Shown here piece after piece: positions 1-64,000 of a DNA stretch of 64,000 bases (position 1 is the first letter of the stretch; the number at the start of each line of letters is the position of its first letter). The DNA is taken from contig NZ_JACHGF010000001.1 of the NCBI RefSeq assembly GCF_014202275.1, positions 248,001-312,000 on the forward strand, written 5' to 3'. The notes below the pieces were generated by a model, which was not told the origin of the DNA, did not search any database, and worked only from the letters and a program-made list of their open reading frames with translations. The DNA comes from Rhabdobacter roseus. GTDB lineage: Bacteria > Bacteroidota > Bacteroidia > Cytophagales > Spirosomataceae. Both the position numbers and the translations under genes were made by a program.

Positions 1-1703
1 AGCGCGATAAGGTGATTGTGAAGATCGTACAGTGGCCCACCAAAACCCGCCAGGCCGAGGGCGAAGTAACGGAGGTACTTGGGCAGGCGGGTGATAACAA
101 CGCCGAAATGCACGCCATCCTGGCGGAGTATGGCCTGCCGTACCACTTCCCGCCCGAGGTAGAAAAAGAAGCCCTGGACATTGCGGATGCTATTCCGGAG
201 AAAGAAGCGCAGAAACGGCGCGATTTCCGCTCCATCACGACTTTCACCATCGACCCGGCCGACGCCAAGGATTTTGACGATGCGCTGTCGGTGCGTTTTC
301 TGGAAAAAGGAAACGTAGAGGTAGGGGTACATATCGCGGACGTAGCCCACTACGTGCAGCCCGGCAGCGAGCTGGAAAAAGAAGCCTACCGCCGGGCTAC
401 GTCGGTGTACCTCGTCGACCGTACCGTACCCATGCTGCCCGAGAAGCTTTCCAACAACCTCTGCTCGTTGCGGCCCAACGAGGACCGGCTGGCTTTTTCG
501 GCGGTCTTTGAGCTGACGCCCAAGGGCAAGATACTGAATGAGTGGTTTGGCCGTACGATCATCCACTCTGACCGCCGCTTCAGCTACGAAGAGGCGCAGG
601 AAGTACTGGACTCCGGCACGGGCGATTTTCCGGAGGAGCTCACGCTGCTGAACCAGATCGCCAAAACGCTCCGTACGGAGCGCTTCCAGCGCGGAGCCAT
701 CAATTTCGAAACTACCGAAGTACGTTTCCGCCTGGATGAAAACGGCAAGCCGCTAGGTATTTATACCAAGGAACGCAAAGACGCCCACAAGCTCATCGAG
801 GAATTTATGCTCCTGGCCAACAAGCGCGTGGCGGAGTACGTCTATTCGCTTTCGAAGGGTAAGAACAAAAACACGATGGTATACCGGGTGCACGAGTCGC
901 CCGACCTGGAAAGGCTCCAGACCTTTGCCAGCTTTGTGGCTAAGCTAGGCTATAAAATCGAGGTAGAGGACGAAAAGCAGATTGCCCAAACGATGAACCA
1001 CATGCTGGACGAAGTCGAAGGCAAGCCCGAGCAAAACCTCATCGAGTCACTGGCGGTACGGACTATGGCCAAGGCGCGTTACAGCGTCGAGGATCTGGGG
1101 CACTTTGGCCTGGCCTTCCGGCGGTACTCGCACTTTACCTCGCCCATCCGCCGCTACCCCGACGTACTGGCGCACCGGCTGCTCCAGCACTACCTGGACG
1201 GGGGCGAGTCGGTACCAGCCGAGCCCTACGAAGACGCCAGCAAGCATTCGTCGGAGCGGGAACGCCTGGCCGCCGAGGCCGAGCGTGCTTCCATCAAGTA
1301 CAAGCAGATTGAGTACATGGGTACCATGCCGCCCGACCGCGAATTTGAGGGCATCATTACGGGCGTGACGGATTTTGGGCTGTTCGTGGAAATCACCGAA
1401 ACAGCCTCCGAAGGCCTGGTGCGCATGAATGACCTCGGCGACGACTACTACGAGCTCGACAAAGAAAACTACCGCCTCCTGGGCCAGCGTACCAAGAAGG
1501 TATACACGTTTGGCGATAAGGTACAAGTACGGGTAAAGGACACCAACCTGGCCCGCCGCAGCATGGATCTGTACTTGGCCGGAGATCCCAGCGCCACCCA
1601 GCGTACGCGCCGGGTGCAGGCGGGCAAGTCGGCCAAGAGCCGGGCGGTGGTACCCCGTGGCGGTGCCAAAAAAGGGCGCACCTCACGGTCCAGCAAGCGG
1701 TAA
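1..1703 (+). CDS. rnr: Ribonuclease R, 3' part (5' end outside window)
   Basis: 3'-to-5' exoribonuclease that degrades structured RNA in the cytoplasm. The frame is open from base 3 with no start codon, and the first residues (RDKVIVKIVQWP) match the linker before the catalytic domain, so the N-terminal cold-shock domains lie upstream of the window. The RNB domain covers about residues 75-400 of the visible part and carries the acidic metal-binding motif IDPADAKDFDDA. An S1 RNA-binding domain follows (EFEGIITGVTDFGLFVEI), then a Lys/Arg/Ser-rich tail typical of RNase R. The GTG at base 12 is internal, not a start. RNase II is the alternative, but the basic tail and the S1 placement favour RNase R. 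Confidence 0.95.
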   Translation, partial: RDKVIVKIVQWPTKTRQAEGEVTEVLGQAGDNNAEMHAILAEYGLPYHFPPEVEKEALDIADAIPEKEAQKRRDFRSITTFTIDPADAKDFDDALSVRFLEKGNVEVGVHIADVAHYVQPGSELEKEAYRRATSVYLVDRTVPMLPEKLSNNLCSLRPNEDRLAFSAVFELTPKGKILNEWFGRTIIHSDRRFSYEEAQEVLDSGTGDFPEELTLLNQIAKTLRTERFQRGAINFETTEVRFRLDENGKPLGIYTKERKDAHKLIEEFMLLANKRVAEYVYSLSKGKNKNTMVYRVHESPDLERLQTFASFVAKLGYKIEVEDEKQIAQTMNHMLDEVEGKPEQNLIESLAVRTMAKARYSVEDLGHFGLAFRRYSHFTSPIRRYPDVLAHRLLQHYLDGGESVPAEPYEDASKHSSERERLAAEAERASIKYKQIEYMGTMPPDREFEGIITGVTDFGLFVEITETASEGLVRMNDLGDDYYELDKENYRLLGQRTKKVYTFGDKVQVRVKDTNLARRSMDLYLAGDPSATQRTRRVQAGKSAKSRAVVPRGGAKKGRTSRSSKR

Positions 1704-1720
1704 TTTACCGCTTGCTAAAT
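1692..1720 (+). terminator. Hairpin over the rnr stop codon
   Basis: A 12-bp inverted repeat (agcaagcggtaa / ttaccgcttgct, 1692-1703 and 1705-1716) spans the rnr stop codon. In RNA it would form a stem of about 9 bp with a 7-nt AU loop. Only a weak T-rich tail (aaattt) follows, so termination is plausible but not certain. Confidence 0.45.
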
Positions 1721-1805
1721 TTCTACGTATACGGTTGAATACTTTACTGTTTAATTACTTATTTTTAGTGGATTATAACCCTTATTCCACTAAATAAGTT
1801 GAGCT

Positions 1806-2813
1806 ATGAGTATTCTACACCGCGTAAAGCGGAAAGCAGAGGGACTAAGAGACCAATACTTTCCGCTCACTAAATTTGATTCCGCTACGCTACCCTGGAT
1901 CGACCGCCTTAATCCCGACATCGAAGGGTTTTTACAAAAACATCCGCCTCGCCACCAGGTACCTTACGACATGAGCCAGAAACTGCACGACTGGCAGCAG
2001 AATGGCTACGCGGTGCTGGAGCAGGTGATTCCGCCCGACATGATCGATCGTTTCTGGCAGGACTTCGAAGATCTTCTGGAACATCCCGAGCAGCACGACC
2101 TCTCGGTCCGGATCGACCGGCCCGAGTTTGAGCCCAACCAGCAGCGCAACATCAAGGAATTTCCGAAAGAGGCTCTCAAAGGAAAGTACGTTAAAATCAA
2201 CGATTTTCATAATACCTCCGTGGCCGGTAAAAAACTGATGGCACACCCGGCCATTGTGGCGTTTCTGGAAGCCATTTTCAACCAGCGGGTGGTCGTGATG
2301 CAGAGCCTGGTGTTTATGTACGGGAGCCAGCAGCCTACCCACCAGGATTTTCCCTGGGTTACGGCCAAAGTACCCAGCCACCTGGCCGCCGCCTGGATCG
2401 CGCTCGAAGATATCAAGATCGACTCCGGACCCCTGTACTACTACCGCGGCTCGCACCAGATCCCCAAGTTTAACTTCGGCACGGGCATTCTCTGGCGGCC
2501 CGACTCCACCCGCAGCCCCCTCGAATTTGCCGACTACCTCGACAAAACCTGTCAGGCCCAGCAACTACCCAAAGAAACGCTGCTTATCAAAAAGGGTGAC
2601 GTGCTGATCTGGCACGCAGCGCTGGCGCACGGCGGCGGGGTCATCACCAACCCGGAGCAAACGCGCAAATCGTACGTGTGCCACTACTCCACCGAAGAAG
2701 CGCTGCCGTTTCACCGCAACCGCCCCACCGAAGTACCTATTAAACAGGACTACAACGGCCTGTACATTTACAACAACCCCGCCCTGCCGCAGTCGGAGGA
2801 TACGATGACTTAG
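1806..2813 (+). CDS. Phytanoyl-CoA dioxygenase (PhyH) family protein
   Basis: Predicted cytoplasmic Fe(II)/2-oxoglutarate-dependent oxygenase of 335 aa. The metal site is visible: an HxD pair in PTHQDFPW (about residue 180) and a distal His in AALAHGGG, followed by Arg in EQTRKSYVCHYS, which would bind 2-oxoglutarate. GPLYYYRGSHQIP is a typical PhyH core segment. The substrate cannot be told; Bacteroidota homologues act on lipids or small molecules. It stands alone, about 100 bp after rnr. Confidence 0.85.
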   Translation: MSILHRVKRKAEGLRDQYFPLTKFDSATLPWIDRLNPDIEGFLQKHPPRHQVPYDMSQKLHDWQQNGYAVLEQVIPPDMIDRFWQDFEDLLEHPEQHDLSVRIDRPEFEPNQQRNIKEFPKEALKGKYVKINDFHNTSVAGKKLMAHPAIVAFLEAIFNQRVVVMQSLVFMYGSQQPTHQDFPWVTAKVPSHLAAAWIALEDIKIDSGPLYYYRGSHQIPKFNFGTGILWRPDSTRSPLEFADYLDKTCQAQQLPKETLLIKKGDVLIWHAALAHGGGVITNPEQTRKSYVCHYSTEEALPFHRNRPTEVPIKQDYNGLYIYNNPALPQSEDTMT

Positions 2814-2858
2814 AGGTACTTGGTTCTTTTCTTTTTTACTTTAAACGTAAAACATACC

Positions 2859-3071
2859 ATGGGCTTCGAAGAAAGCATTCTCCTGTTTCTCTTGTTTGGA
2901 CTTGTTACACTATTTGTATTTTCGGTTATTTTTCTACTTAAAAAACCTATTGATACTACCGTTAAGATATTCTGGGTTATTCTCATGGGGTTGCTTCCCT
3001 ATTTAGGTGTTATAGCCTTTTGGGTATGGCATTTTTCAGAAAAAATTTCGGTTGGCAAGCCGGTTCGTTAG
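2859..3071 (+). CDS. Small two-helix membrane protein (PLDc_N-like)
   Basis: A 70-aa protein with two hydrophobic helices (SILLFLLFGLVTLFVF and FWVILMGLLPYLGVIAFW). The second helix with its Lys/Pro-rich preceding loop resembles the short PLDc_N membrane domain seen at the N-terminus of cardiolipin synthases and as a stand-alone protein. I chose ATG 2859 because the upstream TTG at 2820 would add a tail lying almost against the preceding stop. The segment is more AT-rich than its neighbours. Function unknown. Confidence 0.6.
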   Translation: MGFEESILLFLLFGLVTLFVFSVIFLLKKPIDTTVKIFWVILMGLLPYLGVIAFWVWHFSEKISVGKPVR

Positions 3072-3111
3072 GGTGCTCTCGATGTTAAGGTACTTTTCCC
3101 AAGAATAAATG

Positions 3112-3152
3112 AAGAAGAGGGAGGGCATTCGCGCTCCCTCTTTATATTTTTG
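3112..3152 (+). terminator. Rho-independent terminator
   Basis: An 8-bp perfect stem (agagggag 3116-3123 / ctccctct 3134-3141) is followed by a T-rich tract (tttatattttt). It ends the transcript of the small membrane protein. It also overlaps the open frame upstream of gldG, which argues that the real gldG start is ATG 3178 and not ATG 3109. Confidence 0.8.
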
Positions 3153-3177
3153 CCGAATCATTCGCCGTTATTGCTCC

Positions 3178-4833
3178 ATGAAAAACACATTCCTTCGTTT
3201 GGTAGTATTGCTGGTGGCGCTGGTTGGCCTCAACGGGTTGGCTTCGTTGGTGTACGTCCGGCTGGACCTGACCGAAGACCGCCGCTTTACCGTATCGGAA
3301 GCGACCAAACGCTTGTTACAGAACCTGGACCAGGACGTGCACGTGACGGTGTACCTGTCGGGCGACTTCCCGCCGGGCTTCGAAAGGCTCGAAAACGCCA
3401 CGCGCGAAACCCTCGAAGAATTTACCACCTACGCCAACGGACGGCTAACGTACCAGTTTGTCGACCCTTCGGTGGCTACCTCTGAGCAGCAGCGCCAGCA
3501 AAACTACGGCGAACTGGTAGCGATGGGGCTCACGCCGACCAACCTTTTTGCCAACGAGGACGGTAAACGAACCGAGAAAATTATTTTCCCCGCGGCCCTG
3601 GTGCGATCCGATACGCTGGGCGTACCCGTGCAGCTCCTGAAAGGCAACCGGAGTAGTAGCTCGGAAGAGCAGCTCAACCAGTCGTACGAGGGCGTAGAGT
3701 TCGAGCTGGCGTCGGCCATTCGGGAGCTCACGCAGCCCGAGCGCAAGCGAGTAGGCTTGCTGGTGAGCCACACGCAGGTACCTCCCGCCCGCCTGTCGGA
3801 CCTGATCGCCACCCTTCAGCAGCGGTACGACGTATTTCTGGATGTTAATAATCCCAATTCGTACGAAGGGCTGGACGCGCTGCTGGTTCTTAAGCCGGAC
3901 CTCCCTTTCTCGGACGACGAAAAGTACAAGCTCGACCAGTACGTGGTCAACGGCGGTAACGCCCTGTTTTTTGTCGACGGTGCCCGCGTAGACAGCGTCA
4001 GCATGGAAGGTACCTTCGCCCAGCCGCTCGACCTCAACCTGGGCGATCTGTTTTTTGGCTGGGGCGTGCGCGTCAATGCCGACCTGGTGAAAGACCTCAA
4101 CGCGGCCCTGATTCCGCTCAACGTGGGTACCATGGGCGAGAGTCCGCAGATCGAGCCGGTACCCTGGCGCTTCTTTCCGCTGCTCAACAACTTCGGTAGC
4201 CACCCCATTACCCGTAACCTCAACGCTGTCTATACCCGCTTCCTGAGCTCCATTGACACCGTCAGGGGTACTTCGGCGCTGACCAAAACGCCGCTGCTGC
4301 TGACCTCCCCCTACACCCGGTCGCTGAGTACGCCCGCACTGGTGGCCTACAACGAAGCCCGCCAGCAGCCCGACCCCGCCGAGTACAGCGGCGGCGTTAA
4401 GCTGGCGGCGCTGCTAGTGGAAGGTACCTTTACGTCGCTTTTTCAAAACCGCATCCTGCCCAGCGACCCCCGGGCGGCTACCTTGCGTACCACGGGCCAG
4501 GGCGGGAAGGTACTTATCTGCTCGGACGGCGACGTGATCATCAACGATTTTGACTACAAACGCAACGCACCCCTGCCGCTGGGTTACGACCGCGTGACGC
4601 AGAACATCTTTGGCAATAAGGATTTTGTGCTGCACGCCGTGGACTACCTCACCGACGCCCAGGGCCTCATCACGGCCCGGACGAAGCAGATCCGGGTGCG
4701 GCCGCTAGACAAGGTGCGGGTGCAGCAGGAACGTACCCGCTGGCAGCTCCTTAACCTACTGCTGCCGGTGGGGCTGGTGGCGATTTTTGGTGGGTTACGC
4801 TACGCCTGGCGGCGCCGAAAATTTAGCGCATAG
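3178..4833 (+). CDS. gldG: Gliding motility-associated GldG-like protein
   Basis: Component of the GldA/GldF/GldG ABC-type complex linked to gliding motility and T9SS function in Bacteroidota. The 551-aa protein has an N-terminal transmembrane helix (LRLVVLLVALVGLNGLASL), then the typical DLTEDRRFTVSEATKRLL segment, a long periplasmic region of the ABC_transp_aux type, and a C-terminal helix (LLNLLLPVGLVAIFGGLRYA) ending in basic residues. ATG 3178 was chosen because the longer frame from 3109 runs through a terminator. In most relatives gldF directly precedes gldG; here the preceding gene is an unrelated small membrane protein. Confidence 0.9.
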   Translation: MKNTFLRLVVLLVALVGLNGLASLVYVRLDLTEDRRFTVSEATKRLLQNLDQDVHVTVYLSGDFPPGFERLENATRETLEEFTTYANGRLTYQFVDPSVATSEQQRQQNYGELVAMGLTPTNLFANEDGKRTEKIIFPAALVRSDTLGVPVQLLKGNRSSSSEEQLNQSYEGVEFELASAIRELTQPERKRVGLLVSHTQVPPARLSDLIATLQQRYDVFLDVNNPNSYEGLDALLVLKPDLPFSDDEKYKLDQYVVNGGNALFFVDGARVDSVSMEGTFAQPLDLNLGDLFFGWGVRVNADLVKDLNAALIPLNVGTMGESPQIEPVPWRFFPLLNNFGSHPITRNLNAVYTRFLSSIDTVRGTSALTKTPLLLTSPYTRSLSTPALVAYNEARQQPDPAEYSGGVKLAALLVEGTFTSLFQNRILPSDPRAATLRTTGQGGKVLICSDGDVIINDFDYKRNAPLPLGYDRVTQNIFGNKDFVLHAVDYLTDAQGLITARTKQIRVRPLDKVRVQQERTRWQLLNLLLPVGLVAIFGGLRYAWRRRKFSA

Positions 4834-5000
4834 GCGTAGGGAAAGCGTTATTTTTTCTACTTTTGTTTTTTAGAGAGAAAATCTAAGCTTTACCCACGAA
4901 AACTAAGTATCTTCGCTTGATTAAGCCGCTCTCAACCCAGCCTGTGGCGCGCTTTCAAACCTAGGGCTATTCACTTGATAATATTTTACAGCTATTGCTT

Positions 5001-6125
5001 ATGAAATTTGTCGTATCCTCCTCGGTGCTACTCAAACAGCTTTCGGCCATCAATGGTGTCGTTTCGACGAATCCGATCGTGCCCATACTGGAGAATTTTT
5101 TATTCAAACTCGAAGGCAACATCCTGACGGTTACGGCGTCGGATCTGCAAACCGTGATGATCACGGAGATCGAGGTGGAAGCCGGCGATAAAGGAGCCAT
5201 AGCCGTACCGGCCAAGCTGCTGCTGGACACGCTGCGGGGGCTTCCCGAGCAGCCCATCACACTCAATGTGGACGAAGAAACCTTCGGCACGGAGATCATC
5301 TCGGACAACGGCCGCTACAAACTATCGGGCGAAAACCCCATTGATTTTCCCAAAACCCCTTCCGTAAACCGCGGGCAAGCCGTGGAGTTTTCGTCGTCTG
5401 CGCTGGGATCGGCCATTGCCAACACCCTTTTTGCCACCAGTACCGACGACCTGCGCCCGGCCATGACGGGGGTTTTTATCCAAATGGGTGCCGAAAACGC
5501 CACTTTCGTGGCTACCGACGGCCACCGGCTGGTCCGGTACCGCCGCACCGACATCAAGGCTACCGCCGATACGTCCATGATCATTCAGCGCAAGGCCCTG
5601 AACCTGCTTAAATCCTGTCTTCCCTCGGAGGACATGACCGTGAAAGCGGAGTTTACGTCGTCCAACGCCTTTTTTAGCTTTGGGAATATTCGGATGATCT
5701 GTCGGCTCATCGACGAGCGTTTTCCGGACTACGAAAACGCCATCCCGACCAACAACCCCAACACGCTTACGATCAACCGCGCTGAAATGCTCAACTCTCT
5801 GAAGCGGATTTCGATCTACTCCAACCGCACCACCCACCAGGTACGGCTGAAAATGACGCTCAACGACCTGGTGATTTCGGCGGAAGACCTCGACTACTCC
5901 AACGAAGCCAACGAGAAGCTGATGTGTGAGTACAACGGCGACGACATGGAGATTGGCTTCAACGCCAAGTTCCTGATTGAGATTTTGAGCAATCTTTCCT
6001 GCAAAAACATCACCTTTGAGCTCTCGGCCCCCAACCGCGCCGGGCTCATTATCCCCGTGGAGCAGGAAGACAACGAAGACATTCTGATGCTGGTGATGCC
6101 CGTGATGCTGAATACTTACGCGTAA
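5001..6125 (+). CDS. dnaN: DNA polymerase III beta subunit (sliding clamp)
   Basis: Ring-shaped processivity clamp of the replicative polymerase; cytoplasmic homodimer. The 374-aa length and the start MKFVVSSSVLLKQL match the family, and three clamp domains can be followed (ATDGHRLVRYRRTD is the conserved middle-domain segment). The C-terminus ends in LVMPVMLNTYA, the usual hydrophobic-cleft end. ATG 5001 is preferred over the TTG six bases upstream. A TACTTTTG box at 4858-4865 could be its promoter -7 element, but no clear -33 box was seen. It sits between gldG and DUF1800 and away from dnaA. Confidence 0.97.
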   Translation: MKFVVSSSVLLKQLSAINGVVSTNPIVPILENFLFKLEGNILTVTASDLQTVMITEIEVEAGDKGAIAVPAKLLLDTLRGLPEQPITLNVDEETFGTEIISDNGRYKLSGENPIDFPKTPSVNRGQAVEFSSSALGSAIANTLFATSTDDLRPAMTGVFIQMGAENATFVATDGHRLVRYRRTDIKATADTSMIIQRKALNLLKSCLPSEDMTVKAEFTSSNAFFSFGNIRMICRLIDERFPDYENAIPTNNPNTLTINRAEMLNSLKRISIYSNRTTHQVRLKMTLNDLVISAEDLDYSNEANEKLMCEYNGDDMEIGFNAKFLIEILSNLSCKNITFELSAPNRAGLIIPVEQEDNEDILMLVMPVMLNTYA

Positions 6126-6162
6126 GGCAGCAGCTACCCCAAGGTACTTCCCGAATGGATAC

Positions 6163-6199
6163 AAAAGGCGCTCACCGGAAACGGCGAGCGCCTTTTTTT
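6163..6199 (+). terminator. Rho-independent terminator after dnaN
   Basis: GC-rich stem aaggcgctc / gagcgcctt with a further inner ccg/cgg pairing, followed by seven T residues. A strong intrinsic terminator 40 bases after the dnaN stop. Confidence 0.9.
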
Positions 6200-6345
6200 G
6201 TGAATAAAGTACCCGGTAATGGGTTATGAAAGAAGTTTTTGAGCGGGCGGCGTAGGAAGTACCTTAAAAAACGTTAGGTACTTGTAACCACCCATTAAAC
6301 TTCGGGTGGCGAGCGGTATCCAAGGGAGTAAAATGGGCAGAACGT

Positions 6346-7764
6346 ATGAAAGAGACGGCGGATTACTCCAAACTACTTCACCTTTACCGACGAGCGGGCC
6401 TGGGTTCACTGCCGCCGCGGGAAGTACCCCTCCGAAAGGCCGTAGCATCACTCTTCCAAATTAGCGAATCCTTTACGCCGATTGAAGTGATCTCGGCGGC
6501 GGAAGTAGCGCGGCAGCGGCAGGAGACCCGGCAAACCATGATGGCCGGAGCCGACCCCAAAGCGACCGTCAAAGACCGGCTCAAAGAAAACCAGGAGCTC
6601 ACCCGTGACCTCAACGTAGCCTGGATCAACCAGATGGCCACGAGCCAGGAGGCCCTTAGGGAGCGCATGGCGCTGTTTTGGCACGGGCACTTTGCCTGCC
6701 GCATCCAGCAGCAACCCTACCTGGTACAGAACTACCTCCATACGCTTCGTCGCCACGCCCTGGGCCACTTCGGCGACCTGCTCATGGCGGTGTCTAAGGA
6801 GCCCGCCATGCTGCAATTTTTGAACAACCAGCAAAACCGCAAGAATAGCCCCAATGAGAACTTTGCCCGGGAGGTGATGGAGCTCTTTACGCTGGGCCGT
6901 GGGCACTACACCGAAAAAGACATCCAGGAAGCCGCCCGCGCCTTTACCGGCTGGCGGTATAGCCCCGAGGGTACTTTTGTGTTTCAGGAACGCCTGCACG
7001 ACCCCGGCTCCAAGACCTTCCTGGGCCGCACGGGTACCTTCCGGGGCGAGGATATTATCCAAATCCTGCTGGAAGAAAAACAAACCGCCCGCTACCTCAC
7101 CGAAAAACTCTACCGATCGTTTGTCAATGAAGTACCCCACCCGGCGCGCATCGACGCGCTGGCCGAGGGCTTCTACCGCTCGGGCTACGACATCGGGAAG
7201 CTGATGCGTACTATTTTTGAAGCCGATTGGTTTTATGACGAATCCAACCGGGCCAGCCTGATCAAGTCGCCCGTGGAGCTTTTAGTGGGGATGCAACGAA
7301 CGCTAAGTACCACCGTGACCGACAAGCAGTCGCTGCTCTACGTGCAGAAGGTACTTGGGCAGGTACTTTTATACCCGCCCAACGTGGCGGGCTGGCCCGG
7401 TGGCTACAACTGGATCGACAGCTCGAGTTTGCTGTTTCGGATGCAGCTTCCCTTTATGCTGGCGGGTACTTTGGAGTCGAAAGTACAGAGCAAGAACGAC
7501 GGCGACGTGAATACCCAGGCCCTGAATCGCCGGGGCCGTAGCCTCAAGGCTACCATCGACTGGGACCGCTGGGCGCAGACTTTCCAAAAAGTACCCCCGA
7601 AGGAGCTGCCCACCGTGGTAGCCTCGCGCTTGCTGGCGGTACTTCCGGCGGCGGGCGTGCTGACGGACATCACCCAAAAAGCGGGCGCTTATACCGACCG
7701 TACGGCCCAGATCAGGTACCTGACGCTGGCTTTTATGAGCCTGCCCGAGTACCAGGTCGGCTAA
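6346..7764 (+). CDS. DUF1800 family protein
   Basis: A 472-aa member of the DUF1800 family. Recognisable blocks are LFWHGHFACRI, LHTLRRHALGHFGDLLMAVS and NFAREVMELFTLGRGHYTE, followed by AARAFTGW. It has no obvious signal peptide, although family members are often exported. The family's biochemical role is not established. It is followed 21 bases later by a DUF1501 gene; the two are almost always neighbours in Bacteroidota and Planctomycetota and are presumed to work together. Confidence 0.92.
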   Translation: MKETADYSKLLHLYRRAGLGSLPPREVPLRKAVASLFQISESFTPIEVISAAEVARQRQETRQTMMAGADPKATVKDRLKENQELTRDLNVAWINQMATSQEALRERMALFWHGHFACRIQQQPYLVQNYLHTLRRHALGHFGDLLMAVSKEPAMLQFLNNQQNRKNSPNENFAREVMELFTLGRGHYTEKDIQEAARAFTGWRYSPEGTFVFQERLHDPGSKTFLGRTGTFRGEDIIQILLEEKQTARYLTEKLYRSFVNEVPHPARIDALAEGFYRSGYDIGKLMRTIFEADWFYDESNRASLIKSPVELLVGMQRTLSTTVTDKQSLLYVQKVLGQVLLYPPNVAGWPGGYNWIDSSSLLFRMQLPFMLAGTLESKVQSKNDGDVNTQALNRRGRSLKATIDWDRWAQTFQKVPPKELPTVVASRLLAVLPAAGVLTDITQKAGAYTDRTAQIRYLTLAFMSLPEYQVG

Positions 7765-7785
7765 TTCACTTCAACCAGCTCCCGC

Positions 7786-8994
7786 ATGAAACGACGCACC
7801 TTTATCCGAAACTCAGGCTTCGCTACGGCGGGCACCATGTTGATTCCCCACTTCCTGAAAGCCTACGAGCAGCGCCCGGAACCAAGCCAGGCCGATAAGG
7901 TACTGGTCGTGATCCAGCTTTCGGGGGGCAACGACGGGCTCAATACCGTGGTGCCTTACCGTAACGACATCTACTACCGCGAGCGGCCCGTGCTGGGCAT
8001 TGAGCGCGCCAAGGTACTTGCGCTCAATGACGAAATAGGTCTCAACCCGGCGCTCGAGCCGCTACGCCGCCTCTACGACGACGGGCGGGTACGTATCCTG
8101 AACAACGTAGGGTACCCCAATCCGGACCGGTCGCACTTCAGGGCGATGGACATCTGGCAAACGGCCAGCGACGCCGACGAGTACCTTAGCACCGGCTGGC
8201 TGGGCAGGTACCTCGACGCCGCCTGTAGCGGCTGCGCATCCAGTCCGCACCAGCTGCTCGAAATCGACGATACCCTCAGCCTGGCGCTCAAAGGCCAGCG
8301 CAGCAACGGCCTGGCTACGCTCAACCCCGAGCAGCTTTACAAGCAAACCCAAAACGGCAATCTGGCGCGCCTGGCCAAGGTGCCGTCTGCCGCCGAAGAC
8401 GACCACAGCCCCGTGGGGTACCTGTACAAAACCCTGGCCGAAACCACCTCCAGTGCCAAGTACCTCTACGAAAAAGGCAAGATGCAGCGCAGCACGGCTA
8501 CCTACCCCACGCACGAGCTGGGCAAGCGGCTCAAGACCATCGCCGAGTTGATCATCTCGGGCATCGACACGCACGTATACTACGTCTCCATCGCGGGCTT
8601 TGATACGCACGTGGGCCAGCGTGCCCAGCAGGATCGGCTGCTAAAACAGTACGCGGAAGCCGTGGAGGTATTCATGAACGATCTGAAAGCCAACGGGCAG
8701 CTGGACCGTACCCTGGTTCTGACTTTCAGCGAGTTTGGGCGGCGTGTGAAGCAAAACGCCAGCAACGGAACCGACCATGGCACGGCCAACAACGTGTTCC
8801 TGCTGGGCGGCCCGCCGCGCGCTTCGGTGGTGTACAACGAAGCGCCGGATTTGACCAACCTGGAAGGCGGCGACCTCCGTTACTCCCTCGACTTCCGCGA
8901 CGTCTATGCCTCGCTGCTTCGGGATTGGCTGCGGGTCGATGATGAACGCATTCTGAGTAAGGGTTTTAAAGGATTAAAAGGGCTTCTTTCGTAG
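7786..8994 (+). CDS. DUF1501 domain-containing protein with Tat-like leader
   Basis: A 402-aa protein of the DUF1501 family, related to the alkaline phosphatase/sulfatase fold. The N-terminus MKRRTFIRNSGFATAG resembles a twin-arginine leader, so export of a folded protein is likely. Family blocks: VLVVIQLSGGNDGLNTVVPY, IAGFDTHVGQRAQQDRLL, FSEFGRRVKQNASNGTDHG. It forms an operon with the DUF1800 gene and ends at a very strong terminator. Substrate unknown. Confidence 0.92.
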   Translation: MKRRTFIRNSGFATAGTMLIPHFLKAYEQRPEPSQADKVLVVIQLSGGNDGLNTVVPYRNDIYYRERPVLGIERAKVLALNDEIGLNPALEPLRRLYDDGRVRILNNVGYPNPDRSHFRAMDIWQTASDADEYLSTGWLGRYLDAACSGCASSPHQLLEIDDTLSLALKGQRSNGLATLNPEQLYKQTQNGNLARLAKVPSAAEDDHSPVGYLYKTLAETTSSAKYLYEKGKMQRSTATYPTHELGKRLKTIAELIISGIDTHVYYVSIAGFDTHVGQRAQQDRLLKQYAEAVEVFMNDLKANGQLDRTLVLTFSEFGRRVKQNASNGTDHGTANNVFLLGGPPRASVVYNEAPDLTNLEGGDLRYSLDFRDVYASLLRDWLRVDDERILSKGFKGLKGLLS

Positions 8995-9000
8995 TAACCA

Positions 9001-9051
9001 AAATTAGCTCAAGTACCCCTTTGCAGGTACTTGAGCTAATTTCTTTTTTTT
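9001..9051 (+). terminator. Strong intrinsic terminator, 17-bp perfect stem
   Basis: Perfect 17-bp inverted repeat (9001-9017 and 9026-9042) with an 8-nt loop and a run of T residues from 9044. It closes the DUF1800-DUF1501 operon. Both arms carry a GTAC core (aagtacc / ggtactt). Confidence 0.95.
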
Positions 9052-9094
9052 ATGAATATTTCTCTTAATATTTGTAGGAAATTGGCAGCCTATT

Positions 9095-9649
9095 GTGAAA
9101 CGTATACTGGCACTCGGGACTATTTGCCTACTGATGCTCAATGCATTGGGGTACTTTCCCGTGTATTTTTGTATGCAAATGAAGGCCCAGGCCGACATGC
9201 AGCAGCGCCTGGATACGCACACCTTTGGCGAAGAAGAGCTTTTCACGATCAAAATTCCCCTTAACCTACCCTACTGGACCGAAACCCGCCACGCGCCCGA
9301 GCGCATTGACGGGCAGATCCGCTACAACAACGAGTTTTATAAGCTCTACAAACAGCAAGTCGTGGGCGATACGCTAGAGGTACTTTGCGTAAAAGACCAC
9401 ACCGAAAAAGCCCTGCTCGATTCGCTGACCGAATGGGTCAAGATTACTGTAACGGGTCTGCCGGGTACTTCCGAAAAAGCCTCGACGCTGGTCAGCTACC
9501 TCATCAAAGAGTACTTTTCTTCCTCACGCCAGGTACTTTTTTTCTTCTACGAATGGGTGGTACAGTCGCCCCTAAGTACCTCGCCGACGCTTAGCTGGTC
9601 GGCTCCCTGGCTTTCGCTCACCAGCCCGCCGCCGCAGCTGCTGGGGTAG
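9095..9649 (+). CDS. Hypothetical membrane-anchored or secreted protein
   Basis: A 184-aa protein that I do not recognise. It starts with GTG (upstream tgtaggaaa could serve as a ribosome site) and has an N-terminal hydrophobic helix (ILALGTICLLMLNALGYF), so it is exported or anchored. A middle part holds IKIPLNLPYWTETRH, then RIDGQIRYNNEFYKLYKQQ, and a repeated phenylalanine stretch near the end. It lies alone between the terminator at 9001-9051 and the barrel gene at 9803, and may begin that operon. A shorter overlapping frame at 9052-9264 is a shadow. Confidence 0.6.
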   Translation: MKRILALGTICLLMLNALGYFPVYFCMQMKAQADMQQRLDTHTFGEEELFTIKIPLNLPYWTETRHAPERIDGQIRYNNEFYKLYKQQVVGDTLEVLCVKDHTEKALLDSLTEWVKITVTGLPGTSEKASTLVSYLIKEYFSSSRQVLFFFYEWVVQSPLSTSPTLSWSAPWLSLTSPPPQLLG

Positions 9650-9802
9650 TTCACTTCTTACTATGTACCGTTTCTAACTGTCTTTTTCTTTCAGGAAACC
9701 AAGACAGGTTCTGTGTATTCGATCTGGCTTGAGCCGGAGCGCGATGTATACGCATAGGTACATTCTTGAATTAAGTACTATTTCATTTTTTTTCTTATTG
9801 AC

Positions 9803-10908
9803 ATGAAAACGTCTAGCTATATAGGTATTATTCTACTTTGCTTAAGTACCCTACTGGCCCAGGGGCAGGGCTGCGTGGCGGTGCGCCACATGAGCTGCGC
9901 CGCGCCGGGAGCGGGTACTTCGTCGGAGTTTTTTCAACAACGCAACGGCCAGTGGCAGGTCAACATGGGTTATAGGTACTTCCGCTCGTTCCGGCACTTC
10001 CGGGGCGATCACGAAGAAAAAGAGCGCGTGGAAATGGGCACCGAGGTCATCAACCTCTCCCACGCGCTGGACCTGGGGATTTCCTACCAACCTACCAACC
10101 GCCTTTCTTTTTCGGTGAATGTACCCTTGCAGTACAACGACCGCTCCTCACTCTACGAGCACTACGGCAACAGCCTCACGGCCAACCCGGAGCAAAAGCG
10201 CTTTCATACTTACTCGCAGGGGATCGGCGACCTGCGCCTGTCGGGCTCGTACTGGGTACGGGACCCTTTCGCGCTGCCCAAGTTCAACTTTGCGCTGGGG
10301 GCGGGTATCAAACTACCTACCGGCAATAAAAGCGTGACCGGAGAATTCCATAAGCTGGACCGGGAAGGCCGCGACTACGTCATCGTGAAGCCGGTGGATC
10401 AATCCATTCAACTGGGCGATGGGGGTGTGGGTTTCAGCGTCGAGCTCCAGGGCTACGCGCAGCTGTCGCCAAAGCTGACGGCCTACTTCAACGGCTTTTA
10501 CCTCTTCAATCCCCGCGAAACCAACGAGGTAGTGCGGAGCCCCGAAGCCTCTACCCTCAATCCCATCACAGGGTACTTCTCCGTAGCCGACCAGTACGCC
10601 GGGCGGGCGTAAGCTACGGCTTTGCACACTACTTCTCGCTGATGCTGGGAGGTCGCGTGGAAGGCATTCCCGCCCACGATGCCATTGGCGGTAGCAAAGG
10701 GTTTCGTCGTCCGGGCTACATTGTGTCGGTGGAGCCGGGCGTGGCCTACATGAAAGGCAAGTTCTCGGCGGCGCTGACGGCCCCGGTGGCCGTGTACCGC
10801 AACCGCATCAAGAGCTACGCCGACCGGCAGGACCCCACGGGCCAGGCCCATGGCGACGCGGCCTTTGCCGACTACCTCATTTCGGTTAACGTAAGCCGCT
10901 GGTTCTAG
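9803..10908 (+). pseudogene. Outer-membrane beta-barrel (transporter-like), frameshifted
   Basis: Signal peptide (MKTSSYIGIILLCLSTLLAQ), then a barrel-like protein with alternating aromatic strands (VNMGYRYFRSFRHFRGDHEE; LRLSGSYWVRDPF). The first frame stops at 10610-10612 after DQYAGRA. The next frame continues without a gap of meaning (VSYGFAHYFSLMLGGRVEG) to a natural C-terminus ending NVSRWF at 10908. One missing base in the GC-rich run at 10598-10609 explains this, giving a protein of about 368 aa. It is either a recent pseudogene or a sequencing error. The next gene encodes a second barrel, and a haloperoxidase-like lipoprotein follows. Confidence 0.75.
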
Positions 10909-10969
10909 CCTGATTTTTTGTGTGCCCCCACCGCTGGGGTAGTTTGGGATCTTTATTTATAACCTACTG

Positions 10970-11875
10970 ATGAGAAGAAAATTAATAGGCTGTTTAGTAC
11001 TGCTGGTGGTAGTACTTTACGGAAACGTAGCGCGCGCCCAGATGCCGCACGACGCCATCTACATGCCCAAGAAGCAAATTTGCCTGGCCGGAATGTACGG
11101 CCACAGCCGTTGGAACCAGTACTGGGAAGGCTCCCTCAAGCGGGAAAACTTCAACCTGGGTACCCACACCACGCAGAGCGTGATGCTGATGCCCGCCATC
11201 GGGATCACCGACCGCCTCAACGTGATTCTGGCCGTACCGTACGTCTGGACCCGTACCAGCGCGGGAAACCTCCTGGGCCAGGAAGGCTTTCAGGACTTTT
11301 CGGGCTGGCTAAAGTACAAGGTACTTGATTTCCGGGGCCTATCCCTGCACGGGGTTGTGGGCGGCTCGATACCCATGGGCAACTACGTGCCTGACTTCCT
11401 GCCGATGTCGATCGGGATGCAGGCCAAAACCGCTACGGGGCGGCTCATTGTGAACTACACGCACCCCGCCACGGGCCTGTACCTGAACGGCCACGGGAGC
11501 TACTCCTGGCGCAGTAAGATTCGGGTAGACCGCGATGCGTACCAAGCTCACGACCGGGTTTATAACACCAACGAAGTGGGGGTACCTAACGCCATAGATA
11601 TGGGCGTGCGCCTGGGGGTACTTAAGCCCAAATGGCAGCTGGAAGCCTTTACGGAGCGTTTTTCCTGCGTGGATGGCGATTACATCCGCCGTAACGACAT
11701 GCCTTTTCCGACCAATAAAATGGAGATGACTACCGCGGGGCTTTACGGCAAAATACAGCCTAAGCAGCTAGGCCTAAACGCCCGGGTAGGCCGGGTGTTG
11801 GAGGGACGAAACGCCGGGCAGAGCTGGAGCTATACCGTAGGAGTACTGTACCAATTTAACTATTTGAAAAAATGA
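10970..11875 (+). CDS. Putative outer-membrane beta-barrel protein
   Basis: A 301-aa protein with a signal peptide (LIGCLVLLVVVLYGNVARAQ) and a series of amphipathic strands, ending in VGVLYQFNYLKK. The start of the mature protein (MPHDAIYMPKKQICLAGMY) is not one I can assign to a named family. Its stop codon overlaps the ATG of the next gene by four bases, so it is translationally coupled to the haloperoxidase-like lipoprotein. I infer a shared role at the outer membrane. Confidence 0.75.
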   Translation: MRRKLIGCLVLLVVVLYGNVARAQMPHDAIYMPKKQICLAGMYGHSRWNQYWEGSLKRENFNLGTHTTQSVMLMPAIGITDRLNVILAVPYVWTRTSAGNLLGQEGFQDFSGWLKYKVLDFRGLSLHGVVGGSIPMGNYVPDFLPMSIGMQAKTATGRLIVNYTHPATGLYLNGHGSYSWRSKIRVDRDAYQAHDRVYNTNEVGVPNAIDMGVRLGVLKPKWQLEAFTERFSCVDGDYIRRNDMPFPTNKMEMTTAGLYGKIQPKQLGLNARVGRVLEGRNAGQSWSYTVGVLYQFNYLKK

Positions 11876-13422
11876 AAAAATATTTCCAACATACCTTCCT
11901 AAAAACCAGCCTGCTGGTCGTGGGCTGTCTGCCCATGGTGACGTCGTGCGAGAAAGAAATAATGGAACCCGTACGGAATAGCTATGTACCCATAAGTGTG
12001 GATGCCAACGCGGGCACCTGGAAAACCTACCTCCCGACGGCGGCGGAAATCACCGTACCGGCTCCCAAAGCGACTTCGTCGCCGGAGTACCTGGCGGAGC
12101 TGGCTAATGTCAAGCAGCTTTCGGCCTCGCTGACGAAAGAACAACAAGAAAAAGTAGCCTACTGGGGAGCCGGTGCTGTGTACCGCTGGAACGAGATTGG
12201 CCGGGAGCTATCGGCCAAATACAACCTGCCCCCCGCCTCCAATGCCGAGGGAAAGTACCCCCTGCCGGACGCCGCCAATCCCCTGGCTGACCCTAAGTTT
12301 CCGTTTGCCAACCCGCCCTACACGGCCCGCGCCCTGGCGTATCTGAGCGTAGCCCAGTACGATGCCCTGGTACTAACCTGGAAGCATAAGTATGCCTATA
12401 AGCGCCAGGCCCCCTCCGAGGTAGATGGTTCCATCAAGGCCTTGCTTCCGGTGTCGGGTATTCCGGCTTATCCTTCGGAAGATGCCGTCGTGGCGGCATC
12501 TTCCTTCGTGATCCTGAAAGCGATGTTTCCGGGCGAAGTACCCTTTCTGGAACAGAAACTAAAAGAGCATCAGGATGCCCGGCTGTGGGCGGGTATGAAC
12601 GTAGCCAGCGACCTCAAGGCCGGGGTAGACCTGGGCAACGCCGTGGCGGCTCAGGTCATGAACCGCGCCCGAACCGACGGTATGTCGGCCTCCAACAACC
12701 AGGCCCTGACCCCCGGCATGATCAAGCTGGCCAAAAACCTGGGCGTGAAAACACCCTGGATGAGCCAGGAAACCCCCGCCCGCCCGCCCATGCTACCCAA
12801 CTACGGAGCCGTACAAACCTGGAATTTTGACAAAAGTACCTTGGTGAAAATCCGTCCGGCGTTGCCACACCTAGAGGGCTCCGCTGAGTTTGAGAAAGAC
12901 TTGAATGAGCTCCGTTCCATTCAAAAAAACCAAACTCGTGAGCAGGCTCGCATTGCCAACTACTGGGCCGACGGCGTAGGCAGCTACACACCGCCGGGCC
13001 ACTGGCTCCGTACGGCCGCCAACGTGGCCCACGAAGCGAAGTACAGCGAAGTGCGCATGGCCCGTACCCTGGCGCTGGTAGGTACTTCCCTCATGGACGC
13101 GGGCATTGGCTGCTGGGACGCCAAGTTCTACTACTATACGCCCCGCCCGCAGCAGTTTGGTCTCAAAACCTCGGTAGGCTTGCCCAATTTCCCGTCTTAT
13201 ACCTCGGGCCATTCAACCTTCTCATCGGCAGCGGCAACCGTGCTAGGGTACCTCTTCCCCCAGCAGGCCAAGCGCTTCGACGAGTTGGCTCTGGAGGCGT
13301 CTAACTCCCGCGTTTACGGACTGATCCATTACCGCGTAGACTGCGAAATGGGATTGAAGCACGGAAAGGTCATTGGTGAGTACGCCATTGCGCGCGGAAA
13401 AGCCGACGGTTCAAACCTATAG
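11872..13422 (+). CDS. Vanadium-dependent haloperoxidase/PAP2-like lipoprotein
   Basis: A 516-aa protein of the PAP2/vanadium-haloperoxidase superfamily. The three phosphate- or vanadate-binding motifs are all present near the C-terminus: KFYYYTPRP (K-x6-RP), PSYTSGHSTFSS, and SRVYGLIHYRVD (SR-x5-H-x3-D). The leader LVVGCLPMVTSC is a lipobox, so it is a lipoprotein at the cell surface or in the periplasm. It may be a haloperoxidase or an acid phosphatase; sequence alone does not decide, though the length is closer to bacterial haloperoxidase homologues than to small phosphatases. Translationally coupled to the barrel gene upstream, and 11 bases before an AhpD-like gene. Confidence 0.85.
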   Translation: MKKYFQHTFLKTSLLVVGCLPMVTSCEKEIMEPVRNSYVPISVDANAGTWKTYLPTAAEITVPAPKATSSPEYLAELANVKQLSASLTKEQQEKVAYWGAGAVYRWNEIGRELSAKYNLPPASNAEGKYPLPDAANPLADPKFPFANPPYTARALAYLSVAQYDALVLTWKHKYAYKRQAPSEVDGSIKALLPVSGIPAYPSEDAVVAASSFVILKAMFPGEVPFLEQKLKEHQDARLWAGMNVASDLKAGVDLGNAVAAQVMNRARTDGMSASNNQALTPGMIKLAKNLGVKTPWMSQETPARPPMLPNYGAVQTWNFDKSTLVKIRPALPHLEGSAEFEKDLNELRSIQKNQTREQARIANYWADGVGSYTPPGHWLRTAANVAHEAKYSEVRMARTLALVGTSLMDAGIGCWDAKFYYYTPRPQQFGLKTSVGLPNFPSYTSGHSTFSSAAATVLGYLFPQQAKRFDELALEASNSRVYGLIHYRVDCEMGLKHGKVIGEYAIARGKADGSNL

Positions 13423-13433
13423 CAGCCCAGGAC

Positions 13434-13991
13434 ATGCCTCACATACATCTCCCCGAGCACCTGCCGGGTATCACCGGCTTGCTTGAGTACCGGCTCGACA
13501 CGGCTTTGCCCATTCGGGAGCTGACGCAACTGCTATTGAGGGGTGATTCGTCACTCTCTGAAGGCGAACGAGAGCTGATTGCCACCTTGATATCAACCCG
13601 AAACAAAACCGCCTTTTGTACGGCCGCTCATACCAGCGCTGCCGAAATGCTTTTGGGCGATGGTACCTTGGTGGAGCAGGTAAAGCAAAATTACGAAACG
13701 GCGCCCGTCAGCGAAAAGATGAAAGCGTTGCTTCATATAGCGGCTCTGGTCCAAAAGAGCGGGAAAGCCGTGACGCCTGATGCCGTGGAGCGGGCCAAAA
13801 ACGCGGGGGCCACGGATCGGGAGATTCACGATACGGTGCTGATTGCCGCTCTGTTCTGCCTGTACAACAAATACGTGGACGGACTTGCTACGGCGCTGCC
13901 CGCTGATGAAAGTTACTACTCACTTTTAGGAAAACGCATCACAGAGAAAGGCTACATGAGGCCTCCCGGCGGCTATCCGCCTCCTAGCTAG
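13434..13991 (+). CDS. AhpD/carboxymuconolactone decarboxylase-like protein 1, altered CxxC
   Basis: A 185-aa all-helical protein of the peroxidase-related AhpD/CMD family. The family blocks GERELIATLISTRN and ATDREIHDTVLIAALFC are present. The redox motif, normally CxxCxxxH, reads NKTAFCTAAHT here, so the first Cys is Thr while the second Cys and the His are kept. The two paralogues at 18110 and 18708 have intact CTFC and CFFC. It follows the haloperoxidase gene by 11 bases, so it is probably cotranscribed. It may have lost disulfide-reductase chemistry or act as a partner subunit. Confidence 0.85.
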   Translation: MPHIHLPEHLPGITGLLEYRLDTALPIRELTQLLLRGDSSLSEGERELIATLISTRNKTAFCTAAHTSAAEMLLGDGTLVEQVKQNYETAPVSEKMKALLHIAALVQKSGKAVTPDAVERAKNAGATDREIHDTVLIAALFCLYNKYVDGLATALPADESYYSLLGKRITEKGYMRPPGGYPPPS

Positions 13992-14087
13992 CTAGGTACC
14001 TGCTTGTATGGTTTGTTTTCATTCTTTACCCCATCCATTTTGAGGTAAACAGAGAACCTATTTACCCATTTTCTATCTGAAAAATCA

Positions 14088-16856
14088 ATGAGAATATATT
14101 TAGTACTAATTCTGCTCTTAGGGCAAGTAGGGGTAACGTGGGCCCAAACCCAGCCCATTGTGGGTACTGTTCGGGACGCAGAGACCCAACTGCCCCTGGT
14201 AGGAGCAAGCATTAAACTGAAAGGTACCCAACAAGGTACCGTCAGTAACGCAAGGGGGTACTTTGAGCTCTCAGGTACCTTACCCTCAACGGTCATTGTT
14301 TCGATGGTTGGGTATGAAAGCCAGGAGATTAAGGTTTCCGACAAGACGCCTCTGGCCCTAACGCTTCGCTCGGTAAGTACGGAGCTAAACCAACTTGTGG
14401 TCTCGGCATCCCGCATTGAAGAAAGCAGTCTGACGTCTCCCATTACCATCGAAAAAATGGATGCGCGAGCTATTCAGCAGGCTCCGGCCGCTACCCTTTT
14501 TGAGTCCTTGAATAACCTCAAAGGGGTCGATATGGTGACGAGCGGACTTACGCTACGCCAGATCAATACCAGGGGCTTCAATAACGTAGGCAATAGCCGC
14601 TTTATGCAACTAACCGACGGCGTCGATAACCAGTCGGCGGGCTTGGGTTTTGCGGCAGGAAGCTTCTTTGGTGTTTCGGATCTGGATGTCGAATCGATCG
14701 AGCTTATTCCGGGGGCGGCTTCGGCCTTGTACGGGCCAACGGCCTTCAACGGGCTACTCATGACCACCACCAAGAATCCTTTTGACTACCAAGGGCTTAC
14801 CATACAACAGAAGGTCGGCGTCAACCACGTCAATGATCCGGCGGGCGGCGGTGCCAAGCCCTTTTTTGAAACCGCCCTGCGCTACGCTCATGCGTTCAGT
14901 AACCGACTGGCTTTTAAAGTCAATGCATCCTATCTGAAAGGTACCGACTGGTATGCTACTGATTACTCGGATATTGATCGTAACACGCCCCCCGGCGAAC
15001 GCGGCACGGCGAATCCTGGGCGTAACGGACTCAATATCTACGGCGATGAAGTGGCGGCCACGCTACCAGGGATTGGACGGGTGTCCCGTACGGGCTACTT
15101 CGAAAAGGACGTAACCACGTACGATGTATATAGCATTAAAACGAATGCGGCGCTTCATTACCGGATTTCAAATAGCCTCGAAGCTATTTATCAGATTAAC
15201 CTTAATCAAGGTACGGCCAACTTTACCAGCAGCAGCCGCAACATGTTGCGCGACTTTCGCTTTACCCAGCAGCGCCTGGAGCTAAAAGGTACTAACTTCT
15301 TTGTGCGGGCCTATTCCGTAGCCGAAAACTCCCAAAACTCCTACAATACCCGCTCCTTGGGGCAGTTTATTAACCGTACCTGGGTGCGCGATCTCAACGG
15401 TAACGTCGTGCCCGTCAACCAGGCCGATGCTACCTGGTTTGAGCGGTACGGAGCGGCTTACCGCGGGGCGGTCGGTGGGGTAGTAGGGCAAAATCATGAG
15501 GTAGCCCGCGCCTTTGCTGATCAGGGCAGAGTGCAGCCAGGTACCCCAGCGTTTGAACGGGAAAAAGAGAAATACACCCAGCTGTATGGCCTGCAAGGAG
15601 CGGGTGTGTTTAGCCTATGCAAGATGTACCACGCCGAAGGCCTTTACGATTTTACACCTTATTTCAGAGTAGTCAGTATACAGGCCGGGGGTAATGTGCG
15701 CTACTACGATATGCAAACCAACGGTACGCTTCTGGACGATAAAGAAAACAGGGTGCGGGTACCCGAATACGGGGCTTTTGTTCAGGCCTCCAGAGCGCTC
15801 CTGCGGGAGAAGTTGAAAATAACGCTGTCGGGTCGGTTTGATAAAAACCAAAACTTTGCCGGAAATTTTACGCCGCGGGCTTCGGCCGTTTATACCGTTC
15901 AGGAAAACCACCATTTCCGGGCCAGCTACCAAACCGGTTTTCGTAACCCGACGGTCGTAGACCAATTCATTAAACTGAACGTTGGGCCTTTGATTCTGCT
16001 AGGCGGAGCCCCTTCCAACTCCGCGGGACTTAATGCCTACGAAAATTCATTTACTGCCGCTTCGGTAGGAACATTTGGCGGGGCCTTTGGCCAAGAAACG
16101 GCCACGGGGACGCCTTTCCCGGAGGCCGTTGCGAAGCACAAAGACAAGCTAGTGAAATCCAAGGTACCCTACATCCGTCCGGAGCAGATGCGGGCCTTTG
16201 AGGTAGGATATAAAGGGGTACTTCGTAACCGAATCTTGCTGGACGCCAGCTATTACTACGGTAGCTACACCAACTTCCTGATCAATCAGGTCGTCATCAG
16301 GCCCAACAGCGCCTCCGTGACCCTGCCCGACGGAAGTATCAACCCAGCCGCCGCTCAGGAAATCTTGAGCACGGCTACCCGGCAGACCTTTCAACTGTAC
16401 ACGAATGCGTCTGACCAAGTATCCACTCACGGAGCTAGTGCGGGGCTGACGGCCTTGCTGGCGGGGGGCTACCGGTTGGGGGCCAATGCTACCTGGGCCC
16501 AATTTAACATTCTGGATGCTAACCCGAATAACGTACCGGCCTTTAATACCCCGCGCTGGAAAACCAACGTAACCTTCAGCAATGCCCGCCTCACCAACCA
16601 TATTGGTTTTAGTCTGGCTTGGCATTGGCAAGAGGCTTTTTTGTGGTACGGCACGTTCACGGAAAACCTTCCGGGCGAAGTACCCGCCTACAGCCTGATC
16701 GACGCACAGATTTCCTACAAACTACCTAAGCTGAAATCAATGCTTAAGCTTGGGGCTTCCAACCTAGGCAATAACTACGTCGTGCAAGCCTACGGCTCGC
16801 CAGCCATTGGAGGCCTTTACTACCTAAGTGTAACCTTTGACGATTTACTACGATGA
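14088..16856 (+). CDS. TonB-dependent receptor with carboxypeptidase-like N-terminal domain
   Basis: Outer-membrane active transporter of 922 aa. A signal peptide (LVLILLLGQVGVTWAQ) is followed by a CarboxypepD_reg-like domain (IVGTVRDAETQLPLVGASIK), a plug domain (residues about 105-235, ending IELIPGAASALYGP) and a 22-strand-type barrel. A match to SusC is unlikely because the usual SusC signatures and a SusD partner are missing. The last four bases overlap the ATG of an MFS transporter, so outer- and inner-membrane transport are coupled. The substrate is unknown; AhpD-like genes lie on both sides. Confidence 0.92.
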   Translation: MRIYLVLILLLGQVGVTWAQTQPIVGTVRDAETQLPLVGASIKLKGTQQGTVSNARGYFELSGTLPSTVIVSMVGYESQEIKVSDKTPLALTLRSVSTELNQLVVSASRIEESSLTSPITIEKMDARAIQQAPAATLFESLNNLKGVDMVTSGLTLRQINTRGFNNVGNSRFMQLTDGVDNQSAGLGFAAGSFFGVSDLDVESIELIPGAASALYGPTAFNGLLMTTTKNPFDYQGLTIQQKVGVNHVNDPAGGGAKPFFETALRYAHAFSNRLAFKVNASYLKGTDWYATDYSDIDRNTPPGERGTANPGRNGLNIYGDEVAATLPGIGRVSRTGYFEKDVTTYDVYSIKTNAALHYRISNSLEAIYQINLNQGTANFTSSSRNMLRDFRFTQQRLELKGTNFFVRAYSVAENSQNSYNTRSLGQFINRTWVRDLNGNVVPVNQADATWFERYGAAYRGAVGGVVGQNHEVARAFADQGRVQPGTPAFEREKEKYTQLYGLQGAGVFSLCKMYHAEGLYDFTPYFRVVSIQAGGNVRYYDMQTNGTLLDDKENRVRVPEYGAFVQASRALLREKLKITLSGRFDKNQNFAGNFTPRASAVYTVQENHHFRASYQTGFRNPTVVDQFIKLNVGPLILLGGAPSNSAGLNAYENSFTAASVGTFGGAFGQETATGTPFPEAVAKHKDKLVKSKVPYIRPEQMRAFEVGYKGVLRNRILLDASYYYGSYTNFLINQVVIRPNSASVTLPDGSINPAAAQEILSTATRQTFQLYTNASDQVSTHGASAGLTALLAGGYRLGANATWAQFNILDANPNNVPAFNTPRWKTNVTFSNARLTNHIGFSLAWHWQEAFLWYGTFTENLPGEVPAYSLIDAQISYKLPKLKSMLKLGASNLGNNYVVQAYGSPAIGGLYYLSVTFDDLLR

Positions 16857-18067
16857 AAAACAAGTACTTCCAGTTTGTGCTCTGCATGGGTAGTTATATG
16901 TTCGGCGGTACGGTAGCGACGCTCATGTCGGTATATTTACCCGTGGCTGTACCCGAACTTATAGGTGCCGCGGGCGAGCCCGCTACCGAAGCCCGCCTCA
17001 GTGAGGTGAGCGCTTACATTGGGGCTGCTTTTCTGTACGGATGGGTAGTGGGCGGCCTATTGTTCGGGGTGGTCAGCGACCGAATCGGGCGAATGAAAGC
17101 GCTCATTTTCGTCACGGGGCTGTACGGGGTAGCTACGCTCCTAACAGCTTTCGCTTCTACCTGGCAACTCGTGGTTATGAGCCGTTTTGTGACGGGCATG
17201 GGCGTAGGAGGTGTGCTGCTGGTTTCTACGGTATACTTGTCCGAGGTTTGGCCCGAACGCACCCGCCCCATTGCCTTAGGTATCTTGGCGGTCGCATTCC
17301 CCCTGGGCATCGTGGGCTCGGGCGGGCTGAATGTTTTCTTTGCCGAGTGGCGACAAGCCTTTTGGCTTGGTAGTATTCCTATCCTGATCGCCCTGGCTAT
17401 GATCGGCTCTTTGGTCGAATCGGCCGCCTGGGAAAGTACCCGTACCGACAAACGTGCGTTATCTCCCAACCTGCTGGATTCCGGCCATAGGCCCAATCTC
17501 ATTACGGGGATAGTGGTTTTTGGTTCGGTACTGATTGGCCTTTGGGGGATCTTTTCCTGGCTACCTACCTGGATCCAGTCGCTCTTAGACGCCCACCAAA
17601 CCGGGCAGCAGGAGCGAGGCTTTATCATGATGCTCCTAGGGCTGGGAGGTATTGCGGGAGGCATGCTCTCGGGCTTTCTGGTTAAGGTTATGGGCAATCG
17701 TAACACCCTGCTCGTTACGTTTTCGGGCTGCTTGCTGGTCTGTTTGCTCTTATTTTTGACCAATCGGCAGTTCAATACCCTTATCTATCTAGAAACGGCC
17801 CTGCTATCGCTGTTTTTTGGACTCAGCCAAGGTACCTTGTCCAGCTTTATCCCTCGCCTGTTTCCTACGCTCATCCGAGCTACGGCTACGGGGCTATGCT
17901 TCAATGTAGGCCGGTTTTTTACAGCTACGGCGGTCTTTTTTGTGGGGGCGCTAGTTAGCACGCTGGGTGGGCTAGGAAATGCCCTGCTGTTTTTTTCGTT
18001 GGCATTTTTCGTTGCGCTGGTTGCAACCTACCTAAGCCGGGATGCAACCTCATACGGTATTTCTTGA
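16853..18067 (+). CDS. MFS transporter
   Basis: A 404-aa major facilitator protein with about 12 hydrophobic helices. The motif A loop between helices 2 and 3 is visible (GVVSDRIGRMKAL), and AFPLGIVGSGGLN and SRFVTGMGVGGVLL fit the sugar or aromatic-acid:proton type. Translation is coupled to the TonB receptor by a 4-bp ATGA overlap. An import role across the inner membrane, after the receptor brings the substrate into the periplasm, is the simplest reading; export is also possible. Confidence 0.9.
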   Translation: MKNKYFQFVLCMGSYMFGGTVATLMSVYLPVAVPELIGAAGEPATEARLSEVSAYIGAAFLYGWVVGGLLFGVVSDRIGRMKALIFVTGLYGVATLLTAFASTWQLVVMSRFVTGMGVGGVLLVSTVYLSEVWPERTRPIALGILAVAFPLGIVGSGGLNVFFAEWRQAFWLGSIPILIALAMIGSLVESAAWESTRTDKRALSPNLLDSGHRPNLITGIVVFGSVLIGLWGIFSWLPTWIQSLLDAHQTGQQERGFIMMLLGLGGIAGGMLSGFLVKVMGNRNTLLVTFSGCLLVCLLLFLTNRQFNTLIYLETALLSLFFGLSQGTLSSFIPRLFPTLIRATATGLCFNVGRFFTATAVFFVGALVSTLGGLGNALLFFSLAFFVALVATYLSRDATSYGIS

Positions 18068-18109
18068 TTACGAACTACTCCTAGTAACAACCACTCATTT
18101 TCAGAAACG

Positions 18110-18658
18110 ATGCCCTATATCGCACTCCCCGAAGGCTACCCCGGTATCCGCAGCCTGGCCGCTTACCGGCCCGACACCGGCGCGGCCTTATACGCTTTGG
18201 CCGAAGCCCTTTTGCGCGGCGATTCCGCGCTGAGCCAGGCCGAAGGTGAACTGATCGCGACGTTTACCTCTTCCTTGAACGACTGTACGTTCTGCGCCAG
18301 TAGCCACGCAGCTGCGGCCAGGTACCTGTTTGCTACGGACCAAGTGCTGGTAGATGCGGTCCTGGCCGACTACCAAACGGCACCCATTTCGGACAAAATG
18401 AAGGCGTTGCTCACGATTGCAAAACGGGTACAACAGGACGCCCGCACGGTGTCAGAGGAGGTAGTCGAGGTAGCGCGACAGCAGGGGGCCACCGACCGCG
18501 AAATCCACGATACGGTACTGATTGCGGCTACTTTTTGTATGTTCAATCGCTACGTCGACGGATTGGCTACGCTAACGCCCACCGATCCCGCTGCGTACGA
18601 ACCGATGGGTGAGCGCATGGCAACCCTCGGTTACGTACCCCCCAAAGTAGAACGCTAA
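18110..18658 (+). CDS. AhpD/carboxymuconolactone decarboxylase-like protein 2
   Basis: A 182-aa protein of the peroxidase-related AhpD/CMD family with the complete redox site NDCTFCASSHAAA (CxxCxxxH), plus GELIATFTSSL and ATDREIHDTVLIAATFCMFN. It lies 42 bases after the MFS gene and 49 bases before a second intact copy, so it is part of the same transcript. Such proteins reduce peroxides or act on small carboxylated rings; the substrate cannot be told here. Confidence 0.88.
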   Translation: MPYIALPEGYPGIRSLAAYRPDTGAALYALAEALLRGDSALSQAEGELIATFTSSLNDCTFCASSHAAAARYLFATDQVLVDAVLADYQTAPISDKMKALLTIAKRVQQDARTVSEEVVEVARQQGATDREIHDTVLIAATFCMFNRYVDGLATLTPTDPAAYEPMGERMATLGYVPPKVER

Positions 18659-18707
18659 ACGTACTAGGTTAACACAAACGCACAATTCCATCACTCTTCC
18701 AATCGCT

Positions 18708-19289
18708 ATGGCTCATATTCAACTACCCGACGGCTTACCTGGTATTCGCGGCCCCATGGCCTTTAGTCCTCAAACCGCCGAGCCGTTAAATGCGCTGGCC
18801 AATGCCCTTTTGCAGACCGACGACGGGCTGAGCCGCGCTGAACGGGAGCTCATCGCTACCTGCGTTTCGGCACTCAATGATTGTTTTTTCTGCCAGACTA
18901 TCCACGGGGCCGTAGCGAGCCACTACCTGGGCCAGGAGGGCGAAACAGTAGTAAATGCCGTTCGTTGCGATTACCGCCAGGCGGCCTTGTCCGATAAAAT
19001 GAAAGCCTTACTGGCCATTGCTGAAAGTGTGCAGCGCGGTGGTAAACACGTAAGCCACGAGCAGGTCGCTGCGGCCCGGAGCGAGGGTGCTACCGATAAA
19101 GATATTCACGATACGGTGCTGATTGCCGCGGCTTTTTGCATGTTTAATCGGTACGTAGACGGCCTGGCCACCGCCGCCCCCACTGACCCCGCTCTGTACC
19201 GAACGCGGGCGGCCAAGGTGGCCGAGCAGGGGTACACGGCTCCCGATGGGTACCGTCCCCCCCAGCCACAGACAAAAGAATTACATTAG
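18708..19289 (+). CDS. AhpD/carboxymuconolactone decarboxylase-like protein 3
   Basis: A 193-aa paralogue of the two AhpD-like genes at 13434 and 18110, with an intact NDCFFCQTIHGA redox site and the block ATDKDIHDTVLIAAAFCMFN shared with copy 2. It keeps the proline-rich end (DGYRPPQPQ) also seen in copy 1. It is the last gene of the TonB receptor-MFS-AhpD transcript, ending at a strong terminator. Three copies within 6 kb point to expansion by duplication. Confidence 0.88.
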   Translation: MAHIQLPDGLPGIRGPMAFSPQTAEPLNALANALLQTDDGLSRAERELIATCVSALNDCFFCQTIHGAVASHYLGQEGETVVNAVRCDYRQAALSDKMKALLAIAESVQRGGKHVSHEQVAAARSEGATDKDIHDTVLIAAAFCMFNRYVDGLATAAPTDPALYRTRAAKVAEQGYTAPDGYRPPQPQTKELH

Positions 19290-19303
19290 GTTGACTTAAT
19301 CAG

Positions 19304-19335
19304 AAACCCCCGATGGCTTCCATTGGGGGTTTTTA
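19304..19335 (+). terminator. Rho-independent terminator
   Basis: A 13-bp stem with one G-T pair: aaaccccc-g-atgg, loop ctt, ccat-t-gggggttt, followed by further T residues. It closes the AhpD/TonB receptor/MFS unit. Confidence 0.93.
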
Positions 19336-19386
19336 TCCTTACTTAGCTTGAAAAACAGACCGGGACTTCAATTCTACTCTTTCCGT

Positions 19387-20535
19387 ATGAAATACCTTTT
19401 CTACCTGGGGATAGGGGTACTTATCCTCTTCGAAATAGCGAATGTCTACTTTATCATGCCCATGCCGGGTAGCCAGCGTATGCGGAGCATTGATGTCGCG
19501 TACTTTCTTTATACCTGGCGCTGGGTGTTTCGGGGGGTGGCCCTTTTACTGATAGTAGTCGGGCTCCGCTCGGCCTACCGAGCCGCCCGCTGGGGGGTAG
19601 TGGGGGGCGTGGTGGCGGCCCTAGCGGTAGCCTATGCTTTCAATTTCCGGATGGCCGCCGACGTCATGTTTTATCAACCCCACGAGCTATCCATGTTGCC
19701 CGCGTCTCAAAGCGTCGTTGAGCCGGAAAAACTGGTACTTGGGGTAGCCATCGACGGACAGGCGAAAGCGTACCCCATCCAGTACATTGGCTACCATCAC
19801 CAGGTGGTCGATAGCCTGGCCGGAAAGCCCATCATCGTGACCTACTGCACCGTATGCCGCACGGGGCGGATCTTCGAGCCGCGCGTAAACGGCCAACCCG
19901 AAACCTTCCGACTGGTGGGGATGGATCACTTCAATGCCATGTTTGAAGACGCCACGACCCGCAGCTGGTGGCGTCAGGTTAACGGCGAGGCCATTGCGGG
20001 TACCTTGAAGGGCCAGCAGCTTCCCGAGGTACCTTCGCAGCAAATGACGCTCCGGCAGTGGCTGGCCCTCTACCCGCATAGCCAGGTCATGCAGCCGGAC
20101 TCGGCTTTTGGGGATATATACAAAAAAATGGAACCCTACGAAACCGGCGGTGGTAGCAGTGCGCTCACCAAGCGCGACAGCACCTCCTGGCAGGAAAAAT
20201 CATGGGTCGTGGGTGTGCAGGAAGGTACTTTGAGCAAAGCCTATGACTGGAATGAGCTCGTAGAAGCGCGTAGCATCAATGATCAGCTGGGCTCGAAAGC
20301 CGTGGCCGTAGTACTGGCGGCGGACAATCAGAGCTTTTTTGCCTTCATCCGGCCCGACCGCACCCAGCCGCTGAGCATCCAGAACGACACGCTATGGTAC
20401 CAAAACCAGCCCTACTCGCTACTGGGTGCGCCCCTGCGCGGTGGCGCAGCACCGCTTCAGCCTCTGAGGGCTTACCAGGAGTTCTGGCACAGTTGGCGTA
20501 CTTTTCATCCGACTACTGAGGTTTACAAAAATTAG
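19387..20535 (+). CDS. DUF3179 domain-containing membrane protein
   Basis: A 382-aa protein with three N-terminal helices (about residues 5-20, 45-65 and 75-95) and a large outside domain of the DUF3179 family: AKAYPIQYIGYHHQVVDS, IIVTYCTVCRTGRIFEPR and FRLVGMDHFNAMFED. The YCTVC motif is a possible metal or redox site. ATG 19387 is preferred to the TTG at 19348, which lies right after the terminator. It follows the AhpD/MFS unit but is separated by that terminator, so it probably has its own promoter. Function unknown. Confidence 0.85.
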   Translation: MKYLFYLGIGVLILFEIANVYFIMPMPGSQRMRSIDVAYFLYTWRWVFRGVALLLIVVGLRSAYRAARWGVVGGVVAALAVAYAFNFRMAADVMFYQPHELSMLPASQSVVEPEKLVLGVAIDGQAKAYPIQYIGYHHQVVDSLAGKPIIVTYCTVCRTGRIFEPRVNGQPETFRLVGMDHFNAMFEDATTRSWWRQVNGEAIAGTLKGQQLPEVPSQQMTLRQWLALYPHSQVMQPDSAFGDIYKKMEPYETGGGSSALTKRDSTSWQEKSWVVGVQEGTLSKAYDWNELVEARSINDQLGSKAVAVVLAADNQSFFAFIRPDRTQPLSIQNDTLWYQNQPYSLLGAPLRGGAAPLQPLRAYQEFWHSWRTFHPTTEVYKN

Positions 20536-20540
20536 CTACC

Positions 20541-20570
20541 GCAAGGTACCTTGAGAATAGGTACCTATTC
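20541..20570. repeat. Two adjacent GGTACC-centred palindromes
   Basis: In the 29-bp gap between two convergent genes, caaggtaccttg (20542-20553) is a perfect 12-bp palindrome and gaataggtacctattc (20555-20570) a perfect 16-bp palindrome. The second overlaps the stop codon of the AsmA-like gene. They may act as a weak two-way terminator, or simply show the window's GTAC excess. Confidence 0.5.
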
Positions 20571-22253
20571 GTCGCTGTCGTCTTTGCCCGTCGTGATGCG
20601 TTTGATGGCCTCTAGGATGGTTTGCCAAATCACCGTAAAAAACGACTGGTCGTGGGTGCGATCCAGGGACGCCTCGCCTATCCGGGCCGTGCGATTTCCT
20701 CTGGGATTATTGGATTGGATCACGATGTTGTTCAGAATGTTGCTGATGAACGAGCGCTTCTCCAACTCGCCGCTGTCTTCGTCCAGCTTAAGTACCTTGG
20801 CTTTCAGGTCTTCGTACTCCATCCGCATCGTAATGTGCGACCGCCGCGCCGTGGCCCGGATGTTAAAATCCAGCAACGACAGATGCCCCGACTCCACCCC
20901 CGCCAGTGCCAGGGGCCTTGTTACCTCATCAACCTCCTTAAGCTCGAAATTCCGCATTTTGCCGCCGCAGCGGAAGGCCCCGTTGGTCGAAGCCAGGTTA
21001 AAGTCAAAATACGCGTACAAGCGTCCCGTGCCCATAAAGCGGGTTTGTACGTTGACGAGGCAACGGGGTACCTGCGCGATCCGGGTGGTGTCGTTGGTGA
21101 GGTTGGTGATGGTGCCGTAGGTACCCTTGAACTGGATCTCGCCGCGCTGGTGGGATTTATCGTTCACTTCGCCGTAGATTACATCCGTCCCTTTGATCTT
21201 GATGGTGTCGATACGAACCGTCAAATCGGCCGCTTGCAGCAGTTGGTGCGGATAGGGTTTAAAATCTTTAGGTACCTTGGGGTAGCGCTGATCCCGAAAA
21301 ATATCCATAACGCCCTTCTGGATGCCTAGTTCCCGAATCCACAGCGCGCGCTCCACCAACAGCTTTCTCACATCCACCCGCTTACCCCGGATGTCGTTGA
21401 ATTTTAAATCCAGACGATCGGTGGCGATACCGGCTACTTTTCCGAAGCGACTCTTGGAATACAAAGGCTTATAGTGAATTTGCTTCACGCCCAGGAGACT
21501 GTCTTGGGACGAAAGCGTCAGCTCTTGCAGGGTAAACGAGCTCAGCTTGTTACTCACCGGCAGCTTGAGGCTCTCCACGCGCAGGTCGATGGATTCGGAA
21601 AAAAGAATCCGGCTGGAATCTTTTTCGGAATCCTCGTTGAGGCGGAAATCCCTCACATGGAGTTGAAGTTGTTTGAAGTGGCTCTTCTGGGGCTCGCTCT
21701 GGTTGTTGTTGATGCTCACCACATCCACCTCTTCTAGGCTTATTTTCTTGATCCGGATGGCGTTCAGCTCGTCCCGAATGAGCTCGTAAGGCGGCTTGGA
21801 TTCTTTGCTTTCGTTATAGTGGCGCTTTTTATTAGCAATAACCAAAAACGGCTTCTGAATGGCCAGTTCATCCATGGAGAGGGCTTTAAAAAGCAAAAGC
21901 TTCACGATCGAAATGCCATTCAGCCGGATTTTTTCGGTCCGCAGGTTCAGGTATTGATCGGGCGCTTTCTCCTGCTCCACCAGCCGCTGATACACGGCCG
22001 TGTCGGGCTTAAGGACAACGCCGCTTATTTCGGCATTGCCCAGCGGGATATTAATAGAAATGTCGTCGTATTGGATGCTGTACAGGCCGTCGGAGGCTTC
22101 CTGCACGGCTTGCTTCAGGGTACTATCCAGCTTTTGGTCGAAGTACCTCGGCAGTAGCCAGGAAGCCAGCAAGCTCAGGAGCAGCAGGCCGCCAAAGAAG
22201 GCCGCTAGGCCAAGGATCCATTTTCTTAAAAGTACTTTGGTGCGATCATTCAT
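20565..22253 (-). CDS. AsmA/DUF748-like membrane-anchored protein
   Basis: A 562-aa protein with one N-terminal membrane helix (WILGLAAFFGGLLLLSLLAS) and a long periplasmic part made of beta-rich repeats (NIPLGNAEISGVVLKPD, LTVRIDTIKIKGTDVIYGE). This layout is that of AsmA-like/DUF748 proteins, thought to bridge the periplasm and to help lipid or outer-membrane assembly. No catalytic motif was seen. It is the second gene after a secreted hydrolase on the minus strand, 70 bases downstream. The assignment to a named family is moderate. Confidence 0.7.
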   Translation of the reverse strand: MNDRTKVLLRKWILGLAAFFGGLLLLSLLASWLLPRYFDQKLDSTLKQAVQEASDGLYSIQYDDISINIPLGNAEISGVVLKPDTAVYQRLVEQEKAPDQYLNLRTEKIRLNGISIVKLLLFKALSMDELAIQKPFLVIANKKRHYNESKESKPPYELIRDELNAIRIKKISLEEVDVVSINNNQSEPQKSHFKQLQLHVRDFRLNEDSEKDSSRILFSESIDLRVESLKLPVSNKLSSFTLQELTLSSQDSLLGVKQIHYKPLYSKSRFGKVAGIATDRLDLKFNDIRGKRVDVRKLLVERALWIRELGIQKGVMDIFRDQRYPKVPKDFKPYPHQLLQAADLTVRIDTIKIKGTDVIYGEVNDKSHQRGEIQFKGTYGTITNLTNDTTRIAQVPRCLVNVQTRFMGTGRLYAYFDFNLASTNGAFRCGGKMRNFELKEVDEVTRPLALAGVESGHLSLLDFNIRATARRSHITMRMEYEDLKAKVLKLDEDSGELEKRSFISNILNNIVIQSNNPRGNRTARIGEASLDRTHDQSFFTVIWQTILEAIKRITTGKDDSDE

Positions 22254-22323
22254 GGAGCGAGGGGATGAGAGAGAAGGTAGGTTTAGTAAACAAAAATTTC
22301 ATGCCAATCCCCCCGATCGCTCT

Positions 22324-23259
22324 CTACAGCGCCTTGATGAATTTTTCCAGCACCTCAGCCAGGCCGGGCGTAATGGGCAGTTCGGGCTTGTTGTAGGTAC
22401 CTAGGTTGGCGTTGCGCTCGGCGGGAGCATCTTTCAGAAGGTGATTCATGTCATCAAATACCCGTAGCTGCGCTTGGGGTTGGGCTTCTTTCAGGAGCCG
22501 AGCCTCTTCGAGGGGTACCTGGAGATCGTGCCCACCCTGGATAATGAGGCACGGGAGGGTCAGTTTTTTGATTTCGTCGGCGGGCGTGTAGCGCATCCAG
22601 GAAATGAGGTAGGGCTGAACACTCGGCCGAAACAGGTTGTAGAGCAAGGGGTTGGGTTTTTCTACGAGCGCGCCGCTACGCAGGCGGTCAAAGCCCCGGT
22701 AGGCGTCGTTGCGAAGGGTGTCGGGCAGGTAGGAAAGCTGCGTTTTAAGTACCTCAGCAATGTTTCGCCCTGCTCCGGCCACGGAGATGTACCCCTCAAC
22801 GGCAGTGCGGCGGGCGGCCATCATGCCTACGAGCGAGCCTTCACTGTGCCCCGCAATCACGAGTTTTGAAAAACGCCCGGTCTGCCGCAGCGTATCGACC
22901 CACCGCTGGGCGTCGTCAATGAGTATATCGAACGTCATATCTTCCTCCCGCTGCCCGGCGGTGCGGCTGGCCGCGACGCCCCTTTTGTCGTAGCGTAGCA
23001 CCGCCACTCCCCGCGCGGCCAGCGCTTCGGCGAGCTGTCGGTAGGCGTTACTCCGCAGGCTAGGACCGTTGCCGTCGCGGTCAGTAGCGCCGGAACCCGC
23101 AATAAACAGCACCACGGGTACCGGAGCAGCCGTGCCGGGCGGGCGCGTGAGGGTACCTTCCAGGCGGGCCGTGGGGGTAGTGAGGGTGTAGGTCTCTGAC
23201 GGGACTTCCTGAGCGCTAAGCGAGAAAGGAAGGAGTACCGCTAAAAAAAGTTTTTTCAT
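22324..23259 (-). CDS. Secreted alpha/beta hydrolase
   Basis: A 311-aa alpha/beta hydrolase with a signal peptide (MKKLFLAVLLPFSLSAQ), so it acts in the periplasm or outside. The oxyanion region VVLFIAGSGATDRDGNGPS, nucleophile elbow GHSEGSLVG, acid GGHDLQVP and catalytic His in DDMNHLLKD are all in order. The longer frame starting at 23310 adds 17 residues that would hide the signal peptide, so ATG 23259 is preferred. Likely an esterase or peptidase; substrate unknown. Confidence 0.85.
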   Translation of the reverse strand: MKKLFLAVLLPFSLSAQEVPSETYTLTTPTARLEGTLTRPPGTAAPVPVVLFIAGSGATDRDGNGPSLRSNAYRQLAEALAARGVAVLRYDKRGVAASRTAGQREEDMTFDILIDDAQRWVDTLRQTGRFSKLVIAGHSEGSLVGMMAARRTAVEGYISVAGAGRNIAEVLKTQLSYLPDTLRNDAYRGFDRLRSGALVEKPNPLLYNLFRPSVQPYLISWMRYTPADEIKKLTLPCLIIQGGHDLQVPLEEARLLKEAQPQAQLRVFDDMNHLLKDAPAERNANLGTYNKPELPITPGLAEVLEKFIKAL

Positions 23260-23606
23260 AGCTTGCCTGGCCGCGTGGTGCAAGTACCCCTTCGTTAAGG
23301 TACTTTGCATGTATTTTTACAAGAAGCAAAGATAAGGTCATGTACCCATCCACCAAAGCCCCAGCGGCTCCGCTTCAACCAAATAAATGAACTTTGATTC
23401 GGTCAGGACTGTATTGGAAATAGTTTGTGAAAAAAAATAGTGAGGGCATTCCAACCTTTTAGCCAGCGGTGGAATCATGGTAGAGAAAAAAGTAAGTGAT
23501 GGAGGGCGGACTTTTCCTGGTGGTTTTAGGCCGCCTGTCCTCGCTTGCTCAGGCAGGTACTTTTTATTCACACTAACGGTAAAAAACGAAGCACCCCTAC
23601 CCTTAG
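23260..23606. other. 347-bp divergent intergenic region
   Basis: No gene seen. It lies between the minus-strand hydrolase and the plus-strand ECF sigma gene. It contains one promoter-like site (TTCCAACC-N15-GAATC, 23449-23476) described separately, two aagtacc/ggtactt-type GTAC sites near 23282 and 23300, and otherwise nothing recognisable. Confidence 0.6.
23449..23476 (+). promoter_or_regulatory. Putative ECF-type promoter, site 1
   Basis: TTCCAACC (23449-23456), 15 bases, GAATC (23472-23476), 131 bases before the ECF sigma start codon. The same two blocks with identical spacing occur before the serpin gene (25706-25733), and the first block occurs again before the LVIVD gene (27595). An AAC in the upstream element is typical of ECF promoters. 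I infer autoregulation of the sigma-factor operon. Confidence 0.6.
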
Positions 23607-24176
23607 ATGATAGTAGATGAGCAGGAACTGGTGAACGGTTGTCGCCAGCGCGACCGAATCGCCCAGAAGCGTCTATATGATGTTTTTGCGGGGAAAATGT
23701 TTGCTATTTGCCTGCGCTATATGAAGAACCGAGCCGATGCCGAAGATGTTCTGCAGGACTCCTACGTCAAAATATACGAGAACATTGACACCTTCCGGGG
23801 CGACTGCCCGCTCGAGTACTGGATTCGCTCCGTCGTGGTCAATACGGCCCTCAAGCATCTTCGCAAGCAGAAATACTGGCAAGAGATCGACGATGTCCAT
23901 GCCTACGACAACTACCTGCCGGATGTCGAAGCCACACTTTCCGGATTTCAGCGGCAACAACTTACGGATTTTATTCATGAGCTGCCGCCGGGCTGCCAGA
24001 CCGTCTTTAATTTATATGCCGTGGAAGGCTATCAGCATAACGAGATTGCCCAGCTTATGGGCATCTCAGAAGGTACATCCAAGTCGCAGTACGCCCGAGC
24101 TCGGACGCTGCTTCAACAAAAATTAGTAAAAGAACAACGATTCGACGATGAATCAGTCAGGAAAACAAAGTTTTGA
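23607..24176 (+). CDS. ECF RNA polymerase sigma factor
   Basis: A 189-aa extracytoplasmic-function sigma factor. Region 2 is clear (MFAICLRYMKNRADAEDVLQ, then DSYVKIYENIDTFRG), and region 4 carries the helix-turn-helix YQHNEIAQLMGISEGTSKSQ. It directs RNA polymerase to a small set of promoters, probably in response to an envelope signal. The next gene overlaps it by 29 bases and encodes an anti-sigma-like membrane protein. The putative promoter 5' of this gene is shared with two downstream units. Confidence 0.95.
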   Translation: MIVDEQELVNGCRQRDRIAQKRLYDVFAGKMFAICLRYMKNRADAEDVLQDSYVKIYENIDTFRGDCPLEYWIRSVVVNTALKHLRKQKYWQEIDDVHAYDNYLPDVEATLSGFQRQQLTDFIHELPPGCQTVFNLYAVEGYQHNEIAQLMGISEGTSKSQYARARTLLQQKLVKEQRFDDESVRKTKF

Positions 24177-25689
24177 GGAGGAGTGGAGGCGGGCTCTGGA
24201 GGATGCTTCGGAGGCTCCTCCACCGGGGGTTTGGAGTAAAATCGAAGCCCAACTCGATGAGAATGAAACGAAAGTGGTACCTCTACTACCGCAGTGGTGG
24301 CGCTCGCCCCGGCTGTGGTACGCGGCCGCGGCCATTGGGGCTTTGTTGCTAGTAAGTTGGCCTCTGTGGGACCGTTCGGAGAAAGACGGGCAAAACCGCT
24401 CGCAGGTGGCCCGGTCGGGGAGGGAAGGAAAAGGCGTTGATACAAGTACCTCGGCGGAGCCAGCGGCTCCGTCGGGTACCCCGCCGTTGGTATCTGCCCC
24501 CCGGCTGGCTGAATCTCCGGAGGTAATTTCCTCCGAAGCAAGTACCCAAGCCGAAGCTGTGAAACAACGTGCGTTGGCGCAAAGGCTAGCCGCTACGCCC
24601 CGGCGTAACGGCGCGGCAGACAAGCCTAACGCCCAAGAGCAGCCAGGTACCTCAGGTACCTTGGCGAGCCAGGTACCTTCGTGGGCCGCCGCGCCTGAGG
24701 TAGCCCTAGGCCCGGCCGATCCGTCGGCCCGGCCCGGCAGCGCAGCCCTGCTGGCCGAGGACCAGCCCGCTACAGCTTCTGAGCAGCGGCCCGAAGCGAC
24801 GGCGGAGCTCGCTTTTCTGAGCCCACGGGCTATCCGGGAGCTACCGGTACATACCCAAAAAAGGTACGTCTACTACCGCTACGAGGTAGAGGACGAAGTA
24901 GTGCCGGAGGTATCGGGCAAGAAACAGCAGCTCTGGGCCGGGCTAGGGCTGATGCCCGCCGCCTACAATCCCAACGTGCAGGTTACCTCGCCGCCGTCGG
25001 CTTTTACGGCTGCTAACGCCAGCCGCCAGTCCGTTTCCAACAACTCCAGCAACGCTGGGCTATCCTACGCCCTGCAAACCCAGGCGGGTATAAAGCTTTC
25101 CAAGCATTGGTCCATCGAGTCGGGCATTAGCTACCTACGCGGAAACTCCAGCTTCCAGAGCAGCGGCTACGTGCTGGATGGCGTCAGCAACCGCAGTGCC
25201 AACGTGCTGGAAAACGCCATCCTGGCCAATGCAAGCCGTAGTAATGACTACAATAGTTTTGCCCCCTCTATGCCCAATTACCTGAACCTCGACAAAGTGG
25301 CGGCGTTCTACATTGATCTGGATCAGCAAACGCGTAACGACTACCGCTTTATCCAGCTGCCCGTTCATGCGGGCTATACCATCAATCCCGAAGGGAAGCT
25401 CAGCTATACGGTACTGGGGGGCATGGTAGCCAATGTGTTCCTGCGCAATGACCTCGAAGGAGCTTCGGGCTATACCCTGACCAATACCGCCAGCGATGAT
25501 ATTTACCGGCCGCTAAACTGGTCGGCGGGGACGGGGCTGCGGGTCAATTACCGGTTTTCTACGCATTGGGGGGCCAACCTGACGGGCGCTTACCAACACG
25601 CGCTTTCATCCGGCCTGCAAGACAACAGTACCATCCAGAGCCGCCCGCAGCTCTACGGGTTGTCGTGGGGCGTACGGTATAGTTTCTAA
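24148..25689 (+). CDS. Anti-sigma-like protein fused to an outer-membrane beta-barrel
   Basis: A 513-aa protein with an unusual layout. Residues 1-56 are a soluble acidic helix pair (FEEEWRRALEDASE, PPPGVWSKIEAQLDENE) like the cytoplasmic part of anti-sigma factors. Residues about 57-74 form one membrane helix (LWYAAAAIGALLLVSWPLW). Residues about 75-230 are an Ala/Pro/Glu/Ser-rich linker. Residues about 245-513 form a barrel-like domain ending YGLSWGVRYSF, with the terminal Phe usual in outer-membrane proteins. One chain would span both membranes, as in the dual membrane-spanning anti-sigma (Dma) proteins reported in Bacteroides. It overlaps the sigma gene by 29 bases. Barrel-only function remains possible. 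Confidence 0.8.
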   Translation: MNQSGKQSFEEEWRRALEDASEAPPPGVWSKIEAQLDENETKVVPLLPQWWRSPRLWYAAAAIGALLLVSWPLWDRSEKDGQNRSQVARSGREGKGVDTSTSAEPAAPSGTPPLVSAPRLAESPEVISSEASTQAEAVKQRALAQRLAATPRRNGAADKPNAQEQPGTSGTLASQVPSWAAAPEVALGPADPSARPGSAALLAEDQPATASEQRPEATAELAFLSPRAIRELPVHTQKRYVYYRYEVEDEVVPEVSGKKQQLWAGLGLMPAAYNPNVQVTSPPSAFTAANASRQSVSNNSSNAGLSYALQTQAGIKLSKHWSIESGISYLRGNSSFQSSGYVLDGVSNRSANVLENAILANASRSNDYNSFAPSMPNYLNLDKVAAFYIDLDQQTRNDYRFIQLPVHAGYTINPEGKLSYTVLGGMVANVFLRNDLEGASGYTLTNTASDDIYRPLNWSAGTGLRVNYRFSTHWGANLTGAYQHALSSGLQDNSTIQSRPQLYGLSWGVRYSF

Positions 25690-25705
25690 AAAAAATAGGT
25701 ACTGC

Positions 25706-25733
25706 TTCCAACCTTTCGGCCTAGCGGCGAATC
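25706..25733 (+). promoter_or_regulatory. Putative ECF-type promoter, site 2
   Basis: TTCCAACC (25706-25713), 15 bases, GAATC (25729-25733), 97 bases before the serpin start. Beyond the two blocks, the spacer also shares ttt and agcgg with site 1. The match is too long and too well spaced to be a simple coding remnant, since it lies outside any gene. Confidence 0.6.
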
Positions 25734-25830
25734 TTAGTAACAGAATGCCCACAACGCGGACAGCTGACCGGCCGGAGCTTGTCCGCGCTCAGGCACACTA
25801 ATTCCTAATCCTGTTTACTATTTATTAGCT

Positions 25831-27054
25831 ATGAAAACGCTTAAAACAATGGCTCTTGCCGGGGCTGTACTTGCAGGAATGGGGAGCTGCCGGGAAGGAA
25901 GTACCCAAGACCCCACGCCCATTACCCGGTCGGTACAGGTATCGCCGAGGGTAGCCGCCCGCACTACCGACTTCGCCTTTGATTTCTTCCAATCTTTACA
26001 GGCTACCCAACCTGCCGACAAAAACCTGTTTGTGTCGCCCCTGAGCTTACACATAGCGCTGGGGATGCTCCTCAACGGGGCCGCGGGCGAAACCGCCCAG
26101 CAGATCCAGAACGCGCTGAAGTTGGAGGGCTTGACGCAGGCCGAGCTCAACGAAGCCTACCAAACGCTGATGAAAGACCTGCCCCAGGCCGACTCCAAGG
26201 TAGATCTGGGCCTGGCCAACTCGGTATGGTACCGCAATTCGTTTCAAGTCGAAACCGATTTCCTCAACGTGCTACGCCAATCGTTCGGGGCCGAAGTATC
26301 CGCGCAGGACTTTGGTAATCCGGCTACGGTGAATAAGATCAACCAATGGGCCAGCGACCACACCAACGGAAAAGTAAAGAAGGTACTTGAGCGAGTCGAA
26401 CCCAACCAGGTAATGTTCTTGCTGAATGCCCTGTACTTTAAAGGCGACTGGGCCAAAAAATTCAACGCAGCGAGTACGCAGGACGCGCCTTTTCACCTGG
26501 GCAACGGCTCGCAAAAAACGGTGAAAATGATGAAGCAGGAGGGACGCTTCTCGGCCGCCACTACGGAGGGCTACAAAGCCTTGCAACTACCCTACAGCAG
26601 CGGGCAGTTCAACCTTACGCTGCTGATGCCCCAAGGCAACGCAACCATCCAAAGCCTGGTGGACCAGTTTGGCTCGGCGGACTGGGCTACTCTACAAAGT
26701 ACCCTACGGCCGCAGGAAGTGGAGGTAGGGCTGCCGCGCTTTACGCTCGACTACGAGGTGAACCTTAACAGTACCCTGGAGAAAATGGGTATCCGCCGGG
26801 TGTTTACCGGTGCCGCCGAGCTGACGGGGATCAGCAAGAATGATCAGCTGCTGGTGAGCTTCGTGAAGCAAAATACCTACCTGGGCGTGGATGAAAAAGG
26901 CACCGAAGCCGCCGCCGTGACCACCATCGGGATAGAGTTAACTTCGGCACCGGCGCAGGCCGTCCCCTACATTTTCGACCGTCCGTTTGTATTTATTATC
27001 AGTGAAAAAACGTCCAATACCATTTTGTTTGCCGGACGTATCATGAATCCCTAG
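25831..27054 (+). CDS. Serpin-family lipoprotein
   Basis: A 407-aa serine-protease inhibitor of the serpin fold with a lipoprotein signal (LAGAVLAGMGSC), so it would sit on the membrane facing the periplasm or outside. Serpin blocks are clear: NLFVSPLSLHIALGMLLNGA, FLLNALYFKGDWAKKF and the C-terminal FDRPFVFIISEKTSNTILFA. The reactive-loop hinge GTEAAAVTTIGIEL keeps the small residues that inhibitory serpins need. Counting from the hinge Gly as P15 puts Thr-Ser at P1-P1', a tentative assignment. It starts the second unit of the putative ECF regulon and is followed by a small lipoprotein. Confidence 0.93.
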   Translation: MKTLKTMALAGAVLAGMGSCREGSTQDPTPITRSVQVSPRVAARTTDFAFDFFQSLQATQPADKNLFVSPLSLHIALGMLLNGAAGETAQQIQNALKLEGLTQAELNEAYQTLMKDLPQADSKVDLGLANSVWYRNSFQVETDFLNVLRQSFGAEVSAQDFGNPATVNKINQWASDHTNGKVKKVLERVEPNQVMFLLNALYFKGDWAKKFNAASTQDAPFHLGNGSQKTVKMMKQEGRFSAATTEGYKALQLPYSSGQFNLTLLMPQGNATIQSLVDQFGSADWATLQSTLRPQEVEVGLPRFTLDYEVNLNSTLEKMGIRRVFTGAAELTGISKNDQLLVSFVKQNTYLGVDEKGTEAAAVTTIGIELTSAPAQAVPYIFDRPFVFIISEKTSNTILFAGRIMNP

Positions 27055-27091
27055 TACCATACCATAATTAAATACAGATTTTTCATTAGCC

Positions 27092-27520
27092 ATGAAATCC
27101 TTTAAAAAACAACTAGCAAGCGTAGCGCTGGGGGTACTTTCGCTGCTCTCGGCTTGCGACTCCCCCGAGCTGGCCCAGATCGACGCGCCCCTCGTAGGTA
27201 CCTGGCAGCTGGATGCCGTTACGTACGGGCTTACGGGGATCACCGTTAGGGGCGACAGCCTGCCCTTCACCGAGAGCCGGGAGTACACCACGGAGGGTAC
27301 TTTTACCATCAAGCATGAAGAACGCATGATCGAAACAGGTACCTTCTACACGGGCCGCAACAGCACAGGGCTCCTGTACCAGGAAGCGGTGTACTACCCC
27401 CAAGACACCACCTATCAGGCTTACGAAGTCTCTTCGGAGGGGCGTTTGTATCTGTATGAGCGCAGTGCGCAGGGGGCCGTCCTCGCCGACGGCGCCACGT
27501 ATGAATACAAGCGTCAGTAA
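27092..27520 (+). CDS. Small lipoprotein, lipocalin-like
   Basis: A 142-aa lipoprotein (lipobox ALGVLSLLSAC) with a beta-rich body beginning LVGTWQLDAVTYGL, a pattern common in lipocalin-like and META-type small envelope proteins. It lies 37 bases after the serpin gene and before a terminator, so both share a transcript. A role as an envelope-stress partner is an inference from position only. Confidence 0.65.
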   Translation: MKSFKKQLASVALGVLSLLSACDSPELAQIDAPLVGTWQLDAVTYGLTGITVRGDSLPFTESREYTTEGTFTIKHEERMIETGTFYTGRNSTGLLYQEAVYYPQDTTYQAYEVSSEGRLYLYERSAQGAVLADGATYEYKRQ

Positions 27521-27544
27521 TTGCTGACGTTTTCGGGGTGCGTT

Positions 27545-27585
27545 ATCGTCCGGGGGCTCTGCTTTCGGACGATTTTGTTTTTTTC
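27545..27585 (+). terminator. Rho-independent terminator
   Basis: Perfect 8-bp stem (atcgtccg 27545-27552 / cggacgat 27566-27573) followed by a T-rich run. It ends the serpin unit, ten bases before the next putative ECF-type promoter, which supports the reading that a new transcript starts there. Confidence 0.85.
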
Positions 27586-27594
27586 TTACCGTCG

Positions 27595-27622
27595 TTCCAA
27601 CCTTTTTTCGGGTACTTTACTC
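27595..27622 (+). promoter_or_regulatory. Putative ECF-type promoter, site 3
   Basis: TTCCAACC (27595-27602), 15 bases, then TACTC (27618-27622). The second block is weaker than in sites 1 and 2 (A and TC in the same places). It is 39 bases before the LVIVD gene and directly after a terminator. Confidence 0.5.
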
Positions 27623-27661
27623 TAGCAGGTACCTATTCTACCATTAAACCTTACTAACCGT

Positions 27662-28981
27662 ATGAGAGCTACACGTTTACCACTGCTATTGTTGCTGTTG
27701 CCCGTTTTGCTGCTGGGCCTCGCGTCCTGCAACGACCGTTGCGAAGAAACCCGCATCACCCGGCGCTTTACACCCGTGACGTTATCCCTGCTAGAGCTAC
27801 GTAACGACCTCAAAACGGAGGCCCCGCGCGCCATGGAGCATCCGGGAAAAATCTACGTACGGGACAAGTACCTATTCATCAACGAAGTCAAGGAAGGCAT
27901 TCATATCATCGACAACAGCAACCCGGCCAGTCCGCGCGCGGTGGCTTTTGTGCGTATTCCGGGCAATGGCGACATGGCCGTACGCGGAAATATCCTCTAC
28001 GCCGACAGCTACTCAGACCTGGTAGCCCTGGACATTACCGACCCCACCCAGCCCAAAGAAGTAAGCAGGGTAGGTGAGGTGTTCAAATCGGGCATGTTTG
28101 ACGGCGGCTCGTGGAACTACAACGCTTCCATCCGGGCCATCAACGAGCAGAAGGTAGAGTACGTCACCGAAACCGTCACAACCAACTGCGAAGAAAATGC
28201 CGTGAATCCCGGCTGGTGGTGGGGCGGCGGCGTGGCGTTTCTGATGGCGGATGCGTCCTTCAGCCGCGCTCAATCATCCGTTGCGGCTTCGGCCCCCAGC
28301 GGTGGCGATGGCAAGGGAGGCTCCATGGCGCGCTTTGCCCTCTACGACCGCTACCTCTACACGGTAGGCCAAAATGACTTGAAACTTTTTGATGTTTCCA
28401 ATCCCGCCAAACCCGTCGACTTTGCAACGGTGAATTTGGGCTGGGGCATTGAAACCATTTTTCCGTACAAAGACAAGCTCTTCATTGGCTCCATGACGGG
28501 CATGCACATCTACGACAACAGCAACCCGGCCAGTCCGCAGAAGCTGTCGGTCTTTGAGCACCTGCGCGCCTGCGATCCGGTGGTAGTACAGGACAACATC
28601 GCCTACGTAACGCTCCGTACGGGTACGGCCTGCACCAACGCGCAGAACCAGCTCGACCTGGTGGATATTACTGACCTGACCCGCCCGCAGCTCATCAAGA
28701 GCTACTCCATGCAGAACCCCCACGGGCTGAGTATCGACTACCCTACGTTGTATCTCTGCGAAGGCCAGCACGGCCTGAAAACGTTTGACGTGTCGGATCG
28801 CTTTGGGGTAGACAAAAACCTGCTTTACCACATGAAGAACCTGGACGCCTACGACGTAATTACTATGGGGAAAACGCTGCTGATGATCGGAAAAGATGGC
28901 TTTTACCAGTTTGATGCCACCAATCCCCGCGAGCTACGGCAGATCAGTAAGCTGGTTGTGGGCAAGAAAAACGGTATCTGA
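27662..28981 (+). CDS. LVIVD repeat lipoprotein
   Basis: A 439-aa lipoprotein (lipobox LLLGLASC) built of LVIVD-type beta-propeller repeats. Repeated phrases are IHIIDNSNPASPRAVAFV, LVALDITDPTQPKEVSRV, LKLFDVSNPAKPVDFATV, MHIYDNSNPASPQKLSVF and LKTFDVSDRFGVDKN. Such proteins lie on the cell surface; the binding partner is unknown. One long insert near residues 155-225 contains NPGWWWGGGVAFLM. The next gene, a barrel protein, starts 24 bases later and shares the transcript. Confidence 0.9.
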   Translation: MRATRLPLLLLLLPVLLLGLASCNDRCEETRITRRFTPVTLSLLELRNDLKTEAPRAMEHPGKIYVRDKYLFINEVKEGIHIIDNSNPASPRAVAFVRIPGNGDMAVRGNILYADSYSDLVALDITDPTQPKEVSRVGEVFKSGMFDGGSWNYNASIRAINEQKVEYVTETVTTNCEENAVNPGWWWGGGVAFLMADASFSRAQSSVAASAPSGGDGKGGSMARFALYDRYLYTVGQNDLKLFDVSNPAKPVDFATVNLGWGIETIFPYKDKLFIGSMTGMHIYDNSNPASPQKLSVFEHLRACDPVVVQDNIAYVTLRTGTACTNAQNQLDLVDITDLTRPQLIKSYSMQNPHGLSIDYPTLYLCEGQHGLKTFDVSDRFGVDKNLLYHMKNLDAYDVITMGKTLLMIGKDGFYQFDATNPRELRQISKLVVGKKNGI

Positions 28982-29005
28982 TTCATCCACTAAACAAAGG
29001 AGGCT

Positions 29006-29590
29006 ATGAAAAAGGTACTTATACCGCTGCTGGCGGCGCTGGGCTTCGTTACGGCAGCGATGGGCCAGAATGCGTCGTTTAAAAAAGCGTACGTCAATCA
29101 TACGGAGATCGGCTTGTTGCTGGGAAATGTACGCTATGTACCCTACGTAGGAAGCGGCGAAATGGTAGAAAAACGCCAAAACCTGACGGTGCAGATGTTC
29201 AACGGGCTACAGCTGAGCCGCCGCCTGGCAGCGGGCGTGACCGTAGGAATGGACCGCTACACGGCGGCGCTCGTCACGCCTATCATGGCCGGTGTTCGGT
29301 ATGATCTTACCCGGAAGGAAAATGCCCGCTTCTTTGCCAGCGCCGACGCGGGCTACGGCTTCACTTGGTTTCATTCCGACGCCACCAACTACCATACCCA
29401 GGGCGGGCTAGCGCTCAACCCCGGCCTGGGGCTGCGGTTTGGGAAGCCCGCCGCTACCAATTTTACGTTATCCATGGGTTATAAGTACCAGCAGGTAACG
29501 GTAGACAAGCCGCCGTTCTGGACGGATACTGAACGCACGGAGACGCGCCTGTACAACCGCCTGGCGCTTCGCCTGGGGCTGAGTTTTTAA
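29006..29590 (+). CDS. Putative outer-membrane barrel protein
   Basis: A 194-aa protein with a signal peptide (MKKVLIPLLAALGFVTAAMGQ) and short beta-strand patterns ending in YNRLALRLGLSF, as small outer-membrane barrels do. It is cotranscribed with the LVIVD lipoprotein. A specific function cannot be assigned. Confidence 0.7.
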   Translation: MKKVLIPLLAALGFVTAAMGQNASFKKAYVNHTEIGLLLGNVRYVPYVGSGEMVEKRQNLTVQMFNGLQLSRRLAAGVTVGMDRYTAALVTPIMAGVRYDLTRKENARFFASADAGYGFTWFHSDATNYHTQGGLALNPGLGLRFGKPAATNFTLSMGYKYQQVTVDKPPFWTDTERTETRLYNRLALRLGLSF

Positions 29591-29624
29591 ACGAAAGTAC
29601 CCTACAAGGTACCTCTAGAACGAA

Positions 29625-29662
29625 GAATGGGAAAGACACAAAACGTCTTTCCCATTCCTATT
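29625..29662. terminator. Bidirectional terminator between convergent genes
   Basis: Perfect 13-bp stem (29625-29637 / 29645-29657) with a 7-nt loop. T-rich tails are modest on both sides. It separates the plus-strand barrel gene from the minus-strand isoaspartyl peptidase gene. Confidence 0.85.
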
Positions 29663-29688
29663 TCAGAAATCACTTGTCCGTACCCGCG

Positions 29689-30762
29689 CTATTCTTTATA
29701 GATAAGTACCTCCGAAGTACCGTCGGCTTTGATGTAGCCCCGGTACATGCCGGAGGAATTAAACGGCATGGCGATGTTTCCCTGGCGGTCCAGCGCAATG
29801 AGCCCGCCTTCGCCGCCGCGCTCCACGAGTTTTTTCATCACTACCTCGTCGGCCGCCTGCTGCACGCTCAGTCCTTTGTACTCCATGAGGGCGGATACAT
29901 CATAAGCCACCACCGACCGGATGAAGTACTCGCCGTGGCCCGTGGCCGAAATGGCGCAGGTGGCGTTGTTGGCGTAGGTACCCGCCCCGATGATGGGGAC
30001 GTCGCCCACGCGGCCGTAGCGTTTGTTGGTCATGCCGCCGGTAGAGGTACCTGCCGCCAGGTTGCCGTACTGGTCCAGCGCTACGCAGCCCACGGTGCCA
30101 AATTTTTTACCTTCCACAAAAATCAACTCCTCTTCGGGCGTGCGGGCGCCGGTTTTGGGAGCCGATTTCACGGCCTTCTTTTCTTTTTCAGTATGATCTA
30201 GCTCTACCTTTTCGTCCTTTTGGGCGCGCTCCAAAGCTTTATAGCGAGCTTCGGTGTAGAAATACGACGGATCTACCAGCTCGATGCCCTGCTTCTGGGC
30301 AAATTGCTCGGCCCCTTTCCCGATCATCATCACGTGGGGTGAGCTTTGCATCACAGCCAGGGCCGCCCGGATGGGATTCCTGACGGTAGTGAGGCCCGCC
30401 ACGGCTCCGGCCGAAAGATCTTTGCCGTTCATGACGGCGGCGTCCATTTCGTTTTTGCCTTCGCTGGTAAATACCGCCCCCTTGCCCGCGTTGAACAGCG
30501 GCGAATCTTCCATGACCCGCACGGCGGCCTCGACAGCCTCCAGGCTGGTACCGCCCCGCTTAAGTACCTGGTGGCCCTGCTGGAGGGCCAGCGTGAGGGT
30601 TTCGCGGTAGGCTTTTTCGCGCTCAGGGGTCATGTTTTGGCGCGTAATGGTACCCGCGCCCCCGTGGATCACGAGCGTCACTTTGTCCTGGTAGTTTTGA
30701 GCCAGAAGCGAGGTGCTGGCCAAGAGGCCGCTCAGTAGCAGCGGTGCTAGTAGTTTCTTCAT
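29689..30762 (-). CDS. Isoaspartyl peptidase/L-asparaginase (Ntn hydrolase)
   Basis: A 357-aa type 2 asparaginase/isoaspartyl peptidase with a signal peptide (LLAPLLLSGLLASTSLLAQ), so probably periplasmic. It hydrolyses isoaspartyl dipeptides and asparagine. The autocleavage and catalytic Thr is residue 223 in KKFGTVGCVALDQYGNLAAG, followed by TSTGGMTNKRYGRVGDVP and the substrate-binding IIGAGTYANNATCAISATGH. A Lys/Glu-rich linker just before the cleavage site (about residues 175-215) is the expected flexible loop. Confidence 0.94.
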   Translation of the reverse strand: MKKLLAPLLLSGLLASTSLLAQNYQDKVTLVIHGGAGTITRQNMTPEREKAYRETLTLALQQGHQVLKRGGTSLEAVEAAVRVMEDSPLFNAGKGAVFTSEGKNEMDAAVMNGKDLSAGAVAGLTTVRNPIRAALAVMQSSPHVMMIGKGAEQFAQKQGIELVDPSYFYTEARYKALERAQKDEKVELDHTEKEKKAVKSAPKTGARTPEEELIFVEGKKFGTVGCVALDQYGNLAAGTSTGGMTNKRYGRVGDVPIIGAGTYANNATCAISATGHGEYFIRSVVAYDVSALMEYKGLSVQQAADEVVMKKLVERGGEGGLIALDRQGNIAMPFNSSGMYRGYIKADGTSEVLIYKE

Positions 30763-30826
30763 CGTTTAGGTAAACGGATTTTTACCAAAACTACAAAGAA
30801 AAACGATGCCGCCGGAGGTACTTGGG

Positions 30827-31963
30827 CTAAAGAGCCGGGTCCCAGGCCAGGGTACCTGTAGGGGTAGGTACGGCCGCGGGCTGGGGCTTGGCTACTTCTT
30901 CGAGCTGCCGTACAAACACGTACTCGCTCTGCTGACACCACGTCCGAAACTCGCGCTGGGGGCTGCGGTAGTAGGGAAGCAGTTGGGTAAGCACCGACAG
31001 GTCAAAGGTACTTGCGGTAGCTCCGGCTCCCGAAAGTACCCCGTCCAGGGCGTTGCAGGCCTGCTCGAAGTGCCCCGGCACGGGTACCATCAGCACGGGC
31101 TTACCCAGGTACATGGCCTCACACACCGACTCAAAACCCGCCGTCGTGACCAGCGCGCGGCAGCCTTCCATGAGCCGAAGGTACTTGGGGCCGTTGATGC
31201 GGTGGAAGGTCAGCGTTTCGTCAAGTACCTCTTCTTCGGCGGCGTTGGGCTTGTCCCAGAAGCAGTGCAGGGGTACCTCGGGGTGCTGGCGGTGCCAGGC
31301 CAGGATCTGCTGGCTCAGGCTGTGGTGGGTCATGTACACCAGCAGGTAGGTACCTTGGGTGGGGCGGAGCTGCCGGAGGTCGTGGCGTAGCAGGGGCGGT
31401 ACTACGGCCAAGGTACCTGCGTGGGAGAGCGGGCGGAACGAAAGCGCCAACCTACGGCGGGCCCCCAGGGCCGTGAGGCGGGTGTTGAGGTTGACGAGTT
31501 GCCGGTCGAGCCAGCTTTTTTTAGGAAATGAAAAATGGGGGTGGAGGAGCAGGTACTGGTGCGCAATGCACACCAGGGGGGCCGCCGGGCGGTAGAGGAA
31601 GTTGTACAAGCCGCCCAGCAATTCGTAGAAGTTTACGATCAGGTCGGGCTGGGCTTGCTGCACCCGCTCGTGAATGTAGCGCAGGCTTTTGAGGTACCTA
31701 CCCGCTTGGCGCGAATGCGTTGCGAAGGTACCTGCCAGGTCCAGGCGGGCTTTCTTTTTGTGGTAAATAAGACTGGGGCTGGAAAAAGAGTGGATAGGTA
31801 CCTGCATTTGCTCACGAAAGAAAGCGGGTATTTCCCGGCCTTCGGCCTGGCCCACCAGCACCGCCACCACCTCATGCCCGGCCCGCCGGACGATCTGGCT
31901 CAGGGCTATGGCCTGCGTCAGGTGGCCGCGGCCTTCACCCTGGACTAAAAAAAGGATCTTCAT
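30827..31963 (-). CDS. Glycosyltransferase family protein (MurG/GT28-like fold)
   Basis: A 378-aa protein of the GT-B type. The N-terminus MKILFLVQGEGRGHLTQAIA carries the Gly-rich loop of MurG-like enzymes, and the C-terminal donor-binding part contains LVTTAGFESVCEAMYLGKPV and MVPVPGHFEQACNA. It would transfer a sugar to a lipid or glycan at the inner face of the membrane. It lies 24 bases after a metallophosphoesterase resembling UDP-diacylglucosamine hydrolases; this pairing suggests a lipid-glycan path. Substrate not known. Confidence 0.87.
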   Translation of the reverse strand: MKILFLVQGEGRGHLTQAIALSQIVRRAGHEVVAVLVGQAEGREIPAFFREQMQVPIHSFSSPSLIYHKKKARLDLAGTFATHSRQAGRYLKSLRYIHERVQQAQPDLIVNFYELLGGLYNFLYRPAAPLVCIAHQYLLLHPHFSFPKKSWLDRQLVNLNTRLTALGARRRLALSFRPLSHAGTLAVVPPLLRHDLRQLRPTQGTYLLVYMTHHSLSQQILAWHRQHPEVPLHCFWDKPNAAEEEVLDETLTFHRINGPKYLRLMEGCRALVTTAGFESVCEAMYLGKPVLMVPVPGHFEQACNALDGVLSGAGATASTFDLSVLTQLLPYYRSPQREFRTWCQQSEYVFVRQLEEVAKPQPAAVPTPTGTLAWDPAL

Positions 31964-31987
31964 AGGTACCTATCGTAAAAGAAGCGG

Positions 31988-32866
31988 TCAGAGACCGGCG
32001 GATTTTCGGATGGGGTCGGGAGCAAGGCCGGGCGTATCGGCCCGGAACGCGACGAGACGCTCTTTCCGACCAAAAAATTCGGAAATGGTGGGTTCCTGCT
32101 CGGGGACGTCTTCCTGGTGGTCGGCCTCGTTGTAGTAGAGCAGGCTCCAGGTACCTTCGTGGTCTTCTACCAGCGCACTCATGGACTCCACCCAGTCGCC
32201 GGAGTTCATGTACGTGATGCCGTCGATCTCGCGGATGGCGGGCTGGTGAATGTGCCCGCAGATAATGCCGTCGCAGTGGCGCGAGCGGGCCAGCTCCGTG
32301 AGTTTTTCTTCGAAATCAGAAATGTAGCTCACCGCCATCTTGACCCGCTGCTTGATCTTCTGTGAGAGCGAGTAGTACGGCAGCCCGCGCCAGGCGCGGT
32401 AGCCGTTGTAGAGCTTATTCACCCACAATAAAAACGTATAGCCTACGTCGCCCAGGTAGGCCAGCCACTTGAGCTGCGTCGTAACCGAGTCGAAGACGTC
32501 GCCGTGGGTAATGTAGAAGCGGCGCGTGCCCGACTTCAGGATGTAGTCTTTCCGGATCTGAAAGTGCTTTCCCAGCTTCAGGGGCATGATTTGATCCAGG
32601 AAGTCGTCGTGGTTACCGCGCAGGTAGATCACCTTCGTTTGGTGGTCGTCGATCATTTTCAGCATCACTTTAAAGAAGCCCGTGTGCTTCCGCTTCCAGG
32701 TACCGTATTTTTTTAGCTGCCAGCCGTCGATAATATCGCCATTCAGGATAAGCTTCTTGCACTTGTAATACTTCAGGAAGTTGGTCACTTCCCGGGCCTT
32801 GCAGCCGCTGGTGCCCAGGTGCAGATCCGAGATAACGATGGTACGGAAGTGGGTAGTTTCTTTCAT
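31988..32866 (-). CDS. Calcineurin-like metallophosphoesterase, LpxH-like
   Basis: A 292-aa metallophosphoesterase. The five metal-binding motifs are visible: SDLHLG, LNGDIIDGW, LRGNHDDFLD, THGDVFD and CGHIHQPAI. The order and the long inserted helices resemble UDP-2,3-diacylglucosamine diphosphatase (LpxH) family members in Bacteroidota. It is the first gene of a two-gene minus-strand unit with a glycosyltransferase. It could instead act on another phosphate ester, so I give no gene symbol. Confidence 0.85.
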   Translation of the reverse strand: MKETTHFRTIVISDLHLGTSGCKAREVTNFLKYYKCKKLILNGDIIDGWQLKKYGTWKRKHTGFFKVMLKMIDDHQTKVIYLRGNHDDFLDQIMPLKLGKHFQIRKDYILKSGTRRFYITHGDVFDSVTTQLKWLAYLGDVGYTFLLWVNKLYNGYRAWRGLPYYSLSQKIKQRVKMAVSYISDFEEKLTELARSRHCDGIICGHIHQPAIREIDGITYMNSGDWVESMSALVEDHEGTWSLLYYNEADHQEDVPEQEPTISEFFGRKERLVAFRADTPGLAPDPIRKSAGL

Positions 32867-33129
32867 AGTACAAAAAAGAGTCTTTTTTATTACTTACTTG
32901 TTAATCAGGGATTAACGACAAATGAAGAAAAATGCCCGCAGGTACCTTGGCGATTAACATTGAGGTAATAAAAAGAAAAAATTGGCTTTTTTAGGAGTAG
33001 GAACCATTCTTCCGAGCTGCGAGCCGATCGTCCGGGCCTAGCTACTATTGATCCGAAAATGGGAGCGAGAAAGCAGAATAAGTTATAGTATTGTGATATC
33101 AATTTACTATCACTTATATTTGACATAAC
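32867..33129. other. 263-bp divergent intergenic region
   Basis: No gene seen. It holds the start regions of the metallophosphoesterase unit (minus) and the SPFH gene (plus). The stretch at 33060-33129 is AT-rich and contains the SPFH promoter boxes listed separately. The rest has nothing I recognise. Confidence 0.5.
33091..33122 (+). promoter_or_regulatory. Bacteroidota-type promoter before the SPFH gene
   Basis: A TTG at 33091-33093 and a TATATTTG box at 33115-33122, 21 bases apart, match the Bacteroidota TTG / TANNTTTG promoter. The -7 box ends only eight bases before the ATG at 33130, so the mRNA would start at or very near the start codon (leaderless). Confidence 0.65.
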
Positions 33130-33984
33130 ATGAAAGAAAAAGAACTACGTTCGCAATCGGGCTACTTGTTTTTAGCCCTGGGCCTGCTGTTGCTGGGAGC
33201 TGGAGCATACCTGGTGAGCCTTCAGCAGATCTTTGTAGGGGTACTTTCAGGACTGATCGGTTTTTTTGTTCTGATCGGCCTGTCGGTCATCAATCCCAAC
33301 GAAGCTATTGTGGCCATCTTCTTTGGCGACTACATGGGTACCATGCGCCAGAACGGACTGCGCTGGGTGAATCCGCTCTTTCGGCGGCGGAAGGTGAGCC
33401 TGCGGGCGCGCAACCTGAACGGACAAAAATTAAAGGTAAACGATAAGCTGGGCAACCCCATCGAGATCGCGGCCGTAGTGGTATGGCGCGTGGGCGATTC
33501 GGCCAAGGCGTTCTTTGAGGTAGACGACTACCTGAAGTACGTCGAGATCCAGTCGGAAGCAGCCGTGCGGCACCTGGCGGGTATTTATGCCTACGATACC
33601 ATGGACGAAGAAGTACCTGACGAGGTAACCCTGCGCGACGGCAGCGGGAAGATCAACGAAATGCTGGAGGCCGAGCTTACCGAGCGCCTCAGCCGGGCGG
33701 GCGTGGAGGTACTTGAGGCGCGCATCAGCCACCTGGCCTACGCCTCCGAAATAGCTGGTGCCATGCTCCAGCGGCAGCAGGCCAGCGCGGTGGTAGCAGC
33801 GCGGCGGCAGATCGTGGACGGTGCCGTGGGTATGGTAGACATGGCCCTGGCGCAACTTTCGGCCAAGGGCATTGTACAGCTCGACGAAGAGCGCAAGGCG
33901 GCCATGGTGAGTAATTTATTGGTCGTGTTGTGTAGTGATAAGGCGGCGGCACCCATTGTCAACGCCGGTACCCTTTACCCCTGA
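33130..33984 (+). CDS. SPFH domain-containing membrane protein
   Basis: A 284-aa SPFH/band-7 protein. Two adjacent N-terminal helices ([20 protein letters not shown] and [20 protein letters not shown]) are followed by the SPFH domain ([20 protein letters not shown] ... [16 protein letters not shown]) and a helical end. These proteins organise membrane microdomains or act as protease chaperones. The next gene, three bases downstream, encodes an Arc-like ribbon-helix-helix protein; this pair is common in Bacteroidota and other phyla. Confidence 0.92.
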
Positions 33985-33986
33985 TT

Positions 33987-34160
33987 ATGGCCGAAAAGAA
34001 AGCGTTTGTACTGCGGGTGAGCCCGGCTATGCTGAAAGAACTTGAGGCCTGGGCACAGGAAGATTTCCGTAGTGTGAACGGGCAGATCGAGTACCTGCTG
34101 AGCGAGGCGCTCAAAAAGCGGAAGCGCGGACGGGGCAAAGCGCCGGAAGAAGGAGCCTAA
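33987..34160 (+). CDS. Arc-like ribbon-helix-helix protein
   Basis: A 57-aa protein beginning MAEKKAFVLRVSPAMLKELE, then AWAQEDFRSVNGQIEYLL, with a basic tail. The N-terminal strand followed by two helices matches Arc-type ribbon-helix-helix DNA-binding proteins. The start ATG lies two bases after the SPFH stop (33982-33984). Its stop codon TAA (34158-34160) is also the left target duplication of a MITE-like element, so the gene was probably kept intact by that insertion. It likely regulates or partners with the SPFH protein. Confidence 0.85.
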   Translation: MAEKKAFVLRVSPAMLKELEAWAQEDFRSVNGQIEYLLSEALKKRKRGRGKAPEEGA

Positions 34161-34323
34161 GAAGCTGTTTGAGTTAGTTTCTTTAAGCTGCAACGTTGTC
34201 TTTTCGGCTACAACCTCGTTACTTTTCCGTTCCGTAGCCTCCGGCTACGCGCCGAAAAAGTGCCTCGTTTCGCTCGAAAATCCTTCGTTTCGCCATCAAA
34301 TTAATAACTCAAACAGCTTCTAA
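34158..34323. mobile_element. MITE-like element with 16-bp inverted ends and TAA duplication
   Basis: A 160-bp element (34161-34320) with perfect 16-bp terminal inverted repeats: gaagctgtttgagtta at 34161-34176 and its complement at 34305-34320. TAA directly flanks both ends (34158-34160 and 34321-34323), a 3-bp target duplication. No coding capacity. Internal palindromes include cgtagcc/ggctacg near 34229 and ttttcggc/gccgaaaa. Ends and a TNA duplication fit non-autonomous relatives of IS5-group elements; the family is an inference. Confidence 0.75.
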
Positions 34324-34359
34324 GCGGGGCGGGAGGTACTTGGCCGCCCGGCCCGCTTA
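34321..34359. terminator. GC-rich hairpin between convergent genes
   Basis: Stem taagcggg (34321-34328) with cccgctta (34352-34359), plus an inner G/C-rich pairing. It overlaps the stop codon of the response regulator. No long T run, so bidirectional termination is plausible but not certain. Before the MITE insertion it would have followed the Arc-like stop codon directly. Confidence 0.55.
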
Positions 34360-35046
34360 GGCTATCAGCTTGAAGCCTTCACCGTGGAGGTTCATGATCT
34401 GGATGGAGTCGTCGCCGCGGAGGTGTTTGCGGAGCTTGGTAATGTACACATCCATGCTGCGGGCGTTGAAGTAGGAGTCGTCGCCCCAGATCATTTTAAG
34501 TGCAAAGCTGCGGCTGATGGGCTGGTTGAGGTTTTGGCAAAAAAGCCTGAGCAGCTCGGACTCCTTGCTGGTGAGGCGGGTCGTATCGCCGTTACGGCTG
34601 AGCTGCTGGTGCTGGTAGTCGAAGGTATAAGTACCTACCTGGTACACGTTGGATTCCTCGGCGGCCTCGGGCTGGCGGCGGTAGCGCCGCAAAATGGCCT
34701 CAATGCGCAGCAGGAGCTCCTCGCGGTCGAAGGGCTTGGTCACGTAGTCGTCGGCCCCGACCCGGAAGCCCTGAATGGTATCCTCCTTCATGGACTTCGC
34801 CGTCAGGAAAATGATGGGTACTTCGTGTCCGTAGCCACTCATCCGTACTTCCTTGGCCAGCGAAAAGCCATCTTTCTTGGGCATCATGACGTCAAAAATG
34901 CAAAGGTCGTACTGGCCGTCGACGAAGTACTGCCATCCTTGCTGGCCGTCGGTGGCGAGGTCGGTGGGGTACCCTTTGTAGATGAGGTATTCCTGCAACA
35001 ACACGCCCAGGTTGGCGTCGTCTTCTACGAGTAAGAGCTTTGGCAT
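34357..35046 (-). CDS. OmpR-family response regulator
   Basis: A 229-aa two-component regulator. The receiver domain has the acidic start LLVEDDANLG, the phosphoacceptor Asp in CIFDVMMPKKDG and the switch Lys in DDYVTKPFDREELL. The C-terminal winged helix ends SYFNARSMDVYITKLRKHLR, followed by LHGEGFKLIA. It is the second gene of the unit with the sensor kinase upstream, 34 bases after it. It resembles the RprY type of Bacteroides, but target genes cannot be told. Confidence 0.95.
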   Translation of the reverse strand: MPKLLLVEDDANLGVLLQEYLIYKGYPTDLATDGQQGWQYFVDGQYDLCIFDVMMPKKDGFSLAKEVRMSGYGHEVPIIFLTAKSMKEDTIQGFRVGADDYVTKPFDREELLLRIEAILRRYRRQPEAAEESNVYQVGTYTFDYQHQQLSRNGDTTRLTSKESELLRLFCQNLNQPISRSFALKMIWGDDSYFNARSMDVYITKLRKHLRGDDSIQIMNLHGEGFKLIA

Positions 35047-35080
35047 AGGTTGAGTGTGGACCGTCCAGGGCCTTTAGGTT

Positions 35081-36910
35081 TTAAGATACAGATTTTTCTT
35101 CCTCCACCAGTACTGGTAGCCACAAGCTAAAGGTACTTCCCTGCCCCGGCTGGCTTTTTACCCCAATGCTCCCCCCGTGCGCTTCGGCCATTTTTTTGAC
35201 GTAGCTCAGCCCGAGTCCGAAGCCTTTTACGTCGTGGCGGTTGCCGGTAGGTACCCGGTAAAATTTATCAAAAATACGGCCCAGCTGTTCGCGGCTCATG
35301 CCCAGGCCCTGGTCGGCCACGTCAAGTTGAAGGCCGTTGGCGTCGTTATGGGTTCGGATGGTCAGGTGCAGCTTTTCGGGCGAGTACTTGATGGCGTTGT
35401 CCAGGAGATTATAAAGTACATTGGAAAGATGTACCTCATCGCCGTAGATCATTTCCTGGTCGGCTTCAAATTCCAGCTCTACTTCTCCCTGCTTTTGTTC
35501 AATCTGCACGCTCAGGTTATTGAGTACCTTCCCGATCAGGTCGTGAATATTGACCGCGCTTGGCTTGAGTTTTACTTCACCGCGATCCAGCAGGGCCATC
35601 TGAAGTACCTTTTCGACGTGCGTACCCAGCCGCCGGTTTTCTTCTTTGATTATCCCCAGGTAGCGGTTCAGGCGGGTGGCCGTGTCGGGACTGGGTACCA
35701 CGGAGGTATTTTCCTGGGCCATTTCGGTAGCCAGCGCAATGGTCGAGATGGGCGTCTTGAACTCGTGCGTCATGTTGTTGATGAAGTCGTTCTTGATGTC
35801 GGAGAGTTTCTTCTGGCGCAGGATGGTCGTCACGGCCAGGTAAAAGCACGCCAGAATTACCAGCACCAACACCGCCGAACCCGCCAACATGGTAGACATG
35901 GCTCGCAGGATGTACTGCCGCTGGTCGGGGAAGTACACATAGAGCAAGTTGTTGCCGCTCAGCATTTCGCTGGGAAAAAGCGAAGCTTTGTAGGCGCGCT
36001 GCTCCCAGTCGGTAGTTTGGTGCTCGGCGGTGGAAAAAACCAGATCGCGGCCCGTCTGGCCCCGTACGGCAAACTCATAGGAGAGCGTAATGCCATTTTG
36101 AGCGAGCTCTTTGCGCAGCAGCGAATCCAGCAAAAAGCGATTGACGCGTTCCTTGATGGGCCGCTGGGTGTACATCAGATCCTTCATTACCTCCCGCAGC
36201 AGGTCCGCCCGCGCCAGCGAGGTTGAGGGGGTACCTTGAGCAACAGGAAGCTCCTCCGCAGCAACCGGCGGCGCAGCGACTGCTTTTTTAGAAGAGGTAC
36301 TTTTGCTGCGGGGTGCAGGGGCCTGCCCGGCTGGGGCCGTTTGCTGCTCGGTTAAAGCTTCCTGAAAGGCGCTGCCCAGCTTTTTTTCTTCCTCCAGGCG
36401 GCGGCGCATGAACTCATCCATGCCCGCTATGCCAAAGCGCTGGGCCTGAAAAAACTCGTCGATGATGCGCTGCTGGTGGTCTACCATAACCCGGAAGTTG
36501 GGACTAAGTACGTCCGAAGGGGCCACTTCGGCGTAAAACTGATAGCGTACCTCGCCGTGGGGGCCGAGGGTAATCTCTACGTTGGAAGGTACCTGGGCTA
36601 CGGGCGTAGCGGGTTCTCGTACCGGCGCTGGGGGTACTTTTTGGGCTGGCTTGGGTTTCTCGCGCACCTGCGCGATCTGGTTCAGCTTGGCTTGCTGCTG
36701 CTCGGCTTCGATGCGTTGCTGGAGTAGGTACATCATCTCCTGCTTTTCCAGCCGATGTACCACCGACTGCACCGACTCCGCCACTTTATGGTTGAACTGC
36801 TCGTTCCGGATGGCAATCGCCTCCCGGATCCAGTACCACTGAAATCCGATCAGCCCGATCAGGGCCACGCACATGAGTCCAACAATAATTTGTATCTTCC
36901 TTTTTGTCAT
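35081..36910 (-). CDS. Sensor histidine kinase
   Basis: A 609-aa membrane kinase. The first helix is residues about 5-25 (QIIVGLMCVALIGLIGFQWY) and the second about 350-370 (GSAVLVLVILACFYLAVTTI), with a long periplasmic sensor region of unknown ligand, rich in Ala/Pro/Lys at about 85-220. The phosphoacceptor His is in NNMTHEFKTPIS, the N box in NLLDNAIKYSPE, and G boxes in DQGLGMS and GFGLGLSYVKKMAE. No HAMP domain was seen. ATG 36910 (MTKRKIQ) is preferred to the upstream one at 36961, which would add 17 polar residues. A TACTTTTG -7-type box on the minus strand at 36987-36994 may drive it. Confidence 0.94.
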   Translation of the reverse strand: MTKRKIQIIVGLMCVALIGLIGFQWYWIREAIAIRNEQFNHKVAESVQSVVHRLEKQEMMYLLQQRIEAEQQQAKLNQIAQVREKPKPAQKVPPAPVREPATPVAQVPSNVEITLGPHGEVRYQFYAEVAPSDVLSPNFRVMVDHQQRIIDEFFQAQRFGIAGMDEFMRRRLEEEKKLGSAFQEALTEQQTAPAGQAPAPRSKSTSSKKAVAAPPVAAEELPVAQGTPSTSLARADLLREVMKDLMYTQRPIKERVNRFLLDSLLRKELAQNGITLSYEFAVRGQTGRDLVFSTAEHQTTDWEQRAYKASLFPSEMLSGNNLLYVYFPDQRQYILRAMSTMLAGSAVLVLVILACFYLAVTTILRQKKLSDIKNDFINNMTHEFKTPISTIALATEMAQENTSVVPSPDTATRLNRYLGIIKEENRRLGTHVEKVLQMALLDRGEVKLKPSAVNIHDLIGKVLNNLSVQIEQKQGEVELEFEADQEMIYGDEVHLSNVLYNLLDNAIKYSPEKLHLTIRTHNDANGLQLDVADQGLGMSREQLGRIFDKFYRVPTGNRHDVKGFGLGLSYVKKMAEAHGGSIGVKSQPGQGSTFSLWLPVLVEEEKSVS

Positions 36911-36997
36911 TTTCTTTGGGTACGATGCAACACTCCTTTCCTTACTCACGTCTGTTAGCACAGGGTTTTTATCAAAAATAGTAACACAAAAGTACGT

Positions 36998-37025
36998 CCC
37001 GGAAAGTACCTCTCCGGGTTTTTAA
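36998..37025 (+). other. Hairpin followed by T run in the divergent spacer
   Basis: cccgga (36998-37003) pairs with tccggg (37013-37018), followed by five T residues. It lies upstream of the plus-strand gene at 37100 and has no gene before it on that strand. It could be an attenuator, a stop for stray transcription, or chance. Confidence 0.35.
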
Positions 37026-37099
37026 CAAATTTTAACACCCTGCAATCTAGCAAAGCAAGTACTTTTATGAACCAGAATACTACTAAGTTAAACGAAAAA

Positions 37100-37927
37100 A
37101 TGGCTATGAAAAACACATGTTACCGCCCCATCCTTTTTTGCCTGCCGCTGCTGGCCGGTTTGCTGATGAGCTCAGGTACCTACGCGCAGTCCAAGAACGA
37201 AAATAAAAAAACGACCGTGCGCGTGAAGGTGTCGGAAAACAAAGACGGAAAGCTGGAAGAGGTAGAGCGCAGCTACGAAATAGAGCCGCTGGCCGACGGT
37301 GAGCGCAAGGAATTTATGGACAAAGTACTGGACTCCCTGGGGACGAAAGGCCCCCGCCAGGTCACCATCCTGGTAGAGGACGGCAGTGGGAACGTGGTGA
37401 TTCGGGAGAGCCGCCGCTCCGACGCCCTCCTCCGGAATTCTGAGGAGCCCGTGGTATTTAGCTGGCGGAACGATAAAGATCACTTTCGGTTTGATTTTGA
37501 CAGCGAGCAACGGAAAGGCGAGTTACGCCGCGCTCAGGCAGAAGCCCGTCGACTTCAGACCGAAATACAGCCGCAGATGCGAATCCTGATGCGCGACATT
37601 GAGCGAGCCGGCGACCGCGTGGGGGGGCTTATTTGGGGCCATGAGGGCTACAAGGCAGCCAGCGTACGTTCGCTGAACGTGTACCCGAACAACCCCGACA
37701 ACGGTACCTTGAACGTGCGGTTCAGTGTACCCGAGCCGGGCGACGTCACCATCACCGTGACGGACACCAAAGGAAAAGAGGTAGGTAAAAAAGAGATCAA
37801 AGACTTCAGCGGCAACTTTGTGGGCCAGGTGGAGCTCAAAAAAAATACGACGGGTACCTTGTTCGTGACCGTCACCCAAAAAGACGACGGCGCCGTGCAG
37901 CGGGTGGTGATCCCCGCCGAAAAGTAA
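37100..37927 (+). CDS. Secreted protein with T9SS-like C-terminal domain
   Basis: A 275-aa protein with a signal peptide (CYRPILFCLPLLAGLLMSSG, ending TYAQ). The body is charged and low in complexity, with a helix rich in Arg/Glu at about 165-205 (RRAQAEARRLQTEIQPQM). The last 80 residues look like a type A sorting domain (RSLNVYPNNPDNGTLNVRFS, then FVTVTQKDDGAVQRVVIP). Start codons at 37067, 37100 and 37106 are all possible; I chose 37100. It is divergent from the sensor kinase and may be its target. Confidence 0.75.
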   Translation: MAMKNTCYRPILFCLPLLAGLLMSSGTYAQSKNENKKTTVRVKVSENKDGKLEEVERSYEIEPLADGERKEFMDKVLDSLGTKGPRQVTILVEDGSGNVVIRESRRSDALLRNSEEPVVFSWRNDKDHFRFDFDSEQRKGELRRAQAEARRLQTEIQPQMRILMRDIERAGDRVGGLIWGHEGYKAASVRSLNVYPNNPDNGTLNVRFSVPEPGDVTITVTDTKGKEVGKKEIKDFSGNFVGQVELKKNTTGTLFVTVTQKDDGAVQRVVIPAEK

Positions 37928-37950
37928 GTGCTTGTAACCTCAAAGTACCT

Positions 37951-37987
37951 TGGCCCGAAACGACTTGGCGTTTCGGGCCATTTTTTT
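37951..37987 (+). terminator. Rho-independent terminator
   Basis: Perfect 12-bp stem (tggcccgaaacg 37951-37962 / cgtttcgggcca 37969-37980) with a 6-nt loop and seven T residues. It ends the T9SS-like gene. Confidence 0.95.
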
Positions 37988-38010
37988 GTCTACGGCGGAA
38001 GCAAGTACGC

Positions 38011-38047
38011 TGTTCAAAAACGGACAGCAGGCGTTCATTTTTGAACA
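38011..38047 (+). promoter_or_regulatory. Putative operator with GTTCA half-sites upstream of padR
   Basis: A 10-bp inverted repeat (tgttcaaaaa 38011-38020 / tttttgaaca 38038-38047) includes a nested palindrome gttcattttTGAAC (38033-38046). There are three GTTCA/TGAAC half-sites in 37 bases, about 100 bases before the PadR start codon. Autoregulation by PadR is a reasonable guess; another regulator cannot be excluded. Confidence 0.5.
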
Positions 38048-38146
38048 ATTTAACAGTAGTAAAACCCTTATTCAGAGCCATATGGGTACCTATAGGTACT
38101 TGGCTGCATATTTGTACGACAAAATGTAAACTAATCTAGTACGACC

Positions 38147-38485
38147 ATGCGCCGAACCTACCTGGGCGAATTTGAAGAGCTTGTCCTACTGATGGTCGCC
38201 ATCCTGAACGGCGAAGCCTACGGCGTCACCGTGACCCAGGAAATCGAGCAACAGACGGGCCGGAGCGTCACCTTTGGGACGGTACACAACACGCTCATTC
38301 GTCTGGAAGAAAAAGGTTTCGTCCGCTCCGAGCTGGGTGGCGCTACCGCCGAGCGGGGCGGCAGGCGGAAGCGGCTGTTTTCCATTACCGCCTACGGCAG
38401 TCGCACTTTGCAGGAGATCCAGCAACAGCGGAGCCAACTGTGGCAAATGGTACCTCCCACTTCCCTAAAAGTAAGCGGCGCATGA
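38147..38485 (+). CDS. PadR-family transcriptional regulator
   Basis: A 112-aa winged-helix repressor. The family start is clear: YLGEFEELVLLMVAILNGEA, then YGVTVTQEIEQQTGRSVTFG and the wing region VHNTLIRLEEKGFVRSELGG. The stop codon overlaps the ATG of the next gene (ATGA), so it is coupled to the permease. It likely senses an antimicrobial or other compound and controls the two downstream permease genes. Confidence 0.93.
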   Translation: MRRTYLGEFEELVLLMVAILNGEAYGVTVTQEIEQQTGRSVTFGTVHNTLIRLEEKGFVRSELGGATAERGGRRKRLFSITAYGSRTLQEIQQQRSQLWQMVPPTSLKVSGA

Positions 38486-41109
38486 GTGCTCAGGTACCTA
38501 CCCCGCCGCGCTGGGCGCGCTGGCTGCTCATCCGGCTGCACCCCGAAGATACCCTGGAGGAAGTCGAGGGCGATCTGGAAGAGCTCTACGCCTACTGGTA
38601 CCGGCGCGGGGAGCGGCGGGCCACGTTCAGGTACCTGCTCGGGGTGCTGTCGGTGCTGCCACCCCTGGTGCGGCGGCGAAAACGCAAAGAAGACTACTAC
38701 CAACCACCTTCAAACCTGCATCCTACGATGATTCGGAATTATTTCAAAATTGCTTATCGAAACCTCATTAAACAAAAGGGGTATTCGTTTATCAACATTT
38801 TTGGTCTGGGAACGGCCATGGCCGTGGCGATGCTCATTGGACTTTGGGTTTATGACGAGCTGTCGTTCAATCAGTACCATTCAAATTACGACCGCATTGC
38901 CCAGGTCATGCAACACGCAACGTTTAATGGCAAGGTCGAATCGCAGGTGGCAAATCCTGCCCTGATGGGTCCCGAGATTAGGGAAAAATACGGGAGCAAT
39001 TTCAAGTATGTAGTCCAGGCATCCTGGCCCGGCTCGTATGTATTGTCCATGGGCGATAACCACGTCACGAAGGAAGGCATCTACTTTGAACCCGATGGCC
39101 CGGCTATGCTTGGCCTCCGAATGCTCGAGGGGACGTATGCCGGTCTCAAAGATCCTTACTCAATCATGCTGTCGGAGTCGGTGGCCAGATCGTTGTTTGG
39201 CGAAATGGATGTGGTAGGTAAATCTTTAAAAGTAGGTAGAAAATACGATGTCAAAGTGACCGGGGTTTATGAAGACTTGCCCTATAATACGTCTTTTCGA
39301 AATGTAAAAGTGATCATGCCGTGGTCGTTGTGGCTGATTGATAATCCCTGGGCCAAAACGATGACGAATCCCTGGGGCAGTAACTTTAGCCAAACCTTTG
39401 TGCAGGTAGCGGATAAAGTAGCGATGAACGAGGCCTCGAAACGAATCAAAAACGTAAAACTTGACAACGTAGGTAAGGAGGAGGCTAAATACAAATGGGT
39501 GGTTTTTCTGCACCCTATGAGCAACTGGGAGCTTTACAACGAATTTAAAAACGGAGTGAATACCGGTGGACAAATCAAGTACGTCTGGATGTTTGGCATC
39601 ATTGGCGTCTTTGTATTGATCCTGGCCTGTATCAACTTCATGAACCTGGCCACGGCCCGTAGCGAAAAACGCGCCAAAGAAGTGGGTATTCGCAAGGCGG
39701 TGGGTTCGGTACGGTCGCAGCTGGTCAATCAGTTTTTTGCCGAGTCGTATTTAGTGGTTTTTCTGGCGTTCCTTGTTTCTGTTTTGCTGGTGTTACTCTT
39801 ACTTCCCCCTTTCAATGAGGTGGCCGACAAGAAAATCGAGTTTCTTTGGGAAAATCCTCTATTCTGGTTCATCTGCCTACTTTTTATTGCTATTACCGGC
39901 CTGTTAGCGGGGAGTTATCCAGCCTTTTATTTGTCTTCGTTTCAGCCGTTGAGTGTGCTAAAGGGTACTTTTCGGGTGGGGAAGTGGGCCGCTATTCCCC
40001 GTAAGGCGTTGGTAGTGGTGCAGTTTACCGTTTCCATTGTTTTGATTATCGGGACCATCATCGTGTATCAACAAATCCAGCACGCCAAAAACCGGCCCAT
40101 TGGCTATAACCGGAGCGGGCTGATCAACATGGGGGTGGAGAAAGAAATAAAAGACCATTACGAGGCATTCAGAGCTGAACTGAAATCGGTTGGGGCTATC
40201 GAAGAAATGGCGGCCTCGAACAGCCCGCTGACGGGGATATGGAATACCAACGGCGGTTTTGACTGGGAGGGAAAAGACCCTGGCCTGGCCGTTGATTTCC
40301 CTAACTCCAATGTGACCTACGAATGGGGCAAAACCATAGGCTGGAAAGTGAAAGAAGGACGCGACTTCTCGCGCGACTTTGCCACCGATTCATCGGCTTT
40401 TATTATCAATGAAGCCATGAAGCAATTTCTCGGATTCAAGAATCCTGTCGGCAAAATCCTGAAATGGGAAGGTGAACCCTACACCATCATTGGCGTCGTG
40501 AGCGATATTATGGCCGAATCGCCTTTTTATCCGGTTCGCCCTTCGCTGTATCATATAAACTCAGACAACTTACAGAATCTGACGCTCCGCCTGAACCCTG
40601 CGAAAAGCCCGAGCCAGTCCGTCGTCCAGATTGAGCAAATTTGGCGGAAGTATGTCCCTAACGTACCATTTCATTATCAATTTGTCGACCAGCAGTACGG
40701 CAGCAAATTCGCCTCTGAAGAACGAATCGGGAAGCTATCGGCCTATTTCGCGGTACTGGCTATACTTATCTCCAGTCTGGGTATTTTTGGCATGGCAAGC
40801 TTTGTAGCCGAGCAACGTACCAAAGAAATCGGCATTCGCAAGGTGTTGGGAGCCAGCGTTCTCAATCTCTGGCAGTTATTGACTAAAGATTTCGCGCTAC
40901 TAGTGTTGTTTTCCTGTGTGATCGCTACTCCCATTGCCTACTATTATCTCAATGACTGGCTACAAGGCTACGATTATCGGGTTACTATTTCGTGGTGGGT
41001 CTTTGTAGTATCGGCCATCGGAGCCCTGCTGATTACGCTGCTGACAGTGAGCTTCCAAAGCATCCGAGCGGCCCTGATGAATCCGGTCAAAAGCCTGCGT
41101 AGCGAATAG
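38482..41109 (+). CDS. FtsX-like permease with N-terminal prefix domain, copy 1
   Basis: An 875-aa permease of the MacB/FtsX type with a prefix domain (WARWLLIRLHPEDTLEEVEG, then DLEELYAYWYRRGERR) at residues about 8-80 that is shared with the next gene. Two FtsX blocks flank periplasmic regions (ATARSEKRAKEVGIRKAVGS and AEQRTKEIGIRKVLGASVLN). No ATPase gene is adjacent. Between about 38740 and 41000 the base use is more AT-rich and the GTAC tetramer drops to background, unlike the prefix, the padR gene and the next permease. This points to a mosaic gene. Start ATG 38482 is chosen over 38440 because of the ATGA overlap with padR. Confidence 0.9.
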   Translation: MSAQVPTPPRWARWLLIRLHPEDTLEEVEGDLEELYAYWYRRGERRATFRYLLGVLSVLPPLVRRRKRKEDYYQPPSNLHPTMIRNYFKIAYRNLIKQKGYSFINIFGLGTAMAVAMLIGLWVYDELSFNQYHSNYDRIAQVMQHATFNGKVESQVANPALMGPEIREKYGSNFKYVVQASWPGSYVLSMGDNHVTKEGIYFEPDGPAMLGLRMLEGTYAGLKDPYSIMLSESVARSLFGEMDVVGKSLKVGRKYDVKVTGVYEDLPYNTSFRNVKVIMPWSLWLIDNPWAKTMTNPWGSNFSQTFVQVADKVAMNEASKRIKNVKLDNVGKEEAKYKWVVFLHPMSNWELYNEFKNGVNTGGQIKYVWMFGIIGVFVLILACINFMNLATARSEKRAKEVGIRKAVGSVRSQLVNQFFAESYLVVFLAFLVSVLLVLLLLPPFNEVADKKIEFLWENPLFWFICLLFIAITGLLAGSYPAFYLSSFQPLSVLKGTFRVGKWAAIPRKALVVVQFTVSIVLIIGTIIVYQQIQHAKNRPIGYNRSGLINMGVEKEIKDHYEAFRAELKSVGAIEEMAASNSPLTGIWNTNGGFDWEGKDPGLAVDFPNSNVTYEWGKTIGWKVKEGRDFSRDFATDSSAFIINEAMKQFLGFKNPVGKILKWEGEPYTIIGVVSDIMAESPFYPVRPSLYHINSDNLQNLTLRLNPAKSPSQSVVQIEQIWRKYVPNVPFHYQFVDQQYGSKFASEERIGKLSAYFAVLAILISSLGIFGMASFVAEQRTKEIGIRKVLGASVLNLWQLLTKDFALLVLFSCVIATPIAYYYLNDWLQGYDYRVTISWWVFVVSAIGALLITLLTVSFQSIRAALMNPVKSLRSE

Positions 41110-41113
41110 CTTA

Positions 41114-43738
41114 ATGACTCCCCAGGTACCTACCCCACCGCCCTGGGCGCGCTGGCTCCTAGCCCGGCTGCACCCCGAAGATACCCTGGAAGAGGTCGAG
41201 GGTGATTTAGAGGAGCTCTACGCCTACTGGTACCGCCGCGGGAAGCGGCGAGCCGCGCTCAGGTACCTGCTCGGGGTGCTGTCGGTGCTGCCGCCCCTGG
41301 TGCGGCGGCGAAAACATAAAGAGGAATACGACCGACCACCTTTTTTCCTTCACCCAAGTATGTTCAGAAATCATTTCAAAATTGCGCTCAGAAGTCTTTG
41401 GAAAAACCGGCTTTTTTCGGCTATTAATCTATTTGGGATGTCAGTTGGGATAGGATGTGTAGTGGTACTTATACTCTTTGCCCAAAAATGCCTTACGTGG
41501 GATGCCTTCCACCAAAACGGCGATCGGCTGTATTACATCCAGACCGAGTCTAACGGGCAGAAATACAGTAGTACGGTATTTCCCCTCGTGCGCCAACTCC
41601 TGAAAGACTATCCGGAAATCGAAACCGGGACACATGTGCAGTCGTGGTACTCGCCCTGGATTCATTACCAGGATAAAAATATTCAGGAAAGTACCTTCTT
41701 CGTGGACTCCTCCTTTTTTCAGGTATTCAGCTTTGCGCTTAAGTATGGCGATCCCGCTACTGCGTTTAAAGACAGAAACGCCGTGGTACTAAGTGAGCGG
41801 GTAGCAAGAAGCCTTTTTGGAGATCTTGATCCCGTAGGGAAGGTAGTTACGCTTGACGACACGCTCCAGTTCAACGTGACGGGCGTTCTGGATAAAGTAC
41901 CTGCCAATTCTTCGCAGCAATTTGAGGTGTTGATGCGTACGGAGGTACTTGCCCACTTGCCCGAATTTAAGGAAAGCGCCGACTGGTACAATACATTTTC
42001 TAATGCGTTTATGGTGCTGAAAGAAGGTACCCGTAGCGAGGCCCTGGAAGCGAAGCTGTCCACGTTGGTCAAAACGCACTTCCCGCCCGAATCACAACAC
42101 GTACAGCTCCATTTGAAACCTTACAGAAACTACATTCATGACCGAAATCCTACCTTCAAAGGCCTCATTTATGGAGCGATTGCCATTGCCCTGTTTTTAT
42201 TAGTGATCATCAGCATCAATTTTATTAATCTCAACGTAGCCGCAGCGATACCGCGGCTTAAAGAAGTAGCAGTACGGCGGGTAGTTGGGGCTAATAAAGG
42301 TTCAATTTTGAGGCAATTCTGGATGGAGACAGGCATCATCATGCTCATTTCGGTGCTGCTGGCGCTGCTATGTGCGATCTACTACCTGATACCCGCTTTT
42401 AATCAACTGCGCGATGGAAATATGCAGTTGGATATTTCGCTGGCCCATGATTATCCCACGCTACTGACCGTCCTGGGAGTGACCTTCACCGTGGCGCTCA
42501 TAGCGGGTACCTACCCCGCCTACTACCTTTTGGGACTAAAAATTACGGAAGCCGTAAAGGGCAAACTTTCAAACGGCCCTTACCGGGGCCGTTTGCGCCA
42601 AAATAGCCTGATCGTAGTGCAATTTACGTTGGCCGTGGTGCTGATCGTAGAAACGATTGGCATGCGTCAGCAACTACAATTCATGAAAACGGCCGAGCTG
42701 GGGTATAATAAAAACCAGGTATTGGTTTTTAAAACAGATTTGGCCTATCGGGACGAAACCGTAGCACTTTCGGAGGGAAGGGTGATTCTGGATGAACTAC
42801 GTCAGAATCCAAATGTAGTTTCATTTTGTGCCTCTGAGCTTACGCCCGTCCAGTATTGGCATAATTTCAACACCTATTTTCCTGAAGGAGCCGAAGCTCA
42901 AAAAATAAGGCTACGACACGTAAGTGCCCCGGCGGGCTATTTTGAGACGTATCGTATCCCCTTGGTAGAAGGCCGCGGTTTTTCGGATACCTCGGCCGAC
43001 TCGGCCAACCATTCTGTGGTGATTAACGAAGCGGCCAGAAAGGCTTTCGGCTGGACTACTGCCGTAGGCAAGCAGTTGCGACAGAATAACGATCCACAAG
43101 TCTATACCGTGATTGGGGTAACGAAGGATTTCCATTACCAAAATCTGTCCGAGCGCGTTGAGCCGCTTCTGCACTGGTATAGTGGAAAACAACAACTCAG
43201 TAGTTTTCTGACCGTACGCCTCGTCGATGAGTCAAAAGGTCCGACCCTGATCCATAACCTGGAGGCGCGTTTCAAAAAAATACCGGCCCGGCGGTCCTTG
43301 GGGTACTTTTATCTCAAAGACGAAGTGGCCAAAGCGTACCGGCCTTTTGATAGCATTTGGCAAATGGCCAGCTTTGTCACGCTCATTGCGATCCTGACGG
43401 CCTGCGCGGGTATATTCGGGCTCATCTCGATGGTAACCAAGCAGCGCACCAAGGAAATCGGTATTCGGAAGGTACTTGGTGCCACTGCGCGGAGCATCGC
43501 TATGTTGCTTTCAGGTAGTTTTTTGAAGCTGGTATTACTAGCTCTTCTCCTTGGCCTGCCTCTTTCATTCTGGTTAGGGCAAAAACTCCTGCATACTTTT
43601 GCCTACCGCGTTGAGATTGAATGGTGGTACTTCCTATTAGCCTCGGCACTAGCACTGGGAATAGCCTTATTGACCGTCAGCTTCCAAAGCATCCGAGCCG
43701 CCCTGATGAATCCGGTCAAAAGCTTGCGGAATGAATAG
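41114..43738 (+). CDS. FtsX-like permease with N-terminal prefix domain, copy 2
   Basis: An 874-aa paralogue that starts four bases after copy 1. The prefix (WARWLLARLHPEDTLEEVEG, then DLEELYAYWYRRGKRR) is close to identical to copy 1 in protein and roughly 90 percent identical in DNA by eye. The C-terminal end (LTVSFQSIRAALMNPVKSLR) also matches. The middle is diverged but keeps FtsX blocks (AIPRLKEVAVRRVVGANKGS and VTKQRTKEIGIRKVLGATAR). Both copies probably form a complex with an ATPase encoded elsewhere, exporting an unknown compound. Confidence 0.9.
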   Translation: MTPQVPTPPPWARWLLARLHPEDTLEEVEGDLEELYAYWYRRGKRRAALRYLLGVLSVLPPLVRRRKHKEEYDRPPFFLHPSMFRNHFKIALRSLWKNRLFSAINLFGMSVGIGCVVVLILFAQKCLTWDAFHQNGDRLYYIQTESNGQKYSSTVFPLVRQLLKDYPEIETGTHVQSWYSPWIHYQDKNIQESTFFVDSSFFQVFSFALKYGDPATAFKDRNAVVLSERVARSLFGDLDPVGKVVTLDDTLQFNVTGVLDKVPANSSQQFEVLMRTEVLAHLPEFKESADWYNTFSNAFMVLKEGTRSEALEAKLSTLVKTHFPPESQHVQLHLKPYRNYIHDRNPTFKGLIYGAIAIALFLLVIISINFINLNVAAAIPRLKEVAVRRVVGANKGSILRQFWMETGIIMLISVLLALLCAIYYLIPAFNQLRDGNMQLDISLAHDYPTLLTVLGVTFTVALIAGTYPAYYLLGLKITEAVKGKLSNGPYRGRLRQNSLIVVQFTLAVVLIVETIGMRQQLQFMKTAELGYNKNQVLVFKTDLAYRDETVALSEGRVILDELRQNPNVVSFCASELTPVQYWHNFNTYFPEGAEAQKIRLRHVSAPAGYFETYRIPLVEGRGFSDTSADSANHSVVINEAARKAFGWTTAVGKQLRQNNDPQVYTVIGVTKDFHYQNLSERVEPLLHWYSGKQQLSSFLTVRLVDESKGPTLIHNLEARFKKIPARRSLGYFYLKDEVAKAYRPFDSIWQMASFVTLIAILTACAGIFGLISMVTKQRTKEIGIRKVLGATARSIAMLLSGSFLKLVLLALLLGLPLSFWLGQKLLHTFAYRVEIEWWYFLLASALALGIALLTVSFQSIRAALMNPVKSLRNE

Positions 43739-43770
43739 GACCTGGCGGCCTAAGTACGCCTGAATCAGGT

Positions 43771-43808
43771 AAAAACTTCCCGTCTGGCTAGTCCGGCGGG
43801 GAGTTTTT
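43771..43808 (+). terminator. Rho-independent terminator
   Basis: aaaaacttcccg pairs with cggggagttttt (one G-T pair), loop about 14 nt, then T-rich tail. It ends the padR-permease operon. Confidence 0.8.
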
Positions 43809-43852
43809 GCGTTAAAAAAGCAGGAAAATAACCAGGTGTACCCGAAGAATTG

Positions 43853-43860
43853 TAAATTTG
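43853..43860 (+). promoter_or_regulatory. TAAATTTG -7 box before adk
   Basis: An exact match to the Bacteroidota TANNTTTG -7 element, 50 bases before the adk start codon. No TTG -33 box was found at the usual spacing, so support is partial. Confidence 0.4.
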
Positions 43861-43910
43861 TCCGTTTAACGCAAAAACAACTACTCAGGCACCTAATTTA
43901 CGACGCTACC

Positions 43911-44486
43911 ATGCTCAATCTTGTACTTTTTGGCCCTCCGGGCGCGGGGAAAGGTACCCAAAGTGAAAAAATTATTGAGAAATACCAGCTTGTACACCTA
44001 TCGACGGGCGACTTGCTTCGCTCCGAGATCAAAGCGGGTACCGAGCTAGGGTTAAAAGCAAAAGAGCTGATGGACCAGGGAATCCTGGTGCCCGACGAGG
44101 TTGTAATTGGCATGATCGATAATAAATTGCGGGAAAATCGAGAGGCCGCCGGGTTCATTTTTGATGGCTTCCCGCGTACCGTGAAGCAAGCCGAAGCACT
44201 GGATACCCTCCTCCGCTCGTACGACGAGGAAATTACGGTGATGGTAGCCCTGGTGGTGGACGATGAGGAGTTGGTGAAGCGCCTGCTGCTGCGTGGCCAA
44301 ACCTCCGGACGCCCCGATGACCAGAACGAAACGCTCATCAGCAAGCGAATCCAGGAATATAATAATAAAACCACCCCGGTAGCGGAGTATTACCGCGAAC
44401 AGGGTAAATTTGTAGCCATCGGCGGAATTGGCGAAATAGACACTATTTTCCAGGAGATTTGCCAGGCTATTGAAAAAGAGGCTTAA
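43911..44486 (+). CDS. adk: Adenylate kinase
   Basis: Reversibly converts ATP and AMP to two ADP in the cytoplasm. The P-loop GPPGAGKGTQ starts eight residues in, LVHLSTGDLLRSEIKAGTEL follows, and FIFDGFPRTVKQAEAL carries the AMP-binding Arg. The lid segment is short and has no zinc Cys, giving the 191-aa short form. ATG 43911 is preferred over the upstream frame start at 43836, which would bury the P-loop. It is followed by obg, a common order in this group. Confidence 0.97.
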   Translation: MLNLVLFGPPGAGKGTQSEKIIEKYQLVHLSTGDLLRSEIKAGTELGLKAKELMDQGILVPDEVVIGMIDNKLRENREAAGFIFDGFPRTVKQAEALDTLLRSYDEEITVMVALVVDDEELVKRLLLRGQTSGRPDDQNETLISKRIQEYNNKTTPVAEYYREQGKFVAIGGIGEIDTIFQEICQAIEKEA

Positions 44487-44541
44487 GTAGCAAGACGTAC
44501 CAAACACACCATAATCAACACTCGTTAACCAGGGAGAAGGG

Positions 44542-45549
44542 ATGGCATCATCTAATTTTATAGATTACGTAAAGATCAACGCGCGCTCCGGGGCCGGAGG
44601 GCCAGGGTCGGTCCATTTTCGTCGCGAGAAATACGTGGACAAAGGTGGGCCTGACGGTGGTGATGGCGGACGCGGCGGGCACGTAATTCTGAGAGGGAAT
44701 GCCCAGCTCTGGACCCTGCTGCACCTGAAATACACCAAGCACGTCAAAGCCGAACCCGGCGTGGCCGGTGAAGGCGGACGCCGGAAAGGAGCTCAGGGTA
44801 AAGACATTATCCTGGAGGTACCTTTAGGTACTATTGCCAAAGACGCCGAAACGGGCCATCAGCTCACCGAAATTACGGAAGACGGCCAGGAGGTCATTAT
44901 CCTGCCCGGAGGGCGCGGTGGACTTGGCAACGATCACTTCAAAACGTCTACCAAACAAACGCCCCAGTACGCCCAGCCGGGAGAGCCGGGGCTGGAATCC
45001 TGGATAATTCTGGAACTGAAAGTGCTGGCCGACGTAGGCTTGGTGGGATTTCCCAACGCGGGTAAATCGACCCTGCTCTCGGTGGTTTCTGCCGCCAAGC
45101 CGGCCATTGCCGACTACCCCTTTACTACCCTGGTGCCCAACTTAGGCGTAGTAGCTTACCGCGACTACCGCTCCTTTATCATGGCCGACATCCCCGGCAT
45201 CATTGAGGGAGCCGCGCACGGCAAAGGCCTGGGACTGCGGTTTTTAAGGCACATTGAACGAAACTCTCTGCTTTTATTTCTGGTTCCGGCCAACAGCGAA
45301 GACCTGAACGCCGAATATGAAACCCTGCTTAACGAACTGCGAGAGTACAATCCCTCTCTGCTGGACAAGCAACGCCTGTTGGCCGTCTCCAAAGCCGATC
45401 TTCTGGACGAAGATGGACGTAAAGACGTAACGCAACAACTCCCCCCGAACGTACCCCACGTATTTATTTCTGCAATTGCCCAAGAAGGATTAGAACAATT
45501 GAAAGATTTGATATGGAAAGCGCTCAACGAGCCGTTATCCGTTTACTAA
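44542..45549 (+). CDS. obg: GTPase Obg
   Basis: Essential ribosome-associated GTPase of 335 aa. The glycine-rich Obg fold is clear ([40 protein letters not shown]), followed by the G domain: P-loop [11 protein letters not shown], switch region [23 protein letters not shown], and SKAD. It lacks the C-terminal OCT extension, as in many Bacteroidota. It begins 55 bases after adk and is probably cotranscribed. Confidence 0.97.
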
Positions 45550-45631
45550 TTTTTCAGCCCGAAAATTGTTTTAAGGAACAGGGTATGTAAACTTTAAGGT
45601 TTGTTTTTGATTTGTCGAATCAGAAGACTGC

Positions 45632-48600
45632 ATGAAGTACTTTGTACGCGCTTTATTGGTTACATCGGTTATTTATATGGGTTGCGGCGTAGCAGTGCTG
45701 GCGCAAATATCAATTACTTTCCCCCTCAACCGAACCGTCCTGCAACGAGATAAAAACAACTCGGCCACGGTATACATTGCCGGCAACTACACCAAAAGCG
45801 TAGACCGGGTCGAAGTACAGCTACGGGCCATCAACGGGGGAGGTACTTCGGACTGGATTACCATCGAGAACAATCCGCAGGGAGGGCAGTACCGCGGGCA
45901 GGTGGACTGGATGGGCGGTTGGTACGAAATGGAAGTACGCGGCTGGAAAGACGGCAACCTGGTTGGCAGCACGACCCTCTCCCGCCTGGGTATCGGGGAA
46001 GTGTTCCTGATTGCGGGCCAGTCCAACGCACAGGGGTACTTCAACTACGGGGGGCCGGGTGCCAACGATGACCGGGTCAATTGCATTCATCATTATAACA
46101 ATAATGGCTCCGGCAGCGAGCTACCGTACCCGGAATTTACGCACCTAAACTCGGACTCGTACCTTTCGCCCCGGGGCAACTCGGCCTGGGCCTGGGGGCG
46201 GCTGGGGGATCACCTGGCTAATAAGCTGGGCGTGCCCATCATGTTCTACAACGCAGGCTGGTACGGCACGTCGATCCGGAACTGGCAGCAGAGCATCAAT
46301 GGCACGGCTTATTCCATCTACAACGGCGAGGCTTTCACGCCCAGCGGCATGCCCTACGCCAACTTGCGCCTGGTGATGCAGTACTACGTACCCATGACGG
46401 GCATCCGAGGGGTACTTTGGTTACAGGGGGAAGCGGACAACTTCGCCAATACGAGTTCAGGGTCTTACCTCAACGATCTGCGTAGCATTATTAACCAAAG
46501 CCGTAACGAATCGGGGCGGAACCTGTCGTGGGTAATTGCTCGCTGTTCCTACGACAACCAGCGGGGAACGGACGCCCAGGTAATTAAAGGCCAGAATGAC
46601 GCCGTAACGTCCATTTCCAACTTGTTTTACGGACCGGACGTCGATCAGATTCAGGTACCTCGCCCCGACGGCGTTCATATCCAGGGGTCAGGGCTCACAG
46701 ATCTGGCCGATGCCTGGAACAACAGTCTGAACGATGATTTTTTTGCGCGCTCGGAGCCTTACAAGGCACTACCCCTGCCCACCGTGCGTGCTAGCTGCGT
46801 CGGGAATAATGCGATTGCGCTGTCTTTGGATGGCAACGCCTATACGTCAATAAGCTGGAATAACGGACAATCATCCTCGACGATCAACGTGGGGCCCGGT
46901 ACGTACCGAGCTCGCGTGCGCGACCAGGCCGGTAATTTTCTTTTCTCGCCTACCGTGAATGTACCCCAGGAAGCCATTCCACCTACTCCTTTTATTAGCC
47001 AGGAAGGTCAGAACCCTATTTGCCAGGGAAGTACCCTAACGCTGGTTGTTTCTACGCCAAGCGACGCGCAGTGGAGTACGGGGCAATTCGGAGAACGGAT
47101 TACGGTAAGCCAGGCCGGAAACTATTCCGTACACCTCCGGAGCGTCTACGGCTGTGAGGCTTCCGCGTCGGTCTCAGTAGGGGTACATAGTACCCCGCCA
47201 CCGGGCAAACCCAGTATTACGGCGGTGGGCGCTACTACCTTTTGCGAGGGCGGAGAGGTAACACTGCAATCAAGTACCTCCGGAAGGAGCGTATGGTCCA
47301 ATGCCCAGGAAGGCGGCTCGATTCAGATTCGAAGCAGTGGCGATTATCGCGTACGGGAAGTAGACGGCAATGGTTGTGCTTCGCCGGAATCCGACCCCGT
47401 GGCGGTTCGGGTGAATCCGCTGCCTGCCAAGCCAGTTATTTCTACCAGCAGTTCCACCACGATCTGCGAGGGAGAACGAGTAACGCTTACCTCCAACTAC
47501 CCCTCGGGCAATACCTGGTCCACCAACGCTACGGAGCAATCCATCACGGTGAGCCAGTCGGGCCAGTACCGGGTAGGCGTAAGGGATGGAAATGGCTGTG
47601 AATCGGTTTCTGATTTCGTTGGGGTGCAGGTCAATCCACTACCCTCCGTTCCTCGTATAGAGCCGCTGCGCCCTACCACTTTCTGTGATCGGGACTATAC
47701 GGTACTGCGAGCCAGCGAAGCACCTTACTACCAATGGAGCAACGGCAGCAGCGGAAGGGAGCTTGAGATTCGCGTTTCCGGCGACTATTCCCTGACCGTG
47801 CGGGATTACAACGGCTGCACCTCTCCGGCTTCAACGCCGGTGAAGGTGGTCGTTAACCCATTACCAGCTACACCCACCATTACTGCCGGTGGCCCTACTA
47901 CCTTCTGTGCCGACTACACGCTGGCGCTTCGGTCGAGCGAGGCGCCAGGTTATGTGTGGAACAACGGGCAATCCAGCCGGGAAATCAACACCAACCAGGC
48001 AGGCGTATACAGCGTACGGACCCGGAGTGAGTTCGGTTGCCTTTCGGATGTTTCTCAGAGTATTACGCTTACCGTGTTGCCTTTGCCCGCCACCCCAACG
48101 GTGACCGCCCTGGGGCCTACTGACTTTTGTGTGGGTAGCAACGTAGCGCTGCAGGCAAGTGGCAATGGTATTTTTTTCTGGAATAATGAGTCCCAAGGGG
48201 CTTCCCTGATTGTGAGCGAATCGGGTAACTACGCGGTCCGGGTGCAAGGAACCAATGGTTGTTTTTCTCCCTACTCTTCCCTTATTAAAGTAGATGCCAA
48301 ACCGCGGCCGAGCAAGCCCGTTATCATGCAGGTAGGTACCTACACTTTGCTGGCCGATACCGACGTTACGAACGGCCATTTTGAATGGCGCCGCGAAGGG
48401 CAGGTACTTTCTGAAAACACACCGCAAATAAAGGTACGGCAAACGGGCGGCTACGTAGTAAAGGAAAGTGTTCAGTATAGTGCTGTATTGACGTGCGTTT
48501 CCGACGATTCGGAGTTGTACCGCTTTGAGGTCGAAAGCGATAACGGCGGAATTAGTATTTTCCCTAACCCGAGCTACGATGGAAAATTTACCGTCGAAAC

Positions 48601-48790
48601 CCTGGATGATCTGGTGAATGCCACCATCCAGGTATATGACCTTCGGGGCGTGCTTATTCAAACGCTTGCGGTACCGCTGTTCAACGATCGGGTGTTCATA
48701 GACTTGTCGAGGCACTCCAATGGCATGTACCTGATCCGTATCCAATCCGGTAGTTTTGGGGCGGTTCAAAAGGTAATCCTAAATCACTAA
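45632..48790 (+). CDS. Sialate O-acetylesterase-like protein with Ig-like repeats and T9SS domain
   Basis: A 1052-aa secreted protein. Signal peptide (VTSVIYMGCGVAVLAQ), then an SGNH-type esterase domain with nucleophile block GEVFLIAGQSNAQG (about residue 125) and catalytic block RPDGVHIQGSG (about 345). Seven repeats of about 75 residues (about 450-970) follow, each with a PTTFC-type start and a later GC, probably a disulfide pair; the last is degenerate. A type A sorting domain (SIFPNPSYDGKFTVET ... SNGMYLIRIQSG) ends the protein, so it is moved to the cell surface by T9SS. It probably removes acetyl groups from a glycan. Substrate unknown. Confidence 0.88.
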   Translation: MKYFVRALLVTSVIYMGCGVAVLAQISITFPLNRTVLQRDKNNSATVYIAGNYTKSVDRVEVQLRAINGGGTSDWITIENNPQGGQYRGQVDWMGGWYEMEVRGWKDGNLVGSTTLSRLGIGEVFLIAGQSNAQGYFNYGGPGANDDRVNCIHHYNNNGSGSELPYPEFTHLNSDSYLSPRGNSAWAWGRLGDHLANKLGVPIMFYNAGWYGTSIRNWQQSINGTAYSIYNGEAFTPSGMPYANLRLVMQYYVPMTGIRGVLWLQGEADNFANTSSGSYLNDLRSIINQSRNESGRNLSWVIARCSYDNQRGTDAQVIKGQNDAVTSISNLFYGPDVDQIQVPRPDGVHIQGSGLTDLADAWNNSLNDDFFARSEPYKALPLPTVRASCVGNNAIALSLDGNAYTSISWNNGQSSSTINVGPGTYRARVRDQAGNFLFSPTVNVPQEAIPPTPFISQEGQNPICQGSTLTLVVSTPSDAQWSTGQFGERITVSQAGNYSVHLRSVYGCEASASVSVGVHSTPPPGKPSITAVGATTFCEGGEVTLQSSTSGRSVWSNAQEGGSIQIRSSGDYRVREVDGNGCASPESDPVAVRVNPLPAKPVISTSSSTTICEGERVTLTSNYPSGNTWSTNATEQSITVSQSGQYRVGVRDGNGCESVSDFVGVQVNPLPSVPRIEPLRPTTFCDRDYTVLRASEAPYYQWSNGSSGRELEIRVSGDYSLTVRDYNGCTSPASTPVKVVVNPLPATPTITAGGPTTFCADYTLALRSSEAPGYVWNNGQSSREINTNQAGVYSVRTRSEFGCLSDVSQSITLTVLPLPATPTVTALGPTDFCVGSNVALQASGNGIFFWNNESQGASLIVSESGNYAVRVQGTNGCFSPYSSLIKVDAKPRPSKPVIMQVGTYTLLADTDVTNGHFEWRREGQVLSENTPQIKVRQTGGYVVKESVQYSAVLTCVSDDSELYRFEVESDNGGISIFPNPSYDGKFTVETLDDLVNATIQVYDLRGVLIQTLAVPLFNDRVFIDLSRHSNGMYLIRIQSGSFGAVQKVILNH

Positions 48791-48990
48791 CACACACGCC
48801 TGCGTGCCCAAGAAAAGTAAACGATAAATAGATGCCTCAACCCAAAATATTCTTACTAAATTTGCACTCTGGCAATAATGGCCGTTGAAGTAAAGCCCTC
48901 GTACTTCAGGTAAGCAAAGTGAGTTGGTTTGCTCTCATGATCGAACCCGCTTAGTTATATTAAGACTTTCTCATACTTTCTGTGATTCTA
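48791..48990 (+). other. 200-bp spacer between the two esterase-like genes
   Basis: No gene seen. It contains a TAAATTTG -7-type box (48857-48864) without a clear -33 box, and a 7-bp hairpin tgaagta/tacttca near 48886-48908. The second esterase-like gene may therefore have its own promoter. Confidence 0.45.
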
Positions 48991-51093
48991 ATGCAGCATA
49001 GATCTACTTTCAATGTTTTTTTTAGCGTGTGGCTGTTGGCTATGCTAGTGCCTTTGGCAGCTAGTGCGCAAATTAAGATTGCCTCTCCCACAGATCGCTC
49101 CGTGTACCAGCGTGACGTTACCGGGCTGGCTACCTTTTCGATCACGGGTACTTTTTCCCAGCCGATCGATAAAGTAGAGGTGAGGGCCGTTCCGGTGATT
49201 CCCGGCCAGGGCATAAGCACAAACTGGGCCGTATTGGATAGCAGTCCGAAAGGAGGAGTATTTTTAGGTACCTTGCGGTTGCAGGGAGGCTGGTACACGC
49301 TGGAAGTTCGGGGTACTTTGAATAATACCGAAGTAGGGCGGGACGTAGTACCACGCATGGGAGTTGGTGAGGTTTTTGTGCTAGCCGGACAGTCCAATGC
49401 GCAGGGGCTGAGGGATCATCCGGGCCCCGGTGCTGCCGACGACCGCGTCAACTACATCGTGTACGACAATACGGTTAACTCCTTATTTGATCCGCCAGCG
49501 CCTACCTTCGCTCACCTTAATGCTACCGCCAATCCCGGCCCCAGGGGCCAAACGGCTTGGGCCTGGGGTGTTTTGGGTGATCTCCTGGCAAAAAAACTGA
49601 ATGTACCTATCCTGTTTATCAATACCGCCTGGGAAGGTACTTCGAGTCGTAACTGGGCGGAGAGCGCCAACGGGCAAACGACCAATAACGAATACGGCGG
49701 TTTCCCTTATCCGGCTCAGATGCCGTACGCCAATCTGCTTATCTCCACCCGGCATTATGTTCATCAGCTCGGCGTCAGGGCCATCTTGTGGATGCAGGGC
49801 GAAACCGACACCTATCCGCTCAATACCTCTGCCCGCGCCTATCAGGAGAATCTTCAATTTCTGATCAATAAGCTGAGCAGCGATACCGGTAAGCGTATCA
49901 ACTGGGTCATTGCCCGGACGTCCCGCACTCAGAATGATAATCAAAGAACTTCCGTAACGAGTGCGGCGGTAATTGAAGGACAAAATGCGGTACTAAACAC
50001 GCCATTCAATAGTACCTACCCCGGCCCCGAAACCGACAACGCCTACGTACCCCGGCCCGACGGCGTTCACTTCCAGACCAACGAAGGGCAGCGTATCCTG
50101 GCTAATCTATGGGACGCCAGCCTCAATATCAACTTTTTTTCAACGATTACGCCCGTCAATCCGGCCTTGCTTCCCGCCCTCACGAGTGCGTGTGGAACCA
50201 ACAACCAGAGTATATCCCTTACGCTACCTGCGGGATACAGCTCCTACAACTGGTCGTCGGGCCAATCGGGACGAACCATTACCGTCACGACGCCAGGTAC
50301 CTACCGCGCGGTATTGAAGGATGCCAATGGCAATGCACTCATCGGACCTAGCGTTAGCGTTGAGAGCTCGGTGAAGCCCGCTACGCCTACTATCGTACCT
50401 GGTGGACAGCAACAAGCCTGTGCCGATGCGGGATTTACTTTTTCGGCCTCGGGTGGTCCTGATCTCTTTACGTGGAGTAACGGGGCGGTGGGCCGAGCGG
50501 CCACAGTAATGCAGTCAGGTACTTATACGGTGAAGGCACAAAATGTATTCGGCTGTGTTTCTGACAACTCCGCGGCAGCTACGCTTACGGTAAGGCCGGC
50601 CATCAGTAAACCCGTCGTTGAGCCGTCCGGGCCTTTTAGTCTGGGTGCTTCCATCACCGAAACGGGCCTCAACGAGAAGTACGAGTGGAGGCGAGGGGAC
50701 GTTCGTCTTGAGCCAGAAACAAAAATCATCAAGGTAGTTGAGTCCGGAACCTACGCGGCACGGGCCAAAACTGTCTTTACGCTGGGTACTAATAACCTCA
50801 CCTGTTATTCGGCTTTCTCCGACCCTATTACCTACGCGTTGTCGGAAGACGACGCCATTGTGATGTTTCCCAATCCTAACCGGGACGGATTAGTTGCCAT
50901 CGAGACCCGGGAAGACCTAACCAATGTGGAGGTATTCTTCTACACGATGCGGGGAGAGGTTATCAAAACGGAACGTTTCGGCTTGCTCAACCAGCGCCAA
51001 ACCATCGACGTAAGTACCTTGCCAAACGGCATGTACATTGTCCGGGTCAAAGCCTCGGGCCTGGATATTACCAAGCGCATCGTGATCGATTAA
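48991..51093 (+). CDS. Sialate O-acetylesterase-like protein with T9SS domain, shorter paralogue
   Basis: A 700-aa paralogue of the preceding gene. Signal peptide (FFSVWLLAMLVPLAASAQ), an N-terminal beta domain (SPTDRSVYQRDVTGLATFSI), the esterase domain with GEVFVLAGQSNAQGLRD and RPDGVHFQTNEGQR, about two to three Ig-like repeats (instead of seven), and a type A sorting domain (MFPNPNRDGLVAIETRED ... LPNGMYIVRVKASG). ATG 48991 is preferred to the GTG at 48982. Adjacent duplication with different repeat number suggests repeat gain or loss. Confidence 0.88.
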   Translation: MQHRSTFNVFFSVWLLAMLVPLAASAQIKIASPTDRSVYQRDVTGLATFSITGTFSQPIDKVEVRAVPVIPGQGISTNWAVLDSSPKGGVFLGTLRLQGGWYTLEVRGTLNNTEVGRDVVPRMGVGEVFVLAGQSNAQGLRDHPGPGAADDRVNYIVYDNTVNSLFDPPAPTFAHLNATANPGPRGQTAWAWGVLGDLLAKKLNVPILFINTAWEGTSSRNWAESANGQTTNNEYGGFPYPAQMPYANLLISTRHYVHQLGVRAILWMQGETDTYPLNTSARAYQENLQFLINKLSSDTGKRINWVIARTSRTQNDNQRTSVTSAAVIEGQNAVLNTPFNSTYPGPETDNAYVPRPDGVHFQTNEGQRILANLWDASLNINFFSTITPVNPALLPALTSACGTNNQSISLTLPAGYSSYNWSSGQSGRTITVTTPGTYRAVLKDANGNALIGPSVSVESSVKPATPTIVPGGQQQACADAGFTFSASGGPDLFTWSNGAVGRAATVMQSGTYTVKAQNVFGCVSDNSAAATLTVRPAISKPVVEPSGPFSLGASITETGLNEKYEWRRGDVRLEPETKIIKVVESGTYAARAKTVFTLGTNNLTCYSAFSDPITYALSEDDAIVMFPNPNRDGLVAIETREDLTNVEVFFYTMRGEVIKTERFGLLNQRQTIDVSTLPNGMYIVRVKASGLDITKRIVID

Positions 51094-51118
51094 GTACTAG
51101 AATAAGATTATTTCGATA

Positions 51119-51148
51119 GGCTCCTGGATTCAGGGGCCTTTTTTTTGG
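51119..51148 (+). terminator. Rho-independent terminator
   Basis: ggctcctg / caggggcc with one G-T pair, 4-nt loop, then a run of eight or more T residues. It ends the esterase-like transcript before the nuo operon. Confidence 0.85.
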
Positions 51149-51188
51149 CTTTTCCCTGGATGTAGCATAGATTACAGTATTTGCTTGA

Positions 51189-51196
51189 TAAATTTG
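51189..51196 (+). promoter_or_regulatory. TAAATTTG -7 box before nuoA
   Basis: An exact TANNTTTG match 88 bases before nuoA and after the preceding terminator, so it is well placed for the nuo operon promoter. No TTG was found at the usual -33 distance. Confidence 0.4.
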
Positions 51197-51283
51197 TAGG
51201 TAGTAATTTTACACCTCTTAAAGAGTTTGGAACCAGAAGCAATCAGGAAACATTTCCTTGGTTGATTACGTTGAAGTAAGTAT

Positions 51284-51658
51284 ATGAATACGACCTATCT
51301 TCCCTCTGATTTTTTACCCATTGTGGTTCAGTTTGGCCTGGCGGCGGGCTTCATTGTATTGACGATGATCGTTACGCACCGAATCGGTCCCAGTCGCAAA
51401 AGTAAAATGAAAGATGATCCCTTTGAATGCGGTATCGAAGTAAAAGGGGACGCCCGTACACCCATATCGGTTAAGTACTTTTTGGTAGCGATCCTTTTTG
51501 TGTTGTTTGATGTAGAGGTTATCTTCATGTACCCCTGGGCGGTGAATTTCCAAAACCTGGGCATGTTGGGTTTTATTGAAATGCTGGTCTTTATGGCTTT
51601 ATTACTATCCGGTTTCTACTACATCATCCGGAAAGGGGTACTTGAGTGGGAGCAATAG
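51284..51658 (+). CDS. nuoA: NADH-quinone oxidoreductase subunit A
   Basis: A 124-aa membrane subunit of respiratory complex I with three helices: the first about residues 15-30 (FGLAAGFIVLTMIVTH), then two more (FLVAILFVLFDVEVIFMYPW and MLVFMALLLSGFYYIIRKG). The conserved DPFECGI and FDVEVIF blocks are present. First gene of the nuoA-J run. Confidence 0.96.
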   Translation: MNTTYLPSDFLPIVVQFGLAAGFIVLTMIVTHRIGPSRKSKMKDDPFECGIEVKGDARTPISVKYFLVAILFVLFDVEVIFMYPWAVNFQNLGMLGFIEMLVFMALLLSGFYYIIRKGVLEWEQ

Positions 51659-51705
51659 CCTGCTTTTTTTGTTTGACGCTTTTAATTCAATTATTATAAG
51701 ATATT

Positions 51706-52248
51706 ATGGAACCTGTAAAGATTGTGGAGGCCCCCGATGGGCACAGTGGAGCTGGTTTCTTTGCTACTTCGTTTGACCAAGTGATTGGGCTGGCCCGTAG
51801 CCACTCGTTGTGGCCCTTGCCTTTTGCTACATCCTGCTGCGGGATTGAGTTTATGGCTACCATGGGCTCTCATTATGACATTGCCCGTTTTGGCTCGGAG
51901 CGGCCAAGCTTTTCGCCCCGGCAGGCAGACCTACTGATGGTAATGGGTACCATTGCCAAAAAGATGGCCCCCATCGTAAAACAGGTATACCTCCAGATGG
52001 CCGAACCCCGTTGGGTACTGGCCATGGGTGCCTGCGCGTCCAGTGGGGGTATTTTTGATACCTACAGTGTACTTCAGGGCATCGACCGGATCATTCCCGT
52101 TGATGTGTACGTGCCGGGCTGTCCGCCCCGGCCCGAGCAGGTACTGGAGGGATTGATGCAGGTGCAGGAGCTGGCCCGAAACGAATCCCTGCGTCGTCGT
52201 AATTCCGAGCAGTACTCGCAGCTGATGGCTTCCTATAATATTCAATAA
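51706..52248 (+). CDS. nuoB: NADH-quinone oxidoreductase subunit B
   Basis: A 180-aa peripheral subunit that binds the N2 [4Fe-4S] cluster next to the quinone site. The cluster Cys are in [20 protein letters not shown] and [15 protein letters not shown]. Start ATG 51706 gives [12 protein letters not shown]. It lies 47 bases after nuoA. Confidence 0.97.
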
Positions 52249-52257
52249 CCCTACTCT

Positions 52258-52758
52258 ATGCTTAGTAATCAGGAAGTAGCCGAAGAGTTAGTGAAAAAAT
52301 TCGGCGATGATGTCTATGATTTTGAAGAGCCTTACGGGCTGTTGACGCTTACCACCACCCGGGAGCAGATCTTGCCCATGCTTAACTACCTGTTTCATAG
52401 TGAGAAATTTAGAATTAATTTTTTGACGGATCTTACCGGGATACATTATCCCGACGAACCAGGCCGGGAGTTTGCGGTAGTGTACCACCTGCACAGCCTC
52501 ACTCAGAACTTTCGGGTTCGGATCAAGGTCTTTCTGGCCGAAGCCGACCTGCACATCCCTACGGCCACGGAGCTGTATAACTGTGCCAACTGGATGGAGC
52601 GCGAAACGTATGATTTCTTCGGTATTATCTTCGACGGGCACCCTAACCTAACCCGAATTCTGAATATTGAAGAAATGGACTATTTCCCCATGCGCAGGCA
52701 GTACCCGCTCGAGGATGCTACGCGTGAGGACAAGATCGACGCTCTTTTTGGGCGATGA
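52258..52758 (+). CDS. nuoC: NADH-quinone oxidoreductase subunit C
   Basis: A 166-aa subunit of the peripheral arm (30-kDa type). Typical blocks: ANWMERETYDFFGIIFDGHP, then LTRILNIEEMDYFPMRRQYP. It is separate from nuoD, not fused as in enterobacteria. It starts nine bases after nuoB. Confidence 0.96.
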   Translation: MLSNQEVAEELVKKFGDDVYDFEEPYGLLTLTTTREQILPMLNYLFHSEKFRINFLTDLTGIHYPDEPGREFAVVYHLHSLTQNFRVRIKVFLAEADLHIPTATELYNCANWMERETYDFFGIIFDGHPNLTRILNIEEMDYFPMRRQYPLEDATREDKIDALFGR

Positions 52759-52781
52759 CCCACTTCTAATTGACCAATGTA

Positions 52782-54011
52782 ATGGCTGATATTGATTTAA
52801 TCCCTCAGAAGAATGTCCCGGCCAGGATAGGCCAGCCCGAGCTAGTCGGTGAGCTAACTACCCTTAACCTGGGACCCACTCACCCGGCTACGCACGGTAT
52901 ATTTCAGAATATACTACAGATGGACGGCGAAACGATCGTTTCGGGCGAGCAAACCATCGGGTACATCCACCGGGCCTTTGAAAAAATTGCCGAAAGGCGC
53001 CCTTTCTACCAGATTACTACCCTCACCGACCGCATGAACTACTGCTCGTCGCCGATCAATAATTTTGGTTGGCTCATGACGGTAGAGAAACTCCTGGGCG
53101 TAGAAGTACCCAAGCGGGCGCAGTACATCCGGGTGATCATGATGGAGCTGGCGCGCATCTCCGACCACCTCATTTGCAACGGCATTCTGGGGGTAGATAG
53201 CGGAGCCTATTCGGGCTTTCTCTACCTGATGCAGAAGCGGGAGGAGATCTACGAAATATACGAAGAAGTATGTGGCGCGCGCCTCACGACCAACATGGGG
53301 CGCCTGGGTGGTATGGAGCGAGACCTTTCCAACGAGGCTATCCGCAAGCTGCGGGAATTCATAAAAACCTTTCCGCCGGTACTGCGGGAGTTTGAAAACC
53401 TCTTCAACCGGAACCGGATCTTCATGGACCGGACCATCAACGTAGGGCCCATTACGGCGGAGCGCGCACTTAGCTACGGCTTTACGGGGCCAAACCTACG
53501 GGCCGCCGGAGTGGACTACGACGTGCGGGTTATGAATCCGTATAGTTCGTACGAAGATTTTGAATTCAGTATTCCTGTAGGCCAGAGTGGCGATACGTAC
53601 GACCGCTTCATGGTCCGGGGTGAAGAAATGTGGCAGAGCTTTGGCATTGTGCAACAAGCCTTGGAAAATTTGCCCGAAGGACCCTACTATGCCGATGCCC
53701 CCGAGTACTATTTGCCTCCCAAAAAGGAGGTCTACCGAAATATGGAGGCCCTGATCTACCATTTCAAGATCGTGATGGGTGAAATCGACGCCCCCGTTGG
53801 CGAGGTATACCACGCGGTAGAAGGGGGCAATGGCGAGCTCGGTTTTTATTTAATCAGCGACGGGGGCCGGACGCCCTATCGCCTGCATTTCCGGCGGCCC
53901 AGCTTTATTTACTACCAGGCCTACCCCGAAATGTGCAAGGGAGGTACCTTATCCGATGCGATCCTGATCATGAGTAGCCTGAACGTGATTGCCGGAGAGC
54001 TGGATGCCTAG
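52782..54011 (+). CDS. nuoD: NADH-quinone oxidoreductase subunit D
   Basis: A 409-aa subunit that forms the quinone-binding site together with NuoB. Typical blocks are LNLGPTHPATHGIFQNILQM, IGYIHRAFEKIAERRPFYQI and GEVYHAVEGGNGELGFYLIS. ATG 52782 (MADIDLIPQ) is preferred to a TTG at 52770. It begins 23 bases after nuoC. Confidence 0.97.
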   Translation: MADIDLIPQKNVPARIGQPELVGELTTLNLGPTHPATHGIFQNILQMDGETIVSGEQTIGYIHRAFEKIAERRPFYQITTLTDRMNYCSSPINNFGWLMTVEKLLGVEVPKRAQYIRVIMMELARISDHLICNGILGVDSGAYSGFLYLMQKREEIYEIYEEVCGARLTTNMGRLGGMERDLSNEAIRKLREFIKTFPPVLREFENLFNRNRIFMDRTINVGPITAERALSYGFTGPNLRAAGVDYDVRVMNPYSSYEDFEFSIPVGQSGDTYDRFMVRGEEMWQSFGIVQQALENLPEGPYYADAPEYYLPPKKEVYRNMEALIYHFKIVMGEIDAPVGEVYHAVEGGNGELGFYLISDGGRTPYRLHFRRPSFIYYQAYPEMCKGGTLSDAILIMSSLNVIAGELDA

Positions 54012-54065
54012 CCTATACCCGATGTACGAATTAATAAGACGCAGATTTATTTTTTGAATACAGTA

Positions 54066-54563
54066 ATGACCGAAGCACCGAATACCGTAGCCTTTACGCC
54101 GGAGCGTTTAGCCAAAGCCCGGGAAATCATAGCCCGTTATCCCGAGGGACGTCAAAAATCGGCTTTATTGCCACTGCTTCACGTAGCGCAGGAGCAGTGG
54201 GGCTGGCTGAGTAGTGAGGTGATGGATTACGTGGCCGGGCTGCTGTCTATACAGCCCATCGAAGTCTACGAGGTAGCTAGTTTTTATACCATGTTTCACC
54301 TCGAGCCGGTGGGCAAGCACGTGATCGAGTACTGCCGTACGGGGCCGTGCTGTCTCATGGGAGGCGAAGATGTGTACGGGTACCTAAAGCAAAAGCTGGG
54401 CATTGGGGCGGGTGAAACCACGCCCGATGGTACCTTTACCCTTAAAGAAGTAGAGTGTCTGGCCGCCTGTGGCTGGGGGCCCGTCTTCCAGATTCGGGAA
54501 AAGTACTACATGAACCTGACCAACGAGCGGATCGACGAGATTGTAGAAGAGCTGAGCAAATAA
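54066..54563 (+). CDS. nuoE: NADH-quinone oxidoreductase subunit E
   Basis: A 165-aa thioredoxin-like subunit of the NADH-binding module with one [2Fe-2S] cluster. Cluster Cys are in EYCRTGPCCLMGG and VECLAACGWGPVFQ. ATG 54066 (MTEAPN) is preferred over a TTG four codons upstream. Confidence 0.95.
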   Translation: MTEAPNTVAFTPERLAKAREIIARYPEGRQKSALLPLLHVAQEQWGWLSSEVMDYVAGLLSIQPIEVYEVASFYTMFHLEPVGKHVIEYCRTGPCCLMGGEDVYGYLKQKLGIGAGETTPDGTFTLKEVECLAACGWGPVFQIREKYYMNLTNERIDEIVEELSK

Positions 54564-54600
54564 GTGCCGCTCAGGTCGTAAACCCTATTCTATTTCACTA

Positions 54601-55941
54601 ATGACAAAGAAAATATTACTGGAACATGCGGGTGTGAGTGGCATCGAGACTTTCGATGTGTACCGCAAGCAGGGTGGCTACACAGCCGTAGAGAAAGCCC
54701 TTAAAACCATGACTCCGGATGAGGTAGTAGAAGAAGCGAAGAAATCGGGCGTGCGAGGGCGCGGCGGGGCCGGATTCCCAATGGGAATGAAGTGGGGTTT
54801 TCTGGCGAAGCCCGAAGGGGTACCTAGGTACCTGGTTTGTAACGCCGACGAGTCGGAGCCAGGTACTTTCAAAGACCACTACCTCATGAAGACGATCCCT
54901 CACCTGCTGGTGGAGGGTATGATCGTGGCGAGCTACGCACTGGGTGCCCACAAGTCGTTCATTTACGTGCGGGGAGAATTGCTCTACGTGATTGCGATCT
55001 TAGAGAAAGCCATTGAAGAGGCCAAAGCGCAAGGGTTTCTGGGAAAGAATATTCTCGGAACTGGCTATGATCTGGAACTGGTGGTGCAGCCCGGCGGGGG
55101 AGCCTACATCTGTGGGGAAGAAACGGCCTTGCTTGAGTCCTTGGAAGGGAAACGCGGGAACCCACGCAATAAGCCTCCTTTCCCGGCCGTTAAAGGCCTT
55201 TATCAAAGCCCAACGGTGGTTAATAACGTGGAATCCATTGCCAACATGCCCTGGATCATTAACAACGGGGGTGAGGCCTATGCCGCGATAGGAATAGGAC
55301 GAAGTACTGGTACGAAGCTCATCTCGGCTTCGGGTCATATCAAAAAGCCGGGCGTATACGAAATAGAACTGGGCCTCTCGGTAGATGAATTCCTGAATTC
55401 CGACGAATACTGCGGCGGAATCCGTAACGGTCATCATCTCAAGGCGTTGGTCGCAGGGGGCTCCTCAGTACCTATTTTGCCCGCGCACCTCATTACTAAA
55501 ACGGCTACCGGCGAAAATCGCCTGATGTCGTACGAGTCGCTTTCCGACGGTGGGTTCGCCACGGGTACCATGCTGGGCTCGGGTGGCTTTATCGTTTTTG
55601 ACGAAACAGCCTGTATCGTCCGCAATACCTGGAATTTCGCGCGTTTTTACCACCATGAATCCTGCGGGCAATGTAGTCCCTGCCGCGAAGGTACCGGCTG
55701 GATGGAGAAGGTACTTCACCGGATCGAGCACGGCCACGGCAGTATGCACGACATTGACCTCTTAGTGGATGTAGCTAAGAAGATAGAAGGAAATACCATT
55801 TGTCCCCTGGGCGACGCCGCCGCCTGGCCCGTAGCCAGTGCCATTCGTCACTTCCGCGACGAATTTGAGTGGCACATTACCCATCCGAAGGAAGCCACGC
55901 AGCCCGGAGCGGTGTATATGGGAGATAGCATACTAGTATAA
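54601..55941 (+). CDS. nuoF: NADH-quinone oxidoreductase subunit F
   Basis: A 446-aa subunit that oxidises NADH with FMN. The NADH/FMN-binding Gly-rich segments are RGRGGAGFPMGMKWGF and GGGAYICGEETALLESLEGK. The [4Fe-4S] motif is ESCGQCSPCREGTGWMEKVL. Part of the NADH module with nuoE and nuoG. Confidence 0.97.
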   Translation: MTKKILLEHAGVSGIETFDVYRKQGGYTAVEKALKTMTPDEVVEEAKKSGVRGRGGAGFPMGMKWGFLAKPEGVPRYLVCNADESEPGTFKDHYLMKTIPHLLVEGMIVASYALGAHKSFIYVRGELLYVIAILEKAIEEAKAQGFLGKNILGTGYDLELVVQPGGGAYICGEETALLESLEGKRGNPRNKPPFPAVKGLYQSPTVVNNVESIANMPWIINNGGEAYAAIGIGRSTGTKLISASGHIKKPGVYEIELGLSVDEFLNSDEYCGGIRNGHHLKALVAGGSSVPILPAHLITKTATGENRLMSYESLSDGGFATGTMLGSGGFIVFDETACIVRNTWNFARFYHHESCGQCSPCREGTGWMEKVLHRIEHGHGSMHDIDLLVDVAKKIEGNTICPLGDAAAWPVASAIRHFRDEFEWHITHPKEATQPGAVYMGDSILV

Positions 55942-55971
55942 AAGGGAACCTCCCTATTTTGACCTAAGAAA

Positions 55972-57087
55972 ATGGAAGATACCAAACCGAATGTAGTAAA
56001 AATAACCTTCGACGGCATCGAAGTAGAGGTTGAGGCGGGCACTACCATCATGCAAGCCGCCCGCCGGATCGCTGAGGCCGACGGTACCCAGGCCCACCTG
56101 GTACCGCCAGCCATGTGCTATTACAAGCCGCTGGAAGGTACCGGCGGGAAGTGCCGGGCTTGTCTGGTAAAGGTAGCTCAGGGCTCAGCCAAAGATACGC
56201 GGCCCATGCCGAAGCTCGTGCCCTCTTGCATCACCCAGGTGCAGGACGGCATGGTTGTGGAGAATACTACCAATCCGGCCGTGCTGGAAGCCCGGAAAGG
56301 GGTTGTGGAGTTTTTGCTTATCAACCACCCGCTCGACTGCCCCATCTGTGACCAGGCCGGTGAGTGCCACCTCCAGGACTTTGCCTTTGAGCATGGAGCT
56401 GCCCAAACGCGCTACGAAGAAGAGCGCCGTACTTTCGAGAAGCACGACATCGGACCGTACATCCAGCTGCACATGACGCGCTGCATCCTGTGCTACCGCT
56501 GCGTCTACACCGCCGACCAGATCACCAATCAACGCGTACACGGGGTACTTAACCGGGGCGATGCGGCCGAGATAAGTACCTACATTGAGAAGGCCATCGA
56601 CAATGATTTCTCGGGCAATGTCATCGACGTATGCCCCGTTGGTGCGCTGACCGACAAAACCTACCGATTCAAAAACCGGGTGTGGTTTACCAAGCCCGTG
56701 GATGCACACCGCGACTGCCCTACCTGCAAAGGAGAAGTGACGCTCTGGTGCCGAGGGGAAGAGGTGATTCGGGTAACGGCCCGTAAAAACCAGTGGGGCG
56801 AAGTACAGGATTTCATTTGCAATACCTGCCGCTTCGATCAAAAAAAGACCAGCGACTGGGTGATTGAAGGCCCTACCAAGGTACAGCGTAGCTCGGTGAT
56901 TTCGGCCAATAAGTACCGGGCCGATTTGGTGAAAAAACCAGATTTTGCGCTGAAGCTGGCTTCGTCGCAGTACAAGGCGATCGATGATTCCCGTCCCTAC
57001 GTGACCGACCCGGATACGATTCGGCAGCAGAGCGTGGAAAATAACGACAAAGCCAACCACCGGTCTTTGCTGGCGGAGAACAATTGA
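55972..57087 (+). CDS. nuoG: NADH-quinone oxidoreductase subunit G, short form
   Basis: A 371-aa iron-sulfur subunit. The N-terminal [2Fe-2S] domain (PPAMCYYKPLEGTGGKCRAC), the HCCC cluster site (HPLDCPICDQAGECHLQDFA), two ferredoxin-like sites (RCILCYRC and DVCPVGALTDK) and a further CPTC...C site are present. Most NuoG proteins carry a large molybdopterin-like domain of several hundred residues; here the protein ends soon after the last cluster site. The reading frame is clean, so this is the gene's normal form here and not a frameshift. Confidence 0.93.
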   Translation: MEDTKPNVVKITFDGIEVEVEAGTTIMQAARRIAEADGTQAHLVPPAMCYYKPLEGTGGKCRACLVKVAQGSAKDTRPMPKLVPSCITQVQDGMVVENTTNPAVLEARKGVVEFLLINHPLDCPICDQAGECHLQDFAFEHGAAQTRYEEERRTFEKHDIGPYIQLHMTRCILCYRCVYTADQITNQRVHGVLNRGDAAEISTYIEKAIDNDFSGNVIDVCPVGALTDKTYRFKNRVWFTKPVDAHRDCPTCKGEVTLWCRGEEVIRVTARKNQWGEVQDFICNTCRFDQKKTSDWVIEGPTKVQRSSVISANKYRADLVKKPDFALKLASSQYKAIDDSRPYVTDPDTIRQQSVENNDKANHRSLLAENN

Positions 57088-57142
57088 CCCGAGCAAAGCC
57101 ACGTAACATAACCTAACTAATAACAGTAGAACCCGTTAATAA

Positions 57143-58222
57143 ATGGAATTAACCGAGTTTGTGATCAAATCGCTGGTGATTTTGGTCATCTTTGGCCTTA
57201 CCCTTCTGATTGCCATGTACTCTACCTACGGCGAAAGGAAAGTGGCGGGCTTTATACAAGACCGCCTGGGCCCCAACCGGGCGGGTCCCTTCGGGATTTT
57301 GCAGCCCCTGGCCGACGCGGGCAAAATGTTTTTCAAAGAAGACTTCATTCCCGCCCAAGCCAACAAATGGCTGTTCATTGCGGGGCCGTGTCTAGCCATG
57401 CTCACGGCCCTGATGACCAGCGCCGTGATTCCCTTTGGCGATTCCATCCGGTACGATGGGCTGGAAGTAGCCGTTCAGGCCGTAGAGGCCAATATCGGAA
57501 TTCTGTACGTATTTGGTATTGTGTCGCTGGGTGTATATGGAGTCATGGTAGGAGGGTGGGCTTCCAACAATAAGTTTTCGTTATTGGGCGCCATCCGGGC
57601 CGCTTCCCAGAACATCAGCTACGAGATTTCGATGGGGCTTTCCATTGTCGCAATCCTGATGATGACCGGCTCGTTGTCCATTCGTGAAATCATTGAGCAG
57701 CAGCACGGCGGCAACTGGAACATTTGGTACCAGCCCCTGGGCTTTATTATTTTTATTACCTGTGCCTTTGCTGAGTGTAACCGTACTCCCTTCGACTTGC
57801 CCGAGTGCGAAACCGAGCTGGTAGGCGGGTACCATACGGAGTATAGCAGCATGAAGCTCGGCTTTTACCTGTTTGCCGAGTACATTAATATGTTTATCTC
57901 CTCGGCGGTTATCTCCGCCTTGTATTTTGGAGGATATAACTACCCTGGTATGGATTGGGTCTATGCCCAGTTAACGTCCGCGTTCGGTGACGTAGCGGGG
58001 CATAACGTAGCCACGCTGATAGGTACCGCGGCCTTTTTCGCCAAAGCGCTTTTCTTCGTGTTCTTTTACATGTGGGTACGCTGGACGCTGCCACGTTTCC
58101 GTTACGACCAGCTCATGAACCTGGGTTGGAAGAACCTTATTCCGCTGGCTATTCTCAATATTGTGATCACAGGTACCGGGGTTTTATTTTTAAAGCCCAT
58201 CATTACGGCCCTGTTGAATTAA
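57143..58222 (+). CDS. nuoH: NADH-quinone oxidoreductase subunit H
   Basis: A 359-aa membrane subunit with about eight helices that links the quinone site to the proton-pumping arm. Typical blocks: YGERKVAGFIQDRLGPNRAG, FAECNRTPFDLPECETELVG and MWVRWTLPRFRYDQLMNLGW. Confidence 0.97.
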   Translation: MELTEFVIKSLVILVIFGLTLLIAMYSTYGERKVAGFIQDRLGPNRAGPFGILQPLADAGKMFFKEDFIPAQANKWLFIAGPCLAMLTALMTSAVIPFGDSIRYDGLEVAVQAVEANIGILYVFGIVSLGVYGVMVGGWASNNKFSLLGAIRAASQNISYEISMGLSIVAILMMTGSLSIREIIEQQHGGNWNIWYQPLGFIIFITCAFAECNRTPFDLPECETELVGGYHTEYSSMKLGFYLFAEYINMFISSAVISALYFGGYNYPGMDWVYAQLTSAFGDVAGHNVATLIGTAAFFAKALFFVFFYMWVRWTLPRFRYDQLMNLGWKNLIPLAILNIVITGTGVLFLKPIITALLN

Positions 58223-58239
58223 TATAATCAGACATTGCT

Positions 58240-58833
58240 ATGCAATTGACCGAGCGCTCCAAACAAGTGAGCAATAAAGAAATGACCTTGTCCGAGAAGG
58301 CTTACCTGCCCGCCATCGTGCAGGGAATGGCCATCACGCTCAAGCACTTTTTCAAAAAGAAAGTAACGATCCAATACCCTGAAGTAAAAAGGTACCTGGG
58401 CCCCGTATTCCGGGGAAGGCACATCCTTAAGCGCGACGAAGAGGGCCGCGAACGCTGCACGGCCTGTGGCTTGTGCGCGGTGGCCTGTCCGGCTGAGGCC
58501 ATCTCGATGGTAGCCGAGGAACGCCAAAAAGGCGAAGAACACCTCTACCGGGAAGAGAAGTACGCGGCAGTATACGAAGTCAATATGCTGCGTTGTATTT
58601 TCTGCGGCCTCTGCGAGGAAGCCTGCCCCAAGCAGGCCGTGTACCTCCGCCACGACGAAATGGTGCCCGTATTTACCGAGCGCGACCAGGTGATCTGGGG
58701 CAAGGACCTGCTGGTAGAGAACATGAACAACCGCTACAAGCGCGAAGCCTGGACCAAAGAAGAAGCGCGGCAGCTGGACCAAAAGCGGGCCGAAGGCCAG
58801 GCTGCCGGTGTAGAACCCAGGGCTATACCCTAA
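58240..58833 (+). CDS. nuoI: NADH-quinone oxidoreductase subunit I
   Basis: A 197-aa iron-sulfur subunit with two [4Fe-4S] motifs, CTACGLCAVACPAEAI and CIFCGLCEEACPKQAV, passing electrons to NuoB. It starts 17 bases after nuoH. Confidence 0.97.
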   Translation: MQLTERSKQVSNKEMTLSEKAYLPAIVQGMAITLKHFFKKKVTIQYPEVKRYLGPVFRGRHILKRDEEGRERCTACGLCAVACPAEAISMVAEERQKGEEHLYREEKYAAVYEVNMLRCIFCGLCEEACPKQAVYLRHDEMVPVFTERDQVIWGKDLLVENMNNRYKREAWTKEEARQLDQKRAEGQAAGVEPRAIP

Positions 58834-58850
58834 CATTTAACTGATTTTGG

Positions 58851-58878
58851 ACCGCGTAGCCCGGAGGGGCTACGCGGT
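58851..58878 (+). repeat. GC-rich palindrome between nuoI and nuoJ
   Basis: An 11-bp perfect inverted repeat (accgcgtagcc 58851-58861 / ggctacgcggt 58868-58878) with a 6-nt loop cggagg, and no T run. It sits inside the nuo operon, where it could slow transcription or protect mRNA. Its core cgcgtagcc-ggagg-ctacg also appears, reversed, inside the MITE-like element near 34229. Confidence 0.7.
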
Positions 58879-58910
58879 TAATACTTCAATCCCTTACATC
58901 GACCAACGGT

Positions 58911-59429
58911 ATGAGTCCGACGCTTTCCCTTTTCTACTTCCTGTCGTTTCTGACGGTGCTTAGCGCCCTCATGGTGGTGTTTGCCCGCAGCCCCATTCAC
59001 AGCGTACTTTATCTGATCCTTACCTTCTTTTGCCTTTCGGGCCATTATATTTTGCTCAATGCTCAGTTTTTGGCGGCCGTAAATATCATTGTGTACGCCG
59101 GTGCCATCATGGTACTTTTCCTTTTCGTCATCATGTTCCTAAACATGAAAAAGGAAGACGAAGAGTCCAAAACCAACCTCACGAAGGTAGCGGCCGTCAT
59201 TGTGGCCGGTACGCTGGGTGTTATTCTGGTAGGTGCTTTCCGAAAATCGCAAGTAGGTACTTACAATCCCTACGCGCACGATTCGCAGGTTGGAATGGTA
59301 GAAAGCCTGGGCCACATGCTATTCCGAGAGTACCTACTGCCTTTTGAGCTTATTTCCATTCTTTTCCTAGTGGCCATGACCGGGGCCATCATGTTGGGTA
59401 AACGGGAAGTAGGCGAGCGGCATTTCTAA
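58911..59429 (+). CDS. nuoJ: NADH-quinone oxidoreductase subunit J
   Basis: A 172-aa membrane subunit with about five helices (FYFLSFLTVLSALMVVFARS, then LILTFFCLSGHYILLNAQFL and AVNIIVYAGAIMVLFLFVIM). It is the last nuo gene here: a terminator follows 24 bases later and nuoK-N are absent from the window. Confidence 0.95.
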   Translation: MSPTLSLFYFLSFLTVLSALMVVFARSPIHSVLYLILTFFCLSGHYILLNAQFLAAVNIIVYAGAIMVLFLFVIMFLNMKKEDEESKTNLTKVAAVIVAGTLGVILVGAFRKSQVGTYNPYAHDSQVGMVESLGHMLFREYLLPFELISILFLVAMTGAIMLGKREVGERHF

Positions 59430-59452
59430 CGAGCTTGTAATAGTATTAGTGA

Positions 59453-59481
59453 AAGGCTAGCCCATGGGGCTGGCCTTTTTT
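59453..59481 (+). terminator. Rho-independent terminator after nuoJ
   Basis: aggctagccc pairs with gggctggcct (one G-T pair) around a 4-nt loop, followed by six or more T residues. It stops transcription where nuoK would normally follow. Confidence 0.88.
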
Positions 59482-59530
59482 TGTTTATAAGACTATTTGT
59501 AAACCAATGACTTGCAGAAAGCAGCTGAAT

Positions 59531-59611
59531 ATTTAGGTCAATTAATTTGTAATTGGTCTAAATAAAAATCTATATTTGTCAATCGTTTATTTAAACTAAT
59601 TATAAATAAAC
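59531..59611 (+). promoter_or_regulatory. Promoter with two inverted repeats before the TonB receptor
   Basis: A TTTG at 59546-59549 and TATATTTG at 59571-59578, 21 bases apart, form a good Bacteroidota promoter. An imperfect 14-bp inverted repeat (atttaggtcaatta 59531-59544 / taattggtctaaat 59550-59563) covers the -33 region, and a perfect 9-bp repeat (gtttattta 59585-59593 / taaataaac 59603-59611) lies just after the -7 box. This layout is what a Fur-type iron repressor would use; identity of the regulator is an inference. Confidence 0.65.
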
Positions 59612-59677
59612 AATAGTCTAAAACTAGGCTCATACCAAAAGCAAATTATTGAAACCGGCCCTACGCTTTACAGACCA

Positions 59678-62029
59678 ATGCCACAAGCTATACTCAAACT
59701 TACGGTTGTTTTTCTCTTGATACTTCTGGTATCTACCCATATGCTGGCGCAAACGGGAAGCATCAAAGGCAAGGTACTTCTGGTCAACGGCGAGCCCGCC
59801 GTGTATGCAAATATCCAGCTGGAAGACGGAGAATTGAAAACCATAACCAATGAGGCAGGTACTTTTTCAATGCAAGGGCTAAAGCCAGGTACCTACCAAA
59901 TCCACGTCAGCTTGCTGGGCCACGAAAGTACCTCGCATACCCTCAAAGTACCTACGAGCGGTGCTACGCCGGTAGTAACGATTCGCCTCATTCCCAGCGC
60001 TACGCCCCTGAACGAGGTCGTCGTGACGGGCCAGTACGAACCGCAGTCGCTCCGGAAGTCGGTGTACCAAATCCGCACCATTAGCAGCGAGCGCATTCAG
60101 CAGCGTGGAGCGGTGAATGTCATGGGGGTACTTAACAACGAGCTCGGAATGCGGTTTTCCAACGACGCCACGCTCGGTACTACCGATGTGCAACTGATGG
60201 GGATGTCGGGCCGGAACGTAAAAATACTGCTCGACGGGGTACCCATGGTAGACCGGGGTGATACGCGTGAAAGCCTGAACCAGATCGACATCAACAGCAT
60301 CGAGCGGATCGAGATTGTGGAGGGGCCTATGTCGGTTTCGTACGGTTCGGATGCGCTGGCGGGGGTTATTAATATTATTACTAAAAAAGCCACGGGTGAG
60401 CACCTGGGCGTGACAGCCCGGCTGCAGGAAGAAACCGTAGGCCAGGAGTACCAGCCGCTGACGCAGCAAGGTACCCACAACCAAAGCCTGGGACTAACCT
60501 GGCAGAAAAAAGGCTGGCAGGTAGCCGTAGGTGGTACCAACAATACCTTTGGCGGCTGGCAAGGCCGGGCCGAGGGCCGCACGAAGGAGTGGCTTCCCAA
60601 GGACCAACGACTCGGCCATGTCAAGGTAGGCTACGTCAACGGTACCTTTTCGGTGTACTACCGCCTGGACGGCCTGATGGAAACCATCCTGAGCGAGGGG
60701 GCGGAAAACATAAACACGCAGCGCGCTCGCGATCAAAAGTACCTTACCAACCGGCTGATGCACCAGCTACAGGGGGAATGGACCATCAGCGAGCGCGTAC
60801 AGCTCACTACCCAGGCTTCTTACACCGACTACGAGCGCCGCACGCAGACGTCCATTCTGGACCTAACTACCGGGCGGCGGACGCTCTCGCTGGGGCAGGG
60901 CGAGCAGGACGTAGCGAAGTTTGATAGCAAAACCTTCCGAACTACCCTTTCCTACAAACTTTCGTCGGCGGTGTCGTTGCAGCCGGGGGTGGACATCAAC
61001 CTGGATGCGGCCTCGGGAGCGCGCATAGCCGGTACGCCCAGCATCAGCGACTACGCCCTGTTTATTTCTTCGGTCATTAACCCCACCTCCGCCATAAGCA
61101 TCCGGCCCGGCTTACGCTTCATCAAAAACTCCGTCTACGACGCGCCACCGGTTATACCTTCGCTCAATACTAAGTTCTCACTGGGCCAGAATCTGGACCT
61201 GCGCCTGGCCTACGCGCGGGGTTTCCGCTCCCCGGCCTTGCGCGAGCTGTACTTTAATTACTTCGACGCCAGCCATTCCATTGTGGGCAACCCGAACCTG
61301 AAAGCCGAGTATTCCAATAGCTTCAACGGGTCGTTCGTTTGGCAAAGCGTTGCCCGGCAAGGCGTTGCCCGGCAAAACGTTGCCCGGCAAAGTACCTCGG
61401 CGAAAGACGTTCATCTCAAATCCACGCTCGGATTTTTCTACAACCATTTCCACAACCTGATCGACTACGGCTACGACCCTACTAACCCGAGCGTTTCGAT
61501 GACCGTCAACATTGACCAATTCCGCACCACCGGAGGTACTTTCGAGAACCAACTCTACTGGAACAACCTGCAGGCGTCGGTGGGCTTTTCGTACATAGGG
61601 CGCTACAACAGCATCCTGGACGAAGGCGATTACGCCAGCCGTGATTTGGGTACTTTCCTGTGGTCGCCGGAAGTAAATGCCTCCCTTACCTACCACTTCA
61701 AGAAGCTAGGTACCCAGCTGGGTTTCTTCTACAAGTACACCGGCAAGCGGCCTAGCTACACGGCCACCGTCGACAGCCAAAACAACCCCACTGTGCGCCT
61801 GGCCGAGATCGGGGCCTTTCATTGGGGCGATGTTACCCTCACCAAAACCCTCACCAAGTACCTCCGTCTTTCGGCCGGAGCCAAGAATATTTTCAACGTC
61901 ACGCGGCTCACCAACAGCTCCACCGACGTAGGTGGTGCCCATAGCACGGGCGGTCCGGTGCCGATGAGCTACGGGCGCTCCTACTTTGCGGGGTTGGTTG
62001 TCAATTGGTCCAAACCTACATCACACTAA
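59678..62029 (+). CDS. TonB-dependent receptor, heme/siderophore type
   Basis: A 783-aa outer-membrane transporter. Signal peptide (VVFLLILLVSTHMLAQ), a CarboxypepD_reg domain (GSIKGKVLLVNGEPAVYANI), a plug (about 115-220) and a barrel. The segments YARGFRSPALRELYFNYFD and GNPNLKAEYS resemble the FRAP/NPNL region of heme receptors, and a HmuY gene follows. Residues about 557-571 are three tandem 5-residue repeats (SVARQ, GVARQ, NVARQ) from a 15-bp DNA repeat. It likely brings in heme or an iron chelate. Confidence 0.92.
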   Translation: MPQAILKLTVVFLLILLVSTHMLAQTGSIKGKVLLVNGEPAVYANIQLEDGELKTITNEAGTFSMQGLKPGTYQIHVSLLGHESTSHTLKVPTSGATPVVTIRLIPSATPLNEVVVTGQYEPQSLRKSVYQIRTISSERIQQRGAVNVMGVLNNELGMRFSNDATLGTTDVQLMGMSGRNVKILLDGVPMVDRGDTRESLNQIDINSIERIEIVEGPMSVSYGSDALAGVINIITKKATGEHLGVTARLQEETVGQEYQPLTQQGTHNQSLGLTWQKKGWQVAVGGTNNTFGGWQGRAEGRTKEWLPKDQRLGHVKVGYVNGTFSVYYRLDGLMETILSEGAENINTQRARDQKYLTNRLMHQLQGEWTISERVQLTTQASYTDYERRTQTSILDLTTGRRTLSLGQGEQDVAKFDSKTFRTTLSYKLSSAVSLQPGVDINLDAASGARIAGTPSISDYALFISSVINPTSAISIRPGLRFIKNSVYDAPPVIPSLNTKFSLGQNLDLRLAYARGFRSPALRELYFNYFDASHSIVGNPNLKAEYSNSFNGSFVWQSVARQGVARQNVARQSTSAKDVHLKSTLGFFYNHFHNLIDYGYDPTNPSVSMTVNIDQFRTTGGTFENQLYWNNLQASVGFSYIGRYNSILDEGDYASRDLGTFLWSPEVNASLTYHFKKLGTQLGFFYKYTGKRPSYTATVDSQNNPTVRLAEIGAFHWGDVTLTKTLTKYLRLSAGAKNIFNVTRLTNSSTDVGGAHSTGGPVPMSYGRSYFAGLVVNWSKPTSH
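61346..61390 (+). repeat. In-frame 15-bp tandem repeat (3 copies)
   Basis: Three copies of nncgttgcccggcaa (61346-61360, 61361-61375, 61376-61390) inside the TonB receptor gene, encoding xVARQ each. The unit is a multiple of three, so copy changes would keep the frame. It probably lies in an outside loop of the barrel. Confidence 0.9.
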
Positions 62030-62079
62030 CCATTCTTTATTCATTCATCACTCCCATTCGTTTTAATTCCATTCAAACC

Positions 62080-63468
62080 ATGAACAAGTTTTTCACCACG
62101 CTTCTGACAATATCCCTGCTGCTTTTCTTTAATGCCTGTAAAGAAGAAGAAGTACCTCTGCCCGACAACCTCGTCGAATTTGAAAGTGCCGAACAAGGCA
62201 TGGAGGGCACCACTAAAACCCTGACCGTGAAGGTGAAGCTCTCCCGCGCTACCGACGTAGCCGTGCCCGTGGCGGTTCAGCTTACGCCCAGCGGCGTTAG
62301 CTACGGCACCGAGTTCAGCACTACCCCCGCCGCCACCAACAACACCCTGGCGCTGACGATCCCGCCCGGTAGCGACGAAGCGGCCTTTACCATTACGCGG
62401 GCCGACAACGTTTTCCTGAGCGGTACAGAAGCCATTAACTTCCAGATCCAGTCGGCCGGGACGCCAGTGCTGGTAGGGCCTACTTCGGCGTTGGCAGTTA
62501 AGTTTACGTCCATTGTATCGCAAGGCAGCAGCCTTCGGCTCAACGGCGGTGCGGGCGGAACGAGCGCCGTAAACGCCGTCTTCGTTGATTTTAGCAATAA
62601 TAAACAAAGCTCCGTAGCCCGTGCGGCCTGGGATCTGGGCTTCTATGCGGGCAGTGAGTACCGCGTGATCCTGAATAGCATGACGGGCGCTACGGCGGTA
62701 GCCGTGAATAAAACCAACCTGGCGCAGGTGACCGCTGCCGACACCGTTGGCGTGAATTTCACGCTGGGTTTTGAGCCCGCCCACATGGCGCTGGTCGATG
62801 ACGTAACCGGCGACCTCACCAAGACCGTCATTGCGGCGGTGTCGGCCACGGAAGCGGACAACAAAGTATACATCCTGAGCCGGGGTACCAGCGGTGCCAC
62901 GCCCAAGAAAGAACTGCTGAAGATCCGGGTACTTCGTAGCGGCGCGGCGGGCTACACCCTCCAGTACGCGGGCCTGAACGAAACTACCTTCAAGACCATC
63001 ACCGTAAACAAAGAAAGTACCTACAATTTCAACTACGTGTCGCTGACCACCGAAGGCGCGCTGGAAGTAGAGCCGCCCAAAGACCGTTGGGACATCGTAT
63101 GGACGGGTGGCCTCTATAAAACGGCCCTTCAGCCGGGCGTCGATATTCCGTACTACTTCTCCGATATGGTGTTTATCAACCAGCGGGGGGGCGTACAGGC
63201 GGCTGAGGTACTTACCAGCAGCGTGAGCTACGACGCCTTTGCCGAGAGCCATCTGCCGGGCGTGACCTTCAGCGCCGACCGTGTGGTGATCGGAGCCAAC
63301 TGGCGGACCGCCACCATGAATGCGACGGGCGTAAGAACGGACCGCTTCTATCTGGTAAAAGATGCCGCGGGCAACGTGTACAAGCTCAAGTTCGTCAACT
63401 TCGCCTCCAGCGATGGTGGCGAGCGCGGGTACCCCAACATTGAGTACAAGCTAGTTAAAAAAGGATAA
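62080..63468 (+). CDS. HmuY family lipoprotein
   Basis: A 462-aa lipoprotein (lipobox SLLLFFNAC) of the HmuY family of heme-binding proteins. An N-terminal beta domain (about residues 25-140, Calx-beta-like) is followed by HmuY blocks: ARAAWDLGFYAGSEYRVILN, DRWDIVWTGGLYKTALQPGV and the end YKLKFVNFASSDGGERGYPN. ATG 62080 is preferred over the frame start at 62005, which overlaps the receptor. It follows the TonB receptor by 50 bases and would pass heme to it. Confidence 0.88.
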   Translation: MNKFFTTLLTISLLLFFNACKEEEVPLPDNLVEFESAEQGMEGTTKTLTVKVKLSRATDVAVPVAVQLTPSGVSYGTEFSTTPAATNNTLALTIPPGSDEAAFTITRADNVFLSGTEAINFQIQSAGTPVLVGPTSALAVKFTSIVSQGSSLRLNGGAGGTSAVNAVFVDFSNNKQSSVARAAWDLGFYAGSEYRVILNSMTGATAVAVNKTNLAQVTAADTVGVNFTLGFEPAHMALVDDVTGDLTKTVIAAVSATEADNKVYILSRGTSGATPKKELLKIRVLRSGAAGYTLQYAGLNETTFKTITVNKESTYNFNYVSLTTEGALEVEPPKDRWDIVWTGGLYKTALQPGVDIPYYFSDMVFINQRGGVQAAEVLTSSVSYDAFAESHLPGVTFSADRVVIGANWRTATMNATGVRTDRFYLVKDAAGNVYKLKFVNFASSDGGERGYPNIEYKLVKKG

Positions 63469-63474
63469 GCCTAA

Positions 63475-63516
63475 CCTTGGGAGGGGAAAACCAAAGTACC
63501 CTCCCAAGGCTTATTT
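63475..63516 (+). terminator. Probable terminator after HmuY
   Basis: Perfect 11-bp stem (ccttgggaggg 63475-63485 / ccctcccaagg 63499-63509) with a 13-nt loop and a short T-rich tail (cttattt). Confidence 0.6.
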
Positions 63517-63558
63517 CGCCGTGGCTTTCCGCTGACTATTCCTAAACCTACCAGACCT

Positions 63559-63900
63559 ATGGCCAATACGTATCATTCCAATACCGAGCTGCGCCTGCTT
63601 AGCCAGAAGCCCAATGGGTACATCGGGCAGTGTCCCTGCTGTGAGCATTACAATTTTGTATTCAAAAACTTCCTCTTTGTTTTTAACGAAGACAGCCTGC
63701 GGGGCTTTCAGGAGGTACTTTACGACGAAAAGTACCTCTGCACCATTGAGCCCAAGCTCCCCCACGGAAAGGGGTACTTGCTACCGTCGCCCTTGCCCAA
63801 CTTCATGCTGGTCTTTACCGAAAAGGAGTTGGAAGAACTACGAAATCTGTTTCAGGAAGCCCTGCTAACCCTGGAAGTGGAGCGTCTGCTGCGGTCTTAG
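63559..63900 (+). CDS. Small CPCC-motif protein (DUF6686-like)
   Basis: A 113-aa protein with no signal peptide. The motif IGQCPCCEHYNFVF is a likely zinc- or redox-active site. The body is an alpha/beta type with an LTEKELEEL-like helix at the end (FTEKELEELRNLFQEALLTL). Proteins of this type are found next to HmuY/TonB receptor genes in Spirosoma relatives. The DUF number is recalled, not checked. Role unknown. Confidence 0.65.
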   Translation: MANTYHSNTELRLLSQKPNGYIGQCPCCEHYNFVFKNFLFVFNEDSLRGFQEVLYDEKYLCTIEPKLPHGKGYLLPSPLPNFMLVFTEKELEELRNLFQEALLTLEVERLLRS

Positions 63901-63948
63901 AAAATGGCAGGAGAGGTGTACTTGTACCATTAAAAATAACGAACGACA

Positions 63949-64000
63949 ATGAAACAAAATGCCTTTTGGGGAAGTACCCTGCTGCTGCTGCTGAACTTTG
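63949..64000 (+). CDS. Start of a secreted protein (3' end outside window)
   Basis: ATG at 63949 begins MKQNAFWGSTLLLLLNF, a basic start with a hydrophobic core, which is a signal peptide or a membrane helix. Only 17 codons are visible. It is probably part of the heme/iron cluster; the product cannot be told. Confidence 0.5.
   Translation, partial: MKQNAFWGSTLLLLLNF

Follow-up and report, generated by a model that had tools for sequence, protein, structure and literature searches.

Gene content of the locus

The locus lies within a 64,000-nucleotide stretch of the Rhabdobacter roseus genome (the window) and comprises three consecutive forward-strand units, each preceded by a copy of the same two-block motif (Table 1). 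The first unit encodes a protein that meets the criteria for an ECF sigma factor, with regions 2 and 4, no region 3 and a length of ∼190 residues; among the best 25 of its 87 NCBIfam matches, only the ECF superfamily model lies above the cut-off. Its gene overlaps that of the anti-sigma factor, an arrangement kept in relatives, and sigma orthologs of several related genera likewise have the leader word ACGAAGCACCCCTA ahead of their start, with no more than two changes.

Table 1. Features of the locus, with positions in the window
Feature	Position	Strand	Evidence and context
Predicted ECF promoter 1	23449..23476	+	TTCCAACC-N15-GAATC; predicted to drive the sigma/anti-sigma operon; 158 nt upstream of the ECF start
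Conserved leader word ACGAAGCACCCCTA	23586..23599	+	Shortly upstream of the ECF start codon
ECF sigma factor, 189 aa	23607..24176	+	Sigma70_r2 1.2e-13, Sigma70_r4_2 3.2e-14
Anti-sigma factor (inner-membrane helix, disordered tether, C-terminal outer-membrane barrel)	24148..25689	+	OMP_b-brl_2 match, alignment, model, Foldseek
Predicted ECF promoter 2	25706..25733	+	TTCCAACC-N15-GAATC; serpin unit; 17 nt past the anti-sigma gene end, 125 nt upstream of the serpin start
Serpin, 407 aa	25831..27054	+	PF00079 1.9e-111, profile positions 3-370 of 370; lipobox GMGSC (by eye)
Small lipoprotein, 142 aa	27092..27520	+	37-nt gap from the serpin gene
Terminator-like hairpin closing the serpin unit	27545..27573	+	13 pairs, then a T run
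Predicted ECF promoter 3	27595..27622	+	TTCCAACC-N15-TACTC; LVIVD unit; 67 nt upstream of the LVIVD start
LVIVD-repeat lipoprotein, 439 aa	27662..28981	+	PF08309 9.3e-18; lipobox LASC (by eye)
Small secreted protein, downstream in the LVIVD unit	29006..29590	+	Barrel-like by eye only; 24-nt gap from the LVIVD gene

Structurally, the anti-sigma factor has the Dma/Reo architecture. Its N-terminal domain, modeled with low confidence as two helices (residues 5-20 and 26-41) and carrying W13, P24 and W29, invariant among 16 aligned sequences, is inferred to be the sigma-binding region, without binding data. A model helix of modest confidence (residues 54-83) falls on a conserved hydrophobic stretch recognized by eye. 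Residues 81-254 align poorly, with pLDDT below 50, as a disordered tether, and strands occupy residues 261-512 (pLDDT mostly >80 except in one loop). The barrel-type anti-sigma factor proposed in an earlier note on this DNA is supported as to the barrel, by a PF13568 (OMP_b-brl_2) match of 1e-7, by the model and by a best Foldseek match to OmpA (6.4e-9), but its class is already known, being that of Dma and Reo.

In the second unit, the serpin displays the full-length PF00079 fold and the GTEAAA segment, which we take to be the inhibitory hinge; protease inhibition itself is only inferred. Its nearest solved relatives include miropin (PDB 5ncw and 5nct are so named, while the top matches, 5ncs and 5ncu, are titled only Serpin). 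The gene for the 142-residue lipoprotein is probably co-transcribed with that of the serpin. In other genomes, too, the motif precedes homologs of this lipoprotein (L118, L121, L205, L305) and of the LVIVD protein (L114, L185, L236, L318). The small secreted protein matched no Pfam family in a profile search.

The two-block motif in the window and genome

The earlier note had described TTCCAACC-N15-nAnTC at 23449, 25706 and 27595, always outside genes, with GAATC exactly 15 nucleotides past the upstream block in the first two sites and TACTC at the same place in the third, directly after a terminator. All of this was borne out by the site check, the terminator corresponding to the 13-pair stem. 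Terminator-like sites number 12 in the region, with 8.5 expected. The octamer TTCCAACC alone was dropped as evidence: its six copies in the window (2.6 expected) were attained by 7 of 100 shuffles. Spacer words common to sites 1 and 2 did not recur in the nine loci of relatives that were compared. AAC-type upstream and TC-type downstream elements are features of other ECF promoters.

Genome-wide, TTCCAACCTTT occurs at 19 sites (10 in the reversed control), 14 of which have TC at exactly the right offset (binomial P 1.2e-13). The stricter form, TTCCAACCTTT-N13-AnTC, yields 11 exact matches against none in the reversed control, and nine more with one mismatch. Matches with exactly two mismatches (48) are indistinguishable from background (68 matches at up to two mismatches, 44 in the control) and were discarded. 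The two-block arrangement is not a product of chance. A motif common inside genes or at random positions would have spoken against the earlier note; instead, 10 of the 11 exact sites lie upstream of the ECF gene or a lipoprotein operon, and the exception, C2:688381, falls within a gene, at its 3' end. Besides the three sites of the locus, the genome has 12 others upstream of lipoprotein genes, seven of them exact and five with a single mismatch. At C8:36976 and C8:275710 the longest open frame crosses the site, running back from TTG, and the lipoprotein start was placed downstream of the site by eye. Two sites, C2:585852 and C2:589940, resemble duplicates.

The motif is not common to all ECF operons of the genome. 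Among the 70 of 72 sigma-r4-type loci compared (two below the Pfam cut-off were omitted), only that of the window carries it; none of the other 69 has it upstream at up to one mismatch.

Conservation in relatives

Conservation was assessed in 101 genomes, assigned to the Spirosomataceae by inference. Of the 30 best loci, 29 have a testable sigma ortholog, and each of these has the promoter upstream. By script, 27 of 29 scored orthologs have TTCCAAC-N19-TC upstream at up to one mismatch; one of the two misses reflects a mis-set start, with the site present, another locus ends too early for testing, and L083, unscored by the script, has the promoter. In the family genomes, three motif searches gave 78 matches against 7 in the control, 242 against 21 and 100 against 10; in 23 chosen genomes, the stricter form gave 78 against 0. 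The P values overstate the significance, since related sites in congeners cannot count as independent and the pair C2:585852 and C2:589940 looks duplicated.

Outside the family, the GnGTC form occurs at chance level (6 matches, 6 in the control, 390 genomes), and a spread of the motif through the class was rejected for this form only. The sole one of these six matches in the same order, L389, precedes a lipoprotein-like gene. Within the family, nine small genomes (g10, g13, g30), of which two have a weak anti-sigma match and seven have none, contain no exact AnTC site, and their three GBGTC/GAATC matches all lie in genes. This is weakly consistent with the motif being absent where the anti-sigma factor is absent; one of the nine, G009, runs counter, with a serpin preceded by an exact TTCCAACC-N18-TC site and no detectable anti-sigma ortholog.

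Family-wide, the downstream (-10) word is better described as GnRTC than as nAnTC. In genus g31 it reads GCGTC at 22 of 27 sites, against 1 of 51 in other genera (P 1.2e-13), and nCGTC at six of six unlinked serpins, so that CGTC is common to the sigma gene, the scattered targets and the unlinked serpins. This joint change with the sigma promoter is observed in g31; as a general rule, one -10 word per genus for sigma promoter and targets was rejected. In g27 the word is GGGTC or GTGTC at the four sigma promoters seen, yet GAATC sites number 20 and GBGTC sites 7, and in g32 the sigma promoters read GTGTC while several serpins have GAATC.

Targets and protease-inhibitor genes

Across the family, 123 of 135 distinct strong sites are intergenic. 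Where such a site has a downstream open reading frame (112 cases), the product is a lipoprotein by rule in 58, the ECF factor in 21, a serpin in one and another protein in 32, about six of these last resembling lipoproteins by eye. The lipoprotein baseline is 8 of 133 reading frames in the sigma loci of the genome itself (Fisher 1.6e-16) and 17 of 95 in the flanks of motif loci (Fisher 3.4e-7). Among 27 weaker sites, 12 lie within genes and only five precede lipoproteins. Most scanned target proteins have no Pfam family; scans of 17 motif-locus proteins named no NigD family, with no NigD-specific search made. A recurrent target family of unknown function, of the C17:3561 type, was considered as a possible additional inhibitor fold; it is modeled well (pLDDT 81) but has no Foldseek match at E 0.001 and gave only uninformative VIA-align matches.

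Inhibitor genes were picked in the 101 genomes by Pfam family alone, independently of the motif. At up to one mismatch, the motif lies upstream of 37/67 serpin, 19/35 Kazal and 5/9 Kunitz genes (61/111 in total), against shuffle expectations of 0.81, 0.20 and 0.10 (∼1.1 in all); an opposite-strand control for Kazal genes gave 3/35. Many of the motif-bearing genes lie away from the sigma locus. Across 69 inhibitor loci, TC falls at offset 26 from TTCCAACC 40 times and at none of the remaining offsets between 18 and 35 more than six times, and the expected start has purine-rich positions. The motif is missing at this limit from almost half of the inhibitor genes (serpin 30/67, Kazal 16/35, Kunitz 4/9), including 7/7 serpins of g23, 6/6 of g27 and 7/7 of g5. 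In g5 the serpin follows the sigma/anti-sigma pair (four loci seen) and could be served by read-through from it. Control genomes have few such families (Kunitz 0/14, Kazal 0/14, serpin 3/14).

A proposed envelope regulon

The three sites in the window are likely promoters read by the ECF sigma factor (gene at 23607-24176) and would head a regulon of envelope lipoproteins with protease inhibitors, although no start, binding or mutant data exist. The motif, its spacing, placement, targets and conservation are observed; that this sigma factor reads the motif, its signal, its release step and the protective role are inferred. In the proposed mechanism, the N-terminal domain of the anti-sigma factor would hold the sigma factor at the inner membrane, while this partner spans the periplasm to its outer-membrane barrel. 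Damage to the outer envelope would release the sigma factor, and RNA polymerase carrying it would start at TTCCAACC[n]TT-N12-GnRTC promoters, activating its own operon (autoregulation), the adjacent units of the serpin and the LVIVD protein and, scattered through the genome, about twelve lipoprotein loci. The predicted products are envelope lipoproteins, including, across the family, serine-protease inhibitors of three unrelated folds (serpin, Kazal and Kunitz). Given these three folds, the response most likely guards the cell surface against foreign or self-made proteases, alongside other envelope repair.

The earlier note had united the sigma factor, barrel anti-sigma factor, serpin, two lipoproteins and barrel-like protein in one regulon, probably guarding the envelope against proteases. 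Genome- and family-wide comparison supports the regulon, without expression data, but corrects it: it is larger, and its -10 word is GnRTC. That Kazal and Kunitz inhibitors have the promoter in common lends the guarding role circumstantial support, but this role stays an inference because most targets are lipoproteins of unknown function. More speculative, and in our judgment doubtful, is a protease-sensing feedback circuit, in which barrel loops and tether would serve as bait, cut by foreign proteases at the outer membrane or in the periplasm; the freed sigma factor would drive surface-anchored inhibitors of three unrelated folds, the fold depending on the lineage, and inhibition of the protease would end the signal. 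If true, this circuit would be the protease counterpart of lysozyme-sensing sigma-V/RsiV, with the inhibitor set swapped between genera and the promoter kept.

Alternative explanations

A chance pairing, in which a frequent octamer happens to meet a weak partner block, is refuted by the controls and can be set aside with near certainty: although the window shows no clear enrichment of the octamer by itself and two-mismatch matches stand at background, the strict form has no control match in the genome or in the 23 genomes, the spacing is exact, and the motif was recovered from genes chosen independently of it. The motif might instead be the site of a DNA-binding activator or repressor, the ECF gene being merely another target. 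Its presence upstream of many genes would fit such a site, and the -35/-10 logic rests on sequence alone; yet the two blocks are unequal and non-palindromic with one fixed spacing, resemble the elements of other ECF promoters, are accompanied by purine-rich positions at the expected start and occur before 29/29 testable sigma orthologs, which leaves this explanation very unlikely.

Several paralogous ECF factors with overlapping promoters could also control the set jointly, which would then be a common envelope response instead of one factor's regulon. The genome has 68 Sigma70_r4_2 matches above the cut-off, with paralogs up to 42% identity, but most ECF factors with an anti-sigma factor regulate themselves, and no other examined sigma locus of the genome has the motif upstream; we regard this explanation as unlikely. 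A genuine possibility, though not the one we favor, is that the theme is general outer-membrane lipoprotein expression (vesicles or surface remodeling, as with Bacteroides Dma/EcfO) and that the inhibitors are passengers, being lipoproteins themselves. The prevalence of lipoproteins of unknown function among the targets agrees with this, as does the control of NigD lipoproteins and vesicles by related Bacteroidales systems, as far as the available parts of the sources describe it; against it, the inhibitor families are uncommon in control genomes, yet 61/111 of their genes in this family carry the motif.

Comparison with known systems

We favor reading the system as a Dma-type ECF regulon that is new and specific to this lineage and whose envelope lipoproteins include protease inhibitors; sigma dependence, starts and inhibition are inferred. 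Miropin, a serpin of Tannerella forsythia, is a bacterial serpin of the same fold as that of the window, and no report linking it to an ECF factor was found among the literature matches listed. Nor did these matches include a Bacteroidota ECF regulon containing a serpin or another inhibitor, most subscription journals being outside the coverage. To our knowledge, the purpose of serpin, Kazal and Kunitz inhibitors in bacteria is largely open. Sigma-V/RsiV of Bacilli, like the proposed circuit, involves an ECF factor whose anti-sigma factor senses an aggressor enzyme (lysozyme) but, going by the accessible portion of PMC4183432, differs in anti-sigma factor, envelope and outputs; the signal of the present system is unknown.

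Closer parallels come from Bacteroidales. EcfO-Reo of Phocaeicola vulgatus and Bacteroides fragilis shares the anti-sigma architecture and is switched on by antibacterial toxins whose presumed effect is envelope stress; its regulon also contains surface lipoproteins, but with NigD instead of protease inhibitors, according to the available text of PMC9308784 and PMC13114119. The terms 'serpin' and 'protease inhibitor' are absent from that of PMC9308784, and a published EcfO recognition sequence exists, per the part of PMC7366714 at hand. Dma/Das of Bacteroides thetaiotaomicron pairs an ECF21 sigma factor with a dual membrane-spanning anti-sigma factor, and the two are encoded by adjoining genes, as here. 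That anti-sigma factor and the present one have the same layout: at the N terminus a region that binds the sigma factor (a role only inferred here), then a single transmembrane helix, a long disordered tether and, at the C terminus, a barrel (PMC13088901, seen in part). The known outputs of Dma/Das are vesicle formation and host-glycan loci, with no serpin, Kazal or Kunitz target found in the portion available, whereas the present promoter word, in its GnGTC form, is at chance outside this Cytophagales family. In the accessible literature, Dma-type ECF outputs found in print are limited to a few gut Bacteroidales; for an environmental Bacteroidota family, the present system provides a sharply defined promoter word along with a predicted regulon and its functional theme, and would place bacterial serpins, Kazal and Kunitz inhibitors under one stress switch.

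A predicted two-block promoter precedes lipoprotein genes in Rhabdobacter roseus

The predicted ECF promoter stands before three transcription units of the window (table below). It had been claimed that one upstream block recurs at all three, always outside genes and at a fixed distance from a second block. Direct inspection of the window bears this out: the three TTCCAACC sites are all intergenic, the 15-base gap is exact in each, and the second blocks read GAATC, GAATC and TACTC in order. Between the serpin unit and the third site lies a terminator-like hairpin.

Genes of the sigma-factor locus, in window coordinates
Feature	Position	Strand	Basis
ECF sigma factor	23607-24176	+	gene calls, profile matches
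Anti-sigma, 513 residues, C-terminal outer-membrane barrel	24148-25689	+	gene calls, profile matches
Serpin with lipobox	25831-27054	+	lipobox by eye
Small lipoprotein	27092-27520	+	lipobox by eye
LVIVD lipoprotein	27662-28981	+	lipobox by eye
Small secreted protein	29006-29590	+	

In the window, the octamer TTCCAACC alone was rejected as evidence, as it does not rise above chance. Unlike the octamer, the two-block pattern exceeds chance: across the 6.9-Mb genome (27 contigs, window included), TTCCAACCTTT occurs at 19 sites (reversed control, 10), and 14 of these carry TC at the right offset (binomial P 1.2e-13). The exact form TTCCAACCTTT-N13-AnTC has 11 matches genome-wide and none when reversed. 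Just one of the 11 falls inside a gene, at the 3' end of what by eye is a glycosyltransferase-like coding sequence. Beyond the three window sites, exact matches precede a 95-residue lipoprotein, an FKBP-type isomerase lipoprotein, a Kazal lipoprotein followed by a second lipoprotein, a META-domain lipoprotein, unclassified lipoproteins (two sites) and a pair of related lipoproteins of ~140 residues. Nine further sites have one mismatch; five lie upstream of lipoproteins, among them one before another LVIVD-like unit and one at a locus that nearly duplicates that of the 95-residue lipoprotein. One of the nine lies within a gene. At two mismatches, the signal cannot be separated from background.

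The locus has other sequence features. A leader word, ACGAAGCACCCCTA (23586-23607), shortly precedes the sigma-gene start, is kept in several genera, is often followed by CTTCG and then ATG, and could be a translational control element. The predicted sigma (23485-23606) and serpin (25742-25830) leaders fold into hairpins (-34.8 and -24.1 kcal/mol, without shuffle control) and share the word GCTCAGGCA, which did not turn up in any of the nine loci inspected from relatives. GGTACC (120 vs 17.6 expected), GGTACTT (76 vs 3.9) and AAGTACC (56 vs 3.5) are in excess window-wide; GGTACC density is 1.60 per kb in own-genome loci and 0.21 in relatives' loci. These words resemble a highly iterated palindrome of the R. 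roseus lineage.

A probable tie between the motif and the window's sigma factor

The genome holds 72 Sigma70_r4_2 matches (68 above cut-off); of the 70 loci examined, the sigma gene of the window alone is preceded by the motif at ≤1 mismatch, and its nearest paralogs reach at most 42% identity. An anti-sigma match at E 0.001 is found in 92 of the 101 family genomes, some weakly. The 30 best loci are often arranged sigma, anti-sigma, serpin, and 17 of the 30 carry a TTCCAAC-type site ahead of the serpin (counted by eye). Scripted scoring (TTCCAAC-N19-TC, ≤330 nt upstream, ≤1 mismatch) recovers the site in 27 of 29 sigma orthologs. Since one miss is a mis-set start with the site present, the other is a locus too short to test, and one ortholog unscored by the script likewise carries it, all 29 testable orthologs have an upstream site.

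In one genus (g31), the -10 word of the sigma promoter is GCGTC, present in 22/27 sites of the TTCCAACCnTT-N12-GnGTC form vs 1/51 in other genera (Fisher P 1.2e-13, with congeners sharing sites and thus not independent). All six unlinked serpins of this genus have a site, each reading nCGTC. Judged on sequence, the pattern is that expected from a putative specificity change of one sigma factor. The joint change does not extend to every genus; g27 and g32 have partly different -10 words at the sigma gene and at the targets.

Protease inhibitors chosen without the motif

Selected by Pfam family alone, serpins occur in 67 of the 101 family genomes, Kazal domains in 31 and Kunitz domains in 9. An upstream TTCCAACC-N18-TC site (≤1 mismatch) is present for 37/67 serpins (22/34 linked to the sigma locus, 15/33 unlinked), 19/35 Kazal genes and 5/9 Kunitz genes (6/9 with the wider window of the first part of the test). 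Shuffled upstream DNA yields 0.81, 0.20 and 0.10, respectively, the opposite strand 0, 3 and 0, and reversed sequence none. In 69 inhibitor loci (30 serpin, 9 Kunitz, 30 Kazal), TC falls at offset 26 past TTCCAACC 40 times, and at any other offset from 18 to 35 no more than six times. The motif is missing upstream of all serpins in genera g23 (7), g27 (6) and g5 (7); such motif-less inhibitor genes are real exceptions. In one relative, the serpin adjoining the sigma locus (G003:C2:2944482-2945563) is interrupted by a stop, and the anti-sigma gives two separate matches.

Reach of the regulon

In the 101 family genomes, matches exceed the reversed control for TTCCAACCTTT-N13-AnTC (78 vs 7), TTCCAACC-N15-GBGTC (242 vs 21) and TTCCAACC-N15-GAATC (100 vs 10). 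TTCCAACCnTT-N12-GnGTC gives 78 vs 0 in 23 chosen family genomes and no excess (6 vs 6) in 390 genomes from other families of the class, which makes this predicted promoter word lineage-specific. The only same-order match outside the family (L389, genome G258) precedes a lipoprotein-like gene, a hint that the word may extend further.

Surroundings were read for 169 matches in relatives (109 loci and 60 fetched; 162 distinct), an incomplete sample that leaves out several plain sigma promoters. TTCCAACCnTT sites are intergenic in 123 of 135 cases by an ORF rule. An ORF follows in 112 of these: a lipoprotein gene (by rule) in 58, a sigma gene in 21, a serpin in one and something else in 32, of which about six are lipoproteins missed by the rule (by eye). 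Sites without the second TT (n=27) are intergenic in 15 cases (five lipoproteins, three sigma genes, one serpin) and in genes in 12. As background, lipoproteins make up 8/133 ORFs in own-genome sigma loci and 17/95 ORFs flanking 80 motif loci. Lipoprotein and serpin targets were scored for an acidic residue ≤4 positions past the lipid cysteine, and 39 of 58 have one (no control), in keeping with the surface export signals of Bacteroidota.

In g23 (L133, L134, L314), the motif precedes small LytTR-like regulators (by eye, no profile scan), which suggests a regulatory cascade. A recurrent target family with an RCPxxxxCI motif (L017:1551-1991; relatives L182, L261, L262, L290) has a confident all-beta model with no clear PDB match, and its own-genome member has no Pfam match.

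Proposed function and comparison with known systems

Envelope damage, perhaps proteolysis itself, would be sensed at the outer-membrane barrel of the anti-sigma, which would then release the sigma factor by an unknown step; the freed factor may then switch on the operon that encodes it, along with the lipoprotein units. Because inhibitors of three folds stand behind the same promoter, serine-protease defence is the best reading of the theme common to the targets, with general envelope repair a serious rival. Searches of an incomplete body of literature turned up no Bacteroidota ECF regulon that contains serpins, Kazal or Kunitz inhibitors.

The AlphaFold2 model of the anti-sigma (16 aligned sequences) has N-terminal helices, a helix (54-83) across a hydrophobic stretch, disorder over ~81-254 and, starting at 261, a barrel modelled for the most part with confidence; the top Foldseek match is OmpA. 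As far as the available portions of those reports describe them, the Dma proteins of Bacteroides thetaiotaomicron (PMC13088901) and Reo of Phocaeicola vulgatus (PMC9308784, PMC13114119) share this architecture, and Reo's sigma factor responds to antibacterial toxins and controls surface lipoproteins (PMC9308784, PMC13114119). Because of this precedent, outer-membrane damage is, by analogy, the likely signal. The sensor type is already known from Dma and Reo; what appears new is the promoter word, the reach of the regulon across the lineage and the inhibitor theme.
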